Source: Pacificimonas pallii (GTDB taxonomy: Bacteria > Pseudomonadota > Alphaproteobacteria > Sphingomonadales > Sphingomonadaceae). From it: DNA of 64,000 nucleotides. The stretch's first letter is position 1. Each line of letters opens with the position of its first letter. The stretch lies in assembly GCF_019204005.1 (NCBI RefSeq), contig NZ_JAGSPA010000004.1, forward strand, positions 1 to 64,000, given 5' to 3'. Made by a program: the position numbers and the translations under genes. Below are positions 1 to 64,000 of this stretch, piece by piece. The notes below the pieces were generated by a model. The model was not told where the DNA came from. It saw only the letters and a program-made list of their open reading frames with translations, and made no database searches.

Positions 1-545
1 GTGAGAAGCATCAGAAGCGCGAACAGAAGCGGAGACTGTAGCTTTCGGCCGAAACGTAACGCCATCCGCATTCTCCCGCTGTCCGCACCGAAAGAAGGGC
101 GTCAGTTCCGCGCGGCTCACGCAGGCGATGCAATGTCTGGCTGGCGTTGAACCGCTGCCCCAGATGTTTATGCCAAGCGCCGACGTGCACGTCACTTACT
201 CTTCTGTAAATTCATTCAAACATGCCTGGCTGTCGTTTGTCTACCGAATAAGTATATGTTTAACAAATATTTAATCGTCGGTAGCCCGCTGAGACTATGA
301 TGAGTTTCAAAGCGAGGCGGTGTGCGCAAGCTGATGAGCGATTATAGTTTCCGGATTTACTTCAGCGGGTAATGATTTCGTTAACGAAATAAATGTGAGA
401 TATCACATTTCCGCACAATGTTATTTATAAATATCTATAGCCTTGGCGATACCACTGGCGCAGGGCCAGACCCATGAACGGGATTTCCATCAGCGCCGAA
501 ACATAATTCACTAACCGCCATTGGGAGGCATGATCCGCGGCTCTC
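1..545. other. Left-edge region without a recognisable intact gene
   Basis: No convincing gene is visible. A short charged reading frame ends at about position 41 and could be the tail of a gene lying outside the window, but it is too short to call. The stretch from about 200 to 430 is AT-rich and contains two palindromes (375-410). From 425 to 540 the minus strand has a protein-like frame that runs into the transposase remnant; it could be a truncated gene end or antisense noise. Confidence 0.5.
375..410. promoter_or_regulatory. Two adjacent palindromes, one CRP-like
   Basis: ATTTCGTTAACGAAAT at 375-390 is a perfect 16-bp palindrome. Directly next to it, 391-410 contains AAATGTGA, four bases, then TCACATTT. 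The half sites TGTGA and TCACA match the CRP/Vfr half-site consensus, but the spacing is 4 rather than the canonical 6. No gene with a clear start lies immediately beside them, so a regulatory role is only suggested. Confidence 0.3.
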
Positions 546-760
546 TTCCGAGTTTCGGATGAGCAATGGGCGCGGATCGAAGCGCTCCTGTCGCAGGATG
601 TTCGTGAAATACCGCGGGGAAATGATCGCCGCGGGCTCTCTGGCATTGTCCATGGATAGGGAGCGGCGGTCGCTGGGGCGATTATTCCGAGTACGTCTAT
701 GGGCCGGAGATACGCTCTACAACCGCTTCCGGCGCTGGGCCGAACGCGGCTCAACCGTAA
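546..760 (+). pseudogene. Decayed IS5-family transposase fragment
   Basis: The frame through 558-560 reads FRVSDEQWARIEALL, the usual N-terminus of IS5-family DDE transposases, and stops at TAG 657-659. About 45 bases later the next frame (700-755) reads GDTLYNRFRRWAERG, the following conserved block of the same family. The blocks are out of frame, the sequence between them does not match, and the catalytic DDE region is absent. This is therefore a frameshifted and deleted remnant. It abuts the tracrRNA terminator, so insertion-sequence activity probably took part in placing or rearranging this end of the CRISPR locus. Clear terminal inverted repeats were not seen. Confidence 0.6.
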
Positions 761-897
761 TCGTCCATCAACAGACGAAGAATATCGAACATTTTTGGGG
801 CCGTTCGCGGGTCGTTCAGTCCTGGACAGGCAATCGGAAGGCTGACAGGAATTTGGCAGCAAAGACCCGGGATCGAGGCGCGTCGCCGACGGAACTG

Positions 898-992
898 ACA
901 ATGAGAAAGGCGGAGCCCGTAGGCCCCGCCCTGATTTGTTGCAGTCTAAGCTACTTGCTAGCGACCAGACCGCGATCTCATGAATAGGTAAG
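898..992 (-). ncRNA. tracrRNA of the type II-C CRISPR system
   Basis: On the plus strand, 957-992 resembles the reverse complement of the CRISPR repeat, with an exact 18-nt core at 968-985. A minus-strand transcript would therefore carry an anti-repeat that pairs with crRNA repeats. The transcript continues through a short GCTA...TAGC nexus-like hairpin to a strong terminator: 922-930 and 909-917 form a 9-bp stem with one G-U pair, closed by a UACG (UNCG-type) tetraloop and followed by a T-rich tail at about 901-908. The total of roughly 90 nt is normal for II-C tracrRNAs. The 5' end is inferred from the promoter at 991-1020, which would start transcription inside the anti-repeat. Confidence 0.85.
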
Positions 993-1020
993 TTTACAAC
1001 GAAGATAGCTTTTCGTGCAA
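991..1020 (-). promoter_or_regulatory. Candidate tracrRNA promoter
   Basis: On the minus strand a -35-like TTGCAC (1015-1020) and a -10-like TAAACT (991-996) are separated by 18 bases. The predicted start would fall at about 983-986, in the anti-repeat. The match to consensus is moderate, and the position is the main argument. Confidence 0.4.
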
Positions 1021-1138
1021 CATAGAAAATTGCGGTTGAGCTACAACTCGGTTATCGCTAGCATTCAAAAGATCACGGTCTACTCGCAGCTACATACTAA
1101 GGACGCTTTCCAAATAGAGTGCGATAGTTGTAAATTGT

Positions 1139-1229
1139 GGCCAAGGTTTGGAAGCTTGGCCTACGCCTCTGATATCTCTTGGGAAGAGAGGGTGATCCGT
1201 TTCTGGTTTGGACCCAGGACGGATCACCC
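1139..1229. other. Two tandem hairpins between tracrRNA and cas9
   Basis: GGCCAAG at 1139-1145 pairs perfectly with CTTGGCC at 1155-1161 (9-nt loop). GGGTGATCCGT at 1190-1200 pairs perfectly with ACGGATCACCC at 1219-1229 (18-nt loop). Neither is followed by a plus-strand T-run, so they are not obvious terminators. They lie in the roughly 400-bp AT-richer leader of cas9 that also holds a TTGACA (1325-1330) without a good -10. The rest of 993-1399 shows no other supportable feature; its 120-codon GTG-started frame has no recognisable domain. Confidence 0.55.
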
Positions 1230-1399
1230 GTACATCGGCGATCGGACAAGCATACAAAAAGTGAATGCATCTGCAAGGCTAAATTTGAAAAACATCCCCT
1301 ATAAACTAAGGATGCTTTTCTTGATTGACAATGTTTATGCTTGGTTCGAAATGAGCCTACTCGGCATCGGCTGCTGAAAGCAACTACTGGGGGGCCTTG

Positions 1400-4300
1400 A
1401 TGAAGGAAGAAATCTCATATCGGCTTGGCTTGGACCTAGGTACTGATTCCCTTGGTTGGATCATAGTTCGTTTGAACAGTAGAGGGCGTACGGCAGCAAT
1501 TCTTGACGGCGGCGTCCGGATCTATTCCGATGGACGCGAGGCGAAGTCCGGGACGTCGCTGGCGGTGGACCGGCGCAACGCGCGGGCGGCGCGGCGGCGG
1601 CGGGACCGTTATTTGCGGCGGCGGGAGGTTCTGCTGGCGGAACTGGTGCGCTTGGGGCTGATGCCTGAGGACGAGGCCGAGCGTCAGTCGCTGAAACTGG
1701 TCGACCCCTATGAAATCCGCGCACAGGCGCTGACGCAGGCTGTACCGCCCGCCTTTCTGGGCCGGGCGCTGTTTCACCTGAATCAGCGGCGTGGGTTCAA
1801 GTCCAACCGCAAGGCGGAGCGCGGCTCGGACGAGGATTTGGGCATCGTCGCGCAAGGCCATGAGACGCTGGATGACGCCATGGCAGAGGCGGGTGCGAAG
1901 ACCTTTGGGCAGTTTCTGGCCATGCGCCATGCGAACAGCGGGCGGACACGGGTCAGGAAGGCGGATGATGAGGATGGCTATGCCTTTTATCCTGCGCGGC
2001 GGCATCTGGAGGCCGAATTCGCCGCGTTGTGGGAGGCGCAGGCCCGCCATCATCCTGATATATTGACCGATGAAGCGCGGGACCGCCTATACGACGTGAT
2101 CTTTTACCAGCGTCCGCTGAAAGCGCCCGAAGTGGGCCGTTGTACCTATAATGACGAGCCGCGCATGGCAAAAGCGCACCCGCTGTTCCAGCGTTTGCGC
2201 CTGGTGAAGTCGATCAATGAACTGACTGTCGAACTGACCGGGGAAGAGCCCCGCGCGCTGACCATGGAAGAGCGGGACAATATCCTGCGCACGTTCCGGT
2301 CCGCGACGGCGACCAAGAAGTCGGTGACATGGGGATCACTGCGAAAGGCGGCGAAAAGCCTGAAGAACACGCGCTTCAAGGGCGAAGAACAGCGCGGCAA
2401 GGGGCTGGTCGGCGACGAGATCGAGCATGAACTGGTAAAACGGCTTGGTCCTGTCTGGCGCGAATTCGATCTGGACCGGCAGTGGAGGATCGTCGAGCGA
2501 TTGCTTAACGAGGAAGAACTGGATGTTCTGGTGCCCTGGTTGATGGCGGAGCTTGATGTCGATGACGAACAGGCGCGGGAGATCGCGGCGGCCAGGCTTC
2601 CGGAAGGATATGGGCGCGTCGGACCAACCGCGGCGGCGGCGATCTTAAAGGAATTGATGGCGCGGGAGACGGACGACGGTTTTGTCATTCCGGAAGCCAA
2701 GGCTGTCGAATTAAGTCCCGACCTTGGCCACCATAGCGATTTTCGCACCGGCGAGATTTTCGAGACCCTGCCTTATTATGGCGAGATTCTGGAGCGCAAC
2801 ATTCCGCCCGGCTCTCAAGACCCCGACGAGTGTGACGAAAAGCGGTTCGGGCGCATCACCAACCCCACTGTGCACATCGGCATGGGGCAGCTGCGCCGGG
2901 TCGTCAATGCGATCATCGCAAAACACGGAAAGCCTGCGGAAATCGTCGTTGAACTGGCGCGCGACCTGAAACTGTCTGAAGATGACAAGAAGGAGCTGAA
3001 CCGCCGCAATGCGAAAAATCGCGACGAGGCGATCCGGCGCGGGGAAAAGCTGCAAGAAATCGGCGTCGCCAATAATGGCCGTAACCGTGCGACCCTCAGA
3101 CTGTGGGAAGAGCTGCATCCCGATCCAAAGGCGCGGGTTTGCATCTATACGGGGACGCCCATCGGTATTGAAATGCTGTTTTCCGGCGTAACCGATATCG
3201 ATCATATCCTGCCGATCCGCGAAACGTTGGACGACAGCGGGGCGAACCAGCTGGTCTGCATGGCGGCGGCAAACCGCCGGAAATCCAACCGCACGCCCTA
3301 TGACGCATTTGGCGGGCAACAGGACTGGGAGGATATCGCCAGCCGCGCGGCCAAACTGCCGCCGAACAAACGCTGGCGGTTCGCGCCTGACGCGCTGTCG
3401 CGCTTTGCCGATCAGGGCGGCTTCCTCGCGCGGCAACTGACCGACACGCAATATCTGTCGCGGCTGGCGAAGGATTATCTTGCCGCGCTTTATCCCGAAA
3501 CCGGTCCGGGCAGCCAGAAAGTGCGGGTGATTCCGGGACGGCTGACGGAAATGCTGCGGCGGCAATGGGGGCTGAACAGCCTGCTCCCTGATCACAATAT
3601 GGTCGGTGCGGATGTCAGTCTGAACAAAGCGAAAAATCGCCTCGACCACCGCCACCACATGATCGACGCCTTCGTCACCGCGGTCACGGATCAGTCGCTG
3701 ATGCAGCGCGTGGCCACAGCGGCGGGCGCGAATGACGACCAGGGCCTTGATAATATCTTTGCCGGCATGCCGGAGCCGTGGAAAGGATTTCGCGAGGATC
3801 TGGAGCGTCTGGTCAACCGCGTCACGGTCAGCCACAAGCCCGACCGTGGCCATCCCGGTACGCGCCAGCAGCAGCGCATCGGCAGGGACGAGACGGCGGG
3901 CCAGCTTCACAACGACACGGCCTATGGCCTGACCGGGGAGACGGACGAGAAGGGCAATGAAATCGTCGTGCGGCGCGTACCGCTATTGTCGCTGACCAAC
4001 GAAAAGAAGATCATGCAGGTGCGCGACCCCGACCTGCGCAACGCCCTGTGGACCGCGACGCGCGGGCTTAAGGGCAGGGCATGGGAGCAGGCGTTGCGCG
4101 GCTTTGCCCTAACCGGTGCGCCGGGTGTCACCGACAGGCATGGCAATCCCATGTACAGGGGTATTCGTCACGTGCGCGTGACCGAACCGCTGAAGACGGT
4201 GAAGATCCGCGATCGGGATGGTCGTGCTTACAAAGGCTATAAAGGCGATGCGAATTATCGCTACGACGTTTGGGAAATGCCGGATGGCAAGTGGGTGACG

Positions 4301-4678
4301 AAATGGAAGACGCGCGATGGCGCGCCAGAGTCGAGCATCATCACCATGTATGACGCGCATCAGCCTGAAGTCGGCGGGCAGGAATCGCGCCCTCATCCAG
4401 CGGCTCGGCGCGTTCTGAAGCTGCATCAAAATGACATGGTCGCCTTTGACCATCCTTCCGAAGGGACAGTGATTGGCCGTGTCGTCAAATTCGGCCAAAA
4501 CGGGCAAATCACGCTAGTGCTACACAGGGAAGCGGGCGACCTGAAGCGACGCGATGCGGATGCCGACGATCCTTTCAAATATTACGCGCCCACCGCTGGC
4601 GGTCTTAAAAAGGCAAATGCCCGCCAGATACGTATCGACGAACTGGGCCAGGTCTGGGATCCAGGACCGCCAAAATAA
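1400..4678 (+). CDS. cas9: Type II-C CRISPR effector Cas9
   Basis: RNA-guided DNA endonuclease of 1092 aa, a normal II-C size. Numbered from ATG 1400, RuvC-I has LGLDLGTDSLGW with catalytic D12, followed by an arginine-rich bridge helix (about 58-83). The REC lobe runs to about 480. RuvC-II has IVVELARDLK with E518. The HNH domain has DIDHILP with H602 and a downstream NRRKSNRTP block. RuvC-III has HRHHMIDAF with H753 and D756. The remaining C-terminal part is the wedge/PAM-interacting region. All nuclease residues are present, so it should be active. A TTG directly precedes the ATG, but the GGGGGG at 1389-1394 is better spaced for 1400. It is followed after 87 bp by cas1; there is no csn2 or cas4, which defines subtype II-C. 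Confidence 0.96.
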   Translation: MKEEISYRLGLDLGTDSLGWIIVRLNSRGRTAAILDGGVRIYSDGREAKSGTSLAVDRRNARAARRRRDRYLRRREVLLAELVRLGLMPEDEAERQSLKLVDPYEIRAQALTQAVPPAFLGRALFHLNQRRGFKSNRKAERGSDEDLGIVAQGHETLDDAMAEAGAKTFGQFLAMRHANSGRTRVRKADDEDGYAFYPARRHLEAEFAALWEAQARHHPDILTDEARDRLYDVIFYQRPLKAPEVGRCTYNDEPRMAKAHPLFQRLRLVKSINELTVELTGEEPRALTMEERDNILRTFRSATATKKSVTWGSLRKAAKSLKNTRFKGEEQRGKGLVGDEIEHELVKRLGPVWREFDLDRQWRIVERLLNEEELDVLVPWLMAELDVDDEQAREIAAARLPEGYGRVGPTAAAAILKELMARETDDGFVIPEAKAVELSPDLGHHSDFRTGEIFETLPYYGEILERNIPPGSQDPDECDEKRFGRITNPTVHIGMGQLRRVVNAIIAKHGKPAEIVVELARDLKLSEDDKKELNRRNAKNRDEAIRRGEKLQEIGVANNGRNRATLRLWEELHPDPKARVCIYTGTPIGIEMLFSGVTDIDHILPIRETLDDSGANQLVCMAAANRRKSNRTPYDAFGGQQDWEDIASRAAKLPPNKRWRFAPDALSRFADQGGFLARQLTDTQYLSRLAKDYLAALYPETGPGSQKVRVIPGRLTEMLRRQWGLNSLLPDHNMVGADVSLNKAKNRLDHRHHMIDAFVTAVTDQSLMQRVATAAGANDDQGLDNIFAGMPEPWKGFREDLERLVNRVTVSHKPDRGHPGTRQQQRIGRDETAGQLHNDTAYGLTGETDEKGNEIVVRRVPLLSLTNEKKIMQVRDPDLRNALWTATRGLKGRAWEQALRGFALTGAPGVTDRHGNPMYRGIRHVRVTEPLKTVKIRDRDGRAYKGYKGDANYRYDVWEMPDGKWVTKWKTRDGAPESSIITMYDAHQPEVGGQESRPHPAARRVLKLHQNDMVAFDHPSEGTVIGRVVKFGQNGQITLVLHREAGDLKRRDADADDPFKYYAPTAGGLKKANARQIRIDELGQVWDPGPPK

Positions 4679-4765
4679 TACGCTGTTGGTCGCTACCGGG
4701 ACCGAACACCTCCGCTTAACCTGTATCCCGTAAATACAGCATGATAGCGTTGGGAGGCGCAAAAG

Positions 4766-5686
4766 ATGAGCATCGACCGGGTCGTCGATATTGCGGATAA
4801 TGGCCAGCATCTGTCCTTGCACCGCGGCTTTCTGCTGGTCAGCCGGGACCACGAAGAAGTAGGTCGTGTGCCGCTGGATGATATCAGCGCGCTCATCGTG
4901 CATGGCCACGGCACCACCCTGTCGGCGAATCTGATCGCCGCGCTCGCCGAACGTAGTGTTTTCGGTGTGCTCTGCGGTAGGAATCACCAGCCCGTGGCCT
5001 GTCTGTGGCCCCTGTCCGGTCATCATGCGCAGGGCGCGCGGATGCGGGCGCAGCTGACAGCGGCCCTGCCGCTCAAAAAGCGGCTATGGAAACAGCTGAT
5101 ACAGGCGAAAATCCGTGCGCAGGCCGCCGTTCTGGCGGCAGCCGGGCACTCACCGGAGGCTCTGGAGCATATGGCGCGGCGCGTCCGCACAGGTGACCCT
5201 GAGAATATCGAGGCGCAGGCGGCGCGGCGATACTGGGCCCGGCTGATGGGCGGGGAATTTCGGCGCGACCGGGACAAGCCCGGAACCAATGCCCTCCTGA
5301 ATTACGGTTATGCCGTCATGCGCGCGGCATGTGCCCGGGCCATTGTGGCCAGCGGACTTCACCCGACCATTGCCGTGCATCACAGTGCGGGCCACAATGA
5401 TTTTGCGCTGGCGGATGATCTCATCGAGCCGTTCCGACCCTATGTCGATATGGCGGTGCGGAACATGGCGGCGTCGGGGATGATGGATGTCGATAGCCAG
5501 GTAAAAGCCCGCTTGGCCGGATTGCTGGCGGAGGACCTGCATCTACCGCATGGGGTCAGTCCAGTCGCGGTTGCCATTCGCCGCGCCGCCCACTCTTTGG
5601 CCATGGCCTTCATGGGGAACGCGGCTCAGCTCGACCTGCCGGCATCGCCGCCACCTGTGCAGTTGGCGGCTCTGGGCCGTGCCTGA
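4766..5686 (+). CDS. cas1: CRISPR integrase Cas1 (type II)
   Basis: Spacer-integration endonuclease of 306 aa that works as a Cas1-Cas2 complex to insert new spacers. The N-terminal beta domain covers roughly 1-80. The helical catalytic domain has E149 (in ENIEAQAARRYW), the histidines H205/H206 and D218/E221 within AVHHSAGHNDFALADDLIEPF, the three conserved metal-ligand positions of Cas1. The sequence type is that of type II Cas1. A GGGAGGC Shine-Dalgarno lies about 8 bases before the ATG. The 87-bp gap after cas9 contains a small CTGTAT/ATACAG hairpin (4721-4739), but the gene is probably cotranscribed with cas9. The frame is intact, so adaptation is likely functional. Confidence 0.95.
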   Translation: MSIDRVVDIADNGQHLSLHRGFLLVSRDHEEVGRVPLDDISALIVHGHGTTLSANLIAALAERSVFGVLCGRNHQPVACLWPLSGHHAQGARMRAQLTAALPLKKRLWKQLIQAKIRAQAAVLAAAGHSPEALEHMARRVRTGDPENIEAQAARRYWARLMGGEFRRDRDKPGTNALLNYGYAVMRAACARAIVASGLHPTIAVHHSAGHNDFALADDLIEPFRPYVDMAVRNMAASGMMDVDSQVKARLAGLLAEDLHLPHGVSPVAVAIRRAAHSLAMAFMGNAAQLDLPASPPPVQLAALGRA

Positions 5687-5753
5687 ACCGCGCGCGGATT
5701 CCGCCGCCCATACAGGTGCGGCGCATTCAACCCAATTGAGTGGATATCGCCTG

Positions 5754-6059
5754 ATGTGGATCATCTGTATGTTCGACCTGCCGGTCGATACAAAACCGAA
5801 CCGGCACGCGGCCACCAAATTTCGCGAATTCCTGCTAGACGAAGGCTTCGAAATGAGCCAGTTTTCCGTTTATGCCCGCTTTTGTTCAGGCAAGGAACAG
5901 TTCGAAACGCTGTCTGGTCGAATCGAACGGGGATTGCCGCCTGAAGGCGATGTTCACCTCTTGGGATTCACGGATAGACAATATGAGAACATCGTCCGAT
6001 TTTCGTCCCAGCGCCGACTCAGACGCAAGAAAAGCCCCGGACAGCTGGCATTATTCTAG
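5754..6059 (+). CDS. cas2: CRISPR adaptation protein Cas2
   Basis: Small ferredoxin-fold partner of Cas1, 101 aa. It begins MWIICMFDLPVDTK, where the aspartate after the first beta strand is the conserved Cas2 position, and continues with the typical FREFLLDEGF...SVYAR and RIERGLPPEGDVHLLGFTDRQYENI blocks. The frame stays open upstream into cas1, but ATG 5754 begins exactly at the family start and has GAGTGGA about 9 bases upstream. The gene ends 72 bp before the first CRISPR repeat. Confidence 0.94.
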   Translation: MWIICMFDLPVDTKPNRHAATKFREFLLDEGFEMSQFSVYARFCSGKEQFETLSGRIERGLPPEGDVHLLGFTDRQYENIVRFSSQRRLRRKKSPGQLALF

Positions 6060-6131
6060 CTATGCGGACTGGTTTTCCGCCATTGTTAATGACAGAAAAT
6101 CTTTCCTTTTCAATTACCAAGCAGGTGATCC

Positions 6132-7483
6132 GCTTAGCAATTCATGAGATCGCGGTCCAACCGCAGCATGGCGCCGTGTGTCTCGTTGGCGATGAAGCTT
6201 AGCAATTCATGAGATCGCGGTCCAACCGCAGCCCGTATTGTCGCCGTCCGTCGCCAGATAGGGCTTAGCAATTCATGAGATCGCGGTCCAACCGCAGCGG
6301 CGTCGAGCATCGTGCTCCGAGCGATATTGCTTAGCAATTCATGAGATCGCGGTCCAACCGCAGCTGGCCGGTTCGTCCTTACGCTTTGCAACTGCTTAGC
6401 AATTCATGAGATCGCGGTCCAACCGCAGCAACACTACGGCGGCGATTGTGCCGAACGTTGCTTAGCAATTCATGAGATCGCGGTCCAACCGCAGCTCCTT
6501 GTATCCGCGCGCCTTCGTTCCAAGAGCTTAGCAATTCATGAGATCGCGGTCCAACCGCAGCCGCTTGAAGATGTTGCCGATATTCTTGACGCTTAGCAAT
6601 TCATGAGATCGCGGTCCAACCGCAGCAGGAAGAGGCAGCGGATGACGACGAGGGCGGCTTAGCAATTCATGAGATCGCGGTCCAACCGCAGCTATACAGA
6701 GCGGGCATACCCCACTTTACCCGCTTAGCAATTCATGAGATCGCGGTCCAACCGCAGCACGGGTAGCGAACAGCTTTGGGCGGCGGTGCTTAGCAATTCA
6801 TGAGATCGCGGTCCAACCGCAGCCGCCAGTCTGACTGCTGAATGGTCGTCGATGCTTAGCAATTCATGAGATCGCGGTCCAACCGCAGCATGCCGAGCTC
6901 TTCAATAATTATCTGCGCTGCTTAGCAATTCATGAGATCGCGGTCCAACCGCAGCGTCATTGGTTCGTGTGTGACGCAAAGTACGGCTTAGCAATTCATG
7001 AGATCGCGGTCCAACCGCAGCCGACGGGATGGTGACCGCGCGCCGTGGTCGGCTTAGCAATTCATGAGATCGCGGTCCAACCGCAGCTTTATTGTTTGCG
7101 TTGACAGTTCATACGACGCTTAGCAATTCATGAGATCGCGGTCCAACCGCAGCCGACCGCTGGAACACATTCTTTCATCCTCTGCTTAGCAATTCATGAG
7201 ATCGCGGTCCAACCGCAGCGTCCATGAAAAGTCTTACAGCACGGGAGCCGCTTAGCAATTCATGAGATCGCGGTCCAACCGCAGCAACGCGGCGGCGAAT
7301 GCGCTGCATCGGAAGGCTTAGCAATTCATGAGATCGCGGTCCAACCGCAGCAACTTGTCCTGTTTCGAGGACGTGAGATTCGCTTAGCAATTCATGAGAT
7401 CGCGGTCCAACCGCAGCCCGTCAGCGAGTGCGTTCTGGATAGCGAATGCTTAGCAATTCATGAGATCGCGGTCCAACCGCAGC
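6132..7483 (-). CRISPR. Type II-C CRISPR array, 21 repeats and 20 spacers
   Basis: Twenty-one copies of a 36-bp repeat (first at 6132-6167, last at 7448-7483) alternate with 20 distinct spacers of 29 or 30 nt. All repeats read identically, including both terminal copies. Repeats start at 6132, 6197, 6263, 6329, 6394, 6460, 6526, 6591, 6657, 6723, 6788, 6854, 6920, 6986, 7052, 7118, 7184, 7250, 7316, 7382 and 7448. The repeat in minus-strand orientation begins GCTGCGG, as other alphaproteobacterial II-C repeats do, and the minus-strand tracrRNA anti-repeat is complementary to that orientation. The crRNAs are therefore made from the minus strand, towards cas2. A leader would then lie in 7484-7651. 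The 72 bp between cas2 and the array (6060-6131) are AT-rich and contain a small GCGGA/TCCGC hairpin. Confidence 0.98.
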
Positions 7484-7651
7484 TGCGCAGGCGCGACCAT
7501 TCACTCATGCCGATGCCGATGTTGCGGGTTCGGCAACGAGAAGGTTGAAAATGTGTTATTTCGTTTTGAGGGGACATCTCTCATTGATCGAAAATGGCGC
7601 AAGCGGCGGGCGGTGCCCTCTTGCTTCGCGCGGCTTCGGGTGGAGAGTGTC

Positions 7652-8146
7652 ATGACGATAAACCAGGCCCCGATCTTCAAGCGGGTCGATCATGTTTCGC
7701 TGACCGTTTCGGACCTTGAAGCGGCGCTCGGATTTTACACCGATGTCATGGGCGCCCGGCAGCTCTATCGCATGGGGCCGTTCGATGCCGCTGAGATCCC
7801 GCCCATGGAAGACGGTCGGGACTGGACGGATGCGCATGTGAATGTTCCGGGTGCACGCCTTGAGATCGCGATGGTGGAACTTGCCGACAATCTTCGTATG
7901 GAGCTGTTCGCCTATGCCAAACCGGACAATGCGCGAACCGAGCCGCCGCGCAACTGCGATGTTGGCAGCCGCCATCTTTGCCTGGAAGTCGAAGACGTCG
8001 AAGCGACGGTCGGTTATATGGTGAAACATGGGTGCAGGGCCATGGCCGGGCCGATCCGGTCAGAAGACGGTCCCGGCGATCCATCGCTTTCCTGGTATAT
8101 TCTTGATCCGTTTGGCCATCAGCTGGAATTGGTCGAATATCTATGA
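7652..8146 (+). CDS. VOC-family (glyoxalase/dioxygenase-fold) protein
   Basis: A 164-aa single-polypeptide VOC protein. The first beta-alpha module starts RVDHVSLTVSDLEAALGFYTDVMGA and the second begins SRHLCLEVEDVEATVGYM and ends DPFGHQLELVEYL. The first-module histidine and the C-terminal HQLE glutamate are candidate metal ligands. VOC proteins include lyases, dioxygenases and isomerases, so the substrate cannot be read from the sequence. The start at 7652 has TGGAGAG 5-10 bases upstream; a longer open frame reaches back into the array and is not used. Its stop overlaps the start of the downstream peptidase (ATGA), which indicates cotranslation with it. The 168 bp between the array and this gene contain no other gene. 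Confidence 0.8.
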   Translation: MTINQAPIFKRVDHVSLTVSDLEAALGFYTDVMGARQLYRMGPFDAAEIPPMEDGRDWTDAHVNVPGARLEIAMVELADNLRMELFAYAKPDNARTEPPRNCDVGSRHLCLEVEDVEATVGYMVKHGCRAMAGPIRSEDGPGDPSLSWYILDPFGHQLELVEYL

Positions 8147-10329
8147 GGGCGCGCGCCGCGCAGATCTGGGTCCTGACAGGCCTTCTGCTGCTTGGCGCCG
8201 CCGGTACGCAGGCCAAAACCCCGCTCTCGCTCGACGCCATTTTCGCAGGAGACCTCGCGCAGGGGCCAGCGATCGCGCAGACCTGCTGGAATGAGGATGG
8301 CGCCGGTTTCTCCTATCTGTCCCGCGATCCGGAGACCGGACTTGCCGGCATTCACAGCCAGGATGTCGATGGCGGCGATCCAAAGCCGGTCATCGCAGCG
8401 GGCCAGCTGTCATATAAAGGCCGTCCGCTCCATATCGGCTGGCGCGATTGTACGCGGAACGACCGTTTCAAACTGCTCTCGGAAGGAGAGGTCCGGACCT
8501 GGGATGGAGCCGCGGAGGCGGTTCATTACATTTATGACATACAATCGCGCGCATTGCGGCCTCTGGTGGGTGAAAACGAGCCGACCCGATATGCCGAGCT
8601 GTCCCCTGGCGGCGACCATGTCGGCTATGTCCGTAATAATAATCTATATGTCGCCGACCTTCGAGACCTGCGTCCGCAAGCGGTCACATCCGATGGCGAC
8701 GCGAATATCTTCAATGGGATATTCGATTATGGCAGTACCGAATTCGGACCGTGGCGGGCCTGGCACTGGTCCCCGGACGGCAGCAGGATCGCATTCTGGC
8801 GCCTTGATGCGAGCGATGTCAAAACCTTCCATATCGTCGACGAGCTGGGCAAATATAACAGCGTCAACGCCTTGAAATATCCCAATACGGGGGAGCGGCA
8901 CGCGCGCATTAAAATTGGCGTTTACGATTTGCGGGCCGGCCGCACCACATGGGTCGATACAGGCGACAATCCGGATGATTACATCCCGCGCATCACCTGG
9001 TCGGGCGATTCCAGGAATTTGATTATCCAGCGTCTGAGCCGGGATCACAAGACCCTCGACCTGCTGCTGGCCGACAGCCGCTCGGGGGCCAGTCGCGCGA
9101 TTCACCGGGAAACCGACAGGGCATGGATCGATATCACCGACGATCTGCTGGCCCTGTCGAGCCGTCAGGGGTTCGTGTGGACATCGGAAGAAAGCGGCTA
9201 TCGCCACGCCTATCTGTTCGATGAGTCCGGTGAGAAGTGGCAGCTGACCGAAGGGGACTGGGAAATTTCCTCCCTTATCTCGGTCGATGAAGCCCGCGGG
9301 TGGCTCTATTTCTACGCCAAGAAAGACGGCTTCATAAACCAGCACGTCTACCGTGTGAAACTCGATGGCAGCGGCCTTGAAAAAATATCCGGGCCACCCG
9401 GCTGGCATGAATGGCAGGTATCGCCAGACGGCGACCTTGCGATCGCCAGATTTTCGGACATCCGAACGCCGACGACGATCTCGCTCATGCGCACAGATGG
9501 GACGCACCTCGCGCTTCTCGACGGCGGGATGACGGAAAAGCTCGCCGAATATGCGCTTCCGCAGCCCGAATTCCTCGAGATCGAGACGTCGGACGGTATC
9601 CGCCTGAATGCGATGATGATCAGGCCGAGCCATTTCGACGAACGAAAGACATACCCGGTCATCGCCTATGGCTATGGGAATGCCGGTTCGCAGGTGGTGA
9701 CCAATCGCTGGGGCAATTGGCGCGGGCCATCGCGGCTGCTGTGGCACAAATATATGGCGCAGCGGGGATATATCGTCTTCAGCGTCGACAACCGTACGAC
9801 CGCGGGGCGCGGCAAGGCGGCGAAGAATCTCACCTATGGCCATTATGCCAAATATGCGGTGAACGATCAGCTGGAGGCCGCCCGCTATCTCAAATCCCTG
9901 CCTTATGTCGATGGCGAACGTCTCGGCTTCTGGGGCTGGAGCGGCGGCGCCTATCTTGCCAACGCGCTGATGACCAAGGGCGCACCGCATTTCAAGGTCG
10001 GCGTGAGCGTAGCCCCGGTGATCGACCTGTCGCGCTATCAATCGGTTGGGGTTGAACGGTGGATGGGCCAGCTCGATGAGAATCCGGCAGGCTATTACCA
10101 AACCAACCTGATCAATTTCGCCGACCGGCTGGAGGGTAAGCTCCTGCTGATCCACGGCACCGCCGACGAGAATGTAAAATATGGTTTCACGCTGCAATTC
10201 GCCGACGCCCTGATCCGGGCGGACAAGCAATTCGATATGATGATCTATCCCGGTCAGCATCATGGCCTGAGCGATGTGCAGCAGCATGTCTATACCCGGA
10301 TCAGCGCCTATTTTGACGACCATCTTTAA
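8143..10329 (+). CDS. S9 family dipeptidyl-peptidase IV-like serine peptidase
   Basis: Exported serine peptidase of 728 aa. A signal peptide covers about 1-25 (LLLLGAAGTQA). Residues 40-500 form the DPP-IV N-terminal beta-propeller and 510-728 the prolyl-oligopeptidase catalytic domain. The nucleophile is S600 in GWSGGAYL, the acid D675 in HGTADENV and the base H706 or H707 in GQHHGL. The family usually removes X-Pro or X-Ala dipeptides from peptides in the periplasm. It overlaps the upstream VOC gene by 4 bases and is followed by a Rid protein and a DUF885 peptidase on the same strand. This context suggests proline-containing peptide degradation. Confidence 0.88.
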   Translation: MRARAAQIWVLTGLLLLGAAGTQAKTPLSLDAIFAGDLAQGPAIAQTCWNEDGAGFSYLSRDPETGLAGIHSQDVDGGDPKPVIAAGQLSYKGRPLHIGWRDCTRNDRFKLLSEGEVRTWDGAAEAVHYIYDIQSRALRPLVGENEPTRYAELSPGGDHVGYVRNNNLYVADLRDLRPQAVTSDGDANIFNGIFDYGSTEFGPWRAWHWSPDGSRIAFWRLDASDVKTFHIVDELGKYNSVNALKYPNTGERHARIKIGVYDLRAGRTTWVDTGDNPDDYIPRITWSGDSRNLIIQRLSRDHKTLDLLLADSRSGASRAIHRETDRAWIDITDDLLALSSRQGFVWTSEESGYRHAYLFDESGEKWQLTEGDWEISSLISVDEARGWLYFYAKKDGFINQHVYRVKLDGSGLEKISGPPGWHEWQVSPDGDLAIARFSDIRTPTTISLMRTDGTHLALLDGGMTEKLAEYALPQPEFLEIETSDGIRLNAMMIRPSHFDERKTYPVIAYGYGNAGSQVVTNRWGNWRGPSRLLWHKYMAQRGYIVFSVDNRTTAGRGKAAKNLTYGHYAKYAVNDQLEAARYLKSLPYVDGERLGFWGWSGGAYLANALMTKGAPHFKVGVSVAPVIDLSRYQSVGVERWMGQLDENPAGYYQTNLINFADRLEGKLLLIHGTADENVKYGFTLQFADALIRADKQFDMMIYPGQHHGLSDVQQHVYTRISAYFDDHL

Positions 10330-10350
10330 CCGCCCGCAAGGAGACCGCCC

Positions 10351-10758
10351 GTGATCCACGATGCCGTGAACCCCGATCATATGTACGACAGCCTGGCATT
10401 CGGGTTTTCCCATGCGTGCCGGACGGACCGGCAGCTCACCATCCACTGCGCGGGTCAGGTGGCCTGGGACAGGGCCGGCAATCTGGTGGGGGAGGGCGAT
10501 ATAGCGGCCCAGGCCCGTCAGGCGCTGGCAAACCTGAAAACGGTACTGACGGCTGCCGGCGCGGGTATTGAGGATCTCGTCCGTATCAGAACCTATGTCG
10601 TGCAGCATAAGCCCGAATATCTCGAGCCGGTGGGCATGGCGCTGGGCGAATTCTACGGCGATATCACACCGGCGCCGAACACCTGGATCGGCGTTCACAG
10701 CCTGGCCATGCCGGAATTCCTGATCGAGGTGGAAGCGACCGCCGCACTGCCCGGCTGA
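10351..10758 (+). CDS. Rid (YjgF/YER057c/UK114) family protein
   Basis: A 135-aa protein of the RidA superfamily, whose characterised members hydrolyse reactive enamines and imines released by amino-acid enzymes. Typical blocks are visible: HCAGQVAWDRAGNLVGEGDIAAQARQAL and a C-terminal FLIEVEATAALPG. At the place where canonical RidA has its catalytic arginine (PARS...V before the last strand) this protein has PAPNTWIGV, so the arginine appears to be missing. It probably belongs to a non-RidA subgroup with uncertain activity. It uses a GTG start with AAGGAG 7 bases upstream and follows the S9 peptidase by 21 bp. Confidence 0.85.
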   Translation: MIHDAVNPDHMYDSLAFGFSHACRTDRQLTIHCAGQVAWDRAGNLVGEGDIAAQARQALANLKTVLTAAGAGIEDLVRIRTYVVQHKPEYLEPVGMALGEFYGDITPAPNTWIGVHSLAMPEFLIEVEATAALPG

Positions 10759-10838
10759 ATCGGCGGGTAGCCGCCGCCCCTGTCAAGTCCCTGTACCGGC
10801 GAACCCTTGTTTCGCCGCCTTTTTCCGAAAGAGACCCC

Positions 10839-12656
10839 ATGAAGCTCCCCGGCAATATCCTGATGATCGGCATCACCATGACAGCATCGCTCGCGGCGGT
10901 GCCCGCGGCTGCGGAGGACCAGGAATTATACGCGCTGCTCGGTACGATCTATGAGAACGATATCGCGGAAAGCCCGATGCTTTCGGCAAGCCTCGGGCTG
11001 GACCGCGACAGCGACCGCTGGGACGATATGTCCGGCGACGCGCTGGACCGCAAGGCCGAGCGAACACGGCGCGAGCTTGCCGCGCTGAGGGCGCAATTCG
11101 ATCCCGAACGGCTCAGTCCGCGCGCGCTGTTACATTACCGCGTGCTGGAAGATGAGCTGCAGCTCCGTCTGGAGCGCGACCGGTGGCGCTACCACCATTA
11201 TCCGCTGAACCAGATCGTCGGCCTGCATTTGAGCATCCCGGGCACCCTCACCAAGCAACACCCGGTCGCGGATAAAGTCGATGCCGAGGCCTATATTGCG
11301 CGATTGGAAGCGGTCGGGCCTCTACTGGGTGATTTCGTTCAGCATATGGAGGCGCGTACGTCGCGCGGCCTGTACGGGCCGCGCACGGTCTATCCGCGCC
11401 TGCTTGAGGGCGCGCGGGCGCTTGTTACGGGCGCTCCGTTCGATGCCGATGGCGACAATCTGATATGGGCGGATTTCAGGGAGAAGGTCGCGGCGCTGGA
11501 TGTGACCGAGGATGAACGGGACGCCCTTCTGCACCGGGCCTCCGCAGCGTTGAAAGCCAGTTTCAGGCCGGGATATGAGCGCCTGATCGCGCAGCTGGAG
11601 CGGGAGCAGCGTGCCTCGCCGGTCGATGGCGGGGTCTGGCAGCTTGCCGATGGCGATGAATATTACGCCTTCCTGGTCCGGCAGTTCACCACCACGGACC
11701 TCACGCCGGCTGAGATTCATGAGCTGGGTTTGCGCGAAGTGAAGCGCATTCACACGGAGATGGACGCCATTCGCACCCAGGTCGGGTTCGATGGCGATCT
11801 GCAGGCGTTCTTCGCACATTTGCAAACCGATCCGCGATATTATCTGCCCGATACGGAGGAGGGGCGTCTGGCCTATCTGGCGACGGCGCGCGCCGATCTT
11901 GCGCGCATGAAGGCCAATATCACGCGGGCCTTTTACGCCGCGCCGCCGATTGACCTGGAGGTCAGGCGATTTGAGCCATATCGCGAAAAATCATCGGCTG
12001 GCGCGCTCTATGAAGAAGGCACGGCCGATGGCAGCAGACCCGGACGGGTTTTCCTGAAGCTCGATGATATGGGCGGTATGGCACTGCATGACCGGGAAGC
12101 GCTGATCTATCACGAAGGCCTGCCGGGCCATCATATGCAGATATCGACGATCCTGGCCGACAGTGAAATGCCGGAGCTGCGCAAGCTGAGCCTATGGTAT
12201 TCGAACAGTGCCTATGTCGAAGGCTGGGCGCTCTATGCAGAGGCCCTGGCGAAGGAGCTGGGTGGGTATCAAAGCCCTTATTCGGACTTCGGACGCCTGT
12301 CGGCGGAGCTATGGCGGGCGACGCGCCTGGTGGTCGACAGCGGTCTGCATTACAAAAGATGGACACCCGAGCAGGCGATTGCCTATCTTGAGGCGAATAC
12401 GCCCAGCGCGCGAGAGGCGAACATCCGCGCGGTCGATCGCTATCTCGCGGTTCCCGGCCAGGCCACCAGCTTCAAGGTCGGGATGATCCGCATTCAGGAA
12501 AAGCGCGAAGACGCACGTGCCAGACTGGGCGACCGTTTCGATATTCGCGGTTATCATCAGGCGGTACTGGAAAATGGCTATGTGCCGCTATGGGCGATGG
12601 AAGGCTGGGTGGATCACTGGGTCGAGCAGCAGCTGGACGGCAGCGAGGCCCAGTAA
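10839..12656 (+). CDS. DUF885 family metallopeptidase-like exported protein
   Basis: A 605-aa protein with a signal peptide (about 1-25, ASLAAVPAAA). The DUF885 hallmark YHEGLPGHHMQ lies near residue 425, followed by YVEGWALYAEALAKE, which resembles a gluzincin HEXXH-type site plus a distal glutamate. DUF885 proteins are regarded as peptidases, but substrates are poorly known. It ends the plus-strand run VOC, S9 peptidase, Rid, DUF885, and faces a second DUF885 gene convergently. The gap to the convergent gene holds only a short CCGCA/TGCGG hairpin (12671-12683). Confidence 0.85.
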   Translation: MKLPGNILMIGITMTASLAAVPAAAEDQELYALLGTIYENDIAESPMLSASLGLDRDSDRWDDMSGDALDRKAERTRRELAALRAQFDPERLSPRALLHYRVLEDELQLRLERDRWRYHHYPLNQIVGLHLSIPGTLTKQHPVADKVDAEAYIARLEAVGPLLGDFVQHMEARTSRGLYGPRTVYPRLLEGARALVTGAPFDADGDNLIWADFREKVAALDVTEDERDALLHRASAALKASFRPGYERLIAQLEREQRASPVDGGVWQLADGDEYYAFLVRQFTTTDLTPAEIHELGLREVKRIHTEMDAIRTQVGFDGDLQAFFAHLQTDPRYYLPDTEEGRLAYLATARADLARMKANITRAFYAAPPIDLEVRRFEPYREKSSAGALYEEGTADGSRPGRVFLKLDDMGGMALHDREALIYHEGLPGHHMQISTILADSEMPELRKLSLWYSNSAYVEGWALYAEALAKELGGYQSPYSDFGRLSAELWRATRLVVDSGLHYKRWTPEQAIAYLEANTPSAREANIRAVDRYLAVPGQATSFKVGMIRIQEKREDARARLGDRFDIRGYHQAVLENGYVPLWAMEGWVDHWVEQQLDGSEAQ

Positions 12657-12688
12657 TCCCAAGGCATTATCCGCAAAGTGCGGGCATG

Positions 12689-14809
12689 CTATTCGGTGGG
12701 TTGCCCATCTTCATCGAAGTGGAAAAAGTTGATCAGGTCGATCTTGCCGTCCTTGATTTCGGCATAGCCCATCACGTGCGTATAGCCGCCCGGCGGATCG
12801 GCGGAGTCCTTCTTCCCGCGATTGACATGATAGGTGAAGATCCTGTCACCGGAGACGAACTCCTCGCGCATCGGCAGAACGATTTCTATCGAATGATACT
12901 CGTCTTTGATGGCGTTGAAGCGTTCGGTGAGCGATTTGAGCCCGGCCGGTGAACGGCGGCCATTTATCTCGAACACGATATCGTCCGTGAAATACTGGCC
13001 AAAGCCCTCCTGAGTGAAGGGTCTGTCGCTCGCAAATTCGGCGTTCCACCATTCGAACATGCCGGTCAGGACAGTCTTCCGGCTGTCGGCCAGCACCGCT
13101 GGCATAGCGTCGACTGGCACCGGCCCGGCGCGTAACACGCCATCGACGAAATCGCGCGTGCTGAACCTGTCCCCCAGCCTCGCCTGCTCCGCCGCCCATA
13201 ATTCGCCAAACGCCCGATACCCCAGAAAGTAGGTGGTCAATTGAAGCGGGTCGCGAACGACGCGGTGCCACAGATTGGTGGCGAACTGCGGGGCCAGCAG
13301 TCCCTCCGTTGTCGCAAAATCGGTAAGCTGCCGCTCGCTCCAGCCTTCGCTATGGACCATCACGCTGGTATAGGCGCGGGTGGCGTTTTCGAGGCGTTTG
13401 CGCAGATGCGCCAGGCGCGTGAGGCGGTTGCCATCCGCCCAGCCGGCATCCAGCATCAGCTCTTCAGTGAACGTGCCCCAACCCTCGACATAAGTCTGGT
13501 TGGCGAACAGGGTGCGCACCGGCGGCGCATAGAGGACTGCCGTCTTATATTGCATGTAATGGCCGGGGAACATCTCATGAGAGATGATCATCGTGTTGAA
13601 GTGATCGTTGAACGAACGATAGAAGCCCGCCTTGCGCTCGGCCGGAGCATCGTCGGGCACATAGGGCAGGTAGAACAGTGTATCCGCCTGCGGACTGAAG
13701 GGGCCGGTCGGGTAGACGCCGCCAACGGCAGCTCCTGAGAAATGTTCCGGCGAAAGCGCGATGAACAGGGTTCGCGGGTCGGGAAGGGTCGCCAGGTCGT
13801 TCTCCCGAATGAAGGTCTCGGCTTTGGCGGTCAGTTCGGTAAAGCTCTTCAGCAATTCAGCGCCGTTCTGGACGCGGTCGTCCTCCATCGCCGCAATCGC
13901 GCGACCGAGCAGTTCAGGATCGGCTGGCACCGCGCCGCCATGGGTATCCTGCCACCATTCCCGGGACACATCGATCATCATCCGGCGCACAAGGCGAATT
14001 TCCGCCCGCGCGATTTGCGCCAGCTCCGCAGACTTGATCGTTCCGTCGGTATATATTTCCAGCTTGCGGCGATAGGCTTCCGGCCCATAGCTGTGCGGCA
14101 CGGAGGCGTGCGGCAACACCCGCGCTTCGATATGATCGGCCAGACTTCGTATGGCGCTGACGGCGCCGCCAAGCCCGGTTTCCGTGTTCGAACCCCAGCT
14201 GGAAATGATCGCGGGTAAACGGCTTTCATAAAAACCGGCTGTTTGCCTGAGGATGCTGATGGCATCCGCCGTTTTATCCTGATTGCCTGCGGTCAGGTTG
14301 CGTGACCCTAGCTGCGCAAGAGCGCGGACGCCGGCCAGTCGGGCGCGCATCGCCGCGCGTTTTTCCGCATCCGAAAGATCGTCACGCACCAGCAAATGCG
14401 TCAGCGCCTGAGAGATGGTTTCGGCATACCATAGCGGCTGGTCGCTCAGAATCCGGTCCTGTTCCCACTGTTCGATTTCGGATCGAATCTGGCGCATGAG
14501 CACGCGGGCATCGATCTGCTTGGAGAACGGAAGCGCGGCGATATCGTCGGCGGTCAGTCCGCCCGCGACCTGACGGTTATACGCGACCCATTCATCGATA
14601 CGAGGTTTCGCGAAGTCCTCGAACCGGGCGGCGGAGGGTTGATGCCCTTCGCTATAAGCGCGGCTTGGATAGAATTCGGTCCATTCTTCGATATAGCGAT
14701 CGACGGTCGCATCGAATGACGATTTGTCCGCGAAACCCGTCAGCAGCAGAAACATTGCCGCGAAAACGGGCAGCAGATACAGCCTGTTCGGTCCACTCAT
14801 GCGCATCAC
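12689..14809 (-). CDS. DUF885 peptidase-like protein fused to a SnoaL-like domain
   Basis: A 706-aa exported protein with an N-terminal signal or membrane segment (LLPVFAAMFLLLTGFA). The DUF885 domain spans about 30-575 with ISHEMFPGHYMQ and YVEGWGTFTEELM as the putative metal site. About 585-706 is an NTF2/SnoaL-type domain (MFEWWNAEF...HVMGYAEIKDGKIDLINFFHFDED). The C-terminal domain is clearly related to the separate 156-aa protein at 25471-25941. The start is a GTG followed by ATG at 14806; AGGAG at 14816-14820 fits either. It lies 87 bp downstream of the TonB receptor gene on the same strand and is likely expressed with it. Confidence 0.85.
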   Translation of the reverse strand: MMRMSGPNRLYLLPVFAAMFLLLTGFADKSSFDATVDRYIEEWTEFYPSRAYSEGHQPSAARFEDFAKPRIDEWVAYNRQVAGGLTADDIAALPFSKQIDARVLMRQIRSEIEQWEQDRILSDQPLWYAETISQALTHLLVRDDLSDAEKRAAMRARLAGVRALAQLGSRNLTAGNQDKTADAISILRQTAGFYESRLPAIISSWGSNTETGLGGAVSAIRSLADHIEARVLPHASVPHSYGPEAYRRKLEIYTDGTIKSAELAQIARAEIRLVRRMMIDVSREWWQDTHGGAVPADPELLGRAIAAMEDDRVQNGAELLKSFTELTAKAETFIRENDLATLPDPRTLFIALSPEHFSGAAVGGVYPTGPFSPQADTLFYLPYVPDDAPAERKAGFYRSFNDHFNTMIISHEMFPGHYMQYKTAVLYAPPVRTLFANQTYVEGWGTFTEELMLDAGWADGNRLTRLAHLRKRLENATRAYTSVMVHSEGWSERQLTDFATTEGLLAPQFATNLWHRVVRDPLQLTTYFLGYRAFGELWAAEQARLGDRFSTRDFVDGVLRAGPVPVDAMPAVLADSRKTVLTGMFEWWNAEFASDRPFTQEGFGQYFTDDIVFEINGRRSPAGLKSLTERFNAIKDEYHSIEIVLPMREEFVSGDRIFTYHVNRGKKDSADPPGGYTHVMGYAEIKDGKIDLINFFHFDEDGQPTE

Positions 14810-14827
14810 GGCTCACTCCTGAAGTTC

Positions 14828-14873
14828 GGGCTCCGCGCAGGCGAGGATTGACGATCTGCCGTTCGCGGAGCCC
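14828..14873 (-). terminator. Long inverted repeat between receptor and peptidase genes
   Basis: GGGCTCCGCG (14828-14837) is perfectly repeated in inverted form at 14864-14873, with a 26-nt loop. It lies between the end of the TonB receptor gene and the start of the DUF885-SnoaL gene. No T-run follows on the minus strand, so it may attenuate transcription or stabilise the upstream mRNA rather than act as a simple intrinsic terminator. Confidence 0.4.
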
Positions 14874-14895
14874 CCTGATGACCAGCGTCAGGCGG

Positions 14896-17187
14896 TCAAT
14901 TGAACTTGACCTTCAGCCTGGCACCGTAGTTCCGGAAGGACGGTTCGATATGCAGGCCGCCGGTAAACGCCTTCTGGTAAGCGTTCGTATAGTAATTGCT
15001 GTCGAACAGGTTTTCCGCATAGACGGAGAAGGTATACCGCCCGGTCTCAATCCCCGCGCGCATGTTGAAAACGTCCCAGGCGGGCACCTCCCACGGGAAA
15101 CCGGTCCGTATCAGCGCGGAATTGCTTGAGCGAATGCTGTCGCGATAATTCCATTCGCCGCGAACATAGGCCTCCATGTCGTCATTCACATCGAACGCAT
15201 ATTCGACGTCCGCCGCCAGCGTCCATTTGGGTGAGTTGGGGATGGTCCGCCCGTCGAGCACGCGGTTCTCACCATCGATGAAGGAGACGAAGGTTTTGTA
15301 CTTGGCATCCAGATAGCCGACGCTCGCATTCACGGTCAGGCCGTCGGTCACCAGCGCATTGGCGGAAAGTTCGATGCCCTTGGAAACCGCTTTTTCCGCA
15401 TTCTCGATACCGCCGAACAGGATCAGATTGCCATCCGGATCGGTGCCTGCCTGTTGAAACGTGGTCTGCAGGTCTTTCCAGTCCATGTAGAAAACCGCCG
15501 CATTGAACCGCAACCGCCGGTCGAAGGCATCGGCTTTTATCCCCAGCTCGTAATTCCAGATCGTTTCCGGATCATAGGCTTCCGCACCAGGGAAGGGACT
15601 GACCTGAACGCCCCCTGATTTGAAGCCTTTCGAAACCGTTCCGTAGATGCGCGTGGACTCATTGACGTCATAGCCAATGGCGAAGCGCGGCGAGAAATCC
15701 TTGAACGTCTCGTCAATCGAGGCGACCGTGACGGTGACACCGGAAAAGCCGGTCTCGTCCTGCTTGATCTTCTCGATGCTGTACCGGCCACCGAATGAGA
15801 GCGTAAGGCGGTCATAGATTTCCCAGTCCACCTGTCCGAAAACCGCGAAATTCTCAGAGCGTCCCTCTGACAGGCTCTGGTCGATCAGAAAGCCGTCGGG
15901 CAGACCGAACGGCATAGCCGCACCTACAAAAGTGTTGTTTTCCGACGTTCCTTTATCGAGCGCGTACAGCACGCCGATATTCCACAGGAACGGGCCGCTG
16001 CCGGTGTTCTGCACCCGCAATTCCTGACTGAAGCTACTGCGCGGCGTTTCGCGGAATTCGTTGAAATAATCGCCGCTCCCGCCGTCGATATCGCCTGCGA
16101 GGAAAAAGTCGGATTCCAGATATCCCGTGATGCTTGTCAGCAGCAGATCGTCAAATTCATATTCGGCGTTGGCAACGACATATTTAAATTCGGTGCCGAC
16201 CGATTGCGGGCTGTTGAAATTGGTCCGGTTGCGGTTTTCCGGATAAAAACCGACACCGTCGGGATCGGGATCGGCCCGACCATCGCCATCCCGGTCCGGG
16301 AAGCTTGCATAAAGAACATCGCCCGCGAAGGTCGAGAACACACCGGAGGGAACCCCGGACCGCATGCCGCTCTCTTCATCAACGTAACTGCCGATCACGT
16401 CGATCGTCAGCCTGTCAGTGGGGGTAAACCGAAGCGAGCCTTTCAAATATTTGTAGGTCGCTTCATTGCCGCCGCCAATCGGGTTGATGTTTTTGATATT
16501 GCCGTCGGTTTTGAAGTATTTGGCGTTGAAGCGCGCCGCAAGAACGTCGGTCACGATGGGAATGTTGACGACAGCTTCGAGATCGACGGTGTCGAAGCGG
16601 CTGTAATCCGCCATCAGCGACCCGGAAAAATCATTATCGGGACGATTTGATGTAATGCTGATGCCGCCGCCGACCGCGTTCCTGCCAAAGTAAGTCGCTT
16701 GCGGGCCTCTGAGAATTTCCACCCGTTCGATATCCATGATCGGCGGGTTCACACTGCTGCCCGAAACGCTAAATCCGTCGACATAGAAGCCGAAGGTCGA
16801 TGTGCGCAGCGCCGAATCCACCGCCAGGAAGTTGGTCACACCGCGAATGCTGAGTTCCCGGCGGGAACGGGCGCCATTTGAGATGAAGCTCGCATTGGGG
16901 GTCTGCGAGATGTAGTCCCCCACGTCGTCGAACATGTTCTTCTCGATCGTATCTTCATTAAAGGCCGAGATACTGATCGGAACATCCTGTAGCTTCTGCT
17001 CGCGCCGTTGGGCTGTGACAACGATTTCGGCGATGCCGCCATCGTCGGCCGCGTCATCGGTCTGATTCTGGCCAGGCGAACCCTCAACCTGCTCCTGCGC
17101 GGCTGCGCTGGTGGATAGCGCGATGACGCTTGCAGACAGGAGCCCGGTGTAAATGGCTTTGCCATTTCTCGCTTTGGCGAATCTCAT
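14896..17187 (-). CDS. TonB-dependent outer-membrane receptor
   Basis: A 763-aa receptor. The signal peptide (about 1-30, ending STSAAAQ) is followed by a TonB box-like IAEIVVTAQRRE, then a plug domain (about 55-165, with VEILRGPQATYFGRNAVGGGISITSNRP), then a 22-strand barrel ending in F-x-N (LKVKFN). It belongs to the large sphingomonad-type family with VTAQ(K/R)RE...QDVPISISAF. The substrate is unknown. Given its neighbours (peptidases and a sodium symporter), oligopeptide or amino-acid-derived ligands are the natural guess, although siderophore-type receptors look alike. Confidence 0.93.
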   Translation of the reverse strand: MRFAKARNGKAIYTGLLSASVIALSTSAAAQEQVEGSPGQNQTDDAADDGGIAEIVVTAQRREQKLQDVPISISAFNEDTIEKNMFDDVGDYISQTPNASFISNGARSRRELSIRGVTNFLAVDSALRTSTFGFYVDGFSVSGSSVNPPIMDIERVEILRGPQATYFGRNAVGGGISITSNRPDNDFSGSLMADYSRFDTVDLEAVVNIPIVTDVLAARFNAKYFKTDGNIKNINPIGGGNEATYKYLKGSLRFTPTDRLTIDVIGSYVDEESGMRSGVPSGVFSTFAGDVLYASFPDRDGDGRADPDPDGVGFYPENRNRTNFNSPQSVGTEFKYVVANAEYEFDDLLLTSITGYLESDFFLAGDIDGGSGDYFNEFRETPRSSFSQELRVQNTGSGPFLWNIGVLYALDKGTSENNTFVGAAMPFGLPDGFLIDQSLSEGRSENFAVFGQVDWEIYDRLTLSFGGRYSIEKIKQDETGFSGVTVTVASIDETFKDFSPRFAIGYDVNESTRIYGTVSKGFKSGGVQVSPFPGAEAYDPETIWNYELGIKADAFDRRLRFNAAVFYMDWKDLQTTFQQAGTDPDGNLILFGGIENAEKAVSKGIELSANALVTDGLTVNASVGYLDAKYKTFVSFIDGENRVLDGRTIPNSPKWTLAADVEYAFDVNDDMEAYVRGEWNYRDSIRSSNSALIRTGFPWEVPAWDVFNMRAGIETGRYTFSVYAENLFDSNYYTNAYQKAFTGGLHIEPSFRNYGARLKVKFN

Positions 17188-17409
17188 AGTTCTTTCCCCA
17201 TAGGTGTTCGATTATCAGCGACCGTGACATATGAGCCGAAAGCGCCATGTCGCGGATTAAACCTTGCCGGCCCCCTCGATACCGGAACTCGACCTTCTAT
17301 AATTCGACGAGATCGGCATGTTGTTTCAATAACAGCGTGTGTCGGCATTCGTTGCGCCCAGTGCATCGCGGCGTAATTTACTTGCGGCACGCCGATGGCT
17401 GCGGGCTCA

Positions 17410-18774
17410 TCAAGCCAGATTGAGCAGGAACACCGCACCGATTGTAACCGGCACCACGAGCCGTACGAGCCATAACCAGCACTGAAACAGTAAAGTGTCG
17501 CCCGTTGCGAGTTCATCAAGCAGGCTCGATCTTGACAGGCCCCAACCGGCCAGAAGGGCAACACTGATACCGCCGACCGGAAGCATAATGTTCGACACGA
17601 GATAATCGAGCAGGTCGAAAATGGTTTTCTCCGAAAAAGCCGGCACAGCCGCCAGCAGCCGAACATCGGCCCAGATATTGAACGAGAACACCGTCGCCAG
17701 GCCGAGGAGGAAAATCATCGACGCAATCACCCATGTCAGCGCGGCGCGGGAATATCTGGTGATGTCTTCGATGCTGGAGACCACGGCATCAAGCAGGGTT
17801 ATCGAAGAGGTGAGCGCGGCAAAGGCAAGGAGCAGGTAAAAAAGTGGGCCGATAAAGGCGCCCCCCGGCATTTGACCAAAAGCGACCGGCAACGTCGCGA
17901 AGATCAAGCCAGGACCTTCGGTCGGCGACAGCCCGTTTGCGAACACGATAGGGAAAATGGCAAGACCGGCGACGATGGCGACGGTGCCGTCCGCGACCGC
18001 CACCACGATCGCCGATCGAACCAGCGGCGTTTCCTTATCCATGTAGGAGGCGATCGTCATCAATACGCCTGCCCCCACACCAAGAGAGAAAAACGCCTGG
18101 CCGAAAGCCATCAGCACGATCTTCGGTGTCAGTGCCGAAAAATCCGAGAAGAACATAAAGCGGAGCGCCTGGGCCATGTCGCCGTAGAAGACAGCGTAAA
18201 TGACAAGCAGGATCAGCAGGATGAATAGCCCCGGCATCATCCAGCCGAGCATTTTTTCAAGCCCTCCCTTAATGCCAAGCGCAACCGTACCGGCAGTCAG
18301 GAGAAGAAACATGGCCTGGCCAACCATCATGCGACCCGGCGACGCAAGCAGCGTTCCCAGATCTTCTGCGGCGGTTGTTTCAGACACGAAATCGCGCGGG
18401 GAAAAAAGCGATGTGAGGAAATAGTCCAATGTCCATCCCGCCACGACCGAATAGAAGCTGAGCGCAATGAACACCGCAGAGATCGCAAGCCAGCCATACG
18501 CCCGCCAGCGAGGTGAAATGCCATCACCGGCGGAGAGGTTCCGCATGGTCCTTATCACGCCCGCGCCGCCTCTCCGGCCGATCAGGAACTCCGCGATCAG
18601 CGCGGGAAGGGCGATGCAAAACAGGGCCAGAACGTAAATGAGGACAAAGGCGCCGCCCCCATTGTCGCCCGCGACATAAGTGAATTTCCAGATGTTTGAG
18701 AGGCCAACGGCGCTCCCGATGGCGGCGGCAAGAAAATAGGCGTTGGACGTCCATTTCCGGTTTTGCAAAGCCAC
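17410..18774 (-). CDS. Sodium-dependent neurotransmitter-symporter (SNF) family transporter
   Basis: A 454-aa inner-membrane protein with 11-12 hydrophobic helices. The signature GSAVGLSNIWKFTYVAGDNGGGAF in TM1-TM2 carries the Na+/substrate-binding unwound region of the LeuT fold. Bacterial SNF proteins import amino acids with sodium. The start is GTG 18774 with GGGGGG directly upstream. It lies between the TonB receptor and a LysR gene on the same strand, which suggests it is the cytoplasmic-membrane step for the amino acid metabolised by the enzymes at 19993-23905. Confidence 0.9.
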   Translation of the reverse strand: MALQNRKWTSNAYFLAAAIGSAVGLSNIWKFTYVAGDNGGGAFVLIYVLALFCIALPALIAEFLIGRRGGAGVIRTMRNLSAGDGISPRWRAYGWLAISAVFIALSFYSVVAGWTLDYFLTSLFSPRDFVSETTAAEDLGTLLASPGRMMVGQAMFLLLTAGTVALGIKGGLEKMLGWMMPGLFILLILLVIYAVFYGDMAQALRFMFFSDFSALTPKIVLMAFGQAFFSLGVGAGVLMTIASYMDKETPLVRSAIVVAVADGTVAIVAGLAIFPIVFANGLSPTEGPGLIFATLPVAFGQMPGGAFIGPLFYLLLAFAALTSSITLLDAVVSSIEDITRYSRAALTWVIASMIFLLGLATVFSFNIWADVRLLAAVPAFSEKTIFDLLDYLVSNIMLPVGGISVALLAGWGLSRSSLLDELATGDTLLFQCWLWLVRLVVPVTIGAVFLLNLA

Positions 18775-18903
18775 ACCCCCCTATCAAAGACCATCTGGAT
18801 TCAAATGCCCCCAGACGTGTCCGGAACGACCTTATCGGGCTCGTCAATCCAATGGCAATGTCATCGCAGCGCAGGAAATGTTGCTCCCCAGGCAACAGGC
18901 TGT

Positions 18904-19809
18904 CTATCCCAGCTCACGCTGAAAGCTGCCGCGCAAATTGGATAGAAACGCTTGCGCGGACAGCGGCAGCAGACGCCCGAGCCGGGTAACGATGCCGGCG
19001 GAAGTGTTCGAAAGGCTTTTGCTTCTGATCGGAACCGAAACAAGATGTCCTGCTTTCAGTTCCTTCAAGATCGCAAAATCAGGCAGGACCGTGACGCAGT
19101 CCGGTGCCATGACACGGTTTTTCAGGATCAGTAGGGAATTCGATATCATCGCTGGCGCCAGCGCGATCTTCTCATCGAAAGCGGCTCTTTCGATGACTTC
19201 ACGAATTCTGAAATTTGGCGGCGGAAGCGCAAATTTGCTCGATGCCAGATCGGGGAGCCCGACCATCTCGCTTTGGGCAAGGGGATTGTCCGGCGACATC
19301 ACCGCCTTCAGAGGCAGACTGTAGCTATGCTTGATCGAAATTCGCGGCAGGGTGGGGCAATCGAAGACCATGCCGATATGCACTTCGTCCTCTTCCACCA
19401 TGGAAAGAACCTGGTTCGTGCCGGTCACCCTGACGTCGAGGTCGATGGCCGAATATCTGGTTAGAAATGCATGCATGGCCTCTGTGAACAGGTCGCCGAC
19501 AAAGCCCTCGCCAATGGCAAGCCGGACGCAACCGCGCTGTAGCCCGCGTATCTCGTCGAGATGGGATGCCAGGGTTTCCTTGCGCGCGCGATCCTCGCGA
19601 TAATATTCAACCGCCATCGCCCCGGCATCGGTCAGCTTGGCTTTGCCCCGGCCGCGTTCGAGCACAGGTGCGTCGAGCTCGTCCTCCAAAATGGCGATTT
19701 GCCGACTGACTGATGACGGCGCGACGTTCATTTTCTCGCTTGCCGCCCGCATGGAGCCGCACAGGCTCACCTCGTAAAGATAGCGTAATCTCGAAAGATT
19801 GAAGTTCAT
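18904..19809 (-). CDS. LysR-family transcriptional regulator
   Basis: A 301-aa regulator. The N-terminal winged HTH (about 1-60) reads LSRLRYLYEVSLCGSMRAASEKMNVAPSSVSRQIAILEDEL. The effector-binding periplasmic-binding-like domain covers about 90-295. It is transcribed divergently from the DapA-like gene at 19993, and the 180-bp interval holds two good inverted repeats. It most likely regulates the catabolic operon on one side and the transporter on the other. Confidence 0.92.
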   Translation of the reverse strand: MNFNLSRLRYLYEVSLCGSMRAASEKMNVAPSSVSRQIAILEDELDAPVLERGRGKAKLTDAGAMAVEYYREDRARKETLASHLDEIRGLQRGCVRLAIGEGFVGDLFTEAMHAFLTRYSAIDLDVRVTGTNQVLSMVEEDEVHIGMVFDCPTLPRISIKHSYSLPLKAVMSPDNPLAQSEMVGLPDLASSKFALPPPNFRIREVIERAAFDEKIALAPAMISNSLLILKNRVMAPDCVTVLPDFAILKELKAGHLVSVPIRSKSLSNTSAGIVTRLGRLLPLSAQAFLSNLRGSFQRELG

Positions 19810-19846
19810 AAAGGGACGTCCTTAATTGCGTCATAGGCAACGGAAA

Positions 19847-19914
19847 TACAAAATATTTGTAGTTGGAGACGTGCGACCAGACAACTAGATTGACTGTATT
19901 ATTTTGATAATACA
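19847..19914. promoter_or_regulatory. Inverted repeats in the LysR/dapA-like divergent region
   Basis: TACAAA-ATA-TTTGTA at 19847-19861 and TGTATTAT-TTTG-ATAATACA at 19895-19914 are perfect inverted repeats. Both have the T...A dyad form usual for LysR sites and sit 38-52 and 79-98 bases upstream of the divergent starts. They are likely LysR binding sites, the second overlapping the promoter of the catabolic operon. Confidence 0.5.
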
Positions 19915-19992
19915 CCATGTTGGTGGCCGCCAGCCTGTTCAAATTCGCTGTTTGCTTCGGTCAAAAATAGCATGGGGGGCAAAGGAGATTGT

Positions 19993-20910
19993 ATGGACAG
20001 GGATTCAATCGATTGGCGAGGATATATCCCGGCAATCACGACCCCTTTCGACGAGAACTCCGCGTTCGACGGCAGGATGTTCGCCGACCTGCTTGAATGG
20101 TTGAACCAGGAAGGGATGCACGGCGTCGTTGTCGCCGGCACCACCGGGGAATGGTTTTCCATGACCAATGCCGAAAAGGGACAGCTATTCAAAATCGCGG
20201 GCGATGTGCTTGGCGGTAAGATGACTCTCGTGGCAGGGTGCAATGCCTTCACCGCAGCGGAAGTCATCTCCTTGGCAGCAATCGCAAAGGCTTGCCGTTT
20301 TGACGGGATCCTGGTGACGCCGCCGCCCTATGTGAAGCCGCCGGATGAAAGCATCTACGCGTTTTACGAAGAGATCAATGACGCTGTCGATCTTCCCATA
20401 TGCATCTATAACTGGCCGCCCGGAACCGGGGTCGATCTTTCCCTGTCGCTGCTGAAACGATTGAGCGAACTGGATAAGGTGGTCGCCCTTAAGAACTCCA
20501 CCGGTGTGGAGCGGAAATTCCTCGATTCTGCGGATGAACTTCACCAGACGATCCGCATATTCGGCAGCCCGATGAACGAGCGCGGACTTGCCCTGCTGGA
20601 GGCCGGAAAATCCGATGGTCTAATGGGCGCCGGAGCCGTTCTGGGGCGTAATCAGCCGCAATTTTTCGACGAGTTCTGGCGCGGGAACATAAAAGAGGCG
20701 CTTGCTTACGGCGCGATGGACCAGCAGATCATGAATGACTGGTTTGATGATCATTATATGGCGAGATTTGGTTCCGCCCAGGCTATCATGAAAACGGCCC
20801 TCAACCTGCAGGGCCTGCCCGGAGGAAATCCGCGCCGACCGATCCTGCCGCTTCGTGAGGAGGAGGTTGCCATTGTGAGGCAGTCGCTCACATCTTTGGG
20901 AATAATTTGA
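19993..20910 (+). CDS. DapA-family lyase/deaminase (possible pyrroline-hydroxycarboxylate deaminase)
   Basis: A 305-aa class-I aldolase-fold enzyme of the dihydrodipicolinate synthase/N-acetylneuraminate lyase family. Visible motifs are VVAGTTGEWFSM (carboxylate-binding GTTGE), the tyrosine in ICIYNWPPGTG and the Schiff-base lysine in VVALKNSTG. The ATG at 19993 has AAAGGAG 5 bases upstream, better than the upstream in-frame ATG at 19972. In hydroxyproline catabolism a DapA-family enzyme deaminates delta-1-pyrroline-4-hydroxy-2-carboxylate, the product of D-hydroxyproline dehydrogenase. The three genes after it look like such a dehydrogenase. A sugar-acid aldolase role cannot be excluded. Confidence 0.82.
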   Translation: MDRDSIDWRGYIPAITTPFDENSAFDGRMFADLLEWLNQEGMHGVVVAGTTGEWFSMTNAEKGQLFKIAGDVLGGKMTLVAGCNAFTAAEVISLAAIAKACRFDGILVTPPPYVKPPDESIYAFYEEINDAVDLPICIYNWPPGTGVDLSLSLLKRLSELDKVVALKNSTGVERKFLDSADELHQTIRIFGSPMNERGLALLEAGKSDGLMGAGAVLGRNQPQFFDEFWRGNIKEALAYGAMDQQIMNDWFDDHYMARFGSAQAIMKTALNLQGLPGGNPRRPILPLREEEVAIVRQSLTSLGII

Positions 20911-20927
20911 AACCACGTGTTTAACCG

Positions 20928-22127
20928 ATGAAATCATATGATGCGCTTGTCATTGGCGGCGGTTTGACCGGCTGTGCGAGCGCATATTATCTGGCGAAGC
21001 GCGGTAGCTCGGTCCTGTTGGCCGAACGCAACGAAATCAACAGTCTCGCATCCGGCCAGAACGCAGGATCGCTCCACTTTCAACTCGAACACAGATTGCT
21101 GCAACATGGCAGTGACAAAGGCGGGGAATTCGCGCGTATTCTGCCGCTGAACGCGTTCGCGATCCAGCTTTGGCAGACGCTTGAGAGCGAGCTTCGGGCG
21201 GATCTGGAAATCACGATGGATGGCGGGCTGATGCTGGCCGTTACCGACGCCGAGGTCGCGTTGCTGAAACAGAAGAATGCGCTTGAACGCAGCTTTGGTA
21301 TCGACAGCGAGTTGCTGACCGCGGCGGAACTGCGCAAACTGGCACCATATCTGGGTGAGGATGTCCAAATGGCCAGCTATCTCGCCGAGGAAGGCCATGC
21401 CAATCCCCGTCTGGTCACACCGGCATATGCGCGCGCTGCGAAACGGCATGGCGCTATTTTGAAAACGGGCTGCGAAGTGGTTTTGCTGAAACCTGAAGGC
21501 ACCGGGTGGATCGCCCAGCTGAGAAACAGTCCGGGTGAGGAAATTGAAACTGTCAGGATCGGCATGGTGTTGAACGCGGCGGGTGCTTTTGCCGCCGAGG
21601 CCGGCCGCCTTGCGCATCTTCATCTGCCGGTTTTTCCGCTTCCTCTCACCATGTCGGTCACCGAACGTACCAAAGCGTTCCTGCCGCATCTCCTGCAGCG
21701 CGCCGGTGCCAAATTGTCGTTAAAGCAGGTCGCCGCGGGCAACGTCCTGATCGGAGGCGGATGGTCTTCGCGGTTCGAACGGTCGAACGGCGTCCCCGAT
21801 TACCGCCGCCGTCCTCGTGCGCAGCTCGACAAGATAGTAGGTAATATCGCTTTGGCGACGAAGGCTGTGCCCGCTCTTGCCGCCCTGCATATATTGCGCT
21901 GCTGGACCGGAACGGTCGGCGTCACGCATGACGAACTGCCGCTATTGGGTGAGGTGCCGCAAAGCCCGGGCTATTTCGTAGCGGTTGGCGGCTCGGGCTT
22001 CACGCTTGGTCCGGCCTATGCGGCGCTGATTGCCGAATTGATGGTGACCCGGCGCACGGAACATGACATTTCAATCTACAGTCCCGCGCGCTTCGATCAT
22101 ATCAACAATTTCATGGCGAGCGCCTGA
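20928..22127 (+). CDS. DadA-like FAD amine dehydrogenase subunit
   Basis: A 399-aa flavoprotein of the glycine oxidase/D-amino-acid dehydrogenase (DAO) family. It starts with the dinucleotide-binding fold DALVIGGGLTGCASAYYLAKRGSSVLLAERN and ends with the second FAD contact block GYFVAVGGSGFTLGPAYAALIAELM. It oxidises a secondary or D-amine to an imine. It is followed after 3 bp by a [2Fe-2S] subunit and then by an HcnB-like flavoprotein, the arrangement of the beta, gamma and alpha subunits of heteromeric D-hydroxyproline dehydrogenase, octopine/nopaline oxidase and cyanide synthase. The DapA-like gene in front favours the hydroxyproline version. Confidence 0.85.
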   Translation: MKSYDALVIGGGLTGCASAYYLAKRGSSVLLAERNEINSLASGQNAGSLHFQLEHRLLQHGSDKGGEFARILPLNAFAIQLWQTLESELRADLEITMDGGLMLAVTDAEVALLKQKNALERSFGIDSELLTAAELRKLAPYLGEDVQMASYLAEEGHANPRLVTPAYARAAKRHGAILKTGCEVVLLKPEGTGWIAQLRNSPGEEIETVRIGMVLNAAGAFAAEAGRLAHLHLPVFPLPLTMSVTERTKAFLPHLLQRAGAKLSLKQVAAGNVLIGGGWSSRFERSNGVPDYRRRPRAQLDKIVGNIALATKAVPALAALHILRCWTGTVGVTHDELPLLGEVPQSPGYFVAVGGSGFTLGPAYAALIAELMVTRRTEHDISIYSPARFDHINNFMASA

Positions 22128-22130
22128 ACC

Positions 22131-22442
22131 ATGGCGAAACGGATTCATGCGGGAGTCGTTCGCGGCGACAGTTTCACGCTCTTCATCGACGATATTCCGG
22201 TCACGGCATTTGAAGGCGAAACATTGGCGACGTGCCTGATCCTGTCGGGCAAGGTCGGATGCTCGACCGACCGGGAGGGAAACCGAAGAGGGCCGTTTTG
22301 CAATATGGGGGTCTGCTATGACTGCCTTGTTGCCGTGACCGACGATTCCGGTTCGGATCAGGTTCATCGCGTACGGGCCTGTCTGACACCTGCCCGGCCC
22401 GGGCAGCGCATCTCCACCTGCGGCAGCGGGCAGCCGGAATGA
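22131..22442 (+). CDS. [2Fe-2S] ferredoxin-like subunit (HcnA/LhpF-type)
   Basis: A 103-aa small subunit. The plant-type ferredoxin signature is visible as CLILSGKVGC upstream and CNMGVCYDCLVAV with a later CLTPAR, giving the four cluster cysteines in the C-x4-C-x2-C...C pattern. It passes electrons between the flavins of the two neighbouring subunits. It begins 3 bp after the DadA-like gene and overlaps the next gene by 4 bases (ATGA), so the three subunits are translationally coupled. Confidence 0.87.
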   Translation: MAKRIHAGVVRGDSFTLFIDDIPVTAFEGETLATCLILSGKVGCSTDREGNRRGPFCNMGVCYDCLVAVTDDSGSDQVHRVRACLTPARPGQRISTCGSGQPE

Positions 22443-23905
22443 CGCAAATTCCAGAGAGCCGAGCATATGACGTCGTGATCGTCGGTGCCGGTCCCGCCGG
22501 TCTGGCGGCCGCGGAGGTGCTGGCAGGTCTCGGCGCAAGCGTTGCCATTATCGACGAGCAGGCGCGCGCCGGCGGGCAGATCATGCGTCAGCCGCCGCGC
22601 TCGTTCATCATCCGGCGCTGGCTGCCGGGGGGACTTTACGGCGCGCTCAAGGCGCTGCTGCGCCGTGTCGAAACGCAGGAGGTCACCTGGCTGTTCTCCA
22701 CCACCGTGCTGGGCATAGAACCCGCGGAGGCAGCATCCGGGTTCGAAATCAGTACCCTGTCCGGAAACACACTTGGCAGCGTGAAGGCGAAGAGGGTTCT
22801 GGTCGCGGCGGGTTGCCACGAGCGCCCGGTGCCTTTTCCCGGCAGCCTGTTGCCCGGCGTCATGGGTGCCGGCGCGCTACAGGGCTGGCTCAAGGGACAG
22901 CAAATGCTCGCTGGCGAAACCGTCCTGTTTTCCGGCACGCATCCCTTCATGCTTCTGGTCGCGTCGCAAATGATCGCGGCCGGAGCGTCGGTAAAGGCCG
23001 TCGCGTTCGCGCAGTCCCGGCGAGATTTCCTTTTCGGCGTGCTACGGCGGCCGCTGATATTGCTGACCCATTGGCGGGTGTTCCTGACCGCCGCGCATAG
23101 CCTTTGGCGGATCAGGCGCGCGGGTACGCGGATATTCTTCAGGCACAGGGTGAATGCGGCGGAGGGCTCGGCCCAATTGTCCGAGGTGTCACTCACGCCT
23201 GTCGATCATCGGGGAAGCGGCACCGCCGGTGCCGAGGACAAGCGGTTCACCGTCGACCGTCTTGGGCTGTGCTATGGCTTTCAGGTTTCGTCCGAACTGG
23301 CGCGTCAGGCCGGTGCGAAGGTGCGCTGGCTGGAAGCGGCTGGCGGCTGGATCGTCGATCATTCAGCGGCGATGGAAAGCAGCCTTTCCGGATTATATGT
23401 CGCTGGGGAGATAACCGGCATGGCCGGTGCTGATGCCAGCCGGCATGAGGGAACGCTGGCCGGACTGGGTATGGCATCTTCGCTGTCGCTGAATGGCATC
23501 GGCAAATTATCACGTGTCGGCGCGCGCGCACGGCGCGGCCTGGCGCGGGAAAAGCGGTTCGCAGCCTACCTCAATCGCCTGTCCGCTCTTCCCCCCGGAC
23601 TGCTGGGCGCAATGGCCACGGAAGACAGCATTCTTTGCCGCTGCGAGAAGGTGACCTGCAAAACCGTCCGGGAAATCCTCGCTACGCACCCCGAAGTGAC
23701 CAGCCCCAACGCCCTGAAATTATTGTCGCGTGTGGGGATGGGGTTTTGTCAGGGGCGCCTGTGCTATGCGAACGCGGCCGCATCGCTGATCGCCGCTGGG
23801 AGAGTGTCTCCGGAAAATCTGCAGCCATTCGAGGCGAGATGGCCGGTCCGTCCCGTGCCCGTGTCGGCCATCCCGGCGACAATATCTGATGGGCGTTGCA
23901 CGTGA
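22439..23905 (+). CDS. HcnB/LhpE-type FAD/NAD(P)-binding oxidoreductase with BFD-like domain
   Basis: A 488-aa flavoprotein. It begins YDVVIVGAGPAGLAAAEVLAGLGASVAIIDE, has a central second nucleotide-binding half (ETVLFSGTHPFMLLVA) and an AGEITGMAGADASRHEGTLAG block. It ends with a BFD-type [2Fe-2S] domain: ILCRCEKVTCKTVREI and GFCQGRLCY supply the four cysteines. This domain order is that of the alpha subunit of heteromeric dehydrogenases for opines, cyanide synthesis and D-hydroxyproline. It completes the operon DapA-like, DadA-like, ferredoxin, HcnB-like. Confidence 0.86.
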   Translation: MTQIPESRAYDVVIVGAGPAGLAAAEVLAGLGASVAIIDEQARAGGQIMRQPPRSFIIRRWLPGGLYGALKALLRRVETQEVTWLFSTTVLGIEPAEAASGFEISTLSGNTLGSVKAKRVLVAAGCHERPVPFPGSLLPGVMGAGALQGWLKGQQMLAGETVLFSGTHPFMLLVASQMIAAGASVKAVAFAQSRRDFLFGVLRRPLILLTHWRVFLTAAHSLWRIRRAGTRIFFRHRVNAAEGSAQLSEVSLTPVDHRGSGTAGAEDKRFTVDRLGLCYGFQVSSELARQAGAKVRWLEAAGGWIVDHSAAMESSLSGLYVAGEITGMAGADASRHEGTLAGLGMASSLSLNGIGKLSRVGARARRGLAREKRFAAYLNRLSALPPGLLGAMATEDSILCRCEKVTCKTVREILATHPEVTSPNALKLLSRVGMGFCQGRLCYANAAASLIAAGRVSPENLQPFEARWPVRPVPVSAIPATISDGRCT

Positions 23906-24004
23906 GGCAATGGCCGGGGACATAATGTGTTATTGAAACAATGATGCTTGCCATCCACAGTTGCGAGAATGGCTTGGGATGGCGTTTGACAAGGGGTGTT
24001 GCAA

Positions 24005-25468
24005 ATGGCGGTTACGGAATGGGTCGCGCGCGATCTGGCTGGTTTGGCGAGACGATCCAGGCGCGGTATCCTGGTTATGGCGGCCATGTTTGCCAGCCTG
24101 TTGATGGCACAGGCGGCACAGGCGCGCGAGGCCGTCCCGGCTGGCGGCGATGTCACAGCCATCATGGCTGGGCAGATTATCGATGGCCGCGGTGGGGAGC
24201 CAATTCGTGACGGCGTGATCGTCATCAGGGGCAAGCTGATCGAGGCGGTCGGCAGCCGGGCCGATGTCGTCATTCCGCCGGGCGCGACGATTGTCGACGC
24301 GTCGGCGGAAACCGTGCTGCCTGGATTGATCGACACGCATGGCCATCTCAATCTGCGTTATGGCGCGGCCGGGCTCGACGGCGTGTCCGGCCTCAATGCC
24401 CAGGGCCAGGCACCGGGCGCGGAGCAGATGCTCTATATGGTTCGCGATGCCCGTGCGTCCCTGCTTTCCGGCGTCACGACCATGCGAATGGTGTCCGCCG
24501 GGACTGAGGACAATCCGGTCGACCTGTTCATTCGAGAAGGTATCGAAAAGGGCATCGTGCCGGGCCCGCGGATTATCTATGGCGGTACGGGCCTGACGCC
24601 CACGGGCGGCCATGGCGGATCGGACAGCTGGGTCGACGGCCCGTGGGAAGCGAAAAAGAAGGTCAGGCGCGAAGCCCTCGCCGGTGCCGAATGGCTCAAG
24701 ATCCTGTTGCTCGACCTTTCGCCGACCGAGACAATGTACACCGACGAGGAACTGCGCGCGATCATCGGCGAGGCGCATCGCTGGGGCATGAAGGTCACGG
24801 TGCATGCGACCGGGCGCTGGGGATCGTCGATCAAGCAGGCCGTCCTGGCGGGGGCGGACAATATTGAGCACGCGCGTCCGATGACCAGGGAAATCATCGA
24901 CCTGCTGGTGAAGCACGATGTCTCAGTCAGCCTTACGCCGCTGGTTTATGTCGGCTTCCGGCCCGACGAAAGCACATGGGACTATCTCGACAATGTCGCC
25001 ACCGGCCCGGCCGACTGGATTGAATATGGCCGCAAGCATTATTTCGAATATCTTGAGAAGAACCCCGAGGTGCGGACGGTCGACCGGCCTTATGAGGATG
25101 GCGAATCGCACCGCGCGAAACGCGATTTCTTCCCATCCAATAAAACCCAGCAGGGCCAGGCTCTTGCTGCCTTTAACGCAGGGGTCAGGGTCACTCTGGG
25201 CCTGGACACGCTCTATTACGGTGCCATCGGCAATTCGATCGAATATCTGATTGAGGGCGGTTTCAAGCCGATGGATGCGATCCGTGCGGGGACGGCCGTT
25301 TCCGCCGAGGCCATCGGCTATGGCGACCGTATCGGTACGCTGGAGCCGGGAAAATATGCCGACCTGATATCGCTGCGCGCGGATCCGCTGACCGAGCGCT
25401 GGGCGTGGCACAAGATCAATCTTGTTTATAAAGAGGGTGTTCGCAAGGACACTCTATCCTGGAAATAA
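24005..25468 (+). CDS. Exported COG1228 amidohydrolase (imidazolonepropionase/prolidase-like)
   Basis: A 487-aa metal-dependent hydrolase with a signal-type segment (about 20-42, GILVMAAMFASLLMAQAAQA). The amidohydrolase fold has DTHGHLN (H112 and H114 as metal ligands), a lysine in EWLKILLLD, then VHAT, NIEHA and a late aspartate in GLDTLYYG. Some COG1228 enzymes have been characterised as prolidases acting on Xaa-Pro dipeptides, which would suit the peptidase context. Start at ATG 24005 with AAGGGG 8 bases upstream; an in-frame TTG 9 bases earlier is less likely. The next gene starts 2 bp after the stop. Confidence 0.85.
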   Translation: MAVTEWVARDLAGLARRSRRGILVMAAMFASLLMAQAAQAREAVPAGGDVTAIMAGQIIDGRGGEPIRDGVIVIRGKLIEAVGSRADVVIPPGATIVDASAETVLPGLIDTHGHLNLRYGAAGLDGVSGLNAQGQAPGAEQMLYMVRDARASLLSGVTTMRMVSAGTEDNPVDLFIREGIEKGIVPGPRIIYGGTGLTPTGGHGGSDSWVDGPWEAKKKVRREALAGAEWLKILLLDLSPTETMYTDEELRAIIGEAHRWGMKVTVHATGRWGSSIKQAVLAGADNIEHARPMTREIIDLLVKHDVSVSLTPLVYVGFRPDESTWDYLDNVATGPADWIEYGRKHYFEYLEKNPEVRTVDRPYEDGESHRAKRDFFPSNKTQQGQALAAFNAGVRVTLGLDTLYYGAIGNSIEYLIEGGFKPMDAIRAGTAVSAEAIGYGDRIGTLEPGKYADLISLRADPLTERWAWHKINLVYKEGVRKDTLSWK

Positions 25469-25470
25469 AG

Positions 25471-25941
25471 ATGGAGTATATCCTGGTGAAACGTCTTCTC
25501 ATGACCCTCGTCCTGCCGTTTTTGCTGTTGGCATCTCCAGCTTCGGCGCATGATGAGAGCAGCAATGTCCTTGTTGATATGTTCGCCTGGTGGAACGAGG
25601 CGATCAAGGACGAGGACGCGTTGACCGAAGACGCGTTTTCACGCTTTTTCACAGCGGACGCCGCGATTGTCGTCAACAATAAGGTGTCGGTCCAAGGCGT
25701 CGCGAATATGGTCCCGCATTTCCGGCGGATACATTCGCAGGTCGACGAAGTCGAAATCGTCCTGCCGTTCGAAATGGGTTTTGAAAGCGGCGACAAGATT
25801 TTCACGCACCATGTCATCCGCGCGCGCGACAAGGGCAGCGCGGTGGTGAACACGTCCGAACTCATGGGATATGCGCTGCTAAAAAACGGGAAAATCGAAT
25901 ATATTCATTTTCTGAGCATGGACACCGGCCCGGAAAGCTGA
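25471..25941 (+). CDS. Exported SnoaL/NTF2-like protein
   Basis: A 156-aa protein with a signal peptide (about 1-26, LVLPFLLLASPASA) and a single SnoaL-like cone domain: MFAWWNEAIKDEDAL, VDEVEIVLPFEMGFESGDKIFTHHVIRA, LMGYALLKNGKIEYIHFLSMDTG. It is strikingly similar along its length to the C-terminal domain of the DUF885 protein at 12689-14809 (MFEWWNAEF, HSIEIVLPMREEFVSGDRIFTYHV, VMGYAEIKDGKIDLINFFHFD). It starts 2 bp after the amidohydrolase and is probably cotranscribed. It may act as an accessory or carrier domain for the periplasmic hydrolase. Confidence 0.8.
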   Translation: MEYILVKRLLMTLVLPFLLLASPASAHDESSNVLVDMFAWWNEAIKDEDALTEDAFSRFFTADAAIVVNNKVSVQGVANMVPHFRRIHSQVDEVEIVLPFEMGFESGDKIFTHHVIRARDKGSAVVNTSELMGYALLKNGKIEYIHFLSMDTGPES

Positions 25942-26001
25942 GCGCCGCGCCGTCGGCGTGAGCCAGCGGGCGGGCTGGCAATATGCGAACGGGGAATGGT
26001 T

Positions 26002-26388
26002 ATGACCGCAATCACGGGCACCATCACCTTTTTCTACTACGAGGATCTGCCCCGGGCCGCGGCGTTCTACGAGGCGTTTCTGCAGCGCACCCCGGCGACA
26101 TCCACCGAATGGGTTCATCTGTTTTCATTGGCGGGAGGCGCATCCCTCGGCCTGGTCGGCGGCGGCGGATCGCTGCGGCCTGCAAAAGACAAACCGGTCA
26201 TGCTCAGCCTGATCGCCGAAAACCGGAGCGCGGTGGACGACTGGCATGGCCGTGCCAGACGCGATCGCGTGCCGATAATCGGCACGCCGAAAGTGACCAG
26301 AGTCAATGAAGCTCAGTCCTTCTACGGCTTTATCTGCGAGGATTGCGAAGGCTACGCGATCGAAGTTCTCTGCTGGCTTGCCAGCTAG
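26002..26388 (+). CDS. Short VOC-family protein
   Basis: A 128-aa single-module VOC protein: GTITFFYYEDLPRAAAFYEAFLQ at the start and SFYGFICEDCEGYAIEVLCW at the end, with the last glutamate at the usual metal position. GGGGA at 25991-25995 suits ATG 26002; an ATG two codons earlier overlaps that site. Substrate unknown. It ends the plus-strand run and faces a MarR gene convergently. Confidence 0.75.
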   Translation: MTAITGTITFFYYEDLPRAAAFYEAFLQRTPATSTEWVHLFSLAGGASLGLVGGGGSLRPAKDKPVMLSLIAENRSAVDDWHGRARRDRVPIIGTPKVTRVNEAQSFYGFICEDCEGYAIEVLCWLAS

Positions 26389-26416
26389 GCCAGGTGGTTG
26401 CCGAAGCGCCGATGCA

Positions 26417-26881
26417 TCAGTCAAGCCGTGTATACAGGCGATTCAGATAATCGATCAGATCAGCGAACTCGCTGGCGGAGAAGCCGTCTACCAGCTTGCG
26501 ATAGACGGGTTCGGCGAGTTTTCTCGCCGCGGCGAGCTTTTCATGCCCGCTGCCGGTAAGCGCAAGCTGTCTGACGCGGCGGTCCTTACCGCATGGCACC
26601 GTCTCAATCAGTTCCGACGCGACCATCCTTTCAACGATGCGTGTCATGGTCGAGATGTTGATGACCGCCGTTTTCGCCACTTGCGCGATGGGGCGCGGTG
26701 ATTGTTCGCCCAGGATCATCAATACCCGCCAGCCGGGGATGTCCAATCCGATCTTGCGCAGTTCCATCTCGATCACCGTATTGTACCTGCCGACTGCGCG
26801 GTTGAGCAGATAAAAGGGATAATATTTCACCTCGAATTGCGTCGATCCCGGATCGCCTAGCGGACGCAGATCATCAGTCAC
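26417..26881 (-). CDS. MarR-family transcriptional regulator
   Basis: A winged-helix regulator. The domain FEVKYYPFYLLNRAVGRYNTVIEMELRKIGLDIPGWRVLMIL...AQVAKTAVINISTMTRIVERMVASELIETVPCGKDRRVRQLALT is complete, including the DRR wing. The open frame runs much further upstream, but the upstream part has no MarR homology and contains the operator palindrome. GTG 26881, with AGGGA 8 bases upstream, gives a normal 154 aa. It is divergent from the cyclase-iorA-iorB operon and probably controls it in response to an aromatic ligand. Confidence 0.85.
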   Translation of the reverse strand: MTDDLRPLGDPGSTQFEVKYYPFYLLNRAVGRYNTVIEMELRKIGLDIPGWRVLMILGEQSPRPIAQVAKTAVINISTMTRIVERMVASELIETVPCGKDRRVRQLALTGSGHEKLAAARKLAEPVYRKLVDGFSASEFADLIDYLNRLYTRLD

Positions 26882-26924
26882 ATCGTCATTCCCTGGCACA
26901 TGAACATGTCGTCCCGGCAAAGAT

Positions 26925-26940
26925 ACTTGCATTTGCAAGT
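26925..26940. promoter_or_regulatory. MarR-type operator palindrome
   Basis: ACTTGCA-TT-TGCAAGT is a perfect inverted repeat in the interval between the divergent marR-like gene and the cyclase gene. Its length and position fit a MarR dimer site that would repress both promoters. Confidence 0.6.
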
Positions 26941-26984
26941 TTTCTCGTCCAGCCTGTTCCCGGCCTTGACCAGTGGAGGAAAAG

Positions 26985-27767
26985 ATGTCCAGTTCATCGA
27001 TGCTTGCGCAATTTGCCACAGCGATCGCCGACGGCGCGGTCCGCGTGGTCGACCTCACCCAAACGCTGTCGGAGGACACGCCCACGCTTATACTGCCGGA
27101 GGAGTTCGGTCAGTGCGCACCCTTTTCGCGGGAGGAGATCTCCCGCTATGACGCGCGCGGCGTTGCCTGGTACTGGAGCAATTTCACCGTCGGCGAGCAT
27201 ACAGGCACCCATTTCGATGCGCCGGTTCATTGGGTCAGCGGCAGTGAGCTGGAGAATAACGCCGTCGATGAACTGCCTGTGAAGGACTTCATCGCCCAGG
27301 CTGTCGTCCTCGACTTTTCCGCCCAATGCGCTGCCGATGCGGATTTTCTGCTCGATGTCGAACATATTGCCGTTTGGGAACAGGATCATGGCCGGATACC
27401 GGCGGGAAGCTGGGTGCTCTTTCGCAGCGACTGGTCGAAGCGATCGCCGGACGATTATGTGAACCGCCGGGAGGACGGTGCGCACACCCCCGGCCCCTCC
27501 GCAGACGCCGTGAGGTTTCTGGTGGAGGAACGCGATGTGCTCGGCTTCGGCGTCGAGACGATCGGAACGGATGCCGGGCAGGCCCATCTGCTGGAGCCGC
27601 CCTATCCGGCGCACACCCTGTTGCACGGTGCGGGCCGTTACGGCCTCCAGTGCCTGGAGAATCTCGACGAACTGCCGCCGACCGGCGCGATCGTGGTGGC
27701 TGCGCCGCTGAAGATTCGAGGCGGCTCCGGCAGTCCGCTGCGGGTCCTTGCGCTCGTCGGAATGTGA
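26985..27767 (+). CDS. Cyclase/kynurenine-formamidase-fold hydrolase (isatin hydrolase-like)
   Basis: A 260-aa metal-dependent hydrolase. The defining motif GEHTGTHFDAPVHW (H72, H76, D78, H82) is the Mn/Zn site of the cyclase superfamily, which includes kynurenine formamidase and isatin hydrolase. ATG 26985 has GGAGGA 5-10 bases upstream; a GTG 12 bases earlier overlaps that site. It stands first in a three-gene operon with indolepyruvate oxidoreductase-like subunits, downstream of a divergent MarR gene. This context makes an indole-derived ring-opening substrate such as isatin plausible, but the assignment is inference. Confidence 0.8.
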   Translation: MSSSSMLAQFATAIADGAVRVVDLTQTLSEDTPTLILPEEFGQCAPFSREEISRYDARGVAWYWSNFTVGEHTGTHFDAPVHWVSGSELENNAVDELPVKDFIAQAVVLDFSAQCAADADFLLDVEHIAVWEQDHGRIPAGSWVLFRSDWSKRSPDDYVNRREDGAHTPGPSADAVRFLVEERDVLGFGVETIGTDAGQAHLLEPPYPAHTLLHGAGRYGLQCLENLDELPPTGAIVVAAPLKIRGGSGSPLRVLALVGM

Positions 27768-27771
27768 CGGC

Positions 27772-29895
27772 ATGGCGGAACGGTCGTTCAAGCGCGAAGT
27801 CCTGAAACTGGAGGCTGGCCGGGGCGCGGTGTTTCGGGGTGAAGGTATCCTTGCCGTCACCAAGGCGCTGCTGCAGTCGGGCGTTGCCTATGTCGGCGGC
27901 TATCAGGGCTCGCCGATCAGCCACCTGATGGATGTCTTCGCCGATGCCAGCGCATTGCTGGCATCGCTGGACGTCCATTTCGAAGCCAGCGCGTCGGAGG
28001 CGACCGCCGGCGCGATGCTTGCCGCCTCCGTCAATTACCCCCTGCGCGGGGCCGTGGCGTGGAAGTCGGTCGTCGGCACCAATGTCGCGTCCGATGCGCT
28101 GTCCAATGTCGCATCCGGCGGCGTGAAGGGCGGCGCCCTCATTATCGTGGGCGAGGATTATGGCGAGGGCTCCTCGATCATGCAGGAGCGCACCCACGCC
28201 TTTGCCATGAAATCGCAGATGTGGCTGCTCGATCCGCGGCCGAACCTGCCCAGCATTGTGGCGATGGTCGAACAGGCCTTCGAACTTTCCGAGGCGTCGA
28301 ACACGCCGGTGATGCTGGAACTTCGGGTCCGTTCCTGCCACATGACCGGGGAATTTGTCGCGAAGGACAACCAGCGGCCGCGCATGACGGTTTCCGAAGC
28401 GGCGGCCTCGCCGGTGCGCGATGTCGAGCGGATCGTCCTGCCGCCCGCCAACTTTCTTCATGAGATTGAAAAGATCGAAAAGCGGTGGCCGGCGGGGATC
28501 GCCTTTGTCCGTGACAATCGGCTCAACGAGCATTTCGGGCCGGATGAAGGCGATATCGGGATCATCGTCCAGGGCGGCCTGTACAACAGCCTCAACCGTG
28601 CGCAGGAACTGCTCGGCCTGTCGAACAGCTTCGGTGACAGCGATTTGCCGATCTACTGCCTCAATGTCACCTACCCCCTCATTCCGGAAGAAGTGGCCGC
28701 GTTCTGCACGGGCAAGCGCGCCATATTGGTGCTGGAAGAGGGACAGCCGGAGTTTATCGAACACGAACTGAACACGCTGATCCGCCGGGCCGGTCTAACG
28801 ACCCGGATCGTCGGCAAGGACATCATGCCGCGCGCTGGCGAATATACCGCGAGCGTCATCGGCGAGGGACTACGCGATTTCTTGCGGGAATGGTCGCGGG
28901 ATATGGTCATTGCCGAGCGGATGCCCAGCCGCGTACCGGCGGTCGCCAGCGATATCGTGGCGCGCCCGGCAGGCTTTTGCACCGGATGTCCCGAGCGGCC
29001 GATCTTCACTGCCATGAAGCTGCTCGAACGGGAAATTGGCCCGGCCCATGTCTCGGCCGATATTGGCTGTCATCTCTTCTCCATCCTGCCGCCGTTCAAT
29101 ATCGGCAACACCACGATGGGCTACGGCCTGGGAAGCGCGGGCGCGTCGGCCTTCAAGGCTGGCGAGAAGCGCGCGATCGCCATTATGGGCGATGGCGGGT
29201 TTTGGCATAACGGACTGACATCGGGCATCGGCAACGCCGTGTTCAACAAGGATGATGCGGTCACGATCGTTATCGACAATGGCTATTCTGCGGCAACCGG
29301 CGGTCAGGACATCCTGTCCTCGCGCGCCGACAATCCCGCGCGAAAGACCCGAAACCCCATCGCCCGTGCGGTGCGGGGCGTCGGGGTCGAGTGGGTGAAG
29401 ACCATCGACGACACTTATGATATCAAACATATGCGCGACACGCTGCGCGAAGCGATGCAGACGCCCGACACGGGTCCGAAGGTAATCGTGGCGCAGTCGG
29501 AATGCATGCTCACCCGCCAGCGCCGCGAAAAGCGGGTCGTGCGTCAGGCCCTGAAGGATAAAAAGCGGGTCGTGCGCGAACGCTTCGGCGTCGACCCGGA
29601 CACCTGCACCGGCGACCATAGCTGTATCCGGCTATCGGGATGTCCGTCCCTGTCGATCAGGCCCAATCCCGATCCCCTGCGCGAAGATCCGGTCGCGCAT
29701 GTTGATAATAGCTGCGTGGGCTGCGGGCTGTGCGGCGAGGTCAGCCACGCGGCCGTGCTCTGCCCCAGCTTCTATCGCGCGGCGATCATTTCGAACCCTA
29801 CACGCTGGGACAGGTTCTGGGCGGCCACGCGCGGCGCCATCATCGGCTGGTTTCAAGGCCGGCATGATCGCGCCCGGCTGGAAAGGGCGTTTTAA
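27772..29895 (+). CDS. Indolepyruvate ferredoxin oxidoreductase alpha-like subunit
   Basis: A 707-aa thiamine-diphosphate enzyme subunit. The N-terminal pyrimidine-binding domain (VAYVGGYQGSPISHLMDV) is followed by a long middle region and the TPP-binding domain (about 400-560, CTGCPERPIFTA and IMGDGGFWHNGLTSGIGNAVFN). The C-terminus has 4Fe-4S cysteines (CTGDHSCIRLSGC and CVGCGLCGEV...LC). IorA-type enzymes decarboxylate aryl pyruvates to aryl-acetyl-CoA with ferredoxin as acceptor. ATG 27772 follows the cyclase stop by 4 bp; the longer frame overlaps that gene and is not used. Confidence 0.87.
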   Translation: MAERSFKREVLKLEAGRGAVFRGEGILAVTKALLQSGVAYVGGYQGSPISHLMDVFADASALLASLDVHFEASASEATAGAMLAASVNYPLRGAVAWKSVVGTNVASDALSNVASGGVKGGALIIVGEDYGEGSSIMQERTHAFAMKSQMWLLDPRPNLPSIVAMVEQAFELSEASNTPVMLELRVRSCHMTGEFVAKDNQRPRMTVSEAAASPVRDVERIVLPPANFLHEIEKIEKRWPAGIAFVRDNRLNEHFGPDEGDIGIIVQGGLYNSLNRAQELLGLSNSFGDSDLPIYCLNVTYPLIPEEVAAFCTGKRAILVLEEGQPEFIEHELNTLIRRAGLTTRIVGKDIMPRAGEYTASVIGEGLRDFLREWSRDMVIAERMPSRVPAVASDIVARPAGFCTGCPERPIFTAMKLLEREIGPAHVSADIGCHLFSILPPFNIGNTTMGYGLGSAGASAFKAGEKRAIAIMGDGGFWHNGLTSGIGNAVFNKDDAVTIVIDNGYSAATGGQDILSSRADNPARKTRNPIARAVRGVGVEWVKTIDDTYDIKHMRDTLREAMQTPDTGPKVIVAQSECMLTRQRREKRVVRQALKDKKRVVRERFGVDPDTCTGDHSCIRLSGCPSLSIRPNPDPLREDPVAHVDNSCVGCGLCGEVSHAAVLCPSFYRAAIISNPTRWDRFWAATRGAIIGWFQGRHDRARLERAF

Positions 29896-31388
29896 TGCCC
29901 GAACCGGCGCAGCGCGAACGGCTGAGCGTGGCGATCCTGGCGCTTGGCGGGCAGGGCGGGGGCGTGTTGGCCGAGTGGATCGAGAATCTCGCCGTCGCGT
30001 CCGGCCGGCTGGCCCAGAGAACGTCGGTACCCGGCGTGGCGCAGCGGACCGGCTCGACCGTATATTATGTGGAATTGACCAGGGCGGCAACGACGCGGCA
30101 GCCGATCATGGCGCAGATGCCGGTGCCGGGCGATGTCGACATCGTGCTGGCTTCGGAATTGATGGAAACGGGGCGGGCGGTTCTCCGTGGTTTTTCATCC
30201 GCCGACCGTACCACCCTGATCGGTTCGACCCACCGGATCTTCGCCATTTCCGAAAAATCGGCGATGGGCGACGGACGCCGCAGCAGCGAAAATATCCTAG
30301 CGGCGGCGCGGAGGAATTCACGGAAGTTCATCGGCTTCGATATGGACCGGGCCACACGGCAATCGAACAGCGTCGTCAGTTCGGTGATGTTCGGGGCGCT
30401 GGCCGGTAGCGAAGCCATGCCGTTTCCGCTCGAGGCATATGAAAACGTCATCCGCGCGAGCGGAATTGCCGTTGACAGCAATCTGGCGGGGTTCCGGCTT
30501 GGTTATCAGGCTGCCCGGGAAAACAGCGCCGCCGCCGCCGAACCATTGCCCGCAGAACCGGCACTTGCGGAACCGGTACCGACGACCGCGGCGGGCCGGC
30601 GTCTGGCCGAACGCATCGACACCGAACTGCCGCACATGGCCCGTCGCCACGCAAGGATAGGGGCGCAGCGGCTGATGGACTATCAGGATCAGGCCTATGC
30701 GGATCTTTATCTCGACCGGGTCGGCTCGATCGCGCGCCTCGATCAGGAGCCCCATAGCCTGACCGACGAGGTTGCGCGCTATCTTGCCCTGTGGATGAGC
30801 TATGAGGACACCGTGCGCGTCGCGGACCTCAAGGTTCGCTCAAGCCGAACCACAAGGGTTCACCAGGAAATTGGCGCAACCCCCGGGCAGCTCGTCTCGA
30901 TTACCGAATTCATGCATCCGCGGCTGCGCGAAGTCTGCGAAACCCTGCCTGCCGCGGTCGGACGGACCATTCTTCGAACGCGGTGGATAAGCCGGTTCCT
31001 CGGCCGGTTTTTCCAGAATGGCAGGCATGTCCGCACCTCTCGCCTGCGCTGGTATCTGCTGCTGCGCGCGCTTGCCGGGATGCGCAGGTTTCGGCGGTCC
31101 TCGCTACGTTTCGTCGAAGAACAGAACCGAATCGACAATTGGCTTGAAACCGTGAAACGGGCGGTTGCGGAGGATCGCGACATCGCGCTGGAACTGGTGC
31201 GATGCCAGCGATTGATCAAGGGTTACGGCGATACTTTCGACCGGGGATTGACCAATTTCGAAGCCATTCTGGCCGACTACGAAAAATGCGCGCCCACGGA
31301 CAGGTCGGCCGCGCGGATCCGCCGATTGCGCACCCTCGCGCTCGGCGATGAAGATGGCCAGGCGTTCAAGGCGGAACTCGTCGCCTGA
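29895..31388 (+). CDS. Indolepyruvate oxidoreductase beta-like subunit
   Basis: A 497-aa protein. The N-terminal gamma-type domain of 2-oxoacid:ferredoxin oxidoreductases covers about 10-190 (SVAILALGGQGGGVLAEWIENLAV, RTSVPGVAQRTGSTVYYVEL). The C-terminal ~300 aa form the extra domain found in large IorB-like proteins. The start overlaps the iorA-like stop by one base (TAATG), so the two are coupled. Many aerobic proteobacteria carry these two parts as a single ~1150-aa fusion; here they are separate. Confidence 0.85.
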   Translation: MPEPAQRERLSVAILALGGQGGGVLAEWIENLAVASGRLAQRTSVPGVAQRTGSTVYYVELTRAATTRQPIMAQMPVPGDVDIVLASELMETGRAVLRGFSSADRTTLIGSTHRIFAISEKSAMGDGRRSSENILAAARRNSRKFIGFDMDRATRQSNSVVSSVMFGALAGSEAMPFPLEAYENVIRASGIAVDSNLAGFRLGYQAARENSAAAAEPLPAEPALAEPVPTTAAGRRLAERIDTELPHMARRHARIGAQRLMDYQDQAYADLYLDRVGSIARLDQEPHSLTDEVARYLALWMSYEDTVRVADLKVRSSRTTRVHQEIGATPGQLVSITEFMHPRLREVCETLPAAVGRTILRTRWISRFLGRFFQNGRHVRTSRLRWYLLLRALAGMRRFRRSSLRFVEEQNRIDNWLETVKRAVAEDRDIALELVRCQRLIKGYGDTFDRGLTNFEAILADYEKCAPTDRSAARIRRLRTLALGDEDGQAFKAELVA

Positions 31389-31418
31389 CAGGCCGGGGAC
31401 GCGCCGACCGGATTTGTC

Positions 31419-32591
31419 CTAGATCATGAACGCCGCCGCGATTCCCACAAGCAGGGAAGCAAGCGTCGCGGCCACCACAGGCATCAGCGTGCGCCAGCCG
31501 CTTTTCATGATCAGGTCCATTCGCGACCGCATTGCCGTTGCCGTGACGGCAAGAAGCAGCATCGCTTTCGACACCGTCAGGCTGTGCTGCGCGGCCGGTG
31601 CGGGCATCTGTACGAGAGAATTGACAAGCAGCAGCGCCAGGAAGCCGGTGATGAACCAGGGCAGCGCGAACCGTTTCCACAATGGCAAGGCCTTCTCACC
31701 ATTCTCCTCGTCGCCGCCGCCAGCCCGTTTCAGAAACAGCGCCGTCAGCGCCACGATGGGCGCAAGCAGCGCGACGCGGGACAGTTTGACGATGGCGGCA
31801 TTGCGCCCCGCCTCGTCGGAATAGGCAAAGCCGCCGCCAATGGCCTGTGCGACGTCGTGGATCGACGCGCCGATCAGGAAACCTGCCTGCCGGTCATCAA
31901 GGCCGATTTCCGCCGCCAGGACGGGGTAGAAGGACATGGCAAGCGCGCTGGCGAGCGAAATGCCGACCAGCGTGATGGAAAATTGTGCCTGGCTGAGCCG
32001 CTCTTTCCCGATCACACCGTAAAGTGCGAGCGCAGCGGAGGCGCCGCAAATGGCCGTGGCGCCGCCCGCGAGTACGCCCGATTCAACGGGCTGCCGGACC
32101 ATTTTCGCGCACAGAATGGCGGCGCCGAACGCACATGCCATTACGACCAGCAGCGCCATGAACGGCGTGATGCCAAGCGCGGCGATCTGCTGGAGCGTGA
32201 CCTGCGTCCCCAGGATGACGATGCCGATCCTGAGGAGTGTGCGCGATGCGAAATCCAGGCCCGGATGTGTGCGCTCGTCGCGCGATATGAAGTTCATCGC
32301 GAGGCCGACGAGCAGCCCCATCAGGATGATCGGCATGCCATATGTGGTGCTTAGCCAGGCGGCGGCCAGGCTGGCCGTGACACAGGCAATCATGCCCGGC
32401 AACATCGCGGTGACTTTCGGCCGCGAGGTCTCCGCCTGCATCAGCGCGAGTTCACCGTAGAGATCGCCTGCAAAATAGGGGCTGGTCGGCGCGCGCTTCG
32501 TATCGACCGGTTTTACCGCCATGCGTTCCGTCCCCGTCCAGCCGGCAATATCCTCATTGCCGCTTTTGCCGAATGCGCGCTTAGCAGACAT
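31419..32591 (-). CDS. YeiH/UPF0324-family membrane protein
   Basis: A membrane protein of up to 390 aa with about 10 transmembrane segments. Family blocks include GMPIILMGLLVGLAMNFI, LRIGIVILGTQVTL, LAGGATAICGASAALALYGVIG and GFLIGASIHDVAQAIGGGFAYSD. The family is annotated as putative sulfate exporters, on limited experimental support. A second ATG at 32522 (MAVKPVDTK) gives 367 aa, closer to the usual length, and may be the true start because neither has a strong ribosome-binding site. It lies downstream of the marR gene at 32713 on the same strand. Confidence 0.82.
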   Translation of the reverse strand: MSAKRAFGKSGNEDIAGWTGTERMAVKPVDTKRAPTSPYFAGDLYGELALMQAETSRPKVTAMLPGMIACVTASLAAAWLSTTYGMPIILMGLLVGLAMNFISRDERTHPGLDFASRTLLRIGIVILGTQVTLQQIAALGITPFMALLVVMACAFGAAILCAKMVRQPVESGVLAGGATAICGASAALALYGVIGKERLSQAQFSITLVGISLASALAMSFYPVLAAEIGLDDRQAGFLIGASIHDVAQAIGGGFAYSDEAGRNAAIVKLSRVALLAPIVALTALFLKRAGGGDEENGEKALPLWKRFALPWFITGFLALLLVNSLVQMPAPAAQHSLTVSKAMLLLAVTATAMRSRMDLIMKSGWRTLMPVVAATLASLLVGIAAAFMI

Positions 32592-32712
32592 GGCGTCGTG
32601 GTCACGCAGGATTTTGGCAAAGGCGTATCGCGCGGCGCAATCGGCAGCCTGGCCCTGGCTGGCGGAACGGCGAACATCCGGATGAAGAGAGGGCGCCGGA
32701 CGCGATGGCGGG

Positions 32713-33153
32713 TCACATGGCGGTCGCCATATCGCCGCTGATCATTTTGAAATAACCGGGCAGGGTACGGGCGAGCCTGTCCTGTCCTGCCGCTGTCAGT
32801 GTCACCACTTTCGATCGCTTGTCGGCGCCATCCGGCGCAATGTCGATCAGGCCGCCGTCGGCAAGGCGCTTCAGTGTTCGCGTCATGACCGGCTTTGACA
32901 CATCGATGCGCCTGCCAATGTCGCCGATGGTCAGGCGCGCATCCGCAGCCTCGCGGTCGATGACGATCAGGATCAGGAAACGAAGCAATGACAGGTCGAA
33001 CGCGGCGAAATAGGCGTCCAGCGCACGGATGAGGACACTCGCCCGCCGCATCATCGTCAGGGCCGCGGCGACTTTATCCACATCCATTTCGGGATGTTCG
33101 GCGGCATAGCGTTGCAGCATCCGCTGCGTTGGCAGGTCTTTCAAAAAGAACAT
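32713..33153 (-). CDS. MarR-family transcriptional regulator
   Basis: A 146-aa winged-helix regulator: LSLLRFLILIVIDREAADARLTIGDIGRRIDVSKPVMTRTLKRLADGGLIDIAPDGADKRSKVVTLT includes the recognition helix and the DKRSK wing. Its start overlaps the stop of the upstream ABM monooxygenase gene (TGATG), so the two are cotranslated. It probably regulates this small operon through the palindrome at 33461-33472. Confidence 0.87.
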   Translation of the reverse strand: MFFLKDLPTQRMLQRYAAEHPEMDVDKVAAALTMMRRASVLIRALDAYFAAFDLSLLRFLILIVIDREAADARLTIGDIGRRIDVSKPVMTRTLKRLADGGLIDIAPDGADKRSKVVTLTAAGQDRLARTLPGYFKMISGDMATAM

Positions 33154-33446
33154 CAGGTGACGCCGCGCATCTTCGTGACCTCGACCGGACAGGCCAGCCA
33201 GCCGTCATATTTCGCGAAGACGGCAGCCGTGTAGCTTTGTGCATAATGGTGATCGAGAGCATCCTGGCCGGTCCATTGCTCGATCAGATACAGACAGTGA
33301 TCGTCCCGGCCCTCCAACAGCGCGAAGGCCAGGCAACCGGGCTCAGCCCGCGTCCGGGAAACGATGTCCTGAATGGCGGTTCTGGCGGCTGCGAAATGTG
33401 CGGATTTAGGCGTGATTTTCGCAAAGACATGCAAACGGTCATCCAT
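33153..33446 (-). CDS. Antibiotic-biosynthesis-monooxygenase (ABM) domain protein
   Basis: A 97-aa dimeric alpha-beta barrel protein of the YgiN/quinol monooxygenase type: LHVFAKITPKSAHFAAARTAIQDIVSRTRAEPGCLAFALLEGRDD...YLIEQWTGQDALDHHYAQSY. Such proteins are small cofactor-free oxygenases or accessory proteins in quinone and aromatic metabolism. ATG 33446 has GGAG 8 bases upstream. It is the first gene of the ABM-marR pair. Confidence 0.8.
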   Translation of the reverse strand: MDDRLHVFAKITPKSAHFAAARTAIQDIVSRTRAEPGCLAFALLEGRDDHCLYLIEQWTGQDALDHHYAQSYTAAVFAKYDGWLACPVEVTKMRGVT

Positions 33447-33460
33447 GGCATGCTCCTTTC

Positions 33461-33472
33461 TTATCATGATAA
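33461..33472. promoter_or_regulatory. Operator-like palindrome upstream of ABM-marR operon
   Basis: TTATCATGATAA is a perfect 12-bp palindrome ending 15 bases before the ABM start codon. It is a good candidate autoregulatory site for the MarR protein encoded by the second gene. Confidence 0.45.
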
Positions 33473-33520
33473 CCATATCGCCGAAATGCCGCGCCGCAAG
33501 AGGCGGGATGGAATTTGCGG

Positions 33521-33594
33521 TGGAGCGGGCGACCGGGATCGAACCGGCATCACAAGCTTGGAAGGCTGGTGTTCTACCATTGAACTACGCCCGC
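33521..33594 (-). tRNA. tRNA-Gly (anticodon UCC)
   Basis: A complete 74-nt cloverleaf on the minus strand. The acceptor stem is GCGGGCG/CGCCCGC, the anticodon loop CTTCCAA gives anticodon UCC, the T-loop is TTCGATC, and the 3' CCA is encoded. Confidence 0.95.
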
Positions 33595-33634
33595 AAAACA
33601 GGGCCTGTGCCCCGCAAAGCGCTTACCGCAAACA

Positions 33635-33720
33635 TGGTGGAGGGGACAGGATTCGAACCTGTGTACGCATACGCGGGCAGATTTACAGTCTGCTGCCTTT
33701 AACCACTCGGCCACCCCTCC
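33635..33720 (-). tRNA. tRNA-Tyr (anticodon GUA)
   Basis: An 86-nt class-II tRNA on the minus strand with a long variable arm. The acceptor stem starts GGAGGGG, the anticodon loop CTGTAAA gives GUA, the T-arm is AGGTTCGAATCCT, and CCA is encoded. It lies 40 bp from tRNA-Gly on the same strand and is likely cotranscribed with it. Confidence 0.95.
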
Positions 33721-33865
33721 ACAGAGGTGTTCTGGCAAGGCCGCGCTAGATGGCGAAGCGCATGTTCACTGTCAACTCCATAGCGCCCGGAATGCGCGAG
33801 CGCTTGCCTTGCGCCGCGCCGCGCGCCAGATCGTTGCGGCAAACCTTCTTTTCAGGAATCAAGTC

Positions 33866-34609
33866 ATGGCACGCAGGGGCAGGGCAGGGCGCGAGGCGTC
33901 GAAAGCGAAACGCGGCGCGGGCGCGATCCGTCTTTACGGCCGGCACGCGGTGGAGGCGGCGCTCGACAATCCCAGACGCGTCTGCCGCAAGCTGTTCGTG
34001 ACGGGCGAAGTCGCGCAGAAATATCACTTGCCCTCCGATATGCCCGTGGAGCGCGGCGACGGCGCGGCGCTGGCGCGGATGGTGCCGGGCGACGCGCCGC
34101 ATCAGGGCCTGGTGATCGAGGTCGATGCGCTGCCGGTGGTGCACCTTGACGAGCTGCTGAAAGGCGGGAAACCGCTGCTGGTGCTGGACCAGGTCACCGA
34201 CCCGCACAATGTCGGCGCGATCATCCGCTCGGCGGCGGCATTCGGTGCGGCGGGCGTAATCACGCAGGACCGTCACTCGCCGCCCGAGTCGGGCGCGCTG
34301 GCCAAGGCGGCGTCAGGCGCACTGGAGCGTGTGCCATGGTGCCGCGTGACGAATCTGTCCCGCGCGCTCGAAGAGATCGCGGAGGCGGGCTATTGGCGCA
34401 TCGGCCTGGCCGGTGAAGCGGAACGAACGCTGTCGGATGCGACGCGCGACCTGCCGACCTGTCTGGTGCTGGGCGCGGAGGGGGACGGGCTGCGCCAGAA
34501 CGTCGCCGCGCATTGCGATATCCTCGCGCGCCTGCCCATCAGCGATGCGATTGAAAGCCTGAACGTATCCAACGCCGCCGCTGTCGCGCTTTACGCGGTC
34601 AGCCGATAA
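33866..34609 (+). CDS. rlmB: 23S rRNA 2'-O-ribose methyltransferase RlmB (TrmH family)
   Basis: A 247-aa SPOUT methyltransferase. A short substrate-binding N-terminal domain (IRLYGRHAVEAALDNPRR) is followed by the knotted domain: LVLDQVTDPHNVGAIIRSAAAFGAAGVI (motif 1), LGAEGDGLR (motif 2) and LPISDAIESLNVSNAAAVALY (motif 3 with the AdoMet-binding knot). RlmB methylates G2251 of 23S rRNA. The ATG at 33866 has AGGA upstream; a longer frame overlaps nothing but lacks conservation. Confidence 0.93.
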   Translation: MARRGRAGREASKAKRGAGAIRLYGRHAVEAALDNPRRVCRKLFVTGEVAQKYHLPSDMPVERGDGAALARMVPGDAPHQGLVIEVDALPVVHLDELLKGGKPLLVLDQVTDPHNVGAIIRSAAAFGAAGVITQDRHSPPESGALAKAASGALERVPWCRVTNLSRALEEIAEAGYWRIGLAGEAERTLSDATRDLPTCLVLGAEGDGLRQNVAAHCDILARLPISDAIESLNVSNAAAVALYAVSR

Positions 34610-34634
34610 TTTACCTTAGCATCCGGAGTTTCTC

Positions 34635-36548
34635 ATGCGTTTTGCATTTCTAGCCGCCATGACCGCCGCGCTTATTGCGGGCTGCTCGCCTGAGACCGGC
34701 ACGGATGAGGCACGGTCCGAACGCGCCGCGCCAGCTGACGTGTTGACCGCGCCAGAGGCGGTGGACGCGTGGACCTATGCTGTCCCAAACGTGGCCCGCG
34801 TGACGCATGTCGATCTGGATTTGACGGCCAACTTTGAAACGCAGCGCATGTCCGGAACGGCCACGCTCGACCTGCAGGTTGCCGATGGCGGCGAGGCCGT
34901 CGTGCTGGATGATGGTGGTCTGGAGATTGACAGCGTCACCGATGCGCACGGCAAGGCGCTGGCATGGTCGGTCGGCGAAGCGGACGAGCTGCTCGGCGCG
35001 CCATTGACGATCCAGCTGGACGGCGCGGAGCAGGTGGTCATTACCTACACATCCGCTCCCGCTGCGGCGGCGCTGCAATGGCTTCCGAAGGAAGCGACGG
35101 CGGGCGGGCGTCAGCCCTTTCTGTTCAGTCAGGGCCAGGCGATCCTCAACCGCACCTGGATTCCGACGCAGGACAGCCCCGGCATTCGCCAGACCTGGTC
35201 GGCGGAGATCACTGTGCCCGAGGGCGTGATTCCGGTCATGAGCGCGCTGAGCCTGACGGAAGATGCCAGCGGCGGGCCGGAAGATGCGGGCGACGGCATG
35301 ATGACCTACCGGTTCGAAATGCCAAACCCCGTACCGCCCTATCTGATCGCCATCGCCATTGGCGACCTTGATTTCCGGGAGCTTGGGCCGCGCTCGGGTG
35401 TTTATGCGGAGGCGGAAATCGTTGACGCGGCGGCGGATGAATTTGCCGATATCGAGGCGATGATCGACACCGCGGAGGCGCTGTACGGCCCCTATCGCTG
35501 GGGCCGCTATGACATGCTCGTGCTGCCGCCAAGCTTTCCCTATGGCGGCATGGAAAACCCGAACCTGTCCTTTCTGACGCCGACGCTGATTACCGGCGAC
35601 CGGTCGAACACGGATGTCGTGGCGCATGAACTGGCGCACAGCTGGTCCGGCAATCTGGTCACCAATGCGACGTGGAAAGACAGCTGGCTGAACGAGGGTT
35701 TCACGACCTATTTCGAGAATCGCATCATGGAAGGCCTCTATGGCAAGGACCGCGCCGACCTTTACGCCGATCTTGACTATCAGGAGATGCTGAGGATCCT
35801 TGATGAAGAGGGCGCCGATGCGCCGACGACCCGCCTGCACAGCGACCTTTCCGACGGACCGGCGCGCATCCAGTATTTCAAGGGAATGACCTTTCTGCGC
35901 ACGCTGGAGCGCACCGTCGGGCGGGAGGTCTGGGACGCGTATCTGCGCGCCTATTTCGACCGCAATGCCTTTCAGCCGCAGACAACCGCGGGCTTTCTGG
36001 CGGACCTGCGCGCCAATCTGATCAAGGGCGATGCGGAGCTGGAGGCGAAGCTGAAGGTCGACGAGTGGGCCTATGAGCCGGGCCTGCCGGACAATGCCAT
36101 TGCCCAAAGATCGACCGTGCTGGCGGATGTCGATGCCGTCCGGGACGCTTTTGTTGCGGGCGGTGCCGCCGCCGATATCGATACCCGCGGCTGGGCGACG
36201 CAGCAGTGGCTGCGCCTGCTGCGCGGCCTGCCGCGGGAACAGACGGATTCCCGGCTGCAGGAGCTCGACGAGACGCTGGGCCTGTCGACATCGAACAATG
36301 CCTATGTGCGGTCGGCATGGTACGAGATTGCCATCAACAATCGCTACGAGCCCGCCGTCCCCTCGCTGAAGGCATATCTGAATGAGGTCGGTCGCAACCT
36401 GTTTCTCAGCCCGCTTTACGAAGGGCTGGTGGATCAGGGTGACTGGGGCCTTGAAATTGCGCGGGATGCCTATGCGACAGCGAAGGATGGCTATCATCCC
36501 CTGACGCAGCGGGCGGCCGAAGCCGCGCTGGCGCGCGGCGCGCCATGA
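34635..36548 (+). CDS. M1-family aminopeptidase lipoprotein
   Basis: A 637-aa metallopeptidase. The N-terminus AAMTAALIAGCSPE is a lipobox, so the mature protein is lipid-anchored. The N-terminal beta domain (about 45-230) is followed by the catalytic domain with the substrate motif GGMENP and the zinc site HELAHSW (H331-H335) with the distal glutamate in NEGFTTYFE. The helical C-terminal region resembles leukotriene-A4-hydrolase-type M1 enzymes. It trims N-terminal residues from periplasmic peptides and follows rlmB by 25 bp. Confidence 0.92.
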   Translation: MRFAFLAAMTAALIAGCSPETGTDEARSERAAPADVLTAPEAVDAWTYAVPNVARVTHVDLDLTANFETQRMSGTATLDLQVADGGEAVVLDDGGLEIDSVTDAHGKALAWSVGEADELLGAPLTIQLDGAEQVVITYTSAPAAAALQWLPKEATAGGRQPFLFSQGQAILNRTWIPTQDSPGIRQTWSAEITVPEGVIPVMSALSLTEDASGGPEDAGDGMMTYRFEMPNPVPPYLIAIAIGDLDFRELGPRSGVYAEAEIVDAAADEFADIEAMIDTAEALYGPYRWGRYDMLVLPPSFPYGGMENPNLSFLTPTLITGDRSNTDVVAHELAHSWSGNLVTNATWKDSWLNEGFTTYFENRIMEGLYGKDRADLYADLDYQEMLRILDEEGADAPTTRLHSDLSDGPARIQYFKGMTFLRTLERTVGREVWDAYLRAYFDRNAFQPQTTAGFLADLRANLIKGDAELEAKLKVDEWAYEPGLPDNAIAQRSTVLADVDAVRDAFVAGGAAADIDTRGWATQQWLRLLRGLPREQTDSRLQELDETLGLSTSNNAYVRSAWYEIAINNRYEPAVPSLKAYLNEVGRNLFLSPLYEGLVDQGDWGLEIARDAYATAKDGYHPLTQRAAEAALARGAP

Positions 36549-36616
36549 TGTCCGGGGCATGAGACGGGGGCGCGGCGCGATGGCACCGCTCCCCCGGCCT
36601 CAGTCCGGTTTCCCGC

Positions 36617-37231
36617 TCAATAGCAATAGCGCTTGCGGTCATCGCCCTTGCCGACCTCGTGGCCAAGCACACCACCGGCGGCGGCACCGATGATCGTGCC
36701 GATCGTCTTGTCGCCGCGTCCGGCGACTTCATTGCCGAGCACGCCGCCAATGACGCCGCCGATGATCGTTCCCGCATTCACCTTGCCGCTCGACCGCCTG
36801 CACCTGTCGTAGCTCTGATAATAGCGCCCGTTCTGACCGTACCAGCCGCCGCGGACATCGCGCGCCGAGCGGTAGTGGATCGGGCGGCGGTAACTGTCCT
36901 CGTAGCGGCGGTCATAGCGCGCCGCCTGACGATATTCCCGGCGCGCATCCCGATAGCCGCGCTTATAGGCCTTGCGGGCGAATTTCGCGCCGAACTGCCT
37001 GGCGTTGCGTTCATAGCCGCGGCGATAATCGTCATAGCCGGCCCGGTAGGCGCGGTGAGCGCGGCGATCCTGCCGATCCTGCCGATAGGCACGGCGGTCT
37101 GCCCAGCGGCTATCGTCATATCCGCGTTCGTAGCGCTGATTCCAGCGGCGATCATCGTCATCCGCCATGGCGGGGGCTGCTGCTGCGAAACCGCCTGCGG
37201 CGACGGTCGCGATAAGAATTGGCTTCAGCAT
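36617..37231 (-). CDS. Exported glycine-zipper (2TM) protein
   Basis: A 204-aa protein from ATG 37231, which has AAGGAG upstream; the longer open frame lacks conservation. A signal peptide (1-22, VAAGGFAAAAPAMA) is followed by a long Arg/Tyr/Asp-rich low-complexity region (about 23-140) and a C-terminal glycine zipper GTIIGGVIGGVLGNEVAGRGDKTIGTIIGAAAGGVLGHEVG. Such outer-membrane or periplasmic proteins may affect envelope integrity; no enzymatic role is evident. The 234-bp gap to cobT holds no gene. Confidence 0.82.
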   Translation of the reverse strand: MLKPILIATVAAGGFAAAAPAMADDDDRRWNQRYERGYDDSRWADRRAYRQDRQDRRAHRAYRAGYDDYRRGYERNARQFGAKFARKAYKRGYRDARREYRQAARYDRRYEDSYRRPIHYRSARDVRGGWYGQNGRYYQSYDRCRRSSGKVNAGTIIGGVIGGVLGNEVAGRGDKTIGTIIGAAAGGVLGHEVGKGDDRKRYCY

Positions 37232-37465
37232 GTCGTTGCTCCTTCTGATACATGCCCTTCCCGCTCGAGAAGGGGTGTGATCGCAGGTGAAACAGGGGAC
37301 CATCGTTGAACCTGCGACCACGAATCGGACACTGCCTGAACGGGTTTGAGAGTTGCCTGAATGGAGCGTGCAGATTCGGTTCATGTGGCGGGGTTGCGCC
37401 CAACATCACGCGTCATACCGCCGAGAGCCGGAGTCACGGACCGGCAAAGCCCTCCTTTCCCGCTT

Positions 37466-39328
37466 TCAGGCCGCACGTTTCTGCCCCGGACCTTCATCCT
37501 CGAACAGCTGTGCCAGCTGCTCCACCATCGTGCCGCCCAGCTGTTCGGCGTCCATGATGGTGACGGCACGCTTGTAATAGCGGGTCACGTCATGGCCGAT
37601 GCCGATGGCGATCAGCTCAACGGGGCTTTTGGTCTCCACCCAGTCGATCACCTGCCGCAAATGGGTTTCCAGATAATTGCCGCTGTTCACGCTGAGCGTG
37701 GAATCGTCGACCGGGGCGCCATCGGAAATCACCATCAGGATGCGGCGTTCCTCCGGGCGGCTGGCAATCCGGCTGTGCGCCCATAACAGCGCCTCGCCGT
37801 CGATATTTTCCTTCAAAAGCCCCTCGCGCATCATCAGGCCCAGATTCTTGCGCGCGCGCCGCCACGGTGCATCGGCGGGCTTGTAGACGATGTGGCGCAG
37901 GTCGTTGAGGCGGCCGGGCTGTGCCGGGCGGCCTTCCTGCAACCATTTTTCGCGGCTCGATCCCCCCTTCCAGGCGCGGGTCGTGAAGCCGAGAATTTCC
38001 GTTTTCACACCGCAGCGTTCCAGCGTGCGGGCCAGAATGTCGGCGCAAATGGCGGCGATGGAAATCGGCCGTCCGCGCATCGATCCCGAATTGTCGATCA
38101 GCAGCGTGACGACCGTGTCGCGAAAATCGGTATCGCGCTCGACCTTGTAGCTCAGCGAGCTTGTCGGGTTGGTGATGATGCGGGCCAGGCGGGCGGCATC
38201 GAGCATGCCCTCCTCCTGATCGAAGTCCCAGGCCCGGTTCTGCTGCGCCAGCAATTTGCGCTGCAACTTGTTGGCGAGCTTGGCCACCACACCCTGCAGG
38301 CTGGTCAGTTGCTGGTCCAGATAGCTACGCAGCCGGGTCAGTTCCTCGGGATCGCACAGCTCTTCGGCACCCAGGATCTCGTCATATTCCGCAGTAAACG
38401 CCCCGTAATCGAACGTCTTTGGCAGGTCGGTCCACGGCATGTTGGGGCGGAAAGGCTGCATGCCCTCATCCGCCTCGTCACCCATTTCCGCATCGGCCAG
38501 GTCGTCAAAGTCCATTTCGGCGTCCTGGTCGCCCTCCTGCGGTTCACCGTCGGAATCTTCGGAACGCGTGTCGAGCGCACTGTCCTGACCGGCGGCATTG
38601 TCGTCGTCCTCTTCATCCTCGTCGCCGTCCGAATCGTCGGGATCATCGTTTTGATCATCATCGGGCTCGGTGGATTCGGTGTCGTCATCCTCTTCCGCGC
38701 CCTCAAGTTCCAGATCGCGCAGGATACTTCGTGTCAGCCTTGCGAAGGCTTTCTGGTCGTTGAGCAGTGCGGGCAGGTCATCCAGATGCTCGCCCGCCTG
38801 GTCTTCGATCCAGTCGCGTACCAGCGATACGCCGAGCGCCGCCTGTTCCGGTACCGGCGCGCCCGTCAGCCGCTCCCGTACGATCAGGCCGACAGCGGTC
38901 GATAGCGGCACTTCATCCGCATCGCGTGCCCGCGCGATCGGATCGATACGCGTGCGCGCGCTGACCATTGCGTCCAGATTGGCTGAAGTCCCCGGCATCG
39001 CGTTCGCGCCAATGGCCTCATAGCGGGCGAGCTCGATCGCGTTGAAGACATCGCGCGCCGCGCCCGCCGCGGGCTGCGCCGCCATATGCGCCGCCGCGTT
39101 ATGATACCGCTGTTTCAGCGCGAACGTATCGGCCCAGCCCCGGCATTCGGCAATTTCGCGTGCGGGCATGGCGCGCGGCGGCTGCGGCACGCGCGCGGAA
39201 TTTGCCGAGGAAGAGGGTTTGTCGGCGGTGTAGCTCAGCTCGAACTCATCCACATGTCCCATCGCGCGCAGCGTGGCGGCGAGGGCATGGCGGAAATCCT
39301 CAACAGGGGAATCTGACTTCGCGCTCAT
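37466..39328 (-). CDS. cobT: Cobaltochelatase subunit CobT
   Basis: A 620-aa subunit of the ATP-dependent aerobic cobaltochelatase (CobNST), which inserts cobalt into hydrogenobyrinate diamide. An N-terminal helical region is followed by a very acidic linker (about 210-290, DDD/EDE/EEDDD runs) and a C-terminal von Willebrand A domain with the MIDAS motif DNSGSMRG and a later DGAP. Partner cobS lies 4.3 kb away rather than adjacent. A CobN large subunit is not in the window. Confidence 0.93.
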
Positions 39329-39879
39329 CGGCTCCGACCTTGTAACTTCACACTCACTTCACACTATGTCCGCTGGTGAGATGGTGCGGCCAGAATGCCG
39401 CGCGCGCAGCCTTATCGGCAGCGGCGTGCCGGTTCGAAACGGGAAAGCACCGCAGGGCGGCTGATCGGATGTCATGCATCGGCGGATTGTCGGTGAAGAA
39501 ACCCTATTTTGCAACCTGCGGAAATGACACGGGGGGGGGCAGAGCGCGGGAGCGGAAGCGCAAGGTGTCTTTATGCAGGGTGCGCGGGAAAGGACACCGA
39601 AGCCGGGAGCCAGGCCGTGCAGGAATGATGTGCATTCCGTCCACGCCATTCCTGCACCGACGGAACATGGCAAGAAAATTCATTTCGACTTTGAATTTAT
39701 CAAGAATTCTATGAAAGAAATATAGATATTATATAATAATATTCACAGATGATTTACGCATGTGCTTAATTTTACATAGAATTATGTAAGAATAATACCA
39801 ATGAAAATTGGAAATATATTTTCATTGGGAATGATCCGCTTTGGATCAATTATCTTTGCCAGTTTGCTGATTATTAACG
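39329..39879. other. AT-rich intergenic region with stacked inverted repeats
   Basis: No gene is supported in these 551 bp. A run of nine G lies at 39531-39539. From about 39670 the composition switches to strongly AT-rich, unlike its surroundings. Three perfect inverted repeats follow: TTACATA/TATGTAA at 39772-39789, CCAATGAAAAT/ATTTTCATTGG at 39798-39828 (9-nt loop), and TGATCC/GGATCA at 39832-39848. They lie 30-110 bases before the GGDEF gene and may regulate it or mark an insertion boundary. Confidence 0.6.
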
Positions 39880-41766
39880 ATGTTGACCATATATAATTGC
39901 ATGCATATGTTTCTGAAATCATCGAGAATATTGGGGCCACTGCTCTTTTTGCTGGCTTATGCCGGATCGGCGATGCTGACGATGCAGTTCCTGTCCATTG
40001 GCGGGAGCGTGCCGATAATCTGGCCGGCAAGCGGCCTTGCCCTCGCGGTGCTACTCCTGACAAAAAAGAACCGGCGGATCTATTATCTTGCCGCCCTGTT
40101 CACGGGCAGCGCGGCCGTGAGTATGGCCATGATGGCGCCGCCCGGCACGGTGCTGGCGTTCGCCATGGCAAACGTGCTGGCGGCGTTGAGCGCGGCCGCG
40201 CTGCTTGACCGCTTCGCACGCGGAAAATTGCAATTTTACACATTTAGGGGCGTCAGCGGTTTCACCACCTGCATGCTCGCGGCCGCTTCTGTCGGTGCGG
40301 CGACGGCCACGCTGCTAACCCAGGGCAGCGGGGCATTTTTCATGTCGTGGGGAATGACCATATTCCTGGGCCTTATGATCGTGGCACCGATGCTGGTTTT
40401 CCTGGCGAAGATCCGCAGCAGGGAATGGGGCCATTATGGCGCCAAATGGCCGCGCCTCGAAATTGCGGGCCTTTTCATGCTGAGTTTGGCAGTCGTCGTC
40501 CCTGTCTTCGCGCAAACGACCTATCCGATCCTCTTTCTGACGCCGGTCGTGGTCATGATCGCTGCCTACAGAATGGGCATGGTGGGCGCGAGTATGACCG
40601 TGTTTCTGATCGCGGTCATCAGCACCGTGCTGACTGAATATGGGTCGGGACCGGTGCGGCTGAGCGAGGCGGGTACGGCGGGACAGGTCCTGTTCCTGCA
40701 ATTCTACCTGCTGGTCCTCTTGCTATTCGCCTTCCCGCTGGCCGCCGCATTGGCGAGAAACCGGCGCATGGCAAAGCAATTGGCGAAGACCAATAAGGGC
40801 AATGCCCGGCTGATCGAAACCCTGGAGCGCACAAACAGGCAGTTCAGCCTCGCCGAGCGGATGGCAAAAGTCGGATCATGGCGGCTGGACCTGGCCACCG
40901 ATGAGGTGAACTGGTCGGAGCAGACAGCCGCGATCCACGGGCTTTCGGGCAATACCGAGATGCTCGACAATGCGCTGGAATTCTATCCCCCCGAGGAACG
41001 CCGGATTACCGAGGCGGCTGTGGCCGAATGCGTCGCAGATGGCACCCCCTTCGATCACGAACTGGATTTCGTCGATGCGAACGGTGTGAAGAAGCGCGTG
41101 CGCGCGATGGGCATTCGCGAAATGAAGGACGGCGCGCCCACTGCCCTGATCGGTGTGTTTCAGGACATCACGGCCCGCTACCGGATGGAACAGGACCTGC
41201 GCCGACGCATCTATACCGATGAACTGACCGGACTCTACAGCCGCGCCTTTGCCTATGAAGAACTGGACAAGGGCGCCGATGCCGCCCGCGCGAATGGCGG
41301 CGACTTCGCCGTGTTGCTGCTCGACCTGGATAATTTCAAGAACGTCAACGACCGGCTGGGTCATCTGGCGGGTGACAGCGTGCTGCGGCAGATCGGCGAG
41401 GCCCTGCGCTCCGCGCCGTTCGATAGACATATCGCGGCACGGCTGGGCGGTGATGAATTCGTCGTGCTTATCGATGATGCGCGCACGCTGAGCGATCTGG
41501 AGGGCACGATTTCAGAAATGCTGGAAGCGCTGCGCATTCCCATATTTGATGAAGGCGACACCATCATGGTGTCGGCCACGATGGGCGCGGCGGCCCTGAC
41601 CAGCGGCACGAAGAACCATTCCGACCTTCTGAAGCGGGCGGATGAGGCGCTGTACCGTGCCAAGGCCCATGCGCGCGGCACCGCCGCCATCGCGGGCACA
41701 TCGCAGCGTGTCTACCGTACGAACCATGACGGGCTGGTGGATTTCGTACATATCGGCAGGGAATAG
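39880..41766 (+). CDS. MASE1-PAS-GGDEF diguanylate cyclase
   Basis: A 628-aa membrane sensor. A MASE1-type domain with about 8-9 transmembrane segments (10-300), a short coiled linker, a PAS/PAC domain (about 325-430, VGSWRLDLATDEVNWSEQ...GVFQDITARYRMEQDL) and a GGDEF domain (about 440-605) with an intact LGGDEFVVL (GGDEF at 523-527) are present. It should make cyclic-di-GMP. The RxxD inhibitory I-site expected five residues before GGDEF is not conserved (F and H occupy those positions), so product inhibition may be absent. In-frame ATGs at 39901 and 39907 are alternative starts. Confidence 0.9.
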   Translation: MLTIYNCMHMFLKSSRILGPLLFLLAYAGSAMLTMQFLSIGGSVPIIWPASGLALAVLLLTKKNRRIYYLAALFTGSAAVSMAMMAPPGTVLAFAMANVLAALSAAALLDRFARGKLQFYTFRGVSGFTTCMLAAASVGAATATLLTQGSGAFFMSWGMTIFLGLMIVAPMLVFLAKIRSREWGHYGAKWPRLEIAGLFMLSLAVVVPVFAQTTYPILFLTPVVVMIAAYRMGMVGASMTVFLIAVISTVLTEYGSGPVRLSEAGTAGQVLFLQFYLLVLLLFAFPLAAALARNRRMAKQLAKTNKGNARLIETLERTNRQFSLAERMAKVGSWRLDLATDEVNWSEQTAAIHGLSGNTEMLDNALEFYPPEERRITEAAVAECVADGTPFDHELDFVDANGVKKRVRAMGIREMKDGAPTALIGVFQDITARYRMEQDLRRRIYTDELTGLYSRAFAYEELDKGADAARANGGDFAVLLLDLDNFKNVNDRLGHLAGDSVLRQIGEALRSAPFDRHIAARLGGDEFVVLIDDARTLSDLEGTISEMLEALRIPIFDEGDTIMVSATMGAAALTSGTKNHSDLLKRADEALYRAKAHARGTAAIAGTSQRVYRTNHDGLVDFVHIGRE

Positions 41767-41825
41767 CGCGGGCGGCGGTTGCTGGCGGTGGTGAGGGTGC
41801 GGGCGCGTGTTGGGGGCGAGGGCAA

Positions 41826-41856
41826 TTGACATTGTACATATATCTGCACATATTTA
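41826..41856 (+). promoter_or_regulatory. YefM/YoeB promoter and operator
   Basis: TTGACA (41826-41831) forms a consensus -35, with TATTTA-like -10 sequence near 41851. Overlapping it are TGTACA (41833-41838) and TGCACA (41845-41850), 12 bases apart. TGTACA is the known YefM-binding core, so this is a likely autoregulatory operator. Confidence 0.5.
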
Positions 41857-41875
41857 ACCGTGAGAGGATAATGTC

Positions 41876-42130
41876 ATGCAGGCCATCAGCTACTCGGATA
41901 CACGCGCCAATCTGAAATCGGTCATGGACCGCGTGTGCGCGGACAAGATTGCCGTGACCGTGACACGGCAGAAGGCCGAGGGCGTCGTCATGGTGTCCCA
42001 AAGCGAGTGGGAGAGCATGCAGGAGACGCTGTATTTGCTCAGTTCGCCTAAGAACGCCGAACACTTGCTGGAAGCGATTGCGGAGCTGGACGCAGGCGGC
42101 GGTGAGGAACATGAACTGATCAAGCCGTGA
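41876..42130 (+). CDS. yefM: YefM/Phd-family antitoxin
   Basis: An 84-aa antitoxin: MQAISYSDTRANLKSVMDRVCADKIAVTVTRQKAEGVVMVSQSEWESMQETLYLL is the Phd/YefM DNA-binding and dimerisation domain, followed by the flexible toxin-binding tail. It neutralises the downstream YoeB toxin and represses the operon. GAGAGGA lies about 8 bases upstream of the ATG. Its stop overlaps the toxin start by 4 bases (GTGA). Confidence 0.93.
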   Translation: MQAISYSDTRANLKSVMDRVCADKIAVTVTRQKAEGVVMVSQSEWESMQETLYLLSSPKNAEHLLEAIAELDAGGGEEHELIKP

Positions 42131-42393
42131 AGGTGGTTTTCTCTTCGCGCGGCTGGGCGCAGTATGTATCCTGGCAGGCCGAGGACGGAAAGACGCTCAC
42201 CCGCCTGAATGCCCTGATCGAGGAATGCCGCCGCACACCCTTTCGCGGCACCGGCAAACCCGAACCGCTGGGCGGCAACCTACGCGGCTGGTGGTCCCGC
42301 CGTATCGACCGCGAGCATCGGCTGGTTTATCGGGTCAGTGGCAAAGGCGACACGCAGGCGCTGGAGATCGCGCAGTGCCGGTATCATTATTGA
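42127..42393 (+). CDS. yoeB: YoeB-family mRNA-interferase toxin
   Basis: An 88-aa RelE-fold ribosome-dependent mRNase. Diagnostic blocks are FSSRGWAQYVSWQ, LIEECRRTPFRGTGKPEPL, GWWSRRIDREHRLVYRV and the C-terminal CRYHY. The family catalytic residues (Glu in LIEE, Arg in DREHRLVYR, and the terminal His-Tyr) are present, so the toxin should be active. GTG start, translationally coupled to yefM. Confidence 0.94.
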   Translation: MKVVFSSRGWAQYVSWQAEDGKTLTRLNALIEECRRTPFRGTGKPEPLGGNLRGWWSRRIDREHRLVYRVSGKGDTQALEIAQCRYHY

Positions 42394-42431
42394 ACTGACG
42401 GGCTGCTGACATGGGGAATTTAGTGTGGTGT

Positions 42432-42487
42432 CCCCGGAACCTGCCCCCGGAACCTGCCCGGAACCTGTGAACCTGTGCCCGGAACCT
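42432..42487. repeat. Cluster of GGAACCTG short tandem repeats
   Basis: The unit (CCC)GGAACCTG occurs at about 42433, 42446 and 42457. A shortened TGAACCTG follows at 42468 and a final CCCGGAACCT ends at 42487. The copies are irregularly spaced, and the cluster sits between the YoeB toxin and the 59-codon gene, at the edge of the AT-richer segment. Confidence 0.6.
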
Positions 42488-42495
42488 CAAGGTCG

Positions 42496-42675
42496 CTAGC
42501 TTCCTGTGGGAACAAAATTCTGAAGCTCGTTAAATTTTTTGCCTTCAGTTTTTAAAGGATTAGCGGAAGCAGAGCCAGACCGACCCTCATATCGCTGATA
42601 ATGATACTGGGGGCTTGGCATTGTTTTGCCCGGAACAACCCGCACTTCGGAAGGTGACTCTTTACGATCAGGCAT
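42496..42675 (-). CDS. 59-aa small protein coupled to the Ntn-hydrolase gene
   Basis: A 60-codon frame, previously easy to miss. Its ATG (42673-42675) lies inside the last codons of the proteasome-like gene (CATGCCTGA, 8-base overlap), a typical translational-coupling arrangement. The product starts MPDRKESPSEVRVVPG and has a Tyr/Ser-rich centre (SPQYHYQRYEGRSGSAS) and a C-terminus ending NFVPTGS. It is polar, has no membrane segment and looks partly disordered. No family is recognised. It could be a substrate, regulator or partner of the upstream hydrolase; that is inference from position only. Confidence 0.55.
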   Translation of the reverse strand: MPDRKESPSEVRVVPGKTMPSPQYHYQRYEGRSGSASANPLKTEGKKFNELQNFVPTGS

Positions 42676-43519
42676 GATCTGTCTCCGTAGGGTTTAGGTG
42701 AGCGTCGTAGTAATGCTTTCTCCGTATCCACTTAAAGCCTTCATGCTTCGTTACCGTGGCAATATCAGTATCACCTCCTACAATGTCAGCCCCTGGTAAG
42801 AAGGCAAAGTATCGCTTCGTCAAATCGACCAAAAAATCCGCCAAAGCGATAGCGTCCTGCACTGGCATTGCTGCATGAACGAGCGGCGTCAGCAATCGTT
42901 GCCCAACCTGTGCTAAGAGGGGCTGGACAGTCCCTTCTGGTATACCGGCTTCCACCAACCCATCAGCGAGTTCCGCATCATAGCCTAAAATGAGCCGTTG
43001 AATGGGTTTCGGCTGACCACCCCATGACACGTGTCCGCTTTGGCTTTCGTCAGCTATCAACTCCGGATCGTACACCTCACCATCGGAAATCACAAGTTTC
43101 CAGATCTCTGCATTATCGCAGTTTGCTCCATATCCGCCGATCCAAAACTCAAATCCATGCGGGCTTGCCGGACTAGGGTCAATTTGCACGTACTTTTCTG
43201 AGAAGAATGCGTGAGCGCGCGTTACAACTTCTTTAATAGTATAATTTTCTGGATCGATTTTATCGCCATTGACACCTTTCGTGATCATCCGGCGAAAATC
43301 TTTGGCTAAATTACCTATGGATGCATAGCCCATATGACCCATGCCGCAAGTCATGGCGACAATCGGTTTTCCTTTATAAAGATTGAAAACTTTGTTCCCA
43401 TGATCGTACACATTCAGAACCACAGGATCGCCATTCGATGCAGAACCGACCAACGACGAAGCGCTATCTGCAGCAAAAATAAGACAATCATGTACTTTCA
43501 CAGAAACACAAACTGTCAT
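42668..43519 (-). CDS. Proteasome/HslV-like Ntn-hydrolase-fold protein
   Basis: A 283-aa protein of no named family that I recognise. The N-terminus MTVCVSVKVHDCLIFAADSASS matches the proteasome-beta/HslV pattern: a threonine directly after the initiator Met (potential N-terminal nucleophile), D18 (D17 after Met removal, the proteasome position) and a later lysine in NKVFNLYKGKPIVAMTCGMG, where the family has its catalytic lysine. It has an unusually long C-terminal extension of about 100 residues. AAGGGA lies 5 bases before the ATG. There is no ATPase partner nearby. Base composition is lower in GC than the flanks, suggesting transfer. It is distinct from canonical HslV and does not show the Anbu signature. 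Confidence 0.65.
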   Translation of the reverse strand: MTVCVSVKVHDCLIFAADSASSLVGSASNGDPVVLNVYDHGNKVFNLYKGKPIVAMTCGMGHMGYASIGNLAKDFRRMITKGVNGDKIDPENYTIKEVVTRAHAFFSEKYVQIDPSPASPHGFEFWIGGYGANCDNAEIWKLVISDGEVYDPELIADESQSGHVSWGGQPKPIQRLILGYDAELADGLVEAGIPEGTVQPLLAQVGQRLLTPLVHAAMPVQDAIALADFLVDLTKRYFAFLPGADIVGGDTDIATVTKHEGFKWIRRKHYYDAHLNPTETDHA

Positions 43520-43647
43520 AACGTTCCCTTTTCAGGGTCTAGAATCAAATTAATTCCAATTATGCAACAAAATTCTTAGTAGTGAACGAAGCCCTGGAAG
43601 GGGGAGCGAATTTACCGTTCGTTACACCTGATGCTTTTCCGTCGAAT

Positions 43648-44664
43648 TTACCCCCGCGCCTTTGACACCACGCTCTCCGGCAGATCCTCGCCAAAGACCC
43701 GCTGGTAGTATTCCGCCACAATCGGGCGTTCCAGTTCGTCGCATTTGTTGAGGAAGCTGACGCGGAAGGCGAAGCCGAGAGTGCCGAAGATGCCGGCGTT
43801 CTGGGCCCAGGTGAGGACCGTGCGGGGGCTCATGACTGTCGAAATGTCGCCGTTCATGAAGCCCTGCCGCGTCATGTCGGCGACCTTCACCATGTTTTCG
43901 ATCCTGGCCTTGCCGTCGTCGCCTGCGAACATCTTTCCGGCCTTGGCGTGGACGATGTCGATTTCGGTCGCGGCGGGGAGGTAGTTGAGGGTGGTGACGA
44001 TGTTCCAGCGGTCCATCTGGCCCTGATTGATCTGCTGCGTGCCGTGATAAAGCCCGCTGGTGTCGCCGAGGCCGATGGTGTTACTCGTCGCGAACAGGCG
44101 GAAGAACGGGTTCGGGCGGATGACGCGGTTCTGGTCGAGGAGGGTGAGCTTGCCCTCCACCTCCAAGACGCGCTGGATCACGAACATCACGTCCGGGCGA
44201 CCCGCGTCATATTCATCGAACACAAGCGCGGTCGGCGTTTGCAGCGCCCAGGGCAGCAGCCCTTCGCGGAATTCGGTGACCTGCTGGCCGTCTTTCAGCA
44301 CGATGGCGTCCTTGCCGATCAAGTCGATGCGGCTGATGTGGCTGTCGAGGTTGATGCGCACGCAGGGCCAGTTCAGGCGCGCGGCGACCTGCTCGATATG
44401 GGTGGATTTGCCGGTGCCGTGATAGCCCTGGATCATGACGCGGCGGTTGAAGGCGAAGCCCGCGGCGATCGACAGGGTCGTCTCCGGGTCGAAGACATAA
44501 TCGGGATCGAGATCGGGAACCAGCTCGTCCGCCTTGGAAAAGGCGGGAATTTTCATGTCGATATCGACGCCGAACGTCTGACGCGCGTCCACCTCGGTAT
44601 CGGGCGCGCTCATGATGGTCGCGTTGGTCATGTCACTGTCATTGGGGACGGGCTGGCTGGCCAT
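43648..44664 (-). CDS. cobS: Cobaltochelatase subunit CobS (AAA+ ATPase)
   Basis: A 338-aa MoxR/CobS-type AAA+ ATPase: Walker [10 protein letters not shown], Walker [14 protein letters not shown], sensor 1 [11 protein letters not shown]. It forms the ring that with CobT drives cobalt insertion by CobN. Internal ATGs at MTNATIM or MSAPDTE are possible starts. It is followed (upstream on the same strand) by a J-domain gene, a common alphaproteobacterial arrangement. The 128 bp separating it from the Ntn-hydrolase gene is AT-rich and has no gene. Confidence 0.94.
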
Positions 44665-44684
44665 GGGGATCCTTTAAGGGGAAG

Positions 44685-45287
44685 TCAGTCGGTAAAGGCA
44701 GAGCTGGATTTCAGGGACGTATAGGCATCGAGGACGGCCTGCAACCGCGCCTCATGCGACCTGTCGCCACCGTTGGAATCGGGATGATAGCGCCGCACAA
44801 GCTCCTTGTAACGCGCGCGGATGTCCGCGGCACTGGCGCTTTCGCCAAGGTCGAAGATGCCGAGCGCGTCGCGTTCTGCCGGTGACCAGCGCGTCACAGA
44901 GCTCCTGCCGGCGGCGAATGCGTCCCTGCCGAAGATGCCAAGCTCGTCGGCGAAGGCGCCCGCATAGGCGTTAGCGGCGAAGCCTTTTGCGGCGCGGTCC
45001 CAGCGGTCTGTAGGGCCGGGAATGTCGCCTTTCCAGCTATAGCCCGCATTGAATTCGCGGACATGGTCGAGGCAGAAATACTGCCATTCCGGCGCACCGT
45101 CGCGGGCGGCGGGGGTGTTGGGCGCGAGCGGCGCGCGGAATTCGCCAGGCTCGCGGCAGCCGCGGCGCGCGCAGGTGGCGGGGCGCTCGCGCGTCACCCG
45201 GCCGTGGAAGCGTTCGCGGCGCTTCTTCGGCTTTGGGCCTTCCGAATCGGCCGCCGCGTTCCGGCTCTGGTCTTTCGCATCACTCAC
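44685..45287 (-). CDS. J-domain (DnaJ-like) protein
   Basis: A 200-aa protein with a C-terminal J domain (about 135-195: ALGIFDLGESASAADIRARYKELVRRYHPDSNGGD), including the HPD motif that stimulates DnaK. The N-terminal half has a CARRGC...PGEFRAP segment and a conserved YFCLDHVREFNAGYSW block. The likely start is GTG 45287, preceded by GGGGCGG; an upstream TTG at 45308 is also open. It is divergent from bolA and just upstream of cobS, as in many Alphaproteobacteria. Confidence 0.85.
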   Translation of the reverse strand: MSDAKDQSRNAAADSEGPKPKKRRERFHGRVTRERPATCARRGCREPGEFRAPLAPNTPAARDGAPEWQYFCLDHVREFNAGYSWKGDIPGPTDRWDRAAKGFAANAYAGAFADELGIFGRDAFAAGRSSVTRWSPAERDALGIFDLGESASAADIRARYKELVRRYHPDSNGGDRSHEARLQAVLDAYTSLKSSSAFTD

Positions 45288-45337
45288 GCCGCCCCATATA
45301 GGCGGCAAATCGCAATCATGAAGAAGGATGCGCGCTC

Positions 45338-45610
45338 ATGTCCGCCCCTCAGACCGTCGCCGCCGAGATCGAACGCCGCCTGCGGGACGCGCTGTCGCCA
45401 ACGTCGCTGACCGTGATCAATGAAAGCGAGCAGCACCTTGGCCATGCCGGGCATGACGGGTCGGGCGAGAGCCATTTTGCCGTGGAGATCACCGCGCCCG
45501 CCTTTGCCGGGCAATCGCGGGTGGCGCGGCAGCGGGCCATCTATGCCGCGCTCGGCGGCCTGATGGACAATCCGATTCATGCGCTTCGTATCAAGGCGGA
45601 GGCTGAATAG
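45338..45610 (+). CDS. bolA: BolA-family protein
   Basis: A 90-aa BolA/IbaG-fold protein: VAAEIERRLRDALSPTSLTVINESEQHLGHAGHDGSGESHFAVEITAPAFAGQSRVARQRAIYAALGGLMDNPIHALRIKAEA. It has the conserved C-terminal histidine (IHAL) used to bind [2Fe-2S] clusters with monothiol glutaredoxins. Divergent from the J-domain gene. Confidence 0.93.
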   Translation: MSAPQTVAAEIERRLRDALSPTSLTVINESEQHLGHAGHDGSGESHFAVEITAPAFAGQSRVARQRAIYAALGGLMDNPIHALRIKAEAE

Positions 45611-45674
45611 CCCTTTCAGTGACTTGATTTTGAGGCGCGCCCCGCGCAGAGACAGCGCCCAGAAGCTCCCATGT

Positions 45675-45750
45675 GCCGGCTTAGCTCAGCTGGTAGAGCA
45701 ACCGCCTTGTAAGCGGTAGGTCATCCGTTCGAGTCGGATAGCCGGCACCA
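45675..45750 (+). tRNA. tRNA-Thr (anticodon UGU)
   Basis: A complete 76-nt cloverleaf. The acceptor stem is GCCGGCT/AGCCGGC, the D-arm is TAGCTCAGCTGGTAGAGC, the anticodon loop CTTGTAA gives UGU, the T-loop is TTCGAGT, and CCA is encoded. Confidence 0.95.
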
Positions 45751-46012
45751 TTCCTCCTCCCAACCCGTCAATATGGGCGCGCAGGCGAGGCTCGCGCGGC
45801 GCCGACCCTGCCGCGCACGCCCGCTCGACATTGTCCGGACAAATTTGCCGGTATGGCGGGTCCAAAAGAGGGACGCCCCCGCAACCACGGAGGGACGCGC
45901 CGGAAAGGCGCGTGAGCGTCATGGTTAGGACTTCCGAAAGCCTGTGCCGTTAAACGCTGATACTGAATGATTGCCTGCGCAGTGCGGGTTTGGTCAGTCC
46001 GGGGACATGTTC
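45751..46012. other. Intergenic region upstream of cpaF with a palindrome
   Basis: No gene is supported in these 262 bp. TTGTCCGGACAA at 45831-45842 is a perfect 12-bp palindrome about 170 bases before cpaF and is a candidate regulator site. A GC-rich stretch follows the tRNA. Confidence 0.5.
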
Positions 46013-47548
46013 ATGAGTTCGTTTGGTCGTAAACCAGGAACAATCGGAGCCAGTATCAGCCGTAAGGGCGGCTTCGGTCATGCGCAGCCGATGCGCGGCG
46101 CGGGAAGCGCCGCTGCGGCGGCGGTGCCGGAATTCGAAGAGGAACCCGACGAGCCGCTTCAGGATGATGAGGCATCGCTGGAGCCGATCACCGAAATCAT
46201 CGCAAACCCTGTCCACGCGGCCATGGAACGGCTCGAAGAACGCGGCCGCACGTCCGGTGGCAGGGCGCTGAGCGAGCATGGCAGTTTCGAGCAGTCGATC
46301 TACAGGATCAAGGAACAGGTGATGCCGCGCCTTCTGGAGCGCATCGATCCTGAGGCCGCGGCGGCGCTTTCGAACAGTGAGCTGTCCGCCGAATTCGGCC
46401 CGATCACCGGCGAAGTGCTGGCCGAGCTGAGGCTGACACTGAACCGGCGCGAGCAGATCGCACTGGAAAAGGTGCTGGTCGACGAACTGCTCGGCCTTGG
46501 CCCGCTGGAAGAACTGCTGGCCGATAATTCGATTACCGACATCATGGTCAATGGTCCGGACCAGACCTACATCGAAAAAGCGGGCAAGCTGGAACTGGCA
46601 AATATCCGGTTTCGCGATGAAGAACATCTGAACCAGGTCGCCCAGCGCATCGTCAACCGTGTCGGCCGCCGCGTCGATCAGACCACGCCGCTGGCCGATG
46701 CCCGGCTTGAAGACGGATCGCGCGTCAACGTCATCGTGCCGCCTTTGTCCCTGAAGGGGACGGCGATCTCCATTCGCAAATTCTCTGAAAAGCCGATCAC
46801 GTTGGAAAATCTGCGCGACTGGGGCGCGATGGATGACCGCATGTGCACCGCGCTGAAGGTGATGGCCGCCAGCCGCTTCAACATCGTCATCTCCGGCGGC
46901 ACGGGCTCGGGCAAGACCACCATGCTGAACGCCCTCAGCAAGATGGTCGATCCCGGCGAGCGCGTGATCACGATCGAGGATGCCGCCGAGCTGCGCCTGC
47001 AGCAGCCGCATGTGCTGCCGCTGGAAACGCGGCCGGCAAATCTGGAGGGCAAGGGCGCCATCTCCATCCGCGATCTGGTGGTCAACTCGCTGCGCATGCG
47101 CCCTGACCGTGTGATCCTTGGCGAAATTCGCGGGCGCGAGGCCTTCGACCTGCTGGCCGCCATGAATACCGGCCATGACGGGTCCATGTGTACGCTCCAC
47201 GCCAACAGCCCGCGTGAATGCCTGGGCCGCATGGAAAACATGGTCCTGATGAGCGACATCAAGATCCCCAAGGAAGCCATTTCGCGCCAGATCGCCGATT
47301 CCGTCGACGTCATCGTTCAGGTCAAGCGCCTGCGCGATGGTTCCCGCCGCTGTACATCCATCACCGAAGTCTGCGGCATGGAAGGGAATATAATCATCAC
47401 GCAAGAATTATTTAAATTCCAGTATCTTGACGAGGATGAGGATGGCAAGATCATTGGCGAGTACCGCTCCCTCGGCCTGCGTCCCCATGCGCTCGAAAAG
47501 GCGAAGGGATACGGATTTGAGAAACCCCTGCTGGAGGCCTGTCTGTAA
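46013..47548 (+). CDS. cpaF: CpaF/TadA-type secretion ATPase
   Basis: A 511-aa hexameric ATPase that powers Flp/Tad pilus assembly. The N-terminal region (1-80) is variable. Then come the N-terminal domain (IYRIKEQVMPRLLERIDPEAAAAL...LGPLEELLADNSITDIMVNGPDQTYIEKAGKLE), Walker A GGTGSGKTT near residue 297, the Asp box ITIEDAAEL, Walker B VILGEIRGREAFDLL and the His box GHDGSMCTLHAN. ATG 46013 has GGGGA 7 bases upstream. No other tad/cpa genes are adjacent, so the rest of the machine must be encoded elsewhere or the gene has a separate role. Confidence 0.92.
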   Translation: MSSFGRKPGTIGASISRKGGFGHAQPMRGAGSAAAAAVPEFEEEPDEPLQDDEASLEPITEIIANPVHAAMERLEERGRTSGGRALSEHGSFEQSIYRIKEQVMPRLLERIDPEAAAALSNSELSAEFGPITGEVLAELRLTLNRREQIALEKVLVDELLGLGPLEELLADNSITDIMVNGPDQTYIEKAGKLELANIRFRDEEHLNQVAQRIVNRVGRRVDQTTPLADARLEDGSRVNVIVPPLSLKGTAISIRKFSEKPITLENLRDWGAMDDRMCTALKVMAASRFNIVISGGTGSGKTTMLNALSKMVDPGERVITIEDAAELRLQQPHVLPLETRPANLEGKGAISIRDLVVNSLRMRPDRVILGEIRGREAFDLLAAMNTGHDGSMCTLHANSPRECLGRMENMVLMSDIKIPKEAISRQIADSVDVIVQVKRLRDGSRRCTSITEVCGMEGNIIITQELFKFQYLDEDEDGKIIGEYRSLGLRPHALEKAKGYGFEKPLLEACL

Positions 47549-47865
47549 TGGAAACGCAAGATGATCTATCGGGTTTCGGGCAGGCGGACGATGGCAGCGT
47601 GCCCGAGGCCGTGACGCAAAGCATCGTGCGGGCCGGGGTCCGCATGAAGCGCCGCGTGCGGACGAAAAGCAAACAGGCGGTCGAAGTGGTTCTGGAGGAC
47701 GGCACGAACCTGACGGGACATATTTTTGTCGGGGTCGGTGAGCGCGTGCTCGACTGCCTTAACGATACACGCTCTTTCTTTCCGTTCCTTGCCGAGGACG
47801 GTGCGATGCTGCTGCTGTCGAAGCGCACCGTCGCGGTGTGCCGCCCGCTAGATGGTGCCGGGTGA
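47548..47865 (+). CDS. Small protein of unknown function coupled to cpaF
   Basis: A 105-aa protein whose ATG overlaps the cpaF stop codon by one base (TAATG). The central part RMKRRVRTKSKQAVEVVLEDGTNLTGHIFVGVGERVLDCLNDTRSFFPFLAEDGAMLLLSKRTVAVCRPL looks like a small all-beta fold, with a pattern reminiscent of nucleotide- or c-di-GMP-binding barrels, but I cannot name it. It has no signal or membrane segment. Coupling to cpaF suggests a regulator or accessory to the pilus ATPase. Its 3' end overlaps pgeF convergently by 18 bases. Confidence 0.7.
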   Translation: METQDDLSGFGQADDGSVPEAVTQSIVRAGVRMKRRVRTKSKQAVEVVLEDGTNLTGHIFVGVGERVLDCLNDTRSFFPFLAEDGAMLLLSKRTVAVCRPLDGAG

Positions 47866-48636
47866 CGCCGGATCGTCCGGGCGTGCGATCAGGCTGATCT
47901 GCCGTCCGTAATCCGGCTCGCCGCGATGGGTCGCGCGGCGATAGGAATAATAATGTTCCGCTTCGGCATAGGTGTCGCGGCCGAGACAAATCACATTCGA
48001 GATGCCCGCCGCCGCAAGGCGCGCCGCATTGAAAGCCTCCAGATCGAACTGGTGGTGGCCCGCCCGCGTCCCGTTCGCGAAGAAGCGGTCATTTTCCGGG
48101 TCGCTGGCGCAGAAGCGCTGGTAAAAGCCCGCATCCACTTCATAGCTGCCGCGCGCAATGCACGGCCCGATGGCGGCCACAATGCCTGCCCGCGTCGCGC
48201 CAAGCGCGCACATGGCCGCGACGGTGGCACCGGCAATATCGGCAAACGCGCCCTTCCAGCCCGCATGGGCCGCACCGACGACGCCCGCCTTCGCGTCGGC
48301 GAACAGGAGAGGCGCGCAGTCCGCCGTCAATATGCCGAGAATCCGGCCGGGCCGGTCGGTGACAAGGGCATCGGCCTCTGGGCGGGCATCCTCGGCGATG
48401 CTGTCCGTTACCGTGATGACCCGCGTGCCGTGCACCTGCCTGACCGAGGAAAGGGGCGCACCCGGCAGGATGGCGGCGGCGGCGCGCGCGCGGTTCTGCC
48501 GGATCGCCTCAATGTCATCATCCGCGCCGAAGCCGCATTGGAGGCTCGCCATCGGACCGGTCGATACGCCGCCCTGACGGCCGAAAAACCCGTGCGGAAC
48601 GCCGAGTGCGGATGCGGTGATGAAGGGGGGTGTCAT
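47848..48636 (-). CDS. pgeF: PgeF/YfiH multicopper polyphenol-oxidase family protein
   Basis: A 262-aa protein with HGFFGRQGGVSTGP at the start, the metal/active-site block LTADCAPLLFADAKAGVVGAAHAGWKGAF (Cys and His ligands) and IGPCIARGSYEVDAGF. The E. coli homologue edits misincorporated residues in peptidoglycan precursors; laccase-like and purine-nucleosidase activities have been reported in the family. It starts inside the end of aroB (ATGA overlap) and so belongs to the aroK-aroB-pgeF unit. Confidence 0.9.
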   Translation of the reverse strand: MTPPFITASALGVPHGFFGRQGGVSTGPMASLQCGFGADDDIEAIRQNRARAAAAILPGAPLSSVRQVHGTRVITVTDSIAEDARPEADALVTDRPGRILGILTADCAPLLFADAKAGVVGAAHAGWKGAFADIAGATVAAMCALGATRAGIVAAIGPCIARGSYEVDAGFYQRFCASDPENDRFFANGTRAGHHQFDLEAFNAARLAAAGISNVICLGRDTYAEAEHYYSYRRATHRGEPDYGRQISLIARPDDPASPGTI

Positions 48637-49727
48637 AGCTTTGCGATCTCTTCGGCAAGAAAGGCGCGCACATCGGCAAGGTCGACGTCATGCGCGACGA
48701 ACGCCTTTCCGATGCCGCGTGCCAGGATCAGCGGAACCTGGCCGCCGCGCGCCTTCTTGTCCTGCCGCATATGGCCGATCAGACGGTCCGGGTCGCGCGC
48801 GAAACCGGGGATCGCGACCGCCATGTCATGCGCGGCGAAATGGTCGGCAACACGGTCTGCATCCGCACTGCCGCACAGGCCCCGACGCGCGGAATAGCGG
48901 AACGCCAGGATCATGCCGATCGCGACGGCTTCGCCGTGAAGCAGGTCGCCGGAATAGCCGCCCTCCGCCTCCAGCGCATGGCCGAACGTATGGCCAAGGT
49001 TCAGCAGCGCACGCATGTCGTCCGTTTCGCGTTCGTCGGCGGCGACGACCGCTGCCTTGCTGCGGCAGGAGACGGCGATGGCTTCGGTCAGGGCGGCGGT
49101 GTCGCCCGCCAGCAGCGTGGCGGCGTTCCTCTCGCACCAGTCGAAGAACGGCGCGTCGCCGATCAGGCCGTATTTGGCGACCTCGGCATAGCCCGCGCGC
49201 AATTCCCTTGCCGGTAGTGTCGTCAGCACATCCGGGTCGATCAGCACCAGGCTTGGCTGATGAAAGGCGCCGACCAGATTCTTGCCCGCGCGGCTGTTGA
49301 TGGCGGTCTTGCCGCCGACGGAGGAATCGACCTGCGCGAGGAGCGTGGTCGGAACCTGTACGAACTGGCAGCCGCGCCGGATGATCGACGCGGCAAACCC
49401 GGTGAGATCGCCAATGACGCCGCCGCCAAGCGCGATGATATTGTCTCCCCGTTCCACGCCGAACGAGAGAAGCTGTTCGCATAGTATTTCGAGATTCGCC
49501 CAGCTTTTGGTCGCTTCGCCTGCGGCGAGGACGATGGTTTCCGATGGCCGGTCGAGACCGCGCAGGAAGCCGTCCAGATGATGCGCGGCGACGGTCTGAT
49601 CGGTGACGATCACCTGCGCGCGGCCGCCGCCGGGCGCGGCGATGCTCTGGCCCGCGCGGGAAAGAAGGCCGCTCTCGATCAGGATGGGATAGCTGCGCCC
49701 GCCAAGGGCGACATCGATGCGGGTCAT
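48633..49727 (-). CDS. aroB: 3-dehydroquinate synthase
   Basis: A 364-aa enzyme that converts DAHP to 3-dehydroquinate in the shikimate pathway. The NAD-binding block IIALGGGVIGDLTGFAASI, the substrate/zinc region VDSSVGGKTAINSRAGKNLVGAFHQP and the zinc motif NLGHTFGHALE are present. ATG 49727 overlaps the end of aroK; the longer open frame lies inside aroK and is not coding. It is translationally coupled to aroK on one side and pgeF on the other. Confidence 0.96.
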   Translation of the reverse strand: MTRIDVALGGRSYPILIESGLLSRAGQSIAAPGGGRAQVIVTDQTVAAHHLDGFLRGLDRPSETIVLAAGEATKSWANLEILCEQLLSFGVERGDNIIALGGGVIGDLTGFAASIIRRGCQFVQVPTTLLAQVDSSVGGKTAINSRAGKNLVGAFHQPSLVLIDPDVLTTLPARELRAGYAEVAKYGLIGDAPFFDWCERNAATLLAGDTAALTEAIAVSCRSKAAVVAADERETDDMRALLNLGHTFGHALEAEGGYSGDLLHGEAVAIGMILAFRYSARRGLCGSADADRVADHFAAHDMAVAIPGFARDPDRLIGHMRQDKKARGGQVPLILARGIGKAFVAHDVDLADVRAFLAEEIAKL

Positions 49728-50284
49728 ATCAGCTTTCGGCTTTCGAGTTCGTCCACCACCCGCTCCACCGTACGCACATGCGGCGTCGGCGTGCTGGAAA
49801 TATGGATATGGGCCTGCGCATAGAACGGGTTTCTTATGTCCGCGAGGTCTCTGAGGACGGTGGCAGGGTCCTTGCCGACCAGAAGCGGACGGTGGTTCCG
49901 CCGCGCCACGCGCTCCGCCAGCGTCGCAATGTCCGCATCCAGCCAAATGGCGATGGCATTGGCGAGGATCGCGCTGCGCGTGTCGGGATCGATGAAGGCA
50001 CCACCGCCCGTCGCGATGACCTGCCGGCCTTCTTCCATCAAACGGGCGATGACACGCCGTTCGCCATCGCGGAAATGCGCTTCGCCGTAGCGCTCGAAAA
50101 TCTCCGCGATGCTCAGCCCGGCGGCCAGTTCGATCTCGTCATCGGCGTCGACGAAGCCGATATTCAGCCGCGCGGCCAGGCGGCGGCCAATGGTGGATTT
50201 CCCGGCCCCCATCAGGCCGACGAGGACCAGCGGCCCGTCCTTGTTTTTCGGTTCGCTCTGGCTCACGAGGATGGCTATACACAT
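49724..50284 (-). CDS. aroK: Shikimate kinase
   Basis: A 186-aa P-loop kinase that phosphorylates shikimate. The Walker A is VLVGLMGAGKST, then the shikimate-binding DADDEIE and ATGGGAF, and the LID arginines in RRNHRPLL. A GTG at 50266 is an alternative start because the first residues (MCIAIL) are not typical and neither has a strong ribosome-binding site. First gene of aroK-aroB-pgeF. Confidence 0.95.
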   Translation of the reverse strand: MCIAILVSQSEPKNKDGPLVLVGLMGAGKSTIGRRLAARLNIGFVDADDEIELAAGLSIAEIFERYGEAHFRDGERRVIARLMEEGRQVIATGGGAFIDPDTRSAILANAIAIWLDADIATLAERVARRNHRPLLVGKDPATVLRDLADIRNPFYAQAHIHISSTPTPHVRTVERVVDELESRKLI

Positions 50285-50352
50285 GACTGTCGGCCCATGC
50301 GAGTGGTGCCGGGTATATGTGCGCGTATCCCGTTACTGGAAGGTGAAGTTCT

Positions 50353-50493
50353 TTGGGCCGTTTGCTAATGTTGTTGCTATTGCTGATCCTGCTTGTGCTG
50401 GTGGGGATGGCGCTGTGGTTCGGGTTTCAGGATGTGCCCGCCGCGCAGACGGAAGTCGAACAGGAAGTCAGCGCCGATGCGCTCGGCCTATAA
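50353..50493 (+). CDS. 46-aa single-pass membrane protein (TTG start)
   Basis: A 47-codon frame below the size of usual predictions. TTG 50353 has GGAAGGTG 7 bases upstream. Residues 4-23 are almost all Leu/Ile/Val/Met, forming one transmembrane helix, followed by an acidic tail QTEVEQEVSADALGL. Its 3' end overlaps the next gene's ATG (50477) by 17 bases, so they are probably coupled. The divergent aroK lies 68 bp away. Function unknown; it may anchor or assist the exported protein encoded next. Confidence 0.6.
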   Translation: MGRLLMLLLLLILLVLVGMALWFGFQDVPAAQTEVEQEVSADALGL

Positions 50494-52270
50494 GCGCACG
50501 CTGTCGGTCGCCGCGATTGCGGCCGTGCTGGCGGCGCCCGCGTTCACGCAGCAAAGCCTGCTGCCCGACATTTTCGATGAGCCGCCCGCACCGGAAACCG
50601 CTGCGCCGTCCGCCATGCCCGCGGCCGAACCTGCGACGCCGTCGCCGCTGGACCAGGCGGCGGAAGAGGCCGGGCCCGCCGAAACGGGCCCGCCGGCCGT
50701 TGTCGCCGCCCTGCCCCCCGCACCGCCAGACCCGCTCGATACCGCACCGAAATCGGTGCGCGACATGTCCCGCGCAGGGCCGCTGACACCGGCGCGCGGT
50801 GGTTATGGCCCGCAGACATTCGCCGGATCACATGGCGGCTTCATGGCGGCGATGATGCGCAGGCTGGACGCGCCGCCCGCGTCGCGCTGGGCGCACATCG
50901 TGCTGCGCCGCGCGCTCCTGAGCCATGTTGAGACGCCGCGCGAAATCCGCGATGCGGACTGGGTGGCGGAAAGAGCGCTCCTGCTCCTGAAGATGGGGGA
51001 GGTCGACGGCGCCAAGCTGTTGATTGACGGTCTGCCCGTCGATGCGTTCACGCCGCGCCTGTATCAGGTTGCGAGCCAGGTGCATGTCGCCGCCGCCGAT
51101 ATTCCAGCACTATGTCCGCTGGAAACGACGGCGCAGGTGATATCGAAAGACGATTTCTGGCTTTTGATGGCGGCGGTTTGCAGCGGTCTGGAAGGTGACG
51201 AGGGCACCTCCGCGACCCTGTTCAACCGCCTGCGCCGCGCGGAACAGGCCAGTGATTTCGACATTCTGCTCGCCGAACGGGTGACCAGCCTGGCGGGCGG
51301 TGTCGGGCGGGCGGCGAATATCGACTGGGAAGACGACAAACGCCTGAATGCCTATCGCGTCGGCATGGCGACCGCAGCCGAGCTTGAAATTCCCGCCGAG
51401 GCATGGGCCGACGCGCCCGTGGCGGCCAGCGGCTGGGCCTTTCGGAGCGCGCAGACACCCGTGGCGCAGCGCGCGGCCGCCGCGATTCCCGCGGCCTCCG
51501 CCGGAATCGTGTCCGCACGCGAGATGGCGGCGATATCCGCGCTGCAGGCGGCCCGCGCGAAAGACGGTGAAGTCCCGAAGTCCGTGCTGAGCATGCGGGC
51601 AGCCTATGCCGGACGAACGCCGACGGAACGCATTACTGCCATGCGCGAAATCTGGGACGCGGCAGAGACGCCGACCGAACGGCATGCTGCACTGATCGCG
51701 ACGGGACCGGCGGCGGCCAGGATCGAGCCGAGCAGTGCGCTTGCCAAGGAGGCACCCGCGCTCATTGAATCGATGCTGTCGGCGGGCCGCTACAATCAGG
51801 CGCTGGCGTGGTGGCCGGTCCTGTCGGCCGCCGATGACCCGCTGAAACTGGAAGGCTGGGCAATGCTGGTGCTGGCGGATCGCGGCGGTGTCGTGCCGCT
51901 GGAGCCGAACCTGTTCCGCGCCGCCTATCGCACGCTTGCGGAAGAGGATGAGACCCGCGCGCGCGCCGGCATCGGCAGTATCCTGTCCTCGCTGGCCGGG
52001 CTTGGCCGGATAAGCGGCGGCAAATGGAGCAGCCTGTTCGAGGATTTCGGTGTCGACAGTCGCGAGGATATCCATACCGAGGCGCTGGCCCGTGCGGCGA
52101 AAAAGGGACGGCGCGGTGAAGTCGCCGTCCTGTCGGCCATCGGCCTGCAGGGCGGCTGGTCCGGAGTGCGCCCGCGCGACGTGCGCCCCATCCTCGATGC
52201 ATGGCGGCAGGTCGGTCTGGGCGACGAGGCACGCATGCTGGCCGTCGAGGCCTATCTGCGCAGGGTATAA
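50477..52270 (+). CDS. Exported helical protein of unknown function
   Basis: A 597-aa protein from ATG 50477. A signal peptide (AAIAAVLAAPAFTQ) is followed by a Pro/Ala-rich linker (about 25-110) and a long alpha-helical body without a recognised domain. The Ala-rich helical repeat character (AERALLLLKMGEVDGAKLLIDGLP, ERHAALIATGPAAARIEPSSALAKEAPALIESM) suggests a TPR- or Sel1-like solenoid. A periplasmic scaffold role is possible. It overlaps the upstream small ORF, and its stop codon overlaps the xerD-like ATG by one base. Confidence 0.75.
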   Translation: MRSAYKRTLSVAAIAAVLAAPAFTQQSLLPDIFDEPPAPETAAPSAMPAAEPATPSPLDQAAEEAGPAETGPPAVVAALPPAPPDPLDTAPKSVRDMSRAGPLTPARGGYGPQTFAGSHGGFMAAMMRRLDAPPASRWAHIVLRRALLSHVETPREIRDADWVAERALLLLKMGEVDGAKLLIDGLPVDAFTPRLYQVASQVHVAAADIPALCPLETTAQVISKDDFWLLMAAVCSGLEGDEGTSATLFNRLRRAEQASDFDILLAERVTSLAGGVGRAANIDWEDDKRLNAYRVGMATAAELEIPAEAWADAPVAASGWAFRSAQTPVAQRAAAAIPAASAGIVSAREMAAISALQAARAKDGEVPKSVLSMRAAYAGRTPTERITAMREIWDAAETPTERHAALIATGPAAARIEPSSALAKEAPALIESMLSAGRYNQALAWWPVLSAADDPLKLEGWAMLVLADRGGVVPLEPNLFRAAYRTLAEEDETRARAGIGSILSSLAGLGRISGGKWSSLFEDFGVDSREDIHTEALARAAKKGRRGEVAVLSAIGLQGGWSGVRPRDVRPILDAWRQVGLGDEARMLAVEAYLRRV

Positions 52271-53172
52271 TGTCGGCAGGGACGCCTGCAGATCCGGAGG
52301 CGATCGCGCTGTTCCTAGACATGATGCGCGCCGAACGCGGCGCGGCACAGAATACCGTGTCCGCCTATGCGCGCGACCTGAAGCAGGCCAGCGCCGCGCT
52401 TTCCGGCAGCCTGGCGGGTGCCGACGCGGCGACGCTGGAGACATTGCCGCTGGTCTGGGCGGATGCCGCGCCGGCGACGCTGGCGCGGAAGCTGTCGGCG
52501 GTGCGCCGGTTTTTCAAATTCCTGCAGGGCGACGGGCACCGCGCCGACAATCCCGCGGACGACCTGCCCAGTCCGGCGCCGCGCCGGTCGCTGCCGAAAA
52601 TTCTGTCACGCGCCGAGATCGAGGCCCTGTTTCATGTTGCAGAAGCGCGCGGCGCGACCGGAAAATCCGCCGGTCTGCGGGACCAGGCGCTGCTCGAGCT
52701 GCTGTACGGGTCGGGCCTGCGCGCGACCGAACTCGTCTCGCTGCCGCGTGCGGCGATCCGGGAAGGGCAGCCCTTCGCGGTGCTGCGCGGGAAGGGCGGC
52801 AAGGAGCGCATGGTGCCCATCGGCGCGCGCGCGGCCGACGCGGCGCGGGCATGGGCGGCGACCCTGCCGAAGGGCGGTGTCTATCTGTTCCCGTCGCGTA
52901 AGGGGCATCTGACCCGGGTGCGTCTGTTCCAGATTGTCCGCGCATGCGCCGCAGAGGCGGGGATCCCGCCCGAACGGGTCAGCCCGCATGTCCTGCGCCA
53001 TGCCTTTGCCACGCATTTGCTGGAGGGCGGGGCGGACCTGCGCGCGTTGCAGACGATGCTCGGCCATGCCGATATTGCGACAACGCAGATCTATACGCAT
53101 GTCCAGTCGGACACCCTCGTGGCGCTTGTGAACGCGAAACATCCGCTGGCCGACGGGACGGACAGGCGTTGA
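52270..53172 (+). CDS. xerD: Tyrosine recombinase XerD-like
   Basis: A 300-aa site-specific recombinase. The N-terminal SAM-like core-binding domain (about 10-95) is followed by the catalytic domain with arginine I in YGSGLRATELVSL, lysine in GKGGKERMVPIG, HxxR in SPHVLRHAFATHLLEGGADLRALQTMLGHADI and the tyrosine in TTQIYTHV. It has the length and motifs of chromosome-dimer-resolving XerD. It begins at the stop of the preceding gene (TAATG). Confidence 0.92.
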   Translation: MSAGTPADPEAIALFLDMMRAERGAAQNTVSAYARDLKQASAALSGSLAGADAATLETLPLVWADAAPATLARKLSAVRRFFKFLQGDGHRADNPADDLPSPAPRRSLPKILSRAEIEALFHVAEARGATGKSAGLRDQALLELLYGSGLRATELVSLPRAAIREGQPFAVLRGKGGKERMVPIGARAADAARAWAATLPKGGVYLFPSRKGHLTRVRLFQIVRACAAEAGIPPERVSPHVLRHAFATHLLEGGADLRALQTMLGHADIATTQIYTHVQSDTLVALVNAKHPLADGTDRR

Positions 53173-53284
53173 CCGGCGAGTTTCCGGGTCCTAGCGCTTT
53201 ATATGCAATCGCAGTGACATTCCGGACCCCCTGTCCTGCCAGCCCCGAGGCTATGTTGGCGGCTTGCAGAGCGCGGGGAGCGGG

Positions 53285-54265
53285 ATGGCACAGCCTGTCA
53301 TACGGGAATTGAAATTGGTTAGTTTTCTCGAATTTGAAAAACCCATCGCCGCGCTGCAGGAGCGCATCGACGCGCTTGAAGGCAGCGCCGAGGGCAGCCC
53401 GGTCAACATCGCCGCCGAAACGCGCAAGCTGCGCAAGAAGGTCGATAGCGAACTGGCGCGCATCTACGCGAATCTGACGCCCTGGCAGAAGGCGCAGGTC
53501 GCGCGGCATCCGAACCGGCCGCACTTCACGGACTTTGCGGAGGCGCTGTTCACCGATTTCGAACCGCTGGCGGGAGATCGCTATTTCGCCGAGGATGAGG
53601 CGATCATGGGCGGCATGGCGCGCTTCAACGGCCGTCCGGTGATGATCATCGGACATGAGAAGGGCCGCGACACCGCAGGCCGGCTCAAGCATAATTTCGG
53701 CATGGGCCGACCCGAGGGTTACCGCAAGGCCGTGCGCCTGATGCAGATGGCGGACCGGTTCGGCCTGCCCGTGCTGACCTTCGTCGATACCGCCGGTGCG
53801 TTTCCGGGCATCGAAGCGGAGGAGCGCGGCGCCGCAGAGGCGCTGGCGCAGGGCACCGCGGCCTGCCTGCGCCTTGGCGTGCCGATGATCGCGACCATTA
53901 CCGGCGAGGGCGGGTCCGGCGGCGCACTGGCGCTGGCGGCGGCAAACCGCGTGCTGATGCTGGAGCACGGCTTCTACGCGGTGATTTCGCCCGAGGGCTG
54001 CGCCTCCATCCTGTGGCGCGCGGCGGAAAAGGCGGAGAATGCGGCGGCGGCCATGCGGATTTCCGCAAAGGAACTGAAGGAACTGAAGCTGATCGACCGT
54101 ATCGTCGGCGAACCGCTGGGCGGCGCACACCGTGACCGGGCGGCGGTTTTCGCTACGCTATCGGACGCGATCGGTGACGAGCTGGCGTCGCTGGAAGGCC
54201 TGAACGCGGACGAGCTGCGGCGGCAGCGGCGCGAGAAGTTTCTGGCGATGGCGCAGGCGGCCTAG
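53285..54265 (+). CDS. accA: Acetyl-CoA carboxylase carboxyltransferase subunit alpha
   Basis: A 326-aa subunit of the enzyme making malonyl-CoA for fatty-acid synthesis. The family start LEFEKPIAALQERIDAL is followed by YLTPWQ-type and NRPHFTDF segments, GHEKGRDTAGRLKHNFGMGRPEGYRKAVRLMQMADRFGLPVLTFVDTAGAFPGIEAEERG and GEGGSGGALALAAANRVLMLEHGFYAVISPEGCASILW. The start at 53285 includes about 13 residues before the conserved block; an internal start nearer the block is possible. Confidence 0.95.
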   Translation: MAQPVIRELKLVSFLEFEKPIAALQERIDALEGSAEGSPVNIAAETRKLRKKVDSELARIYANLTPWQKAQVARHPNRPHFTDFAEALFTDFEPLAGDRYFAEDEAIMGGMARFNGRPVMIIGHEKGRDTAGRLKHNFGMGRPEGYRKAVRLMQMADRFGLPVLTFVDTAGAFPGIEAEERGAAEALAQGTAACLRLGVPMIATITGEGGSGGALALAAANRVLMLEHGFYAVISPEGCASILWRAAEKAENAAAAMRISAKELKELKLIDRIVGEPLGGAHRDRAAVFATLSDAIGDELASLEGLNADELRRQRREKFLAMAQAA

Positions 54266-54295
54266 GGCGCTGGGTGAGCGGAAATATAATGGGCT

Positions 54296-54323
54296 CGTCA
54301 CTCCGGCGCAGGCCGGTATGACG
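54296..54323. repeat. Short palindromic intergenic repeat 1
   Basis: CGTCA...TGACG termini enclose TCCGG/CCGG arms (54296-54323). The form is that of the dispersed CGTCATTCCGGCG...CCGG-type intergenic palindromes common in proteobacteria. Confidence 0.45.
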
Positions 54324-54351
54324 TGTGTTGGTGGATGCAATGCTCAAAACC

Positions 54352-54383
54352 CCATCATCCCTCGACTACGCTCGGGATGATGG
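54352..54383. repeat. Short palindromic intergenic repeat 2 / bidirectional terminator
   Basis: CCATCATCCC (54352-54361) and GGGATGATGG (54374-54383) form a perfect 10-bp stem around TCGACTACGCTC. The TCGACTACGCTC core is typical of a dispersed intergenic repeat of sphingomonad-like genomes. It lies between convergent accA and gapR and may also terminate transcription. Confidence 0.5.
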
Positions 54384-54425
54384 AATTCAGGTGATTGCGG
54401 CTGGAACCCTTTCGTAAGACCGGCG

Positions 54426-54671
54426 CTACTCTTCCAGGCCCAGCGCCGCCTTATATGTTTCCAGCAGCGCTTCCTGTTCCTGCCGGTCGCCGCGGTCCAT
54501 TTTCCGCAGGCGGACGACCATGCGCATGATCTTTGGATCGAAGCCTTCCGATTTCGCTTCGCCGTAGACCAGCTTGATATCGTCGGCGATGGCCTGTTTT
54601 TCTTCCTCAAGCCGTTCGATGCGCTCAATGAATAGGCGGAGCTGTTCGGAAGAATGGGTGGCGTCGGCCAT
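54426..54671 (-). CDS. gapR: GapR-family (DUF2312) nucleoid-associated protein
   Basis: An 81-aa protein matching the DUF2312/GapR family along its length: [72 protein letters not shown]. GapR binds overtwisted DNA ahead of polymerases in Alphaproteobacteria. ATG 54671 matches the family N-terminus; an ATG five codons upstream is also possible. Confidence 0.93.
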
Positions 54672-54801
54672 GGCAATATCTTTCATCGGATCGGTTGCGC
54701 GCGGAATGAGCGGCGGGCGCGTGAGATAGGCGAGCGGGCCGCCAGTCTCAAGCCAAAAGCGGCCCGGACGCTCGCCGCGTTTCCAGGCGCCGCGGAAACC
54801 G

Positions 54802-55125
54802 TCAGCGGTTCTTCGCCACGCTGTCCTGCATCCGTGCCAGCTGTTCCTCCGTCGCGGGCCGCTGGTAGCGGTCTTTCCACTGCGCGGGGGGCATGCCGTA
54901 AATGGCGGTGCGGGCCTCGTCCTTCGACATTTCGACACCGCGCGCTTCGGCGGCTTCCAGATACCAGTCGCCAAGGCAATTGCGGCAAAAACCGGAATGC
55001 CCCATCAGGTCGATATTCTGGACATCGGTGCGGCGGCGCAAATGATCGACCAGTCGGCGAAAGGCCGCGGCCTCCAGTTCGGTGCGGGTGGCGGCGTCTA
55101 CGCTGTTATGAGCGCTGTCAGTCAT
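54802..55125 (-). CDS. DUF1244 family protein
   Basis: A 107-aa protein with the DUF1244 core [70 protein letters not shown]. The FCRNC motif is a possible metal or redox site. The function is unknown but the family is widespread in Proteobacteria. ATG 55125 has AAGGA 6 bases upstream; the adjacent ATG 55128 is too close. Divergent from pyk, 72 bp away. Confidence 0.9.
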
Positions 55126-55197
55126 CATGAATCCTTCGCTTGCACTTTCGCGCCGGGGCGGCAAAGGCTCCGGCCTATCAGTCTCGGGAGGCTATAG

Positions 55198-56649
55198 GTG
55201 AACATCGAACCGCGCAGGCGCAAGGTCCGCATATTGGCAACTTTGGGGCCGGCATCGCACGCGCCCGATCGTATCGAGGCGCTGTACCGCGCCGGTGCCG
55301 ACGCATTCCGCGTCAATATGAGCCACGGATCGCATGACGATCACCGCGCCGTCATCGGCCATATTCGTGCGCTGGAGGAAAAGCTGGGGCGTCCGATGAC
55401 GATTCTGGCCGATCTGCAGGGGCCGAAGATCCGCATCGGAACGTTCGCGGACGGGCCGGTCCATCTGAATGAGGGCGCGCGTTTCATCCTGGATCAGAAT
55501 GAGGCACCGGGCGACAAGACGCGCGTTTACCTGCCGCATCCGGAGATTTTCACCGCCGTCGAGGCGGGGCAGCGCCTGCTGCTGAACGATGGCAAGCTGG
55601 CACTGCACATCGATATGGCGGGCGATGACCGGATCGAGACGACCGTCATGAACGATGGCGAGCTGAATGACCGCAAGGGCATCAATGTGCCCGACGCGGT
55701 CATCCCGCTGCCCGCCCTGACCGAAAAGGATCGCCGCGATCTGGATTTCGCGCTGGACCAGGGTGTCGACTGGATCGCGCTGAGCTTTGTGCAGCGTCCG
55801 GACGACGTGGCCGAGGCGCGGCGGCTGATCGCCGGGCGCGCGGCGCTGCTGGCGAAGATCGAGAAGCCGCGCGCGATGGACAGGCTGGAGGACATATTGG
55901 AAATGTCCGATGCCCTGATGGTGGCCCGCGGCGATCTGGGCGTCGAACTGCCACCGGAACAGGTGCCGCGCGCACAGAAAGAGATCGTGCAGCTGGCGCG
56001 GCGTGCCGGCAAGGCCGTCGTCGTGGCAACGCAGATGCTGGATTCCATGATTACATCGCCCACGCCCACCCGCGCCGAGGTCAGCGATGTCGCCAATGCG
56101 ATTTACGAAGGCGCGGACGCATTGATGCTGTCGGCGGAGACGGCGGCAGGCGACTATCCGATCGAGGCGGTGAAAATGATGCATGCCATCGCGCTGGAGG
56201 CGGAAGCCGATCCGGAGTTCGGGCGTCATGTGCATTTCACCGAGACCATGCCGCAGCCGACCACGGCGGACGCGATGTCGACGGCGGCGGGGCAGGTGCT
56301 GCAGACGGTGCCATGCGCGCTTGTCAGCTGCTTCACGTCGTCCGGCTCGACCGCGCGCCGGGCCAGCCGCGAGCGGCTGCCCGTGCCGCTGCTTGTCCTG
56401 ACGCCGAAACGCGAGACAGCGCGGCGCATCGGGCTGTTATGGGGGGTCTATGCCGTGCAGACGCGTGATGTCGGCAATTTTGAGGAAATGGTCGCGAAAT
56501 CAAAGCGCATGGCGCTGAGGACCATGCTCGTCGAGGCCGGTGACCGCATGATCGTCATGGCGGGCGTCCCCTTTGGTACACCCGGCAGCACAAATGTGCT
56601 ACATGTCACCCGTGTTTCCGGAGATGAACTGGATCGGAAGTCGCCATGA
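55198..56649 (+). CDS. pyk: Pyruvate kinase
   Basis: A 483-aa glycolytic enzyme converting phosphoenolpyruvate and ADP to pyruvate and ATP. The start RKVRILATLGPAS, FRVNMSHG, the catalytic lysine in LLAKIEKPRAMDRLEDIL and MVARGDLGVELPPEQVP identify it, with the C-terminal allosteric domain after about 350. GTG start with GGGAGG 6 bases upstream. The next gene starts within its last codon. Confidence 0.95.
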   Translation: MNIEPRRRKVRILATLGPASHAPDRIEALYRAGADAFRVNMSHGSHDDHRAVIGHIRALEEKLGRPMTILADLQGPKIRIGTFADGPVHLNEGARFILDQNEAPGDKTRVYLPHPEIFTAVEAGQRLLLNDGKLALHIDMAGDDRIETTVMNDGELNDRKGINVPDAVIPLPALTEKDRRDLDFALDQGVDWIALSFVQRPDDVAEARRLIAGRAALLAKIEKPRAMDRLEDILEMSDALMVARGDLGVELPPEQVPRAQKEIVQLARRAGKAVVVATQMLDSMITSPTPTRAEVSDVANAIYEGADALMLSAETAAGDYPIEAVKMMHAIALEAEADPEFGRHVHFTETMPQPTTADAMSTAAGQVLQTVPCALVSCFTSSGSTARRASRERLPVPLLVLTPKRETARRIGLLWGVYAVQTRDVGNFEEMVAKSKRMALRTMLVEAGDRMIVMAGVPFGTPGSTNVLHVTRVSGDELDRKSP

Positions 56650-57140
56650 AATCGGTGATCGTCGCGCTCAGCCTGACGCTTATGGCGTTTACGGGGACAC
56701 CCGATGTGCGATCGCTGGACGAGGGCGCGGTTTCGCCGCCAGCGACCCTGGCATCGCTCCAATGGCTGGTGGGCCACTGGGTCGGCAAGGGGCTGGGCGG
56801 TGAGACGGAGGAGGTCTACGCCGCCGCCACGGACGGGCAGATGATGGGGATGTTCCGCTATGTCAAGGACGGCAAAGCGGGCTTTTACGAATTCATCCTG
56901 ATCGAGGAGCGCGAGGGCTCGCTGGTTTACCGTCTGAAGCACTTCAACCGCGACCTTACCGGTTGGGAAGAGAAGGACGAGATCGTCGAGTTCCCGCTGG
57001 TCGCCATTTCGGACGATACGGCGTGGTTTGACGGCGTCACCTTGCAGCGCGCCGGTGACGACGAGATGCGGGTCGGGCTAAGGGTCGGAACGAAAGACGG
57101 CGTCCGCCATGAACTGTTCGAATATCAGCGCGCGGAATAG
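56646..57140 (+). CDS. DUF6265-type exported protein
   Basis: A 164-aa protein with a signal peptide (about 1-18) and a lipocalin-like small beta domain: LASLQWLVGHWVGKGLGGETEEVYAAATDGQMMGMFRYVKDGKAGFYEFILIEEREGSLVYRLKHFNRDLTGWEEKDE. The LVGHW...GG..EE.W/Y pattern is that of DUF6265. Function unknown. Its ATG overlaps the pyk stop (ATGA), so it is coupled to pyk. Confidence 0.78.
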   Translation: MKSVIVALSLTLMAFTGTPDVRSLDEGAVSPPATLASLQWLVGHWVGKGLGGETEEVYAAATDGQMMGMFRYVKDGKAGFYEFILIEEREGSLVYRLKHFNRDLTGWEEKDEIVEFPLVAISDDTAWFDGVTLQRAGDDEMRVGLRVGTKDGVRHELFEYQRAE

Positions 57141-57149
57141 GCGCGCCGT

Positions 57150-58046
57150 CTAAATCAGTGGTTTGGCGCTCGCGGGCCCTGTCGTACGCGCCAGCTGCGC
57201 CTCGCGATACGCCAGATAGATGGCGCTCGCCAGGATGATGCCGCCGCCGATCAGCACGGCGGGGCTCAGCGCTTCGCCAAACAGCGTGACGCCGATGGCA
57301 AGAATGAAACCGAAACGCACAAAGTCATAGGGCATGATCGCGCTCGCCTCCGCCAGGCTGAAGGCGCGGACCATGGCGCTTTGGCCCGCCAGCGTGAAAA
57401 TGCCAATGCCGAGGAGATACAGCCAGGTCCGCGGCTGGGGCCAGGTCCAGACGAAGCTGGCCGCAAACAGGCTGGGCAGAATGGGAAGCACGAAGCTCCA
57501 CGCGACCACGGTCATGGGCCTGTCGAAACCGACGAGCTTCTTGATGGCGATAGTCGTGACGGCCATGGCGAGGGCGGCGATGACAGCAACGGAGACGCCG
57601 ATGGTGAGCGGCTGCGACCAGGGCTGAAGCACGACCATCACGCCTGCAAAGCCGATGCCAAGCGCTGCGACGCGGCGCATGCGCACCTTCTCGCCCAGAA
57701 AGAGCACCGCCCCGACCGTGGCGAAGACGGGCGCGGCAAAGGTGATCGCCTGCACGGTGGCGATGGGCGCATTGGCGAGCGCGTAGAATGTGCAGAACAT
57801 CGCGATAATGCCGGAGGTCGCCCGGCCGATATGTCCGCCCATCCTGCCGAGCGGCATTTTCACATGGCCGGACAGGACAAAGGGGCTGAGCAGCAGCGCG
57901 CCGATCAGGCAGCGCCAGAAGACGACGGCGAACGGATGAATATCCGCGCCCGCCAGCTTGATGAACGTCCAGCCCGCGGCGAACAGCAGGGAGGAGCAGA
58001 CAATCCAGAAGGGACCGGCGAGGGCGGGAGGGAGCGAACGGGGCAT
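57150..58046 (-). CDS. EamA/DMT-family transporter
   Basis: A 298-aa inner-membrane protein of the drug/metabolite transporter superfamily with ten transmembrane segments in two EamA repeats (ASGIIAMFCTFYALANAPIATVQAITFAAPVFATVGAVLFLGEKV and AGQSAMVRAFSLAEASAIMPYDFVRFGFILAIGVTLFGEAL). The start at ATG 58046 precedes the first helix; the longer frame is uncovered antisense sequence. Substrate unknown. Confidence 0.88.
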   Translation of the reverse strand: MPRSLPPALAGPFWIVCSSLLFAAGWTFIKLAGADIHPFAVVFWRCLIGALLLSPFVLSGHVKMPLGRMGGHIGRATSGIIAMFCTFYALANAPIATVQAITFAAPVFATVGAVLFLGEKVRMRRVAALGIGFAGVMVVLQPWSQPLTIGVSVAVIAALAMAVTTIAIKKLVGFDRPMTVVAWSFVLPILPSLFAASFVWTWPQPRTWLYLLGIGIFTLAGQSAMVRAFSLAEASAIMPYDFVRFGFILAIGVTLFGEALSPAVLIGGGIILASAIYLAYREAQLARTTGPASAKPLI

Positions 58047-58102
58047 GAGCAGCCTCGCTGTTAGCGCGGGGACGGGGCCGGGTCGCCCCGCCAACTTAGC
58101 CA

Positions 58103-59875
58103 ATGGCGAAGCGGGCGGTTTTTCTGTACGCAGCCGCGATGACATTTCGCGCGGGGGGCCGTCATTTGACGGAGACGCCAGATCCGGAACGCCTGATCGA
58201 CGAGAGCTATGCCGCCACCGTCGAGCCCGAGCGCTATGACGCGCTGATGCAGGCATGGGACGAGTTTCTGACCGAACTGAACGCCGCCGGGAGCGCGCGG
58301 TTCGAGGATACCGTGATGCCGCAGCATTTCGCACGTTCGCAGATGATTCTGGAGCAGGCCGACCGTCTGCGCGCGGCCGAGCGGACGCCTGAACAGCTGG
58401 CCGAGATGACCCCCGGCATCGGGATCGTCATCGACCGGGCGGGAACCGTGCTGGCGGCAAATCGGAACGCGATCGCCGTCACCGCGTGCAGGGCGCGCGC
58501 GGCGCTTGGCGAGTCCACCCTGTCGGCGCACGCCGTGCGGCGATTGCTGACATGGACATGCGAGCGGGATGCGCCGCCGTTCCTGTTCGTGCCGTGCGAC
58601 ATCGGCAATGCCGACGCGCCGGAATGCCTGCTCGCGACGCAGGTCGAAAGCGCCGCGACGGGCCCGCGCAGCCAATATCTGTTAAGCGCGGTGAGCCTGC
58701 GCATTGACGAGGCCGCGGCGGCGGCGTTTGGCAGCGCCTTCAGCCTGAGCGATGCGGAGGCTGCGGTCGCCGCATCGCTGGGGCAGGGGCTGCAGGTCGC
58801 TGAAATTGCCGAACGGCGCGGCGTGTCCATGCACACGGTGCGCACGCAGGTGCGCCAGATCACGCAGAAAACCGGCGCGAACGGCATTGCGGGCCTGATC
58901 AAGATGGTGTGCGGTTTCGCGGCCAATTACGCTTATAGTCAGGCGGCGCGCAGCCGTGTGGCGCCGCATCTGAAGCCGGTTGCCGCCCGGCGGGAAACGT
59001 CGCTGCGGCTGAGTGACGGGCGCTCGCTCGCCTATGTCGAACATGGCGACCCGGATGGCCGTGCCGTGCTGTTTTTCCACAACATGCTTTACGGCTGCTA
59101 TCTGACCGACAAATGCGCGGCGGCCTGTGTCGAGCGCGGCTGGCGCGTCATTGCGATTTCCCGGCCGGGTTTCGGACTGTCCGATCCGGTGAAGGCAGAG
59201 GGACGCGAGCTTGTCGCGCAGGTGACGCGGGACGCGCGGGCATTGCTGGACCATTTGGATATCGGGCGCGTCATCGCCGCCGGACATGCCGCAGGAAGCC
59301 TTTATGCGCAGCATTTCGCACTGGCCGAAGCGGCGCGCACGCGTGCCCTGATGCTTATCAGCCATGCGCCCTATTGGGACGACAGGATGATGAAGGCGCT
59401 GCCGCCGCGTCAGCGGCTTGTCGCGCGCACGACGCGCCATGCGCCGGCGGCGCTGACATTCGTGGTCCGGGCGGGCACGGCGCTGATCAAGGCGGGAAAG
59501 CATGACCAGTTTATCGAGGCGCTGCACCGGGACATTCCCGCCGACATGGCCGCTCTTGCCATGCCGGACGCCTATGCCGCCATCGTCGATGGCCTGCGGC
59601 ACACGGCGGCCCAGGGCGGCGGCGGTTTCGTCAAGGACTGCCCGCTTGTCCTGACCGACTGGTCGGCAGACGGCGCGTCACTGACGGTGCCCGTTCGGAT
59701 CGTGCTGGGTGACGGCGATCTCGTCGCGACCGCCGCGTATAAGGAGGGGTATTGCCGCGCCGTTCCGCATACGCAGGTAACCATGGTCGAGGGGGCCGGC
59801 CAATATTTGCTGTACAGCCACTGGGGCGCATTCCTCGCTGCGCTTGAAAGCCTGGACGAACAGGCGGCCGCGTGA
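58103..59875 (+). CDS. LuxR-type regulator fused to a degenerate alpha/beta-hydrolase domain
   Basis: A 590-aa cytoplasmic protein. Residues 25-200 are a PAS-like sensor region. A LuxR/GerE HTH occupies about 213-262 (FSLSDAEAAVAASLGQGLQVAEIAERRGVSMHTVRTQVRQITQKTG). An alpha/beta-hydrolase domain follows at about 300-588. Its nucleophile elbow reads G394-H-A396-A-G398, with Ala where Ser is expected. The C-terminal catalytic His position reads GAGQ567YL, with Gln instead of His; the acid (LGDGD, D537/D539) remains. The hydrolase is therefore probably inactive and may bind a small ligand, as in plant strigolactone or gibberellin receptors. The start is uncertain because no good ribosome-binding site is visible. 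Confidence 0.85.
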   Translation: MAKRAVFLYAAAMTFRAGGRHLTETPDPERLIDESYAATVEPERYDALMQAWDEFLTELNAAGSARFEDTVMPQHFARSQMILEQADRLRAAERTPEQLAEMTPGIGIVIDRAGTVLAANRNAIAVTACRARAALGESTLSAHAVRRLLTWTCERDAPPFLFVPCDIGNADAPECLLATQVESAATGPRSQYLLSAVSLRIDEAAAAAFGSAFSLSDAEAAVAASLGQGLQVAEIAERRGVSMHTVRTQVRQITQKTGANGIAGLIKMVCGFAANYAYSQAARSRVAPHLKPVAARRETSLRLSDGRSLAYVEHGDPDGRAVLFFHNMLYGCYLTDKCAAACVERGWRVIAISRPGFGLSDPVKAEGRELVAQVTRDARALLDHLDIGRVIAAGHAAGSLYAQHFALAEAARTRALMLISHAPYWDDRMMKALPPRQRLVARTTRHAPAALTFVVRAGTALIKAGKHDQFIEALHRDIPADMAALAMPDAYAAIVDGLRHTAAQGGGGFVKDCPLVLTDWSADGASLTVPVRIVLGDGDLVATAAYKEGYCRAVPHTQVTMVEGAGQYLLYSHWGAFLAALESLDEQAAA

Positions 59876-59880
59876 TGGAC

Positions 59881-60240
59881 TTATTGCCGCGGCTCCGTCT
59901 TTCTCAGCGATTGCAGAAACGCGATCAGATCCGCGTTTTCACCGGGTTCGAACATGAAGTTCGGCATGTCGGGATGCCCGACATCAATGCCTTCGGCAAA
60001 GGCCTCCGCCAGCGCTTCAGGGGGGTACCGTTCGGCGATCACCTGAAAGGGCGGTGCATTCGGGTGCGGAGACTCCGCCGCCTCGATCGCGTGGCACTCC
60101 GCACAGACCGTATTGGCGATGGCGCCCCCGCGGGAGACGGCCATAAGCTGGTCCTGACCAGTGTTTACGGGAGCCTGCGGCGCGCAGGCCGAAAGGCTCC
60201 ACAAGGCGGTGAGTGCCACGAAGGCGATGGATTGCTTCAA
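59881..60240 (-). CDS. Small c-type cytochrome lipoprotein
   Basis: A 119-aa protein. The N-terminus LTALWSLSACAPQ is a lipobox. A single haem site CAECH (about 46-50) with a distal methionine candidate in HPDMPNFMF makes it a class-I cytochrome c. The start is a TTG overlapping the stop of the upstream small ORF. It is opposite an Fnr regulator with an Fnr box in the shared interval, which suggests control by oxygen. Confidence 0.88.
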   Translation of the reverse strand: MKQSIAFVALTALWSLSACAPQAPVNTGQDQLMAVSRGGAIANTVCAECHAIEAAESPHPNAPPFQVIAERYPPEALAEAFAEGIDVGHPDMPNFMFEPGENADLIAFLQSLRKTEPRQ

Positions 60241-60425
60241 GACATCACCGCCTTTGATGCGGGGCGCGGCATGCCGATATGCTTTGGCGCGCCCGCGGCC
60301 CGTGGTGCGTCCGATGCCGTCAGGAGCGCCGCTTCGGTGCAGATATTGTCACGGAGGTCCGGCCGCTCGGCGGTTCCCAGTTCCCGGATCAGATCATCAT
60401 ATTTAGGAAAGACGTCCTGACTCAT
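60237..60425 (-). CDS. Small ORF upstream of cytochrome c
   Basis: A 62-aa frame, MSQDVFPKYDDLIRELGTAERPDLRDNICTEAALL..., no recognised domain. It overlaps the cytochrome start by 4 bases and lies in the same transcription unit. The codon pattern looks coding in the first 35 residues, but the ribosome-binding site is weak (GGAACG). Plausible but unproven gene. Confidence 0.4.
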   Translation of the reverse strand: MSQDVFPKYDDLIRELGTAERPDLRDNICTEAALLTASDAPRAAGAPKHIGMPRPASKAVMS

Positions 60426-60499
60426 GCGCGCGTTCCTTACATCGCCGCGACCGTCGGCCGCTTCGCGCCCCCTTGCTAGCAGCGCGCGGCGGGTTCACT

Positions 60500-60513
60500 T
60501 TGACCGGAATCAA
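60500..60513. promoter_or_regulatory. Fnr box
   Basis: TTGACCGGAATCAA differs from the Fnr consensus TTGAT-N4-ATCAA by one base. It lies 26 bases before the fnr start codon and in the interval shared with the divergent cytochrome c operon. It probably mediates autoregulation and control of the cytochrome. Confidence 0.7.
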
Positions 60514-60539
60514 TTTTGTGTGGAAAAAGGGATGAGGTG

Positions 60540-61217
60540 ATGGAAACAGCGGACCGGTGCCGGAACTGCTCGGTACAGAGCCAGGCGCTTTGCCATGTCC
60601 TCGACGCCGATGCATTGTCCGATTTCGCAAGCGCGGGAAGGGAAAAACGGCTGTTTCGGGGCGAGACGCTGGTCTGGCAGGGTGACAGGGAGGCGAACTG
60701 CGCGACGGTGACAAAGGGCGCGCTGAAACTCGCGACGCTGACCGAGGATGGTGAAGAGCGCATCGTCGGCATGGCCTATCCGGGGGATTTTGTGGGTTCG
60801 CCCTTTGGCGGGCCATCGCCAGTGCAGATTACCGCGCTGGTGGACAGTGAATTGTGTCTTGTCGCGCTGGAGGCGTTCCGAAAGGCGCTGGCGAACGATC
60901 GCGTACTGGAGACCGAGTTGCTGCGGCGTACGCTCGATGAACTGACCGCAGCGCGGCTGGACCGCAGCCGCATGGGCGGCGCGGGCGCGCGGCTTGCGGG
61001 CCTGATTCTGAACCTGGACGCGCGCGCGCCGGTGTGCCGCGCCGGTCCCGATTATATCGAGCTGCCGTTCAGCCGTGCCGAGATCGGCCAGTTGCTGGAT
61101 ATGAGGATCGAAACGGTCAGCCGCGAATTCGGTGCGCTGGAAGAGACCGGCGCCATCCGCCGCGAAGGCCGCCGCGGCCTGCATATATTGGACCGCGACC
61201 GGCTTCGCGCGGCTTAG
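60540..61217 (+). CDS. fnr: Fnr/FixK-family oxygen-responsive regulator
   Basis: A 225-aa Crp/Fnr regulator. The N-terminal METADRCRNCSVQSQALC has C7-x2-C10-x7-C18, the rhizobial FnrN-type cluster motif, with a fourth cysteine in DSELCLVAL. This supports an oxygen-labile [4Fe-4S] sensor. The cyclic-nucleotide-like barrel spans about 25-130 and the HTH about 175-210 (SRAEIGQLLDMRIETVSREFGALEETGAI, with E..R..R-type recognition). ATG 60540; a GTG 24 bases upstream is less likely. A near-consensus Fnr box precedes it. Confidence 0.9.
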   Translation: METADRCRNCSVQSQALCHVLDADALSDFASAGREKRLFRGETLVWQGDREANCATVTKGALKLATLTEDGEERIVGMAYPGDFVGSPFGGPSPVQITALVDSELCLVALEAFRKALANDRVLETELLRRTLDELTAARLDRSRMGGAGARLAGLILNLDARAPVCRAGPDYIELPFSRAEIGQLLDMRIETVSREFGALEETGAIRREGRRGLHILDRDRLRAA

Positions 61218-61462
61218 GCCTTGGTGAGGCGAATGGGGCCTTTGGCAGAGGCAATATCGACGGGTGTGCCGCCCTGCGTGCAGATTAGCAGATTCTCCCC
61301 GACAAGCGTCTCCGCCTCTGCCCGCACAGCCTCCATGTGATTGCGCCAGACATCCGGCCATAGCGCACGGGCCACTTCGGACGGGCAGAAGCTTTTCAGA
61401 GGTGCGCGCGCCGCTGCGAGGCGGAGGAGCTCCAACCGAATCATGTCCGGGGAAATTGGCAT
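61214..61462 (-). CDS. DUF3253 family protein
   Basis: An 82-aa winged-helix-like protein: IRLELLRLAAARAPLKSFCPSEVARALWPDVWRNHMEAVRAEAETLVGENLLICTQGGTPVDIASAKGPIRL matches DUF3253 along its length. Function unknown. Convergent with fnr and overlapping it by 4 bases. Confidence 0.82.
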   Translation of the reverse strand: MPISPDMIRLELLRLAAARAPLKSFCPSEVARALWPDVWRNHMEAVRAEAETLVGENLLICTQGGTPVDIASAKGPIRLTKA

Positions 61463-61465
61463 ATC

Positions 61466-61855
61466 TTAGCGGTTGATTCCGGGATCATGATCTTTCGCGG
61501 CCGTCACGCGGGATGCCGCCCAGATGACCCCGATAAGCGTTGGCACCGATTGCGGCGTGAACATCATAGCAAAGGCGGCCAGCCCTTCCAACCGGATGAA
61601 GTCCCCAAGCTGGAACACAGATCGTTCAGTCGCCGTGAAAGCGGGCACTGCGCTGTTCACGGTGAGGGCCAGACAGACCAGAGCCGTCAGCCCGTGCCCC
61701 TTACCGGGACGGCGCCGCGCCGCGATCCATGCGGCGACGAGGGACAGGATGACCAGAATGCCTGCCAGAAATGTGCCCGAAAGTCCTCTCTGAGCGGACA
61801 GCAGGCCGAAATGATAACCAACATGTTCGGGACCGAGCGCGCGCGAGAAACGCAC
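61466..61855 (-). CDS. Small membrane protein of unknown function
   Basis: A 129-aa protein with GTG start. Three to four hydrophobic segments are visible (LAGILVILSLVAAWIA, LTALVCLALTVNSAVPAF, LEGLAAFAMMF, VPTLIGVIWAAS). No family recognised. It lies 5 bp after the fadD-like gene and 3 bp before the DUF3253 gene, on the same strand, and is probably cotranscribed. Confidence 0.6.
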   Translation of the reverse strand: MRFSRALGPEHVGYHFGLLSAQRGLSGTFLAGILVILSLVAAWIAARRRPGKGHGLTALVCLALTVNSAVPAFTATERSVFQLGDFIRLEGLAAFAMMFTPQSVPTLIGVIWAASRVTAAKDHDPGINR

Positions 61856-61860
61856 GCCTG

Positions 61861-63657
61861 CTATTTATAAAGTCCGTTCAGCCGCTCGCCATAAATGTCG
61901 CGAATGACGTGGCGGCGGATTTTCATGCTGGGGGTCATCTGTTCGTTTTCGACGGTGAACTGGGCGTCGGCAAGGATGACGCGGCGGACGCGTTCGATGA
62001 CGCTGAGTCCCTTGTTCACACGGTCGACGGCGCCCATCACGGCGCGGTGGAATTCGGGCATGGATTTCAACTGGGCCATGTCGGCGGGCGCGCCGGCCTC
62101 TTTTGCCCACGCCATCGCCCATTCGGGATCGGGCACGACAAGGCCGACGAGGTAGGGGCGTTTGTCGCCAGCGACCATTGCCTGCAGAATTTCGGGCTGA
62201 AGCGTCAGCATGCCCTCCACGCGCTGCGGCGCGACATTGTCGCCCTTGTCGTTGACGATCAGGTCCTTCTTGCGGTCCGTGATGACGATGTGGCCATCCT
62301 CGTCAATATGACCGATATCGCCGGTGTGCAGCCAGCCATCGACAAGCACGCGGTCGGTTTCGGTCTGATTATTCCAATAGCCATGCATGACAAGTTCGCC
62401 CTGCACCAGGATTTCGCCGTCCTCCGCAATCCTGACGGTGGCGCCCTTTAGCGGCGGGCCGACCGTGTCCATCTTGATCGTGCGCGACGGGCGGTTGCAG
62501 CTTACGATGGGCGCAGCCTCGGTCTGGCCATAGCCCTGCAGCAGCGTGACACCGAGCGCCTGGAAGAACAAGCCAACCTCTGGATTGAGCGGCGCGCCGC
62601 CCGATACCATCGCCTTCAGCCGCCCGCCGAAACGGTCGCGGACCTTCCCCCGGATGGTTTTTTCCAGGATCATGTCGAGTGGTTTATCGACCAGCGATGT
62701 CTTGCCCGCATGCACGCGGCGGCGGCCGAGATTGAGTGCGCGCTCGAGCATCCATTTCGCCGCACCGCCCTGCTTTTCGATGCCTTTTGAAATGCGGGTC
62801 CGCAGCACCTCGAACAGGCGCGGGACGACGACCATGATGGTCGGTTTGGTCTCTTCGATATTGGCGGCCAGCTTATCGAGGCCCTGCGAATAATAAATCT
62901 GCGCGCCGGCCATAATGGGCAGATACTGACCTGCCGAATGTTCATAGGCGTGGCTGAGCGGCAGGAACGACAGGAAAGTCTCGTTCTCCGTCAGCCCGAA
63001 ATCATTTGCGAGAATGTCGAACGCGCCCGCGACGCAGCACAGGATCGCGCCGTGATGCTGCCGGACACCGCGCGGCGCGCCGCCCGTGCCGCTGGTGTAG
63101 ATCAGACAGGCGAGATCTTCGCGCTCGACGCCTGACATACGCTGCCGGAGGGCGGCGAGGTCGCCGGGGCAGTCGCCAAACAACTCCCGCCATTCCCGGA
63201 CCCGCGCGCCGGATGACTGTCCGATCTTCAGCCTTTCCATGCCGATGACAAGATCGCAGGCGTCCGACTGGTAGGCAGCCGGCAGCAATATTCTTGCCAG
63301 CTTCTGATCCGAGACGATGGCCGCAGCCGCGTGCGAATCCTCCAATATATGAAGATGATCGCGTTCGGTATTGGTCGTGTAGGTCGGCACCGTCACCGCG
63401 CCCGCCGCCATGATGCCGAGGTCGGCGATACACCATTCCGGGCGGTTTTCGCTGACCAGGACGACGCGGTCGCCAGGCTTGATGCCCGCCGCGATCAGCC
63501 CCTCCGCCACCTGCGCGACCTGATAGGCGGCTTCGATCCAGCTGATCGACTGCCATTCATGATCCCACTTCGCCCACAGGAAAGGCCGTTCGCCATTCGC
63601 CTCCGCCTGGTCGAGAAACATGGTGACCAGATTTGGCCAGTCCTGAGGTTCGGTCAT
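61861..63657 (-). CDS. Long-chain fatty-acid-CoA ligase (FadD15-like)
   Basis: A 598-aa AMP-forming acyl-CoA synthetase. The AMP-binding P-loop LIYTSGTGGAPRG, the mid motif GYGQTEAAPIVSCN, the GWLHTGDIGHIDEDGHIVITDRKKDLIVNDKGDNVAP hinge and a short C-terminal domain are present. It activates long-chain fatty acids for degradation or lipid synthesis. ATG 63657 is preferred; the longer frame adds an unconserved N-terminus. Confidence 0.92.
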   Translation of the reverse strand: MTEPQDWPNLVTMFLDQAEANGERPFLWAKWDHEWQSISWIEAAYQVAQVAEGLIAAGIKPGDRVVLVSENRPEWCIADLGIMAAGAVTVPTYTTNTERDHLHILEDSHAAAAIVSDQKLARILLPAAYQSDACDLVIGMERLKIGQSSGARVREWRELFGDCPGDLAALRQRMSGVEREDLACLIYTSGTGGAPRGVRQHHGAILCCVAGAFDILANDFGLTENETFLSFLPLSHAYEHSAGQYLPIMAGAQIYYSQGLDKLAANIEETKPTIMVVVPRLFEVLRTRISKGIEKQGGAAKWMLERALNLGRRRVHAGKTSLVDKPLDMILEKTIRGKVRDRFGGRLKAMVSGGAPLNPEVGLFFQALGVTLLQGYGQTEAAPIVSCNRPSRTIKMDTVGPPLKGATVRIAEDGEILVQGELVMHGYWNNQTETDRVLVDGWLHTGDIGHIDEDGHIVITDRKKDLIVNDKGDNVAPQRVEGMLTLQPEILQAMVAGDKRPYLVGLVVPDPEWAMAWAKEAGAPADMAQLKSMPEFHRAVMGAVDRVNKGLSVIERVRRVILADAQFTVENEQMTPSMKIRRHVIRDIYGERLNGLYK

Positions 63658-63685
63658 GTCGTTCTGCGCTCCCCAGTCATTATGT

Positions 63686-64000
63686 TCACCTGATGCCCTC
63701 AACCGTGCCTTCGCTGCGCGGGTCGGCGGCGCCGATCCAGCCGCGTCCGGCACGGGCAAGTCCGTTTGCTTTCAGCGGCAGTTCGGACAGGCGCACCTTG
63801 TGGCCTTTCGCGGTCAGCGTGTCCTTGAATGCCGCGGCCACCGTATCGGATTCCAGTATCGTCGGACCGAGCGCGGCATAGACCTGCGGCATGCCGATGG
63901 CATCCTCCACAGACAGGCCGAAGTCGATGACCCCGATGATCGCCTTTGCGGTCTGCGCGATGATCGTCGGCCCGCCCGCCGCGCCGATGGCAAAGGCGAC
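63686..64000 (-). CDS. ggt: Gamma-glutamyltransferase, C-terminal part
   Basis: The window edge cuts this gene; 104 codons remain. The sequence FAIGAAGGPTIIAQTAKAIIGVIDFGLSVEDAIGMPQVYAAL and the end GWIGAADPRSEGTVEGIR match the C-terminal small-subunit domain of gamma-glutamyltranspeptidase (GSPGG-like and ADPR-EG motifs). The N-terminal nucleophile Thr is outside the window. Confidence 0.85.
   Translation of the reverse strand, partial: VAFAIGAAGGPTIIAQTAKAIIGVIDFGLSVEDAIGMPQVYAALGPTILESDTVAAAFKDTLTAKGHKVRLSELPLKANGLARAGRGWIGAADPRSEGTVEGIR

What the first reader, a model, noticed from the sequence alone, without database searches (positions are those of the whole stretch)
42496..43519. Proteasome-like Ntn hydrolase translationally coupled to an unknown 59-aa protein
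The N-terminus (Thr after Met, D17-type aspartate, downstream Lys) matches the proteasome-beta/HslV active-site pattern, yet there is no HslU, Mpa or Anbu-type partner. Its stop region encloses the ATG of a 59-codon gene by an 8-base overlap. The AT-richer composition and position next to a toxin-antitoxin pair suggest mobile cargo. A self-compartmentalising protease with a small coupled partner would be a new two-component system, possibly defensive or regulatory.
Basis: partly seen in the sequence, partly recalled or inferred. Interest (0 to 1): 0.68.

Follow-up and report, generated by a model that had tools for sequence, protein, structure and literature searches.

The report
Proteasome-like enzyme with antitoxin-like partner
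A little-known bacterial relative of the proteasome is encoded together with a small, fast-changing protein, and in distant relatives that small protein looks like the antidote of a toxin encoded next to it, which suggests a cellular shredder dedicated to switching toxins on.

Summary
ORF 42668-43519(-) has a proteasome-beta/Anbu fold (AlphaFold pLDDT 91.7; best Z 20.3, Anbu) with Thr1, Asp17 and Lys33 equivalents in place. In 82 aligned rows Asp and Lys are invariant and residue 2 is Thr or Ser in all 81 scorable rows. The protein family is probably already described as a PMI proteasome homologue (Fuchs et al. 2021), a paper that reported no informative genomic context. The context is the new part. 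A small coding ORF starts at the hydrolase stop in 67 of 84 loci (15 expected by chance). It evolves about twice as fast as the hydrolase or faster. In 20 of 80 loci a toxin-antitoxin toxin (PIN, MazF or RelE/ParE) follows on the same strand. In the PIN loci the small protein's C-tail matches that of a stand-alone AF2212-like antitoxin. So the small protein is antitoxin-like, and the hydrolase is plausibly its dedicated protease. The window carries the toxin-free two-gene form on AT-rich DNA in a variable cobT-cobS interval. No cleavage, binding or toxicity was shown; a folded hydrolase-partner fusion left the partner disordered. The mechanism is inference, about 45% likely.

The parts
42668..43519 (-). 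Proteasome-like Ntn hydrolase, 283 aa (PMI-type), first gene of the module; T2/D18/K43 = Thr1/Asp17/Lys33 equivalents
   Evidence: catalytic columns; fold; Anbu/20S beta
42496..42675 (-). 59-aa partner gene, antitoxin-like by comparison with relatives; YHYQ motif and GSGSAS stretch in the middle
42668..42675 (-). 8-nt overlap of hydrolase stop and partner start (translational coupling, inferred)
   Evidence: offset -8 is the commonest, 17 loci,
42683..42686 (-). GGAG Shine-Dalgarno-like site of the partner gene, inside the hydrolase gene
   Evidence: read
41876..42393 (+). YefM-YoeB toxin-antitoxin pair, convergent neighbour; not in the operon, relation unknown
37466..39328 (-). cobT, conserved left border of the variable interval (context only)
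43648..44664 (-). cobS, conserved right border of the variable interval (context only)

Best explanation
The locus is a two-gene module: a PMI-type proteasome-like Ntn hydrolase and a small, probably disordered, fast-evolving partner whose start overlaps the hydrolase stop. Shown: the predicted fold and the catalytic residues, the conserved partner gene, and that in many relatives the partner gene sits where an antitoxin gene sits, directly before a PIN, MazF or RelE/ParE toxin. In the PIN loci its C-tail is similar to the tail of an ordinary VapB-like antitoxin. Inferred: translation of the partner is coupled to the hydrolase; the N-terminal/central part of the partner (in part of the family a Y-x-Y-Q motif) is recognised by the hydrolase and the C-terminal tail holds the toxin or another target. 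Met removal exposes Thr1. On an unknown cue the hydrolase cuts or degrades the partner without an AAA+ unfoldase, because the partner is disordered, and frees the toxin. In the window's toxin-free form the same enzyme-partner pair would control a target encoded elsewhere, or the hydrolase itself.
For: Fold and active site: pLDDT 91.7; Anbu 5nyw Z 20.3 and 20S beta Z about 19-20, model residue 2 aligned to Thr1; D18 and K43 in 82 of 82 rows, T or S at position 2 in 81 of 81 rows with a residue. Partner: 67 of 84 loci against 15.0 expected; pN/pS 0.18-0.69, at least 1.7 times the hydrolase's in 23 of 25 pairs; Y.[YF]Q in 13 of 79 partners against a shuffled mean of 0.3. Toxins: Pfam PemK in L035, L053, L054, PIN in L043, L078, L066, ParE_like in L044, ParE in L045. 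Position: 20 toxin-family ORFs directly after the partner and 4 elsewhere among 5640 ORFs of 80 loci; toxin types spread over the tree, 7 changes among the four labels where 3 is the least possible (a quick tree). Tail: HMM of 13 partner tails hits the antitoxin of a hydrolase-free VapBC (L147; AF2212-like PF01954, 1.8e-9) at 2.4e-7 and L148 at 2.3e-6, E-values for 72 targets. A more distant relative (L111) has partner plus PemK. The long PMI-4-like relatives have a partner ORF in 47 of 59 testable viral-contig loci.
Against: The window and its whole 17-row clade (alphaproteobacterial but for L021, from a MAG labelled Nitrospinota) show no toxin directly behind the partner, so the mechanism is carried over from relatives. 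60 of 80 loci have no recognised toxin there. 12 of the 20 toxin loci are one Acidobacteria PIN clade (two of them, L051 and L066, from one MAG), and well-supported branches alone force more than one origin only for the MazF and the uncatalogued type. The AlphaFold job on an in-frame read-through fusion (L106) left the partner at pLDDT about 32-64 with no docking. No proteolysis, binding or toxicity data exist. The partners as a set have no common motif: Y.[YF]Q is in only 13 of 79, many of them related, and none of 10 partners tried hits a Pfam antitoxin. The toxin profiles were built from the same downstream genes, so only the scarcity elsewhere is a control. The tail evidence was obtained for the PIN type alone; for the MazF type a plasmid search found nothing, for the RelE type only an E=2 match to a ParD antitoxin.
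Confidence: 0.45

Rival explanations
1. The hydrolase is itself the harmful effector and the small protein is its dedicated inhibitor (a two-gene toxin-antitoxin pair with a protease as toxin); downstream toxins are extra cargo.
For: The form without a recognised toxin is the commoner one (60 of 80 loci); coupled small partner evolving fast; 60 distinct long PMI-4-like relatives among the 80 kept from viral contigs, where such cargo is common.
Against: In 20 loci the partner is placed directly before a classical toxin and in the PIN type its tail resembles an antitoxin tail; a simple inhibitor would not need this.
Confidence: 0.22
2. The hydrolase is a processing or ligating enzyme (like connectase) that matures the small protein as a peptide precursor.
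For: Connectase is a ligase of the same superfamily (PMC8665760); short precursor-like partner with an aromatic motif in part of the family.
Against: Partner tail resembles an antitoxin tail in PIN loci and toxins follow; neighbour clustering (top 25 clusters seen) showed no export or maturation gene recurring beside the module.
Confidence: 0.1
3. The hydrolase fold acts as a holdase that protects or presents the antitoxin, as in toxin-antitoxin-chaperone systems (recalled), and catalysis matters little.
For: Third gene tied to a toxin-antitoxin pair, partner predicted without structure.
Against: Nucleophile, Asp and Lys are kept in all rows that can be scored.
Confidence: 0.08
4. Hitch-hiking: hydrolase, small ORF and toxins merely share mobile DNA and have no functional link.
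For: Mobile context, variable flanks; TA genes are frequent on mobile DNA (general knowledge).
Against: Same order and strand across phyla, often with short overlaps; tail sharing; toxin families scarce elsewhere in the same loci.
Confidence: 0.1

Closest known systems
PMI proteasome homologues (PMI-1 to PMI-6; Fuchs, Alva and Lupas 2021, PMC8665760, parts 1-5 of 6 read)
   Same: Proteasome-like Ntn hydrolases with insertions, no propeptide, catalytic triad kept, found in Bacteria and Euryarchaeota; PMI-4 also in phages (their Table 1). Our family (A4) and the long family common on viral contigs (A7) are full-length homologues (hhalign probability 99.9).
   Different: The paper reports no genomic context suggestive of function and no AAA+ partner; a partner gene and toxins are not mentioned in the parts read. 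Its reference sequences could not be fetched, so the exact subgroup (PMI-2 for the window, PMI-4 for A7) is my guess.
Anbu, 20S proteasome beta subunit, HslV
   Same: Fold and active-site geometry.
   Different: No match to the Pfam proteasome model; no ATPase gene beside it; the adjacent partner is a small protein.
COG2856 Zn-protease + Xre + RelE/PIN 'three-component TAS' (Makarova, Wolf and Koonin 2009, PMC2701414, passages read)
   Same: Works like it: operon-encoded protease proposed to cleave the antitoxin of a RelE or PIN toxin.
   Different: Unrelated protease class; there the cleaved protein is an Xre (HTH) repressor, here a small partner without a recognised domain.
VapBC, MazEF, RelBE type II toxin-antitoxin systems
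   Same: Toxins of these families follow the partner gene; tail of the PIN-type partner shared with an AF2212-like antitoxin.
   Different: A proteasome-like gene stands first; in the PIN loci the tail sits on another N-terminal part than in the stand-alone antitoxin; the window has no toxin.

Membership tests
Proteasome-like Ntn hydrolase | N-terminal Thr/Ser nucleophile with Asp17 and Lys33 | tested here: met
   T/S 81 of 81 scorable rows, D 82 of 82, K 82 of 82
Proteasome-like Ntn hydrolase | Proteasome-beta alpha-beta-beta-alpha fold | tested here: met
   predicted model: (Anbu Z 20.3, rmsd 2.5 over 200 residues)
Proteasome-like Ntn hydrolase | Ring or split-ring assembly | not testable with these tools
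   monomer prediction only
PMI-2 proteasome homologue | Insertion between helices H3 and H4 | tested here: inconclusive
   model has two further helices (184-190, 195-209) between 171-178 and 220-239; not superposed on a PMI-2 reference
PMI-2 proteasome homologue | Sequence clustering with WP_137109689.1 | not tested
   reference sequence not available here
PMI-2 proteasome homologue | Distribution in Proteobacteria, Firmicutes, Actinobacteria, Bacteroidetes, PVC and Euryarchaeota (Table 1 of PMC8665760) | tested here: inconclusive
   homologues in all of these by record title, but distribution does not define a family
HslV / 20S proteasome (Pfam PF00227) | Pfam Proteasome model | tested here: not met
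   no family at E up to 1
HslV | HslU partner beside it | tested here: not met
   neighbours are the 59-aa gene, YoeB (convergent) and CobS
Type II toxin-antitoxin operon (window) | Toxin gene in the same operon | tested here: not met
   no toxin on the minus strand after the 59-aa gene; YefM/YoeB is on the other strand
Type II toxin-antitoxin operon (relatives) | Toxin gene directly after the small gene | tested here: met
   20 of 80 loci, Pfam checks on examples; 60 of 80 have none recognised
Type II toxin-antitoxin operon (relatives) | Small protein shares the tail of a known antitoxin | tested here: met
   PIN type only: (2.4e-7) (AF2212-like); MazF and RelE types inconclusive
Type II toxin-antitoxin operon | Neutralisation of toxicity | not testable with these tools
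   bench assay
COG2856 three-component TAS | HEXXH zinc protease | tested here: not met
   no HEXXH in the 283-aa sequence (by eye); Ntn fold instead
Known anti-phage system (PADLOC) | Match to a PADLOC model | tested here: not met
   none for the window pair and six relatives' hydrolases (E up to 1 and 0.01)

The most novel reading that the evidence does not exclude
PMI proteasome homologues are dedicated proteolytic switches of a polymorphic toxin-control system: one conserved proteasome-like enzyme is paired with a rapidly swapping antitoxin-like adaptor whose tail decides which toxin (PIN, MazF, RelE or an uncatalogued protein) is released, and prophages carry the two-gene form as immunity or conversion cargo. 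It would be, as far as my searches go, the first system in which a proteasome-fold protease is part of a toxin-antitoxin operon and acts without an unfoldase on a disordered antitoxin.
Probability: 0.35. Interest if true: 0.9.

Novelty: new variant of a known kind. Interest (0 to 1): 0.72.

Why it matters
The function of the PMI proteasome homologues was left open in 2021 for want of informative context; this gives them a partner gene, a candidate substrate and a pathway that can be assayed at once. It would also add a built-in protease to toxin-antitoxin biology, where antitoxin loss is usually put down to housekeeping Lon and Clp (general knowledge), and it would show how a 20S-like fold may act on a natively disordered substrate without an ATPase.

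Tried and rejected
Tried without result: Pfam, NCBIfam and PADLOC on the window pair, phmmer against PDB sequences (best 0.4, chance); PHROGs gave only the long family phrog_5990, unknown function. Tblastn against plasmids gave 9 partial hits, best coverage 43%, and against phages 20 records, 16 of them covering at least 80% of the query at 22-23% identity, in Pseudomonas phages; the small ORF of that phage gene (L016) was not clear. The second AlphaFold job (a read-through fusion) showed no docking. A Gibbs search for one motif over all partners scored above shuffled sets (563.6 against 471-488) but gave a mixture, no single motif. Conserved neighbours other than the partner and toxins: none in general among the 25 largest clusters; phage genes in five Firmicute or viral loci, two of them copies. 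Neighbours of 16 loci of the window's clade are mixed (76 of 88 candidate ORFs given to Pfam; 25 of 46 families shown; IS1595 transposases, a phage integrase, one YoeB). Plasmid searches for the partners of L035 and L045 were uninformative. L094, a member of the PIN clade without a PIN gene, seemed a co-loss case; its similarity to its neighbours' partners is clear for L073 (0 of 500 shuffles reach it), less so for L077 and L066 (6 and 14 of 500), and absent for the other three.

Considered and rejected: a Pup-like tag (recalled; no GGQ/GGE end and gene order reversed); YefM/YoeB of the window as the controlled pair (opposite strand, not conserved).

Rows dropped before counts: L032, L042, L095, L096 and L097 (broken or cut hydrolase frames) were left out of the partner counts (one search shows them). 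L093 (frame-broken) was kept but not in A4. L103, L104, L105 and L107 (copies of other loci) were dropped; still holds them, and A4 still holds L103 and L104. L040 has a RelE-like gene that looks frame-broken; it was not counted as a toxin locus but was labelled RelE in the tree. L079's partner was mis-called by my script (its PIN gene starts 187 bp after the wrong ORF); it is among the 20 but not among the 13 tails. L149, a fifth PIN genome, was not resolved. In one search one of 60 distinct loci was not testable, and no shuffle control was run on that set.

Full report
Observation. The 283-codon ORF at 42668-43519 (minus strand) and the 59-codon ORF at 42496-42675 exist as described, with an overlap of 8 nt. 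After Met removal the hydrolase would start with Thr1, with Asp at 17; Lys43 of the precursor takes the place of Lys33. The pair is AT-rich (47.7 and 46.7% GC; window 61.4%). It lies with a diguanylate cyclase and a YefM/YoeB pair between cobT and cobS. In three congeners that interval (about 3.0-3.3 kb) holds DNA without detected similarity to the window's insert, so it is a variable site. The genome holds one other proteasome-family gene, which passes PF00227, elsewhere.

What the large protein is. No Pfam, NCBIfam or PADLOC model matches it. AlphaFold with 82 aligned rows (the window and 81 loci, two of them near-copies) gives pLDDT 91.7 and pTM 0.88. The nearest solved structures are Anbu (5nyw, Z 20.3, rmsd 2.5 over 200 residues) and 20S beta subunits (Z about 19-20), with model residue 2 on Thr1. 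Across the 82 rows Asp18 and Lys43 are invariant and residue 2 is Thr (68) or Ser (13) in all 81 scorable rows. It is therefore very likely an active N-terminal-nucleophile hydrolase. Fuchs, Alva and Lupas 2021 (PMC8665760; parts 1-5 of 6 read) describe 22 novel prokaryotic proteasome homologues, among them PMI-1 to PMI-6. The authors state that no genomic context suggested a function.

The partner gene. From 80 genome loci (94 relatives found, 80 kept) and viral loci, 84 were scored as having a hydrolase frame of 250 residues or more; four are near-copies of others and one (L093) is frame-broken. In 67 of these 84 a Shine-Dalgarno-led ORF of 40-140 codons starts at -26..+30 of the hydrolase stop; dinucleotide shuffles give 15.0. 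With looser rules 81 of 84 have one. The commonest offset is the window's -8 (17 loci). The ORF is coding: pN/pS is 0.18-0.69 in 25 pairs, while the hydrolase of the same pairs has 0.13-0.30. Synonymous sites are saturated in many pairs, so these are rough. The partner's ratio is at least 1.7 times the hydrolase's in 23 of 25 pairs and equal in two. A Y-x-[YF]-Q motif occurs in 13 of 79 partners against a shuffled mean of 0.3 and maximum of 4. Several of the 13 are close relatives of the window, but others lie far off (L037, L046, L061, L063, L070).

Toxins behind the partner. Clustering of neighbours found a PIN family directly behind the partner in 12 Acidobacteria loci, and reading the third genes found MazF and RelE/ParE types elsewhere. 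Pfam confirms PemK (L035 1e-22, L053 1e-19, L054 1e-25), PIN (L043 1e-12, L078 8e-8, L066 1e-6) and ParE-type toxins (L044 6e-12, L045 1.5e-5; L076 only 0.003, below cut-off). Over all 5640 ORFs of 55 or more codons in 80 loci, profiles of these toxins and of the window's YoeB hit 20 ORFs on the same strand within -80..+200 of the partner's stop and 4 elsewhere. One of the 4, L093, is the same arrangement with a broken hydrolase frame. The profiles were built from the downstream genes, so the control is the scarcity elsewhere. Of the 20, 12 belong to one Acidobacteria PIN clade. On the hydrolase tree (a quick tree with SH-aLRT support) the four gene-3 labels need 7 changes where 3 is the least possible, and toxin against none needs 8; but well-supported branches alone force more than one origin only for MazF (2) and the uncatalogued type (2) (the RelE label includes the uncounted L040). 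Three further loci (L033, L049, L064) have an uncatalogued protein behind the partner. A more distant hydrolase (L111, E 1.8e-42) also has a small ORF followed by a PemK gene (1.5e-7).

The partner is antitoxin-like. A search for the PIN family in 247 genomes of the phylum of L078's genome (Acidobacteria by its record title) found it in 5 at E 1e-12. Two are hydrolase loci (L145, L146). One (L147) is a plain VapBC: an AF2212-like antitoxin (PF01954, 1.8e-9) followed by PIN, with no hydrolase among the ORFs of the 1.5 kb fetched upstream. A profile of 13 hydrolase-linked partner tails hits that antitoxin's tail at 2.4e-7 and the protein before the PIN of L148 at 2.3e-6; the 70 other partners searched do not pass (best 0.18; E-values for 72 targets). 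So in the PIN loci the partner consists of an antitoxin tail on an N-terminal part that is found with the hydrolase. For MazF and RelE types I have position only, plus a weak ParD-like match.

Wider family. The window family and the long PMI-4-like family are full-length homologues (hhalign probability 99.9, E 1.7e-35). Of 80 long relatives kept from viral contigs (159 found), 60 are distinct, and 47 of 59 testable ones have a small ORF at the stop (no shuffle control). Many of these share visible subfamilies and an aromatic stretch such as [YF]F-x-[LIV]-P (read by eye). None of the seven toxin profiles hits there. The two-gene form is therefore the general one and the toxin-bearing form a repeated extension.

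Mechanism. The most economical reading is that the hydrolase recognises the N-terminal/central part of its partner and cuts or degrades it. Where the partner's tail holds a toxin, this releases the toxin. The partner's predicted disorder (pLDDT about 32-64, for L106) would make an unfoldase unnecessary. Recognition, cleavage, release and the trigger are all inferred. The one structural test, a read-through fusion of L106, did not dock the partner. In the window there is no toxin behind the partner, so the target of its tail is unknown.

Literature. Searches for proteasome-like/Ntn terms together with toxin-antitoxin, PIN, prophage, defence or three-component terms returned no paper that, by title or abstract start in the listings seen, links the two. 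The listing of papers that cite Fuchs et al. (4 listed of 5) shows none on this by title; in the one citing review opened (PMC13022661, passages) the word toxin does not occur. The nearest precedent is the predicted COG2856 protease three-component TAS (PMC2701414, passages). The library lacks most subscription papers and all preprints.

Verdict. Real and more interesting than stated: a known but functionless proteasome-homologue family gains a dedicated partner and, in relatives, a toxin-antitoxin context. Mechanism unproven.

Noticed in passing
window 41876-42393 and L024: YefM-YoeB lies about 100 bp from the end of the 59-aa gene, convergent; in Sphingomonas mali (L024) a close YoeB lies 158 bp upstream of the hydrolase on the same strand. 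Whether the association means anything is open.
   Followed up: partly
window 39329-43647: The cobT-cobS interval is a variable site: three congeners carry other DNA there without detected similarity to the window's insert.
   Followed up: partly
L151-L230: Long PMI-4-like proteasome homologues are common in IMG/VR contigs (159 relatives, 80 kept, 60 distinct), with a small ORF (mostly 37-70 codons) downstream in 47 of 59 testable; several recurring neighbours lie on the opposite strand, as in prophage cargo.
   Followed up: partly
L033, L049, L064: The gene behind the partner is an uncatalogued protein with an S-x-x-CDL motif (by eye), perhaps a new toxin; no Pfam hit for L033 and L049, no NCBIfam hit for both, no PADLOC hit for L049.
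   Followed up: partly
L094: A hydrolase inside the Acidobacteria PIN clade lacks a PIN gene, and its partner is not hit by the PIN-type tail profile: a possible natural co-loss.
   Followed up: partly
L148: The protein before a stand-alone PIN of the same family is a long ORF with a macro-domain-like start (by eye, recalled) that ends in the same antitoxin tail.
   Followed up: no
L016 (Pseudomonas phage LESphi2), 287-1309: A 340-aa proteasome-like protein of Pseudomonas aeruginosa phages, annotated proteasome subunit beta, is similar over 97% of the query at 22% identity and lies opposite to the tail genes.
   Followed up: partly
window 42423-42490: Short GGAACCTG-like repeats just beyond the end of the 59-aa gene, seen by eye.
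   Followed up: no
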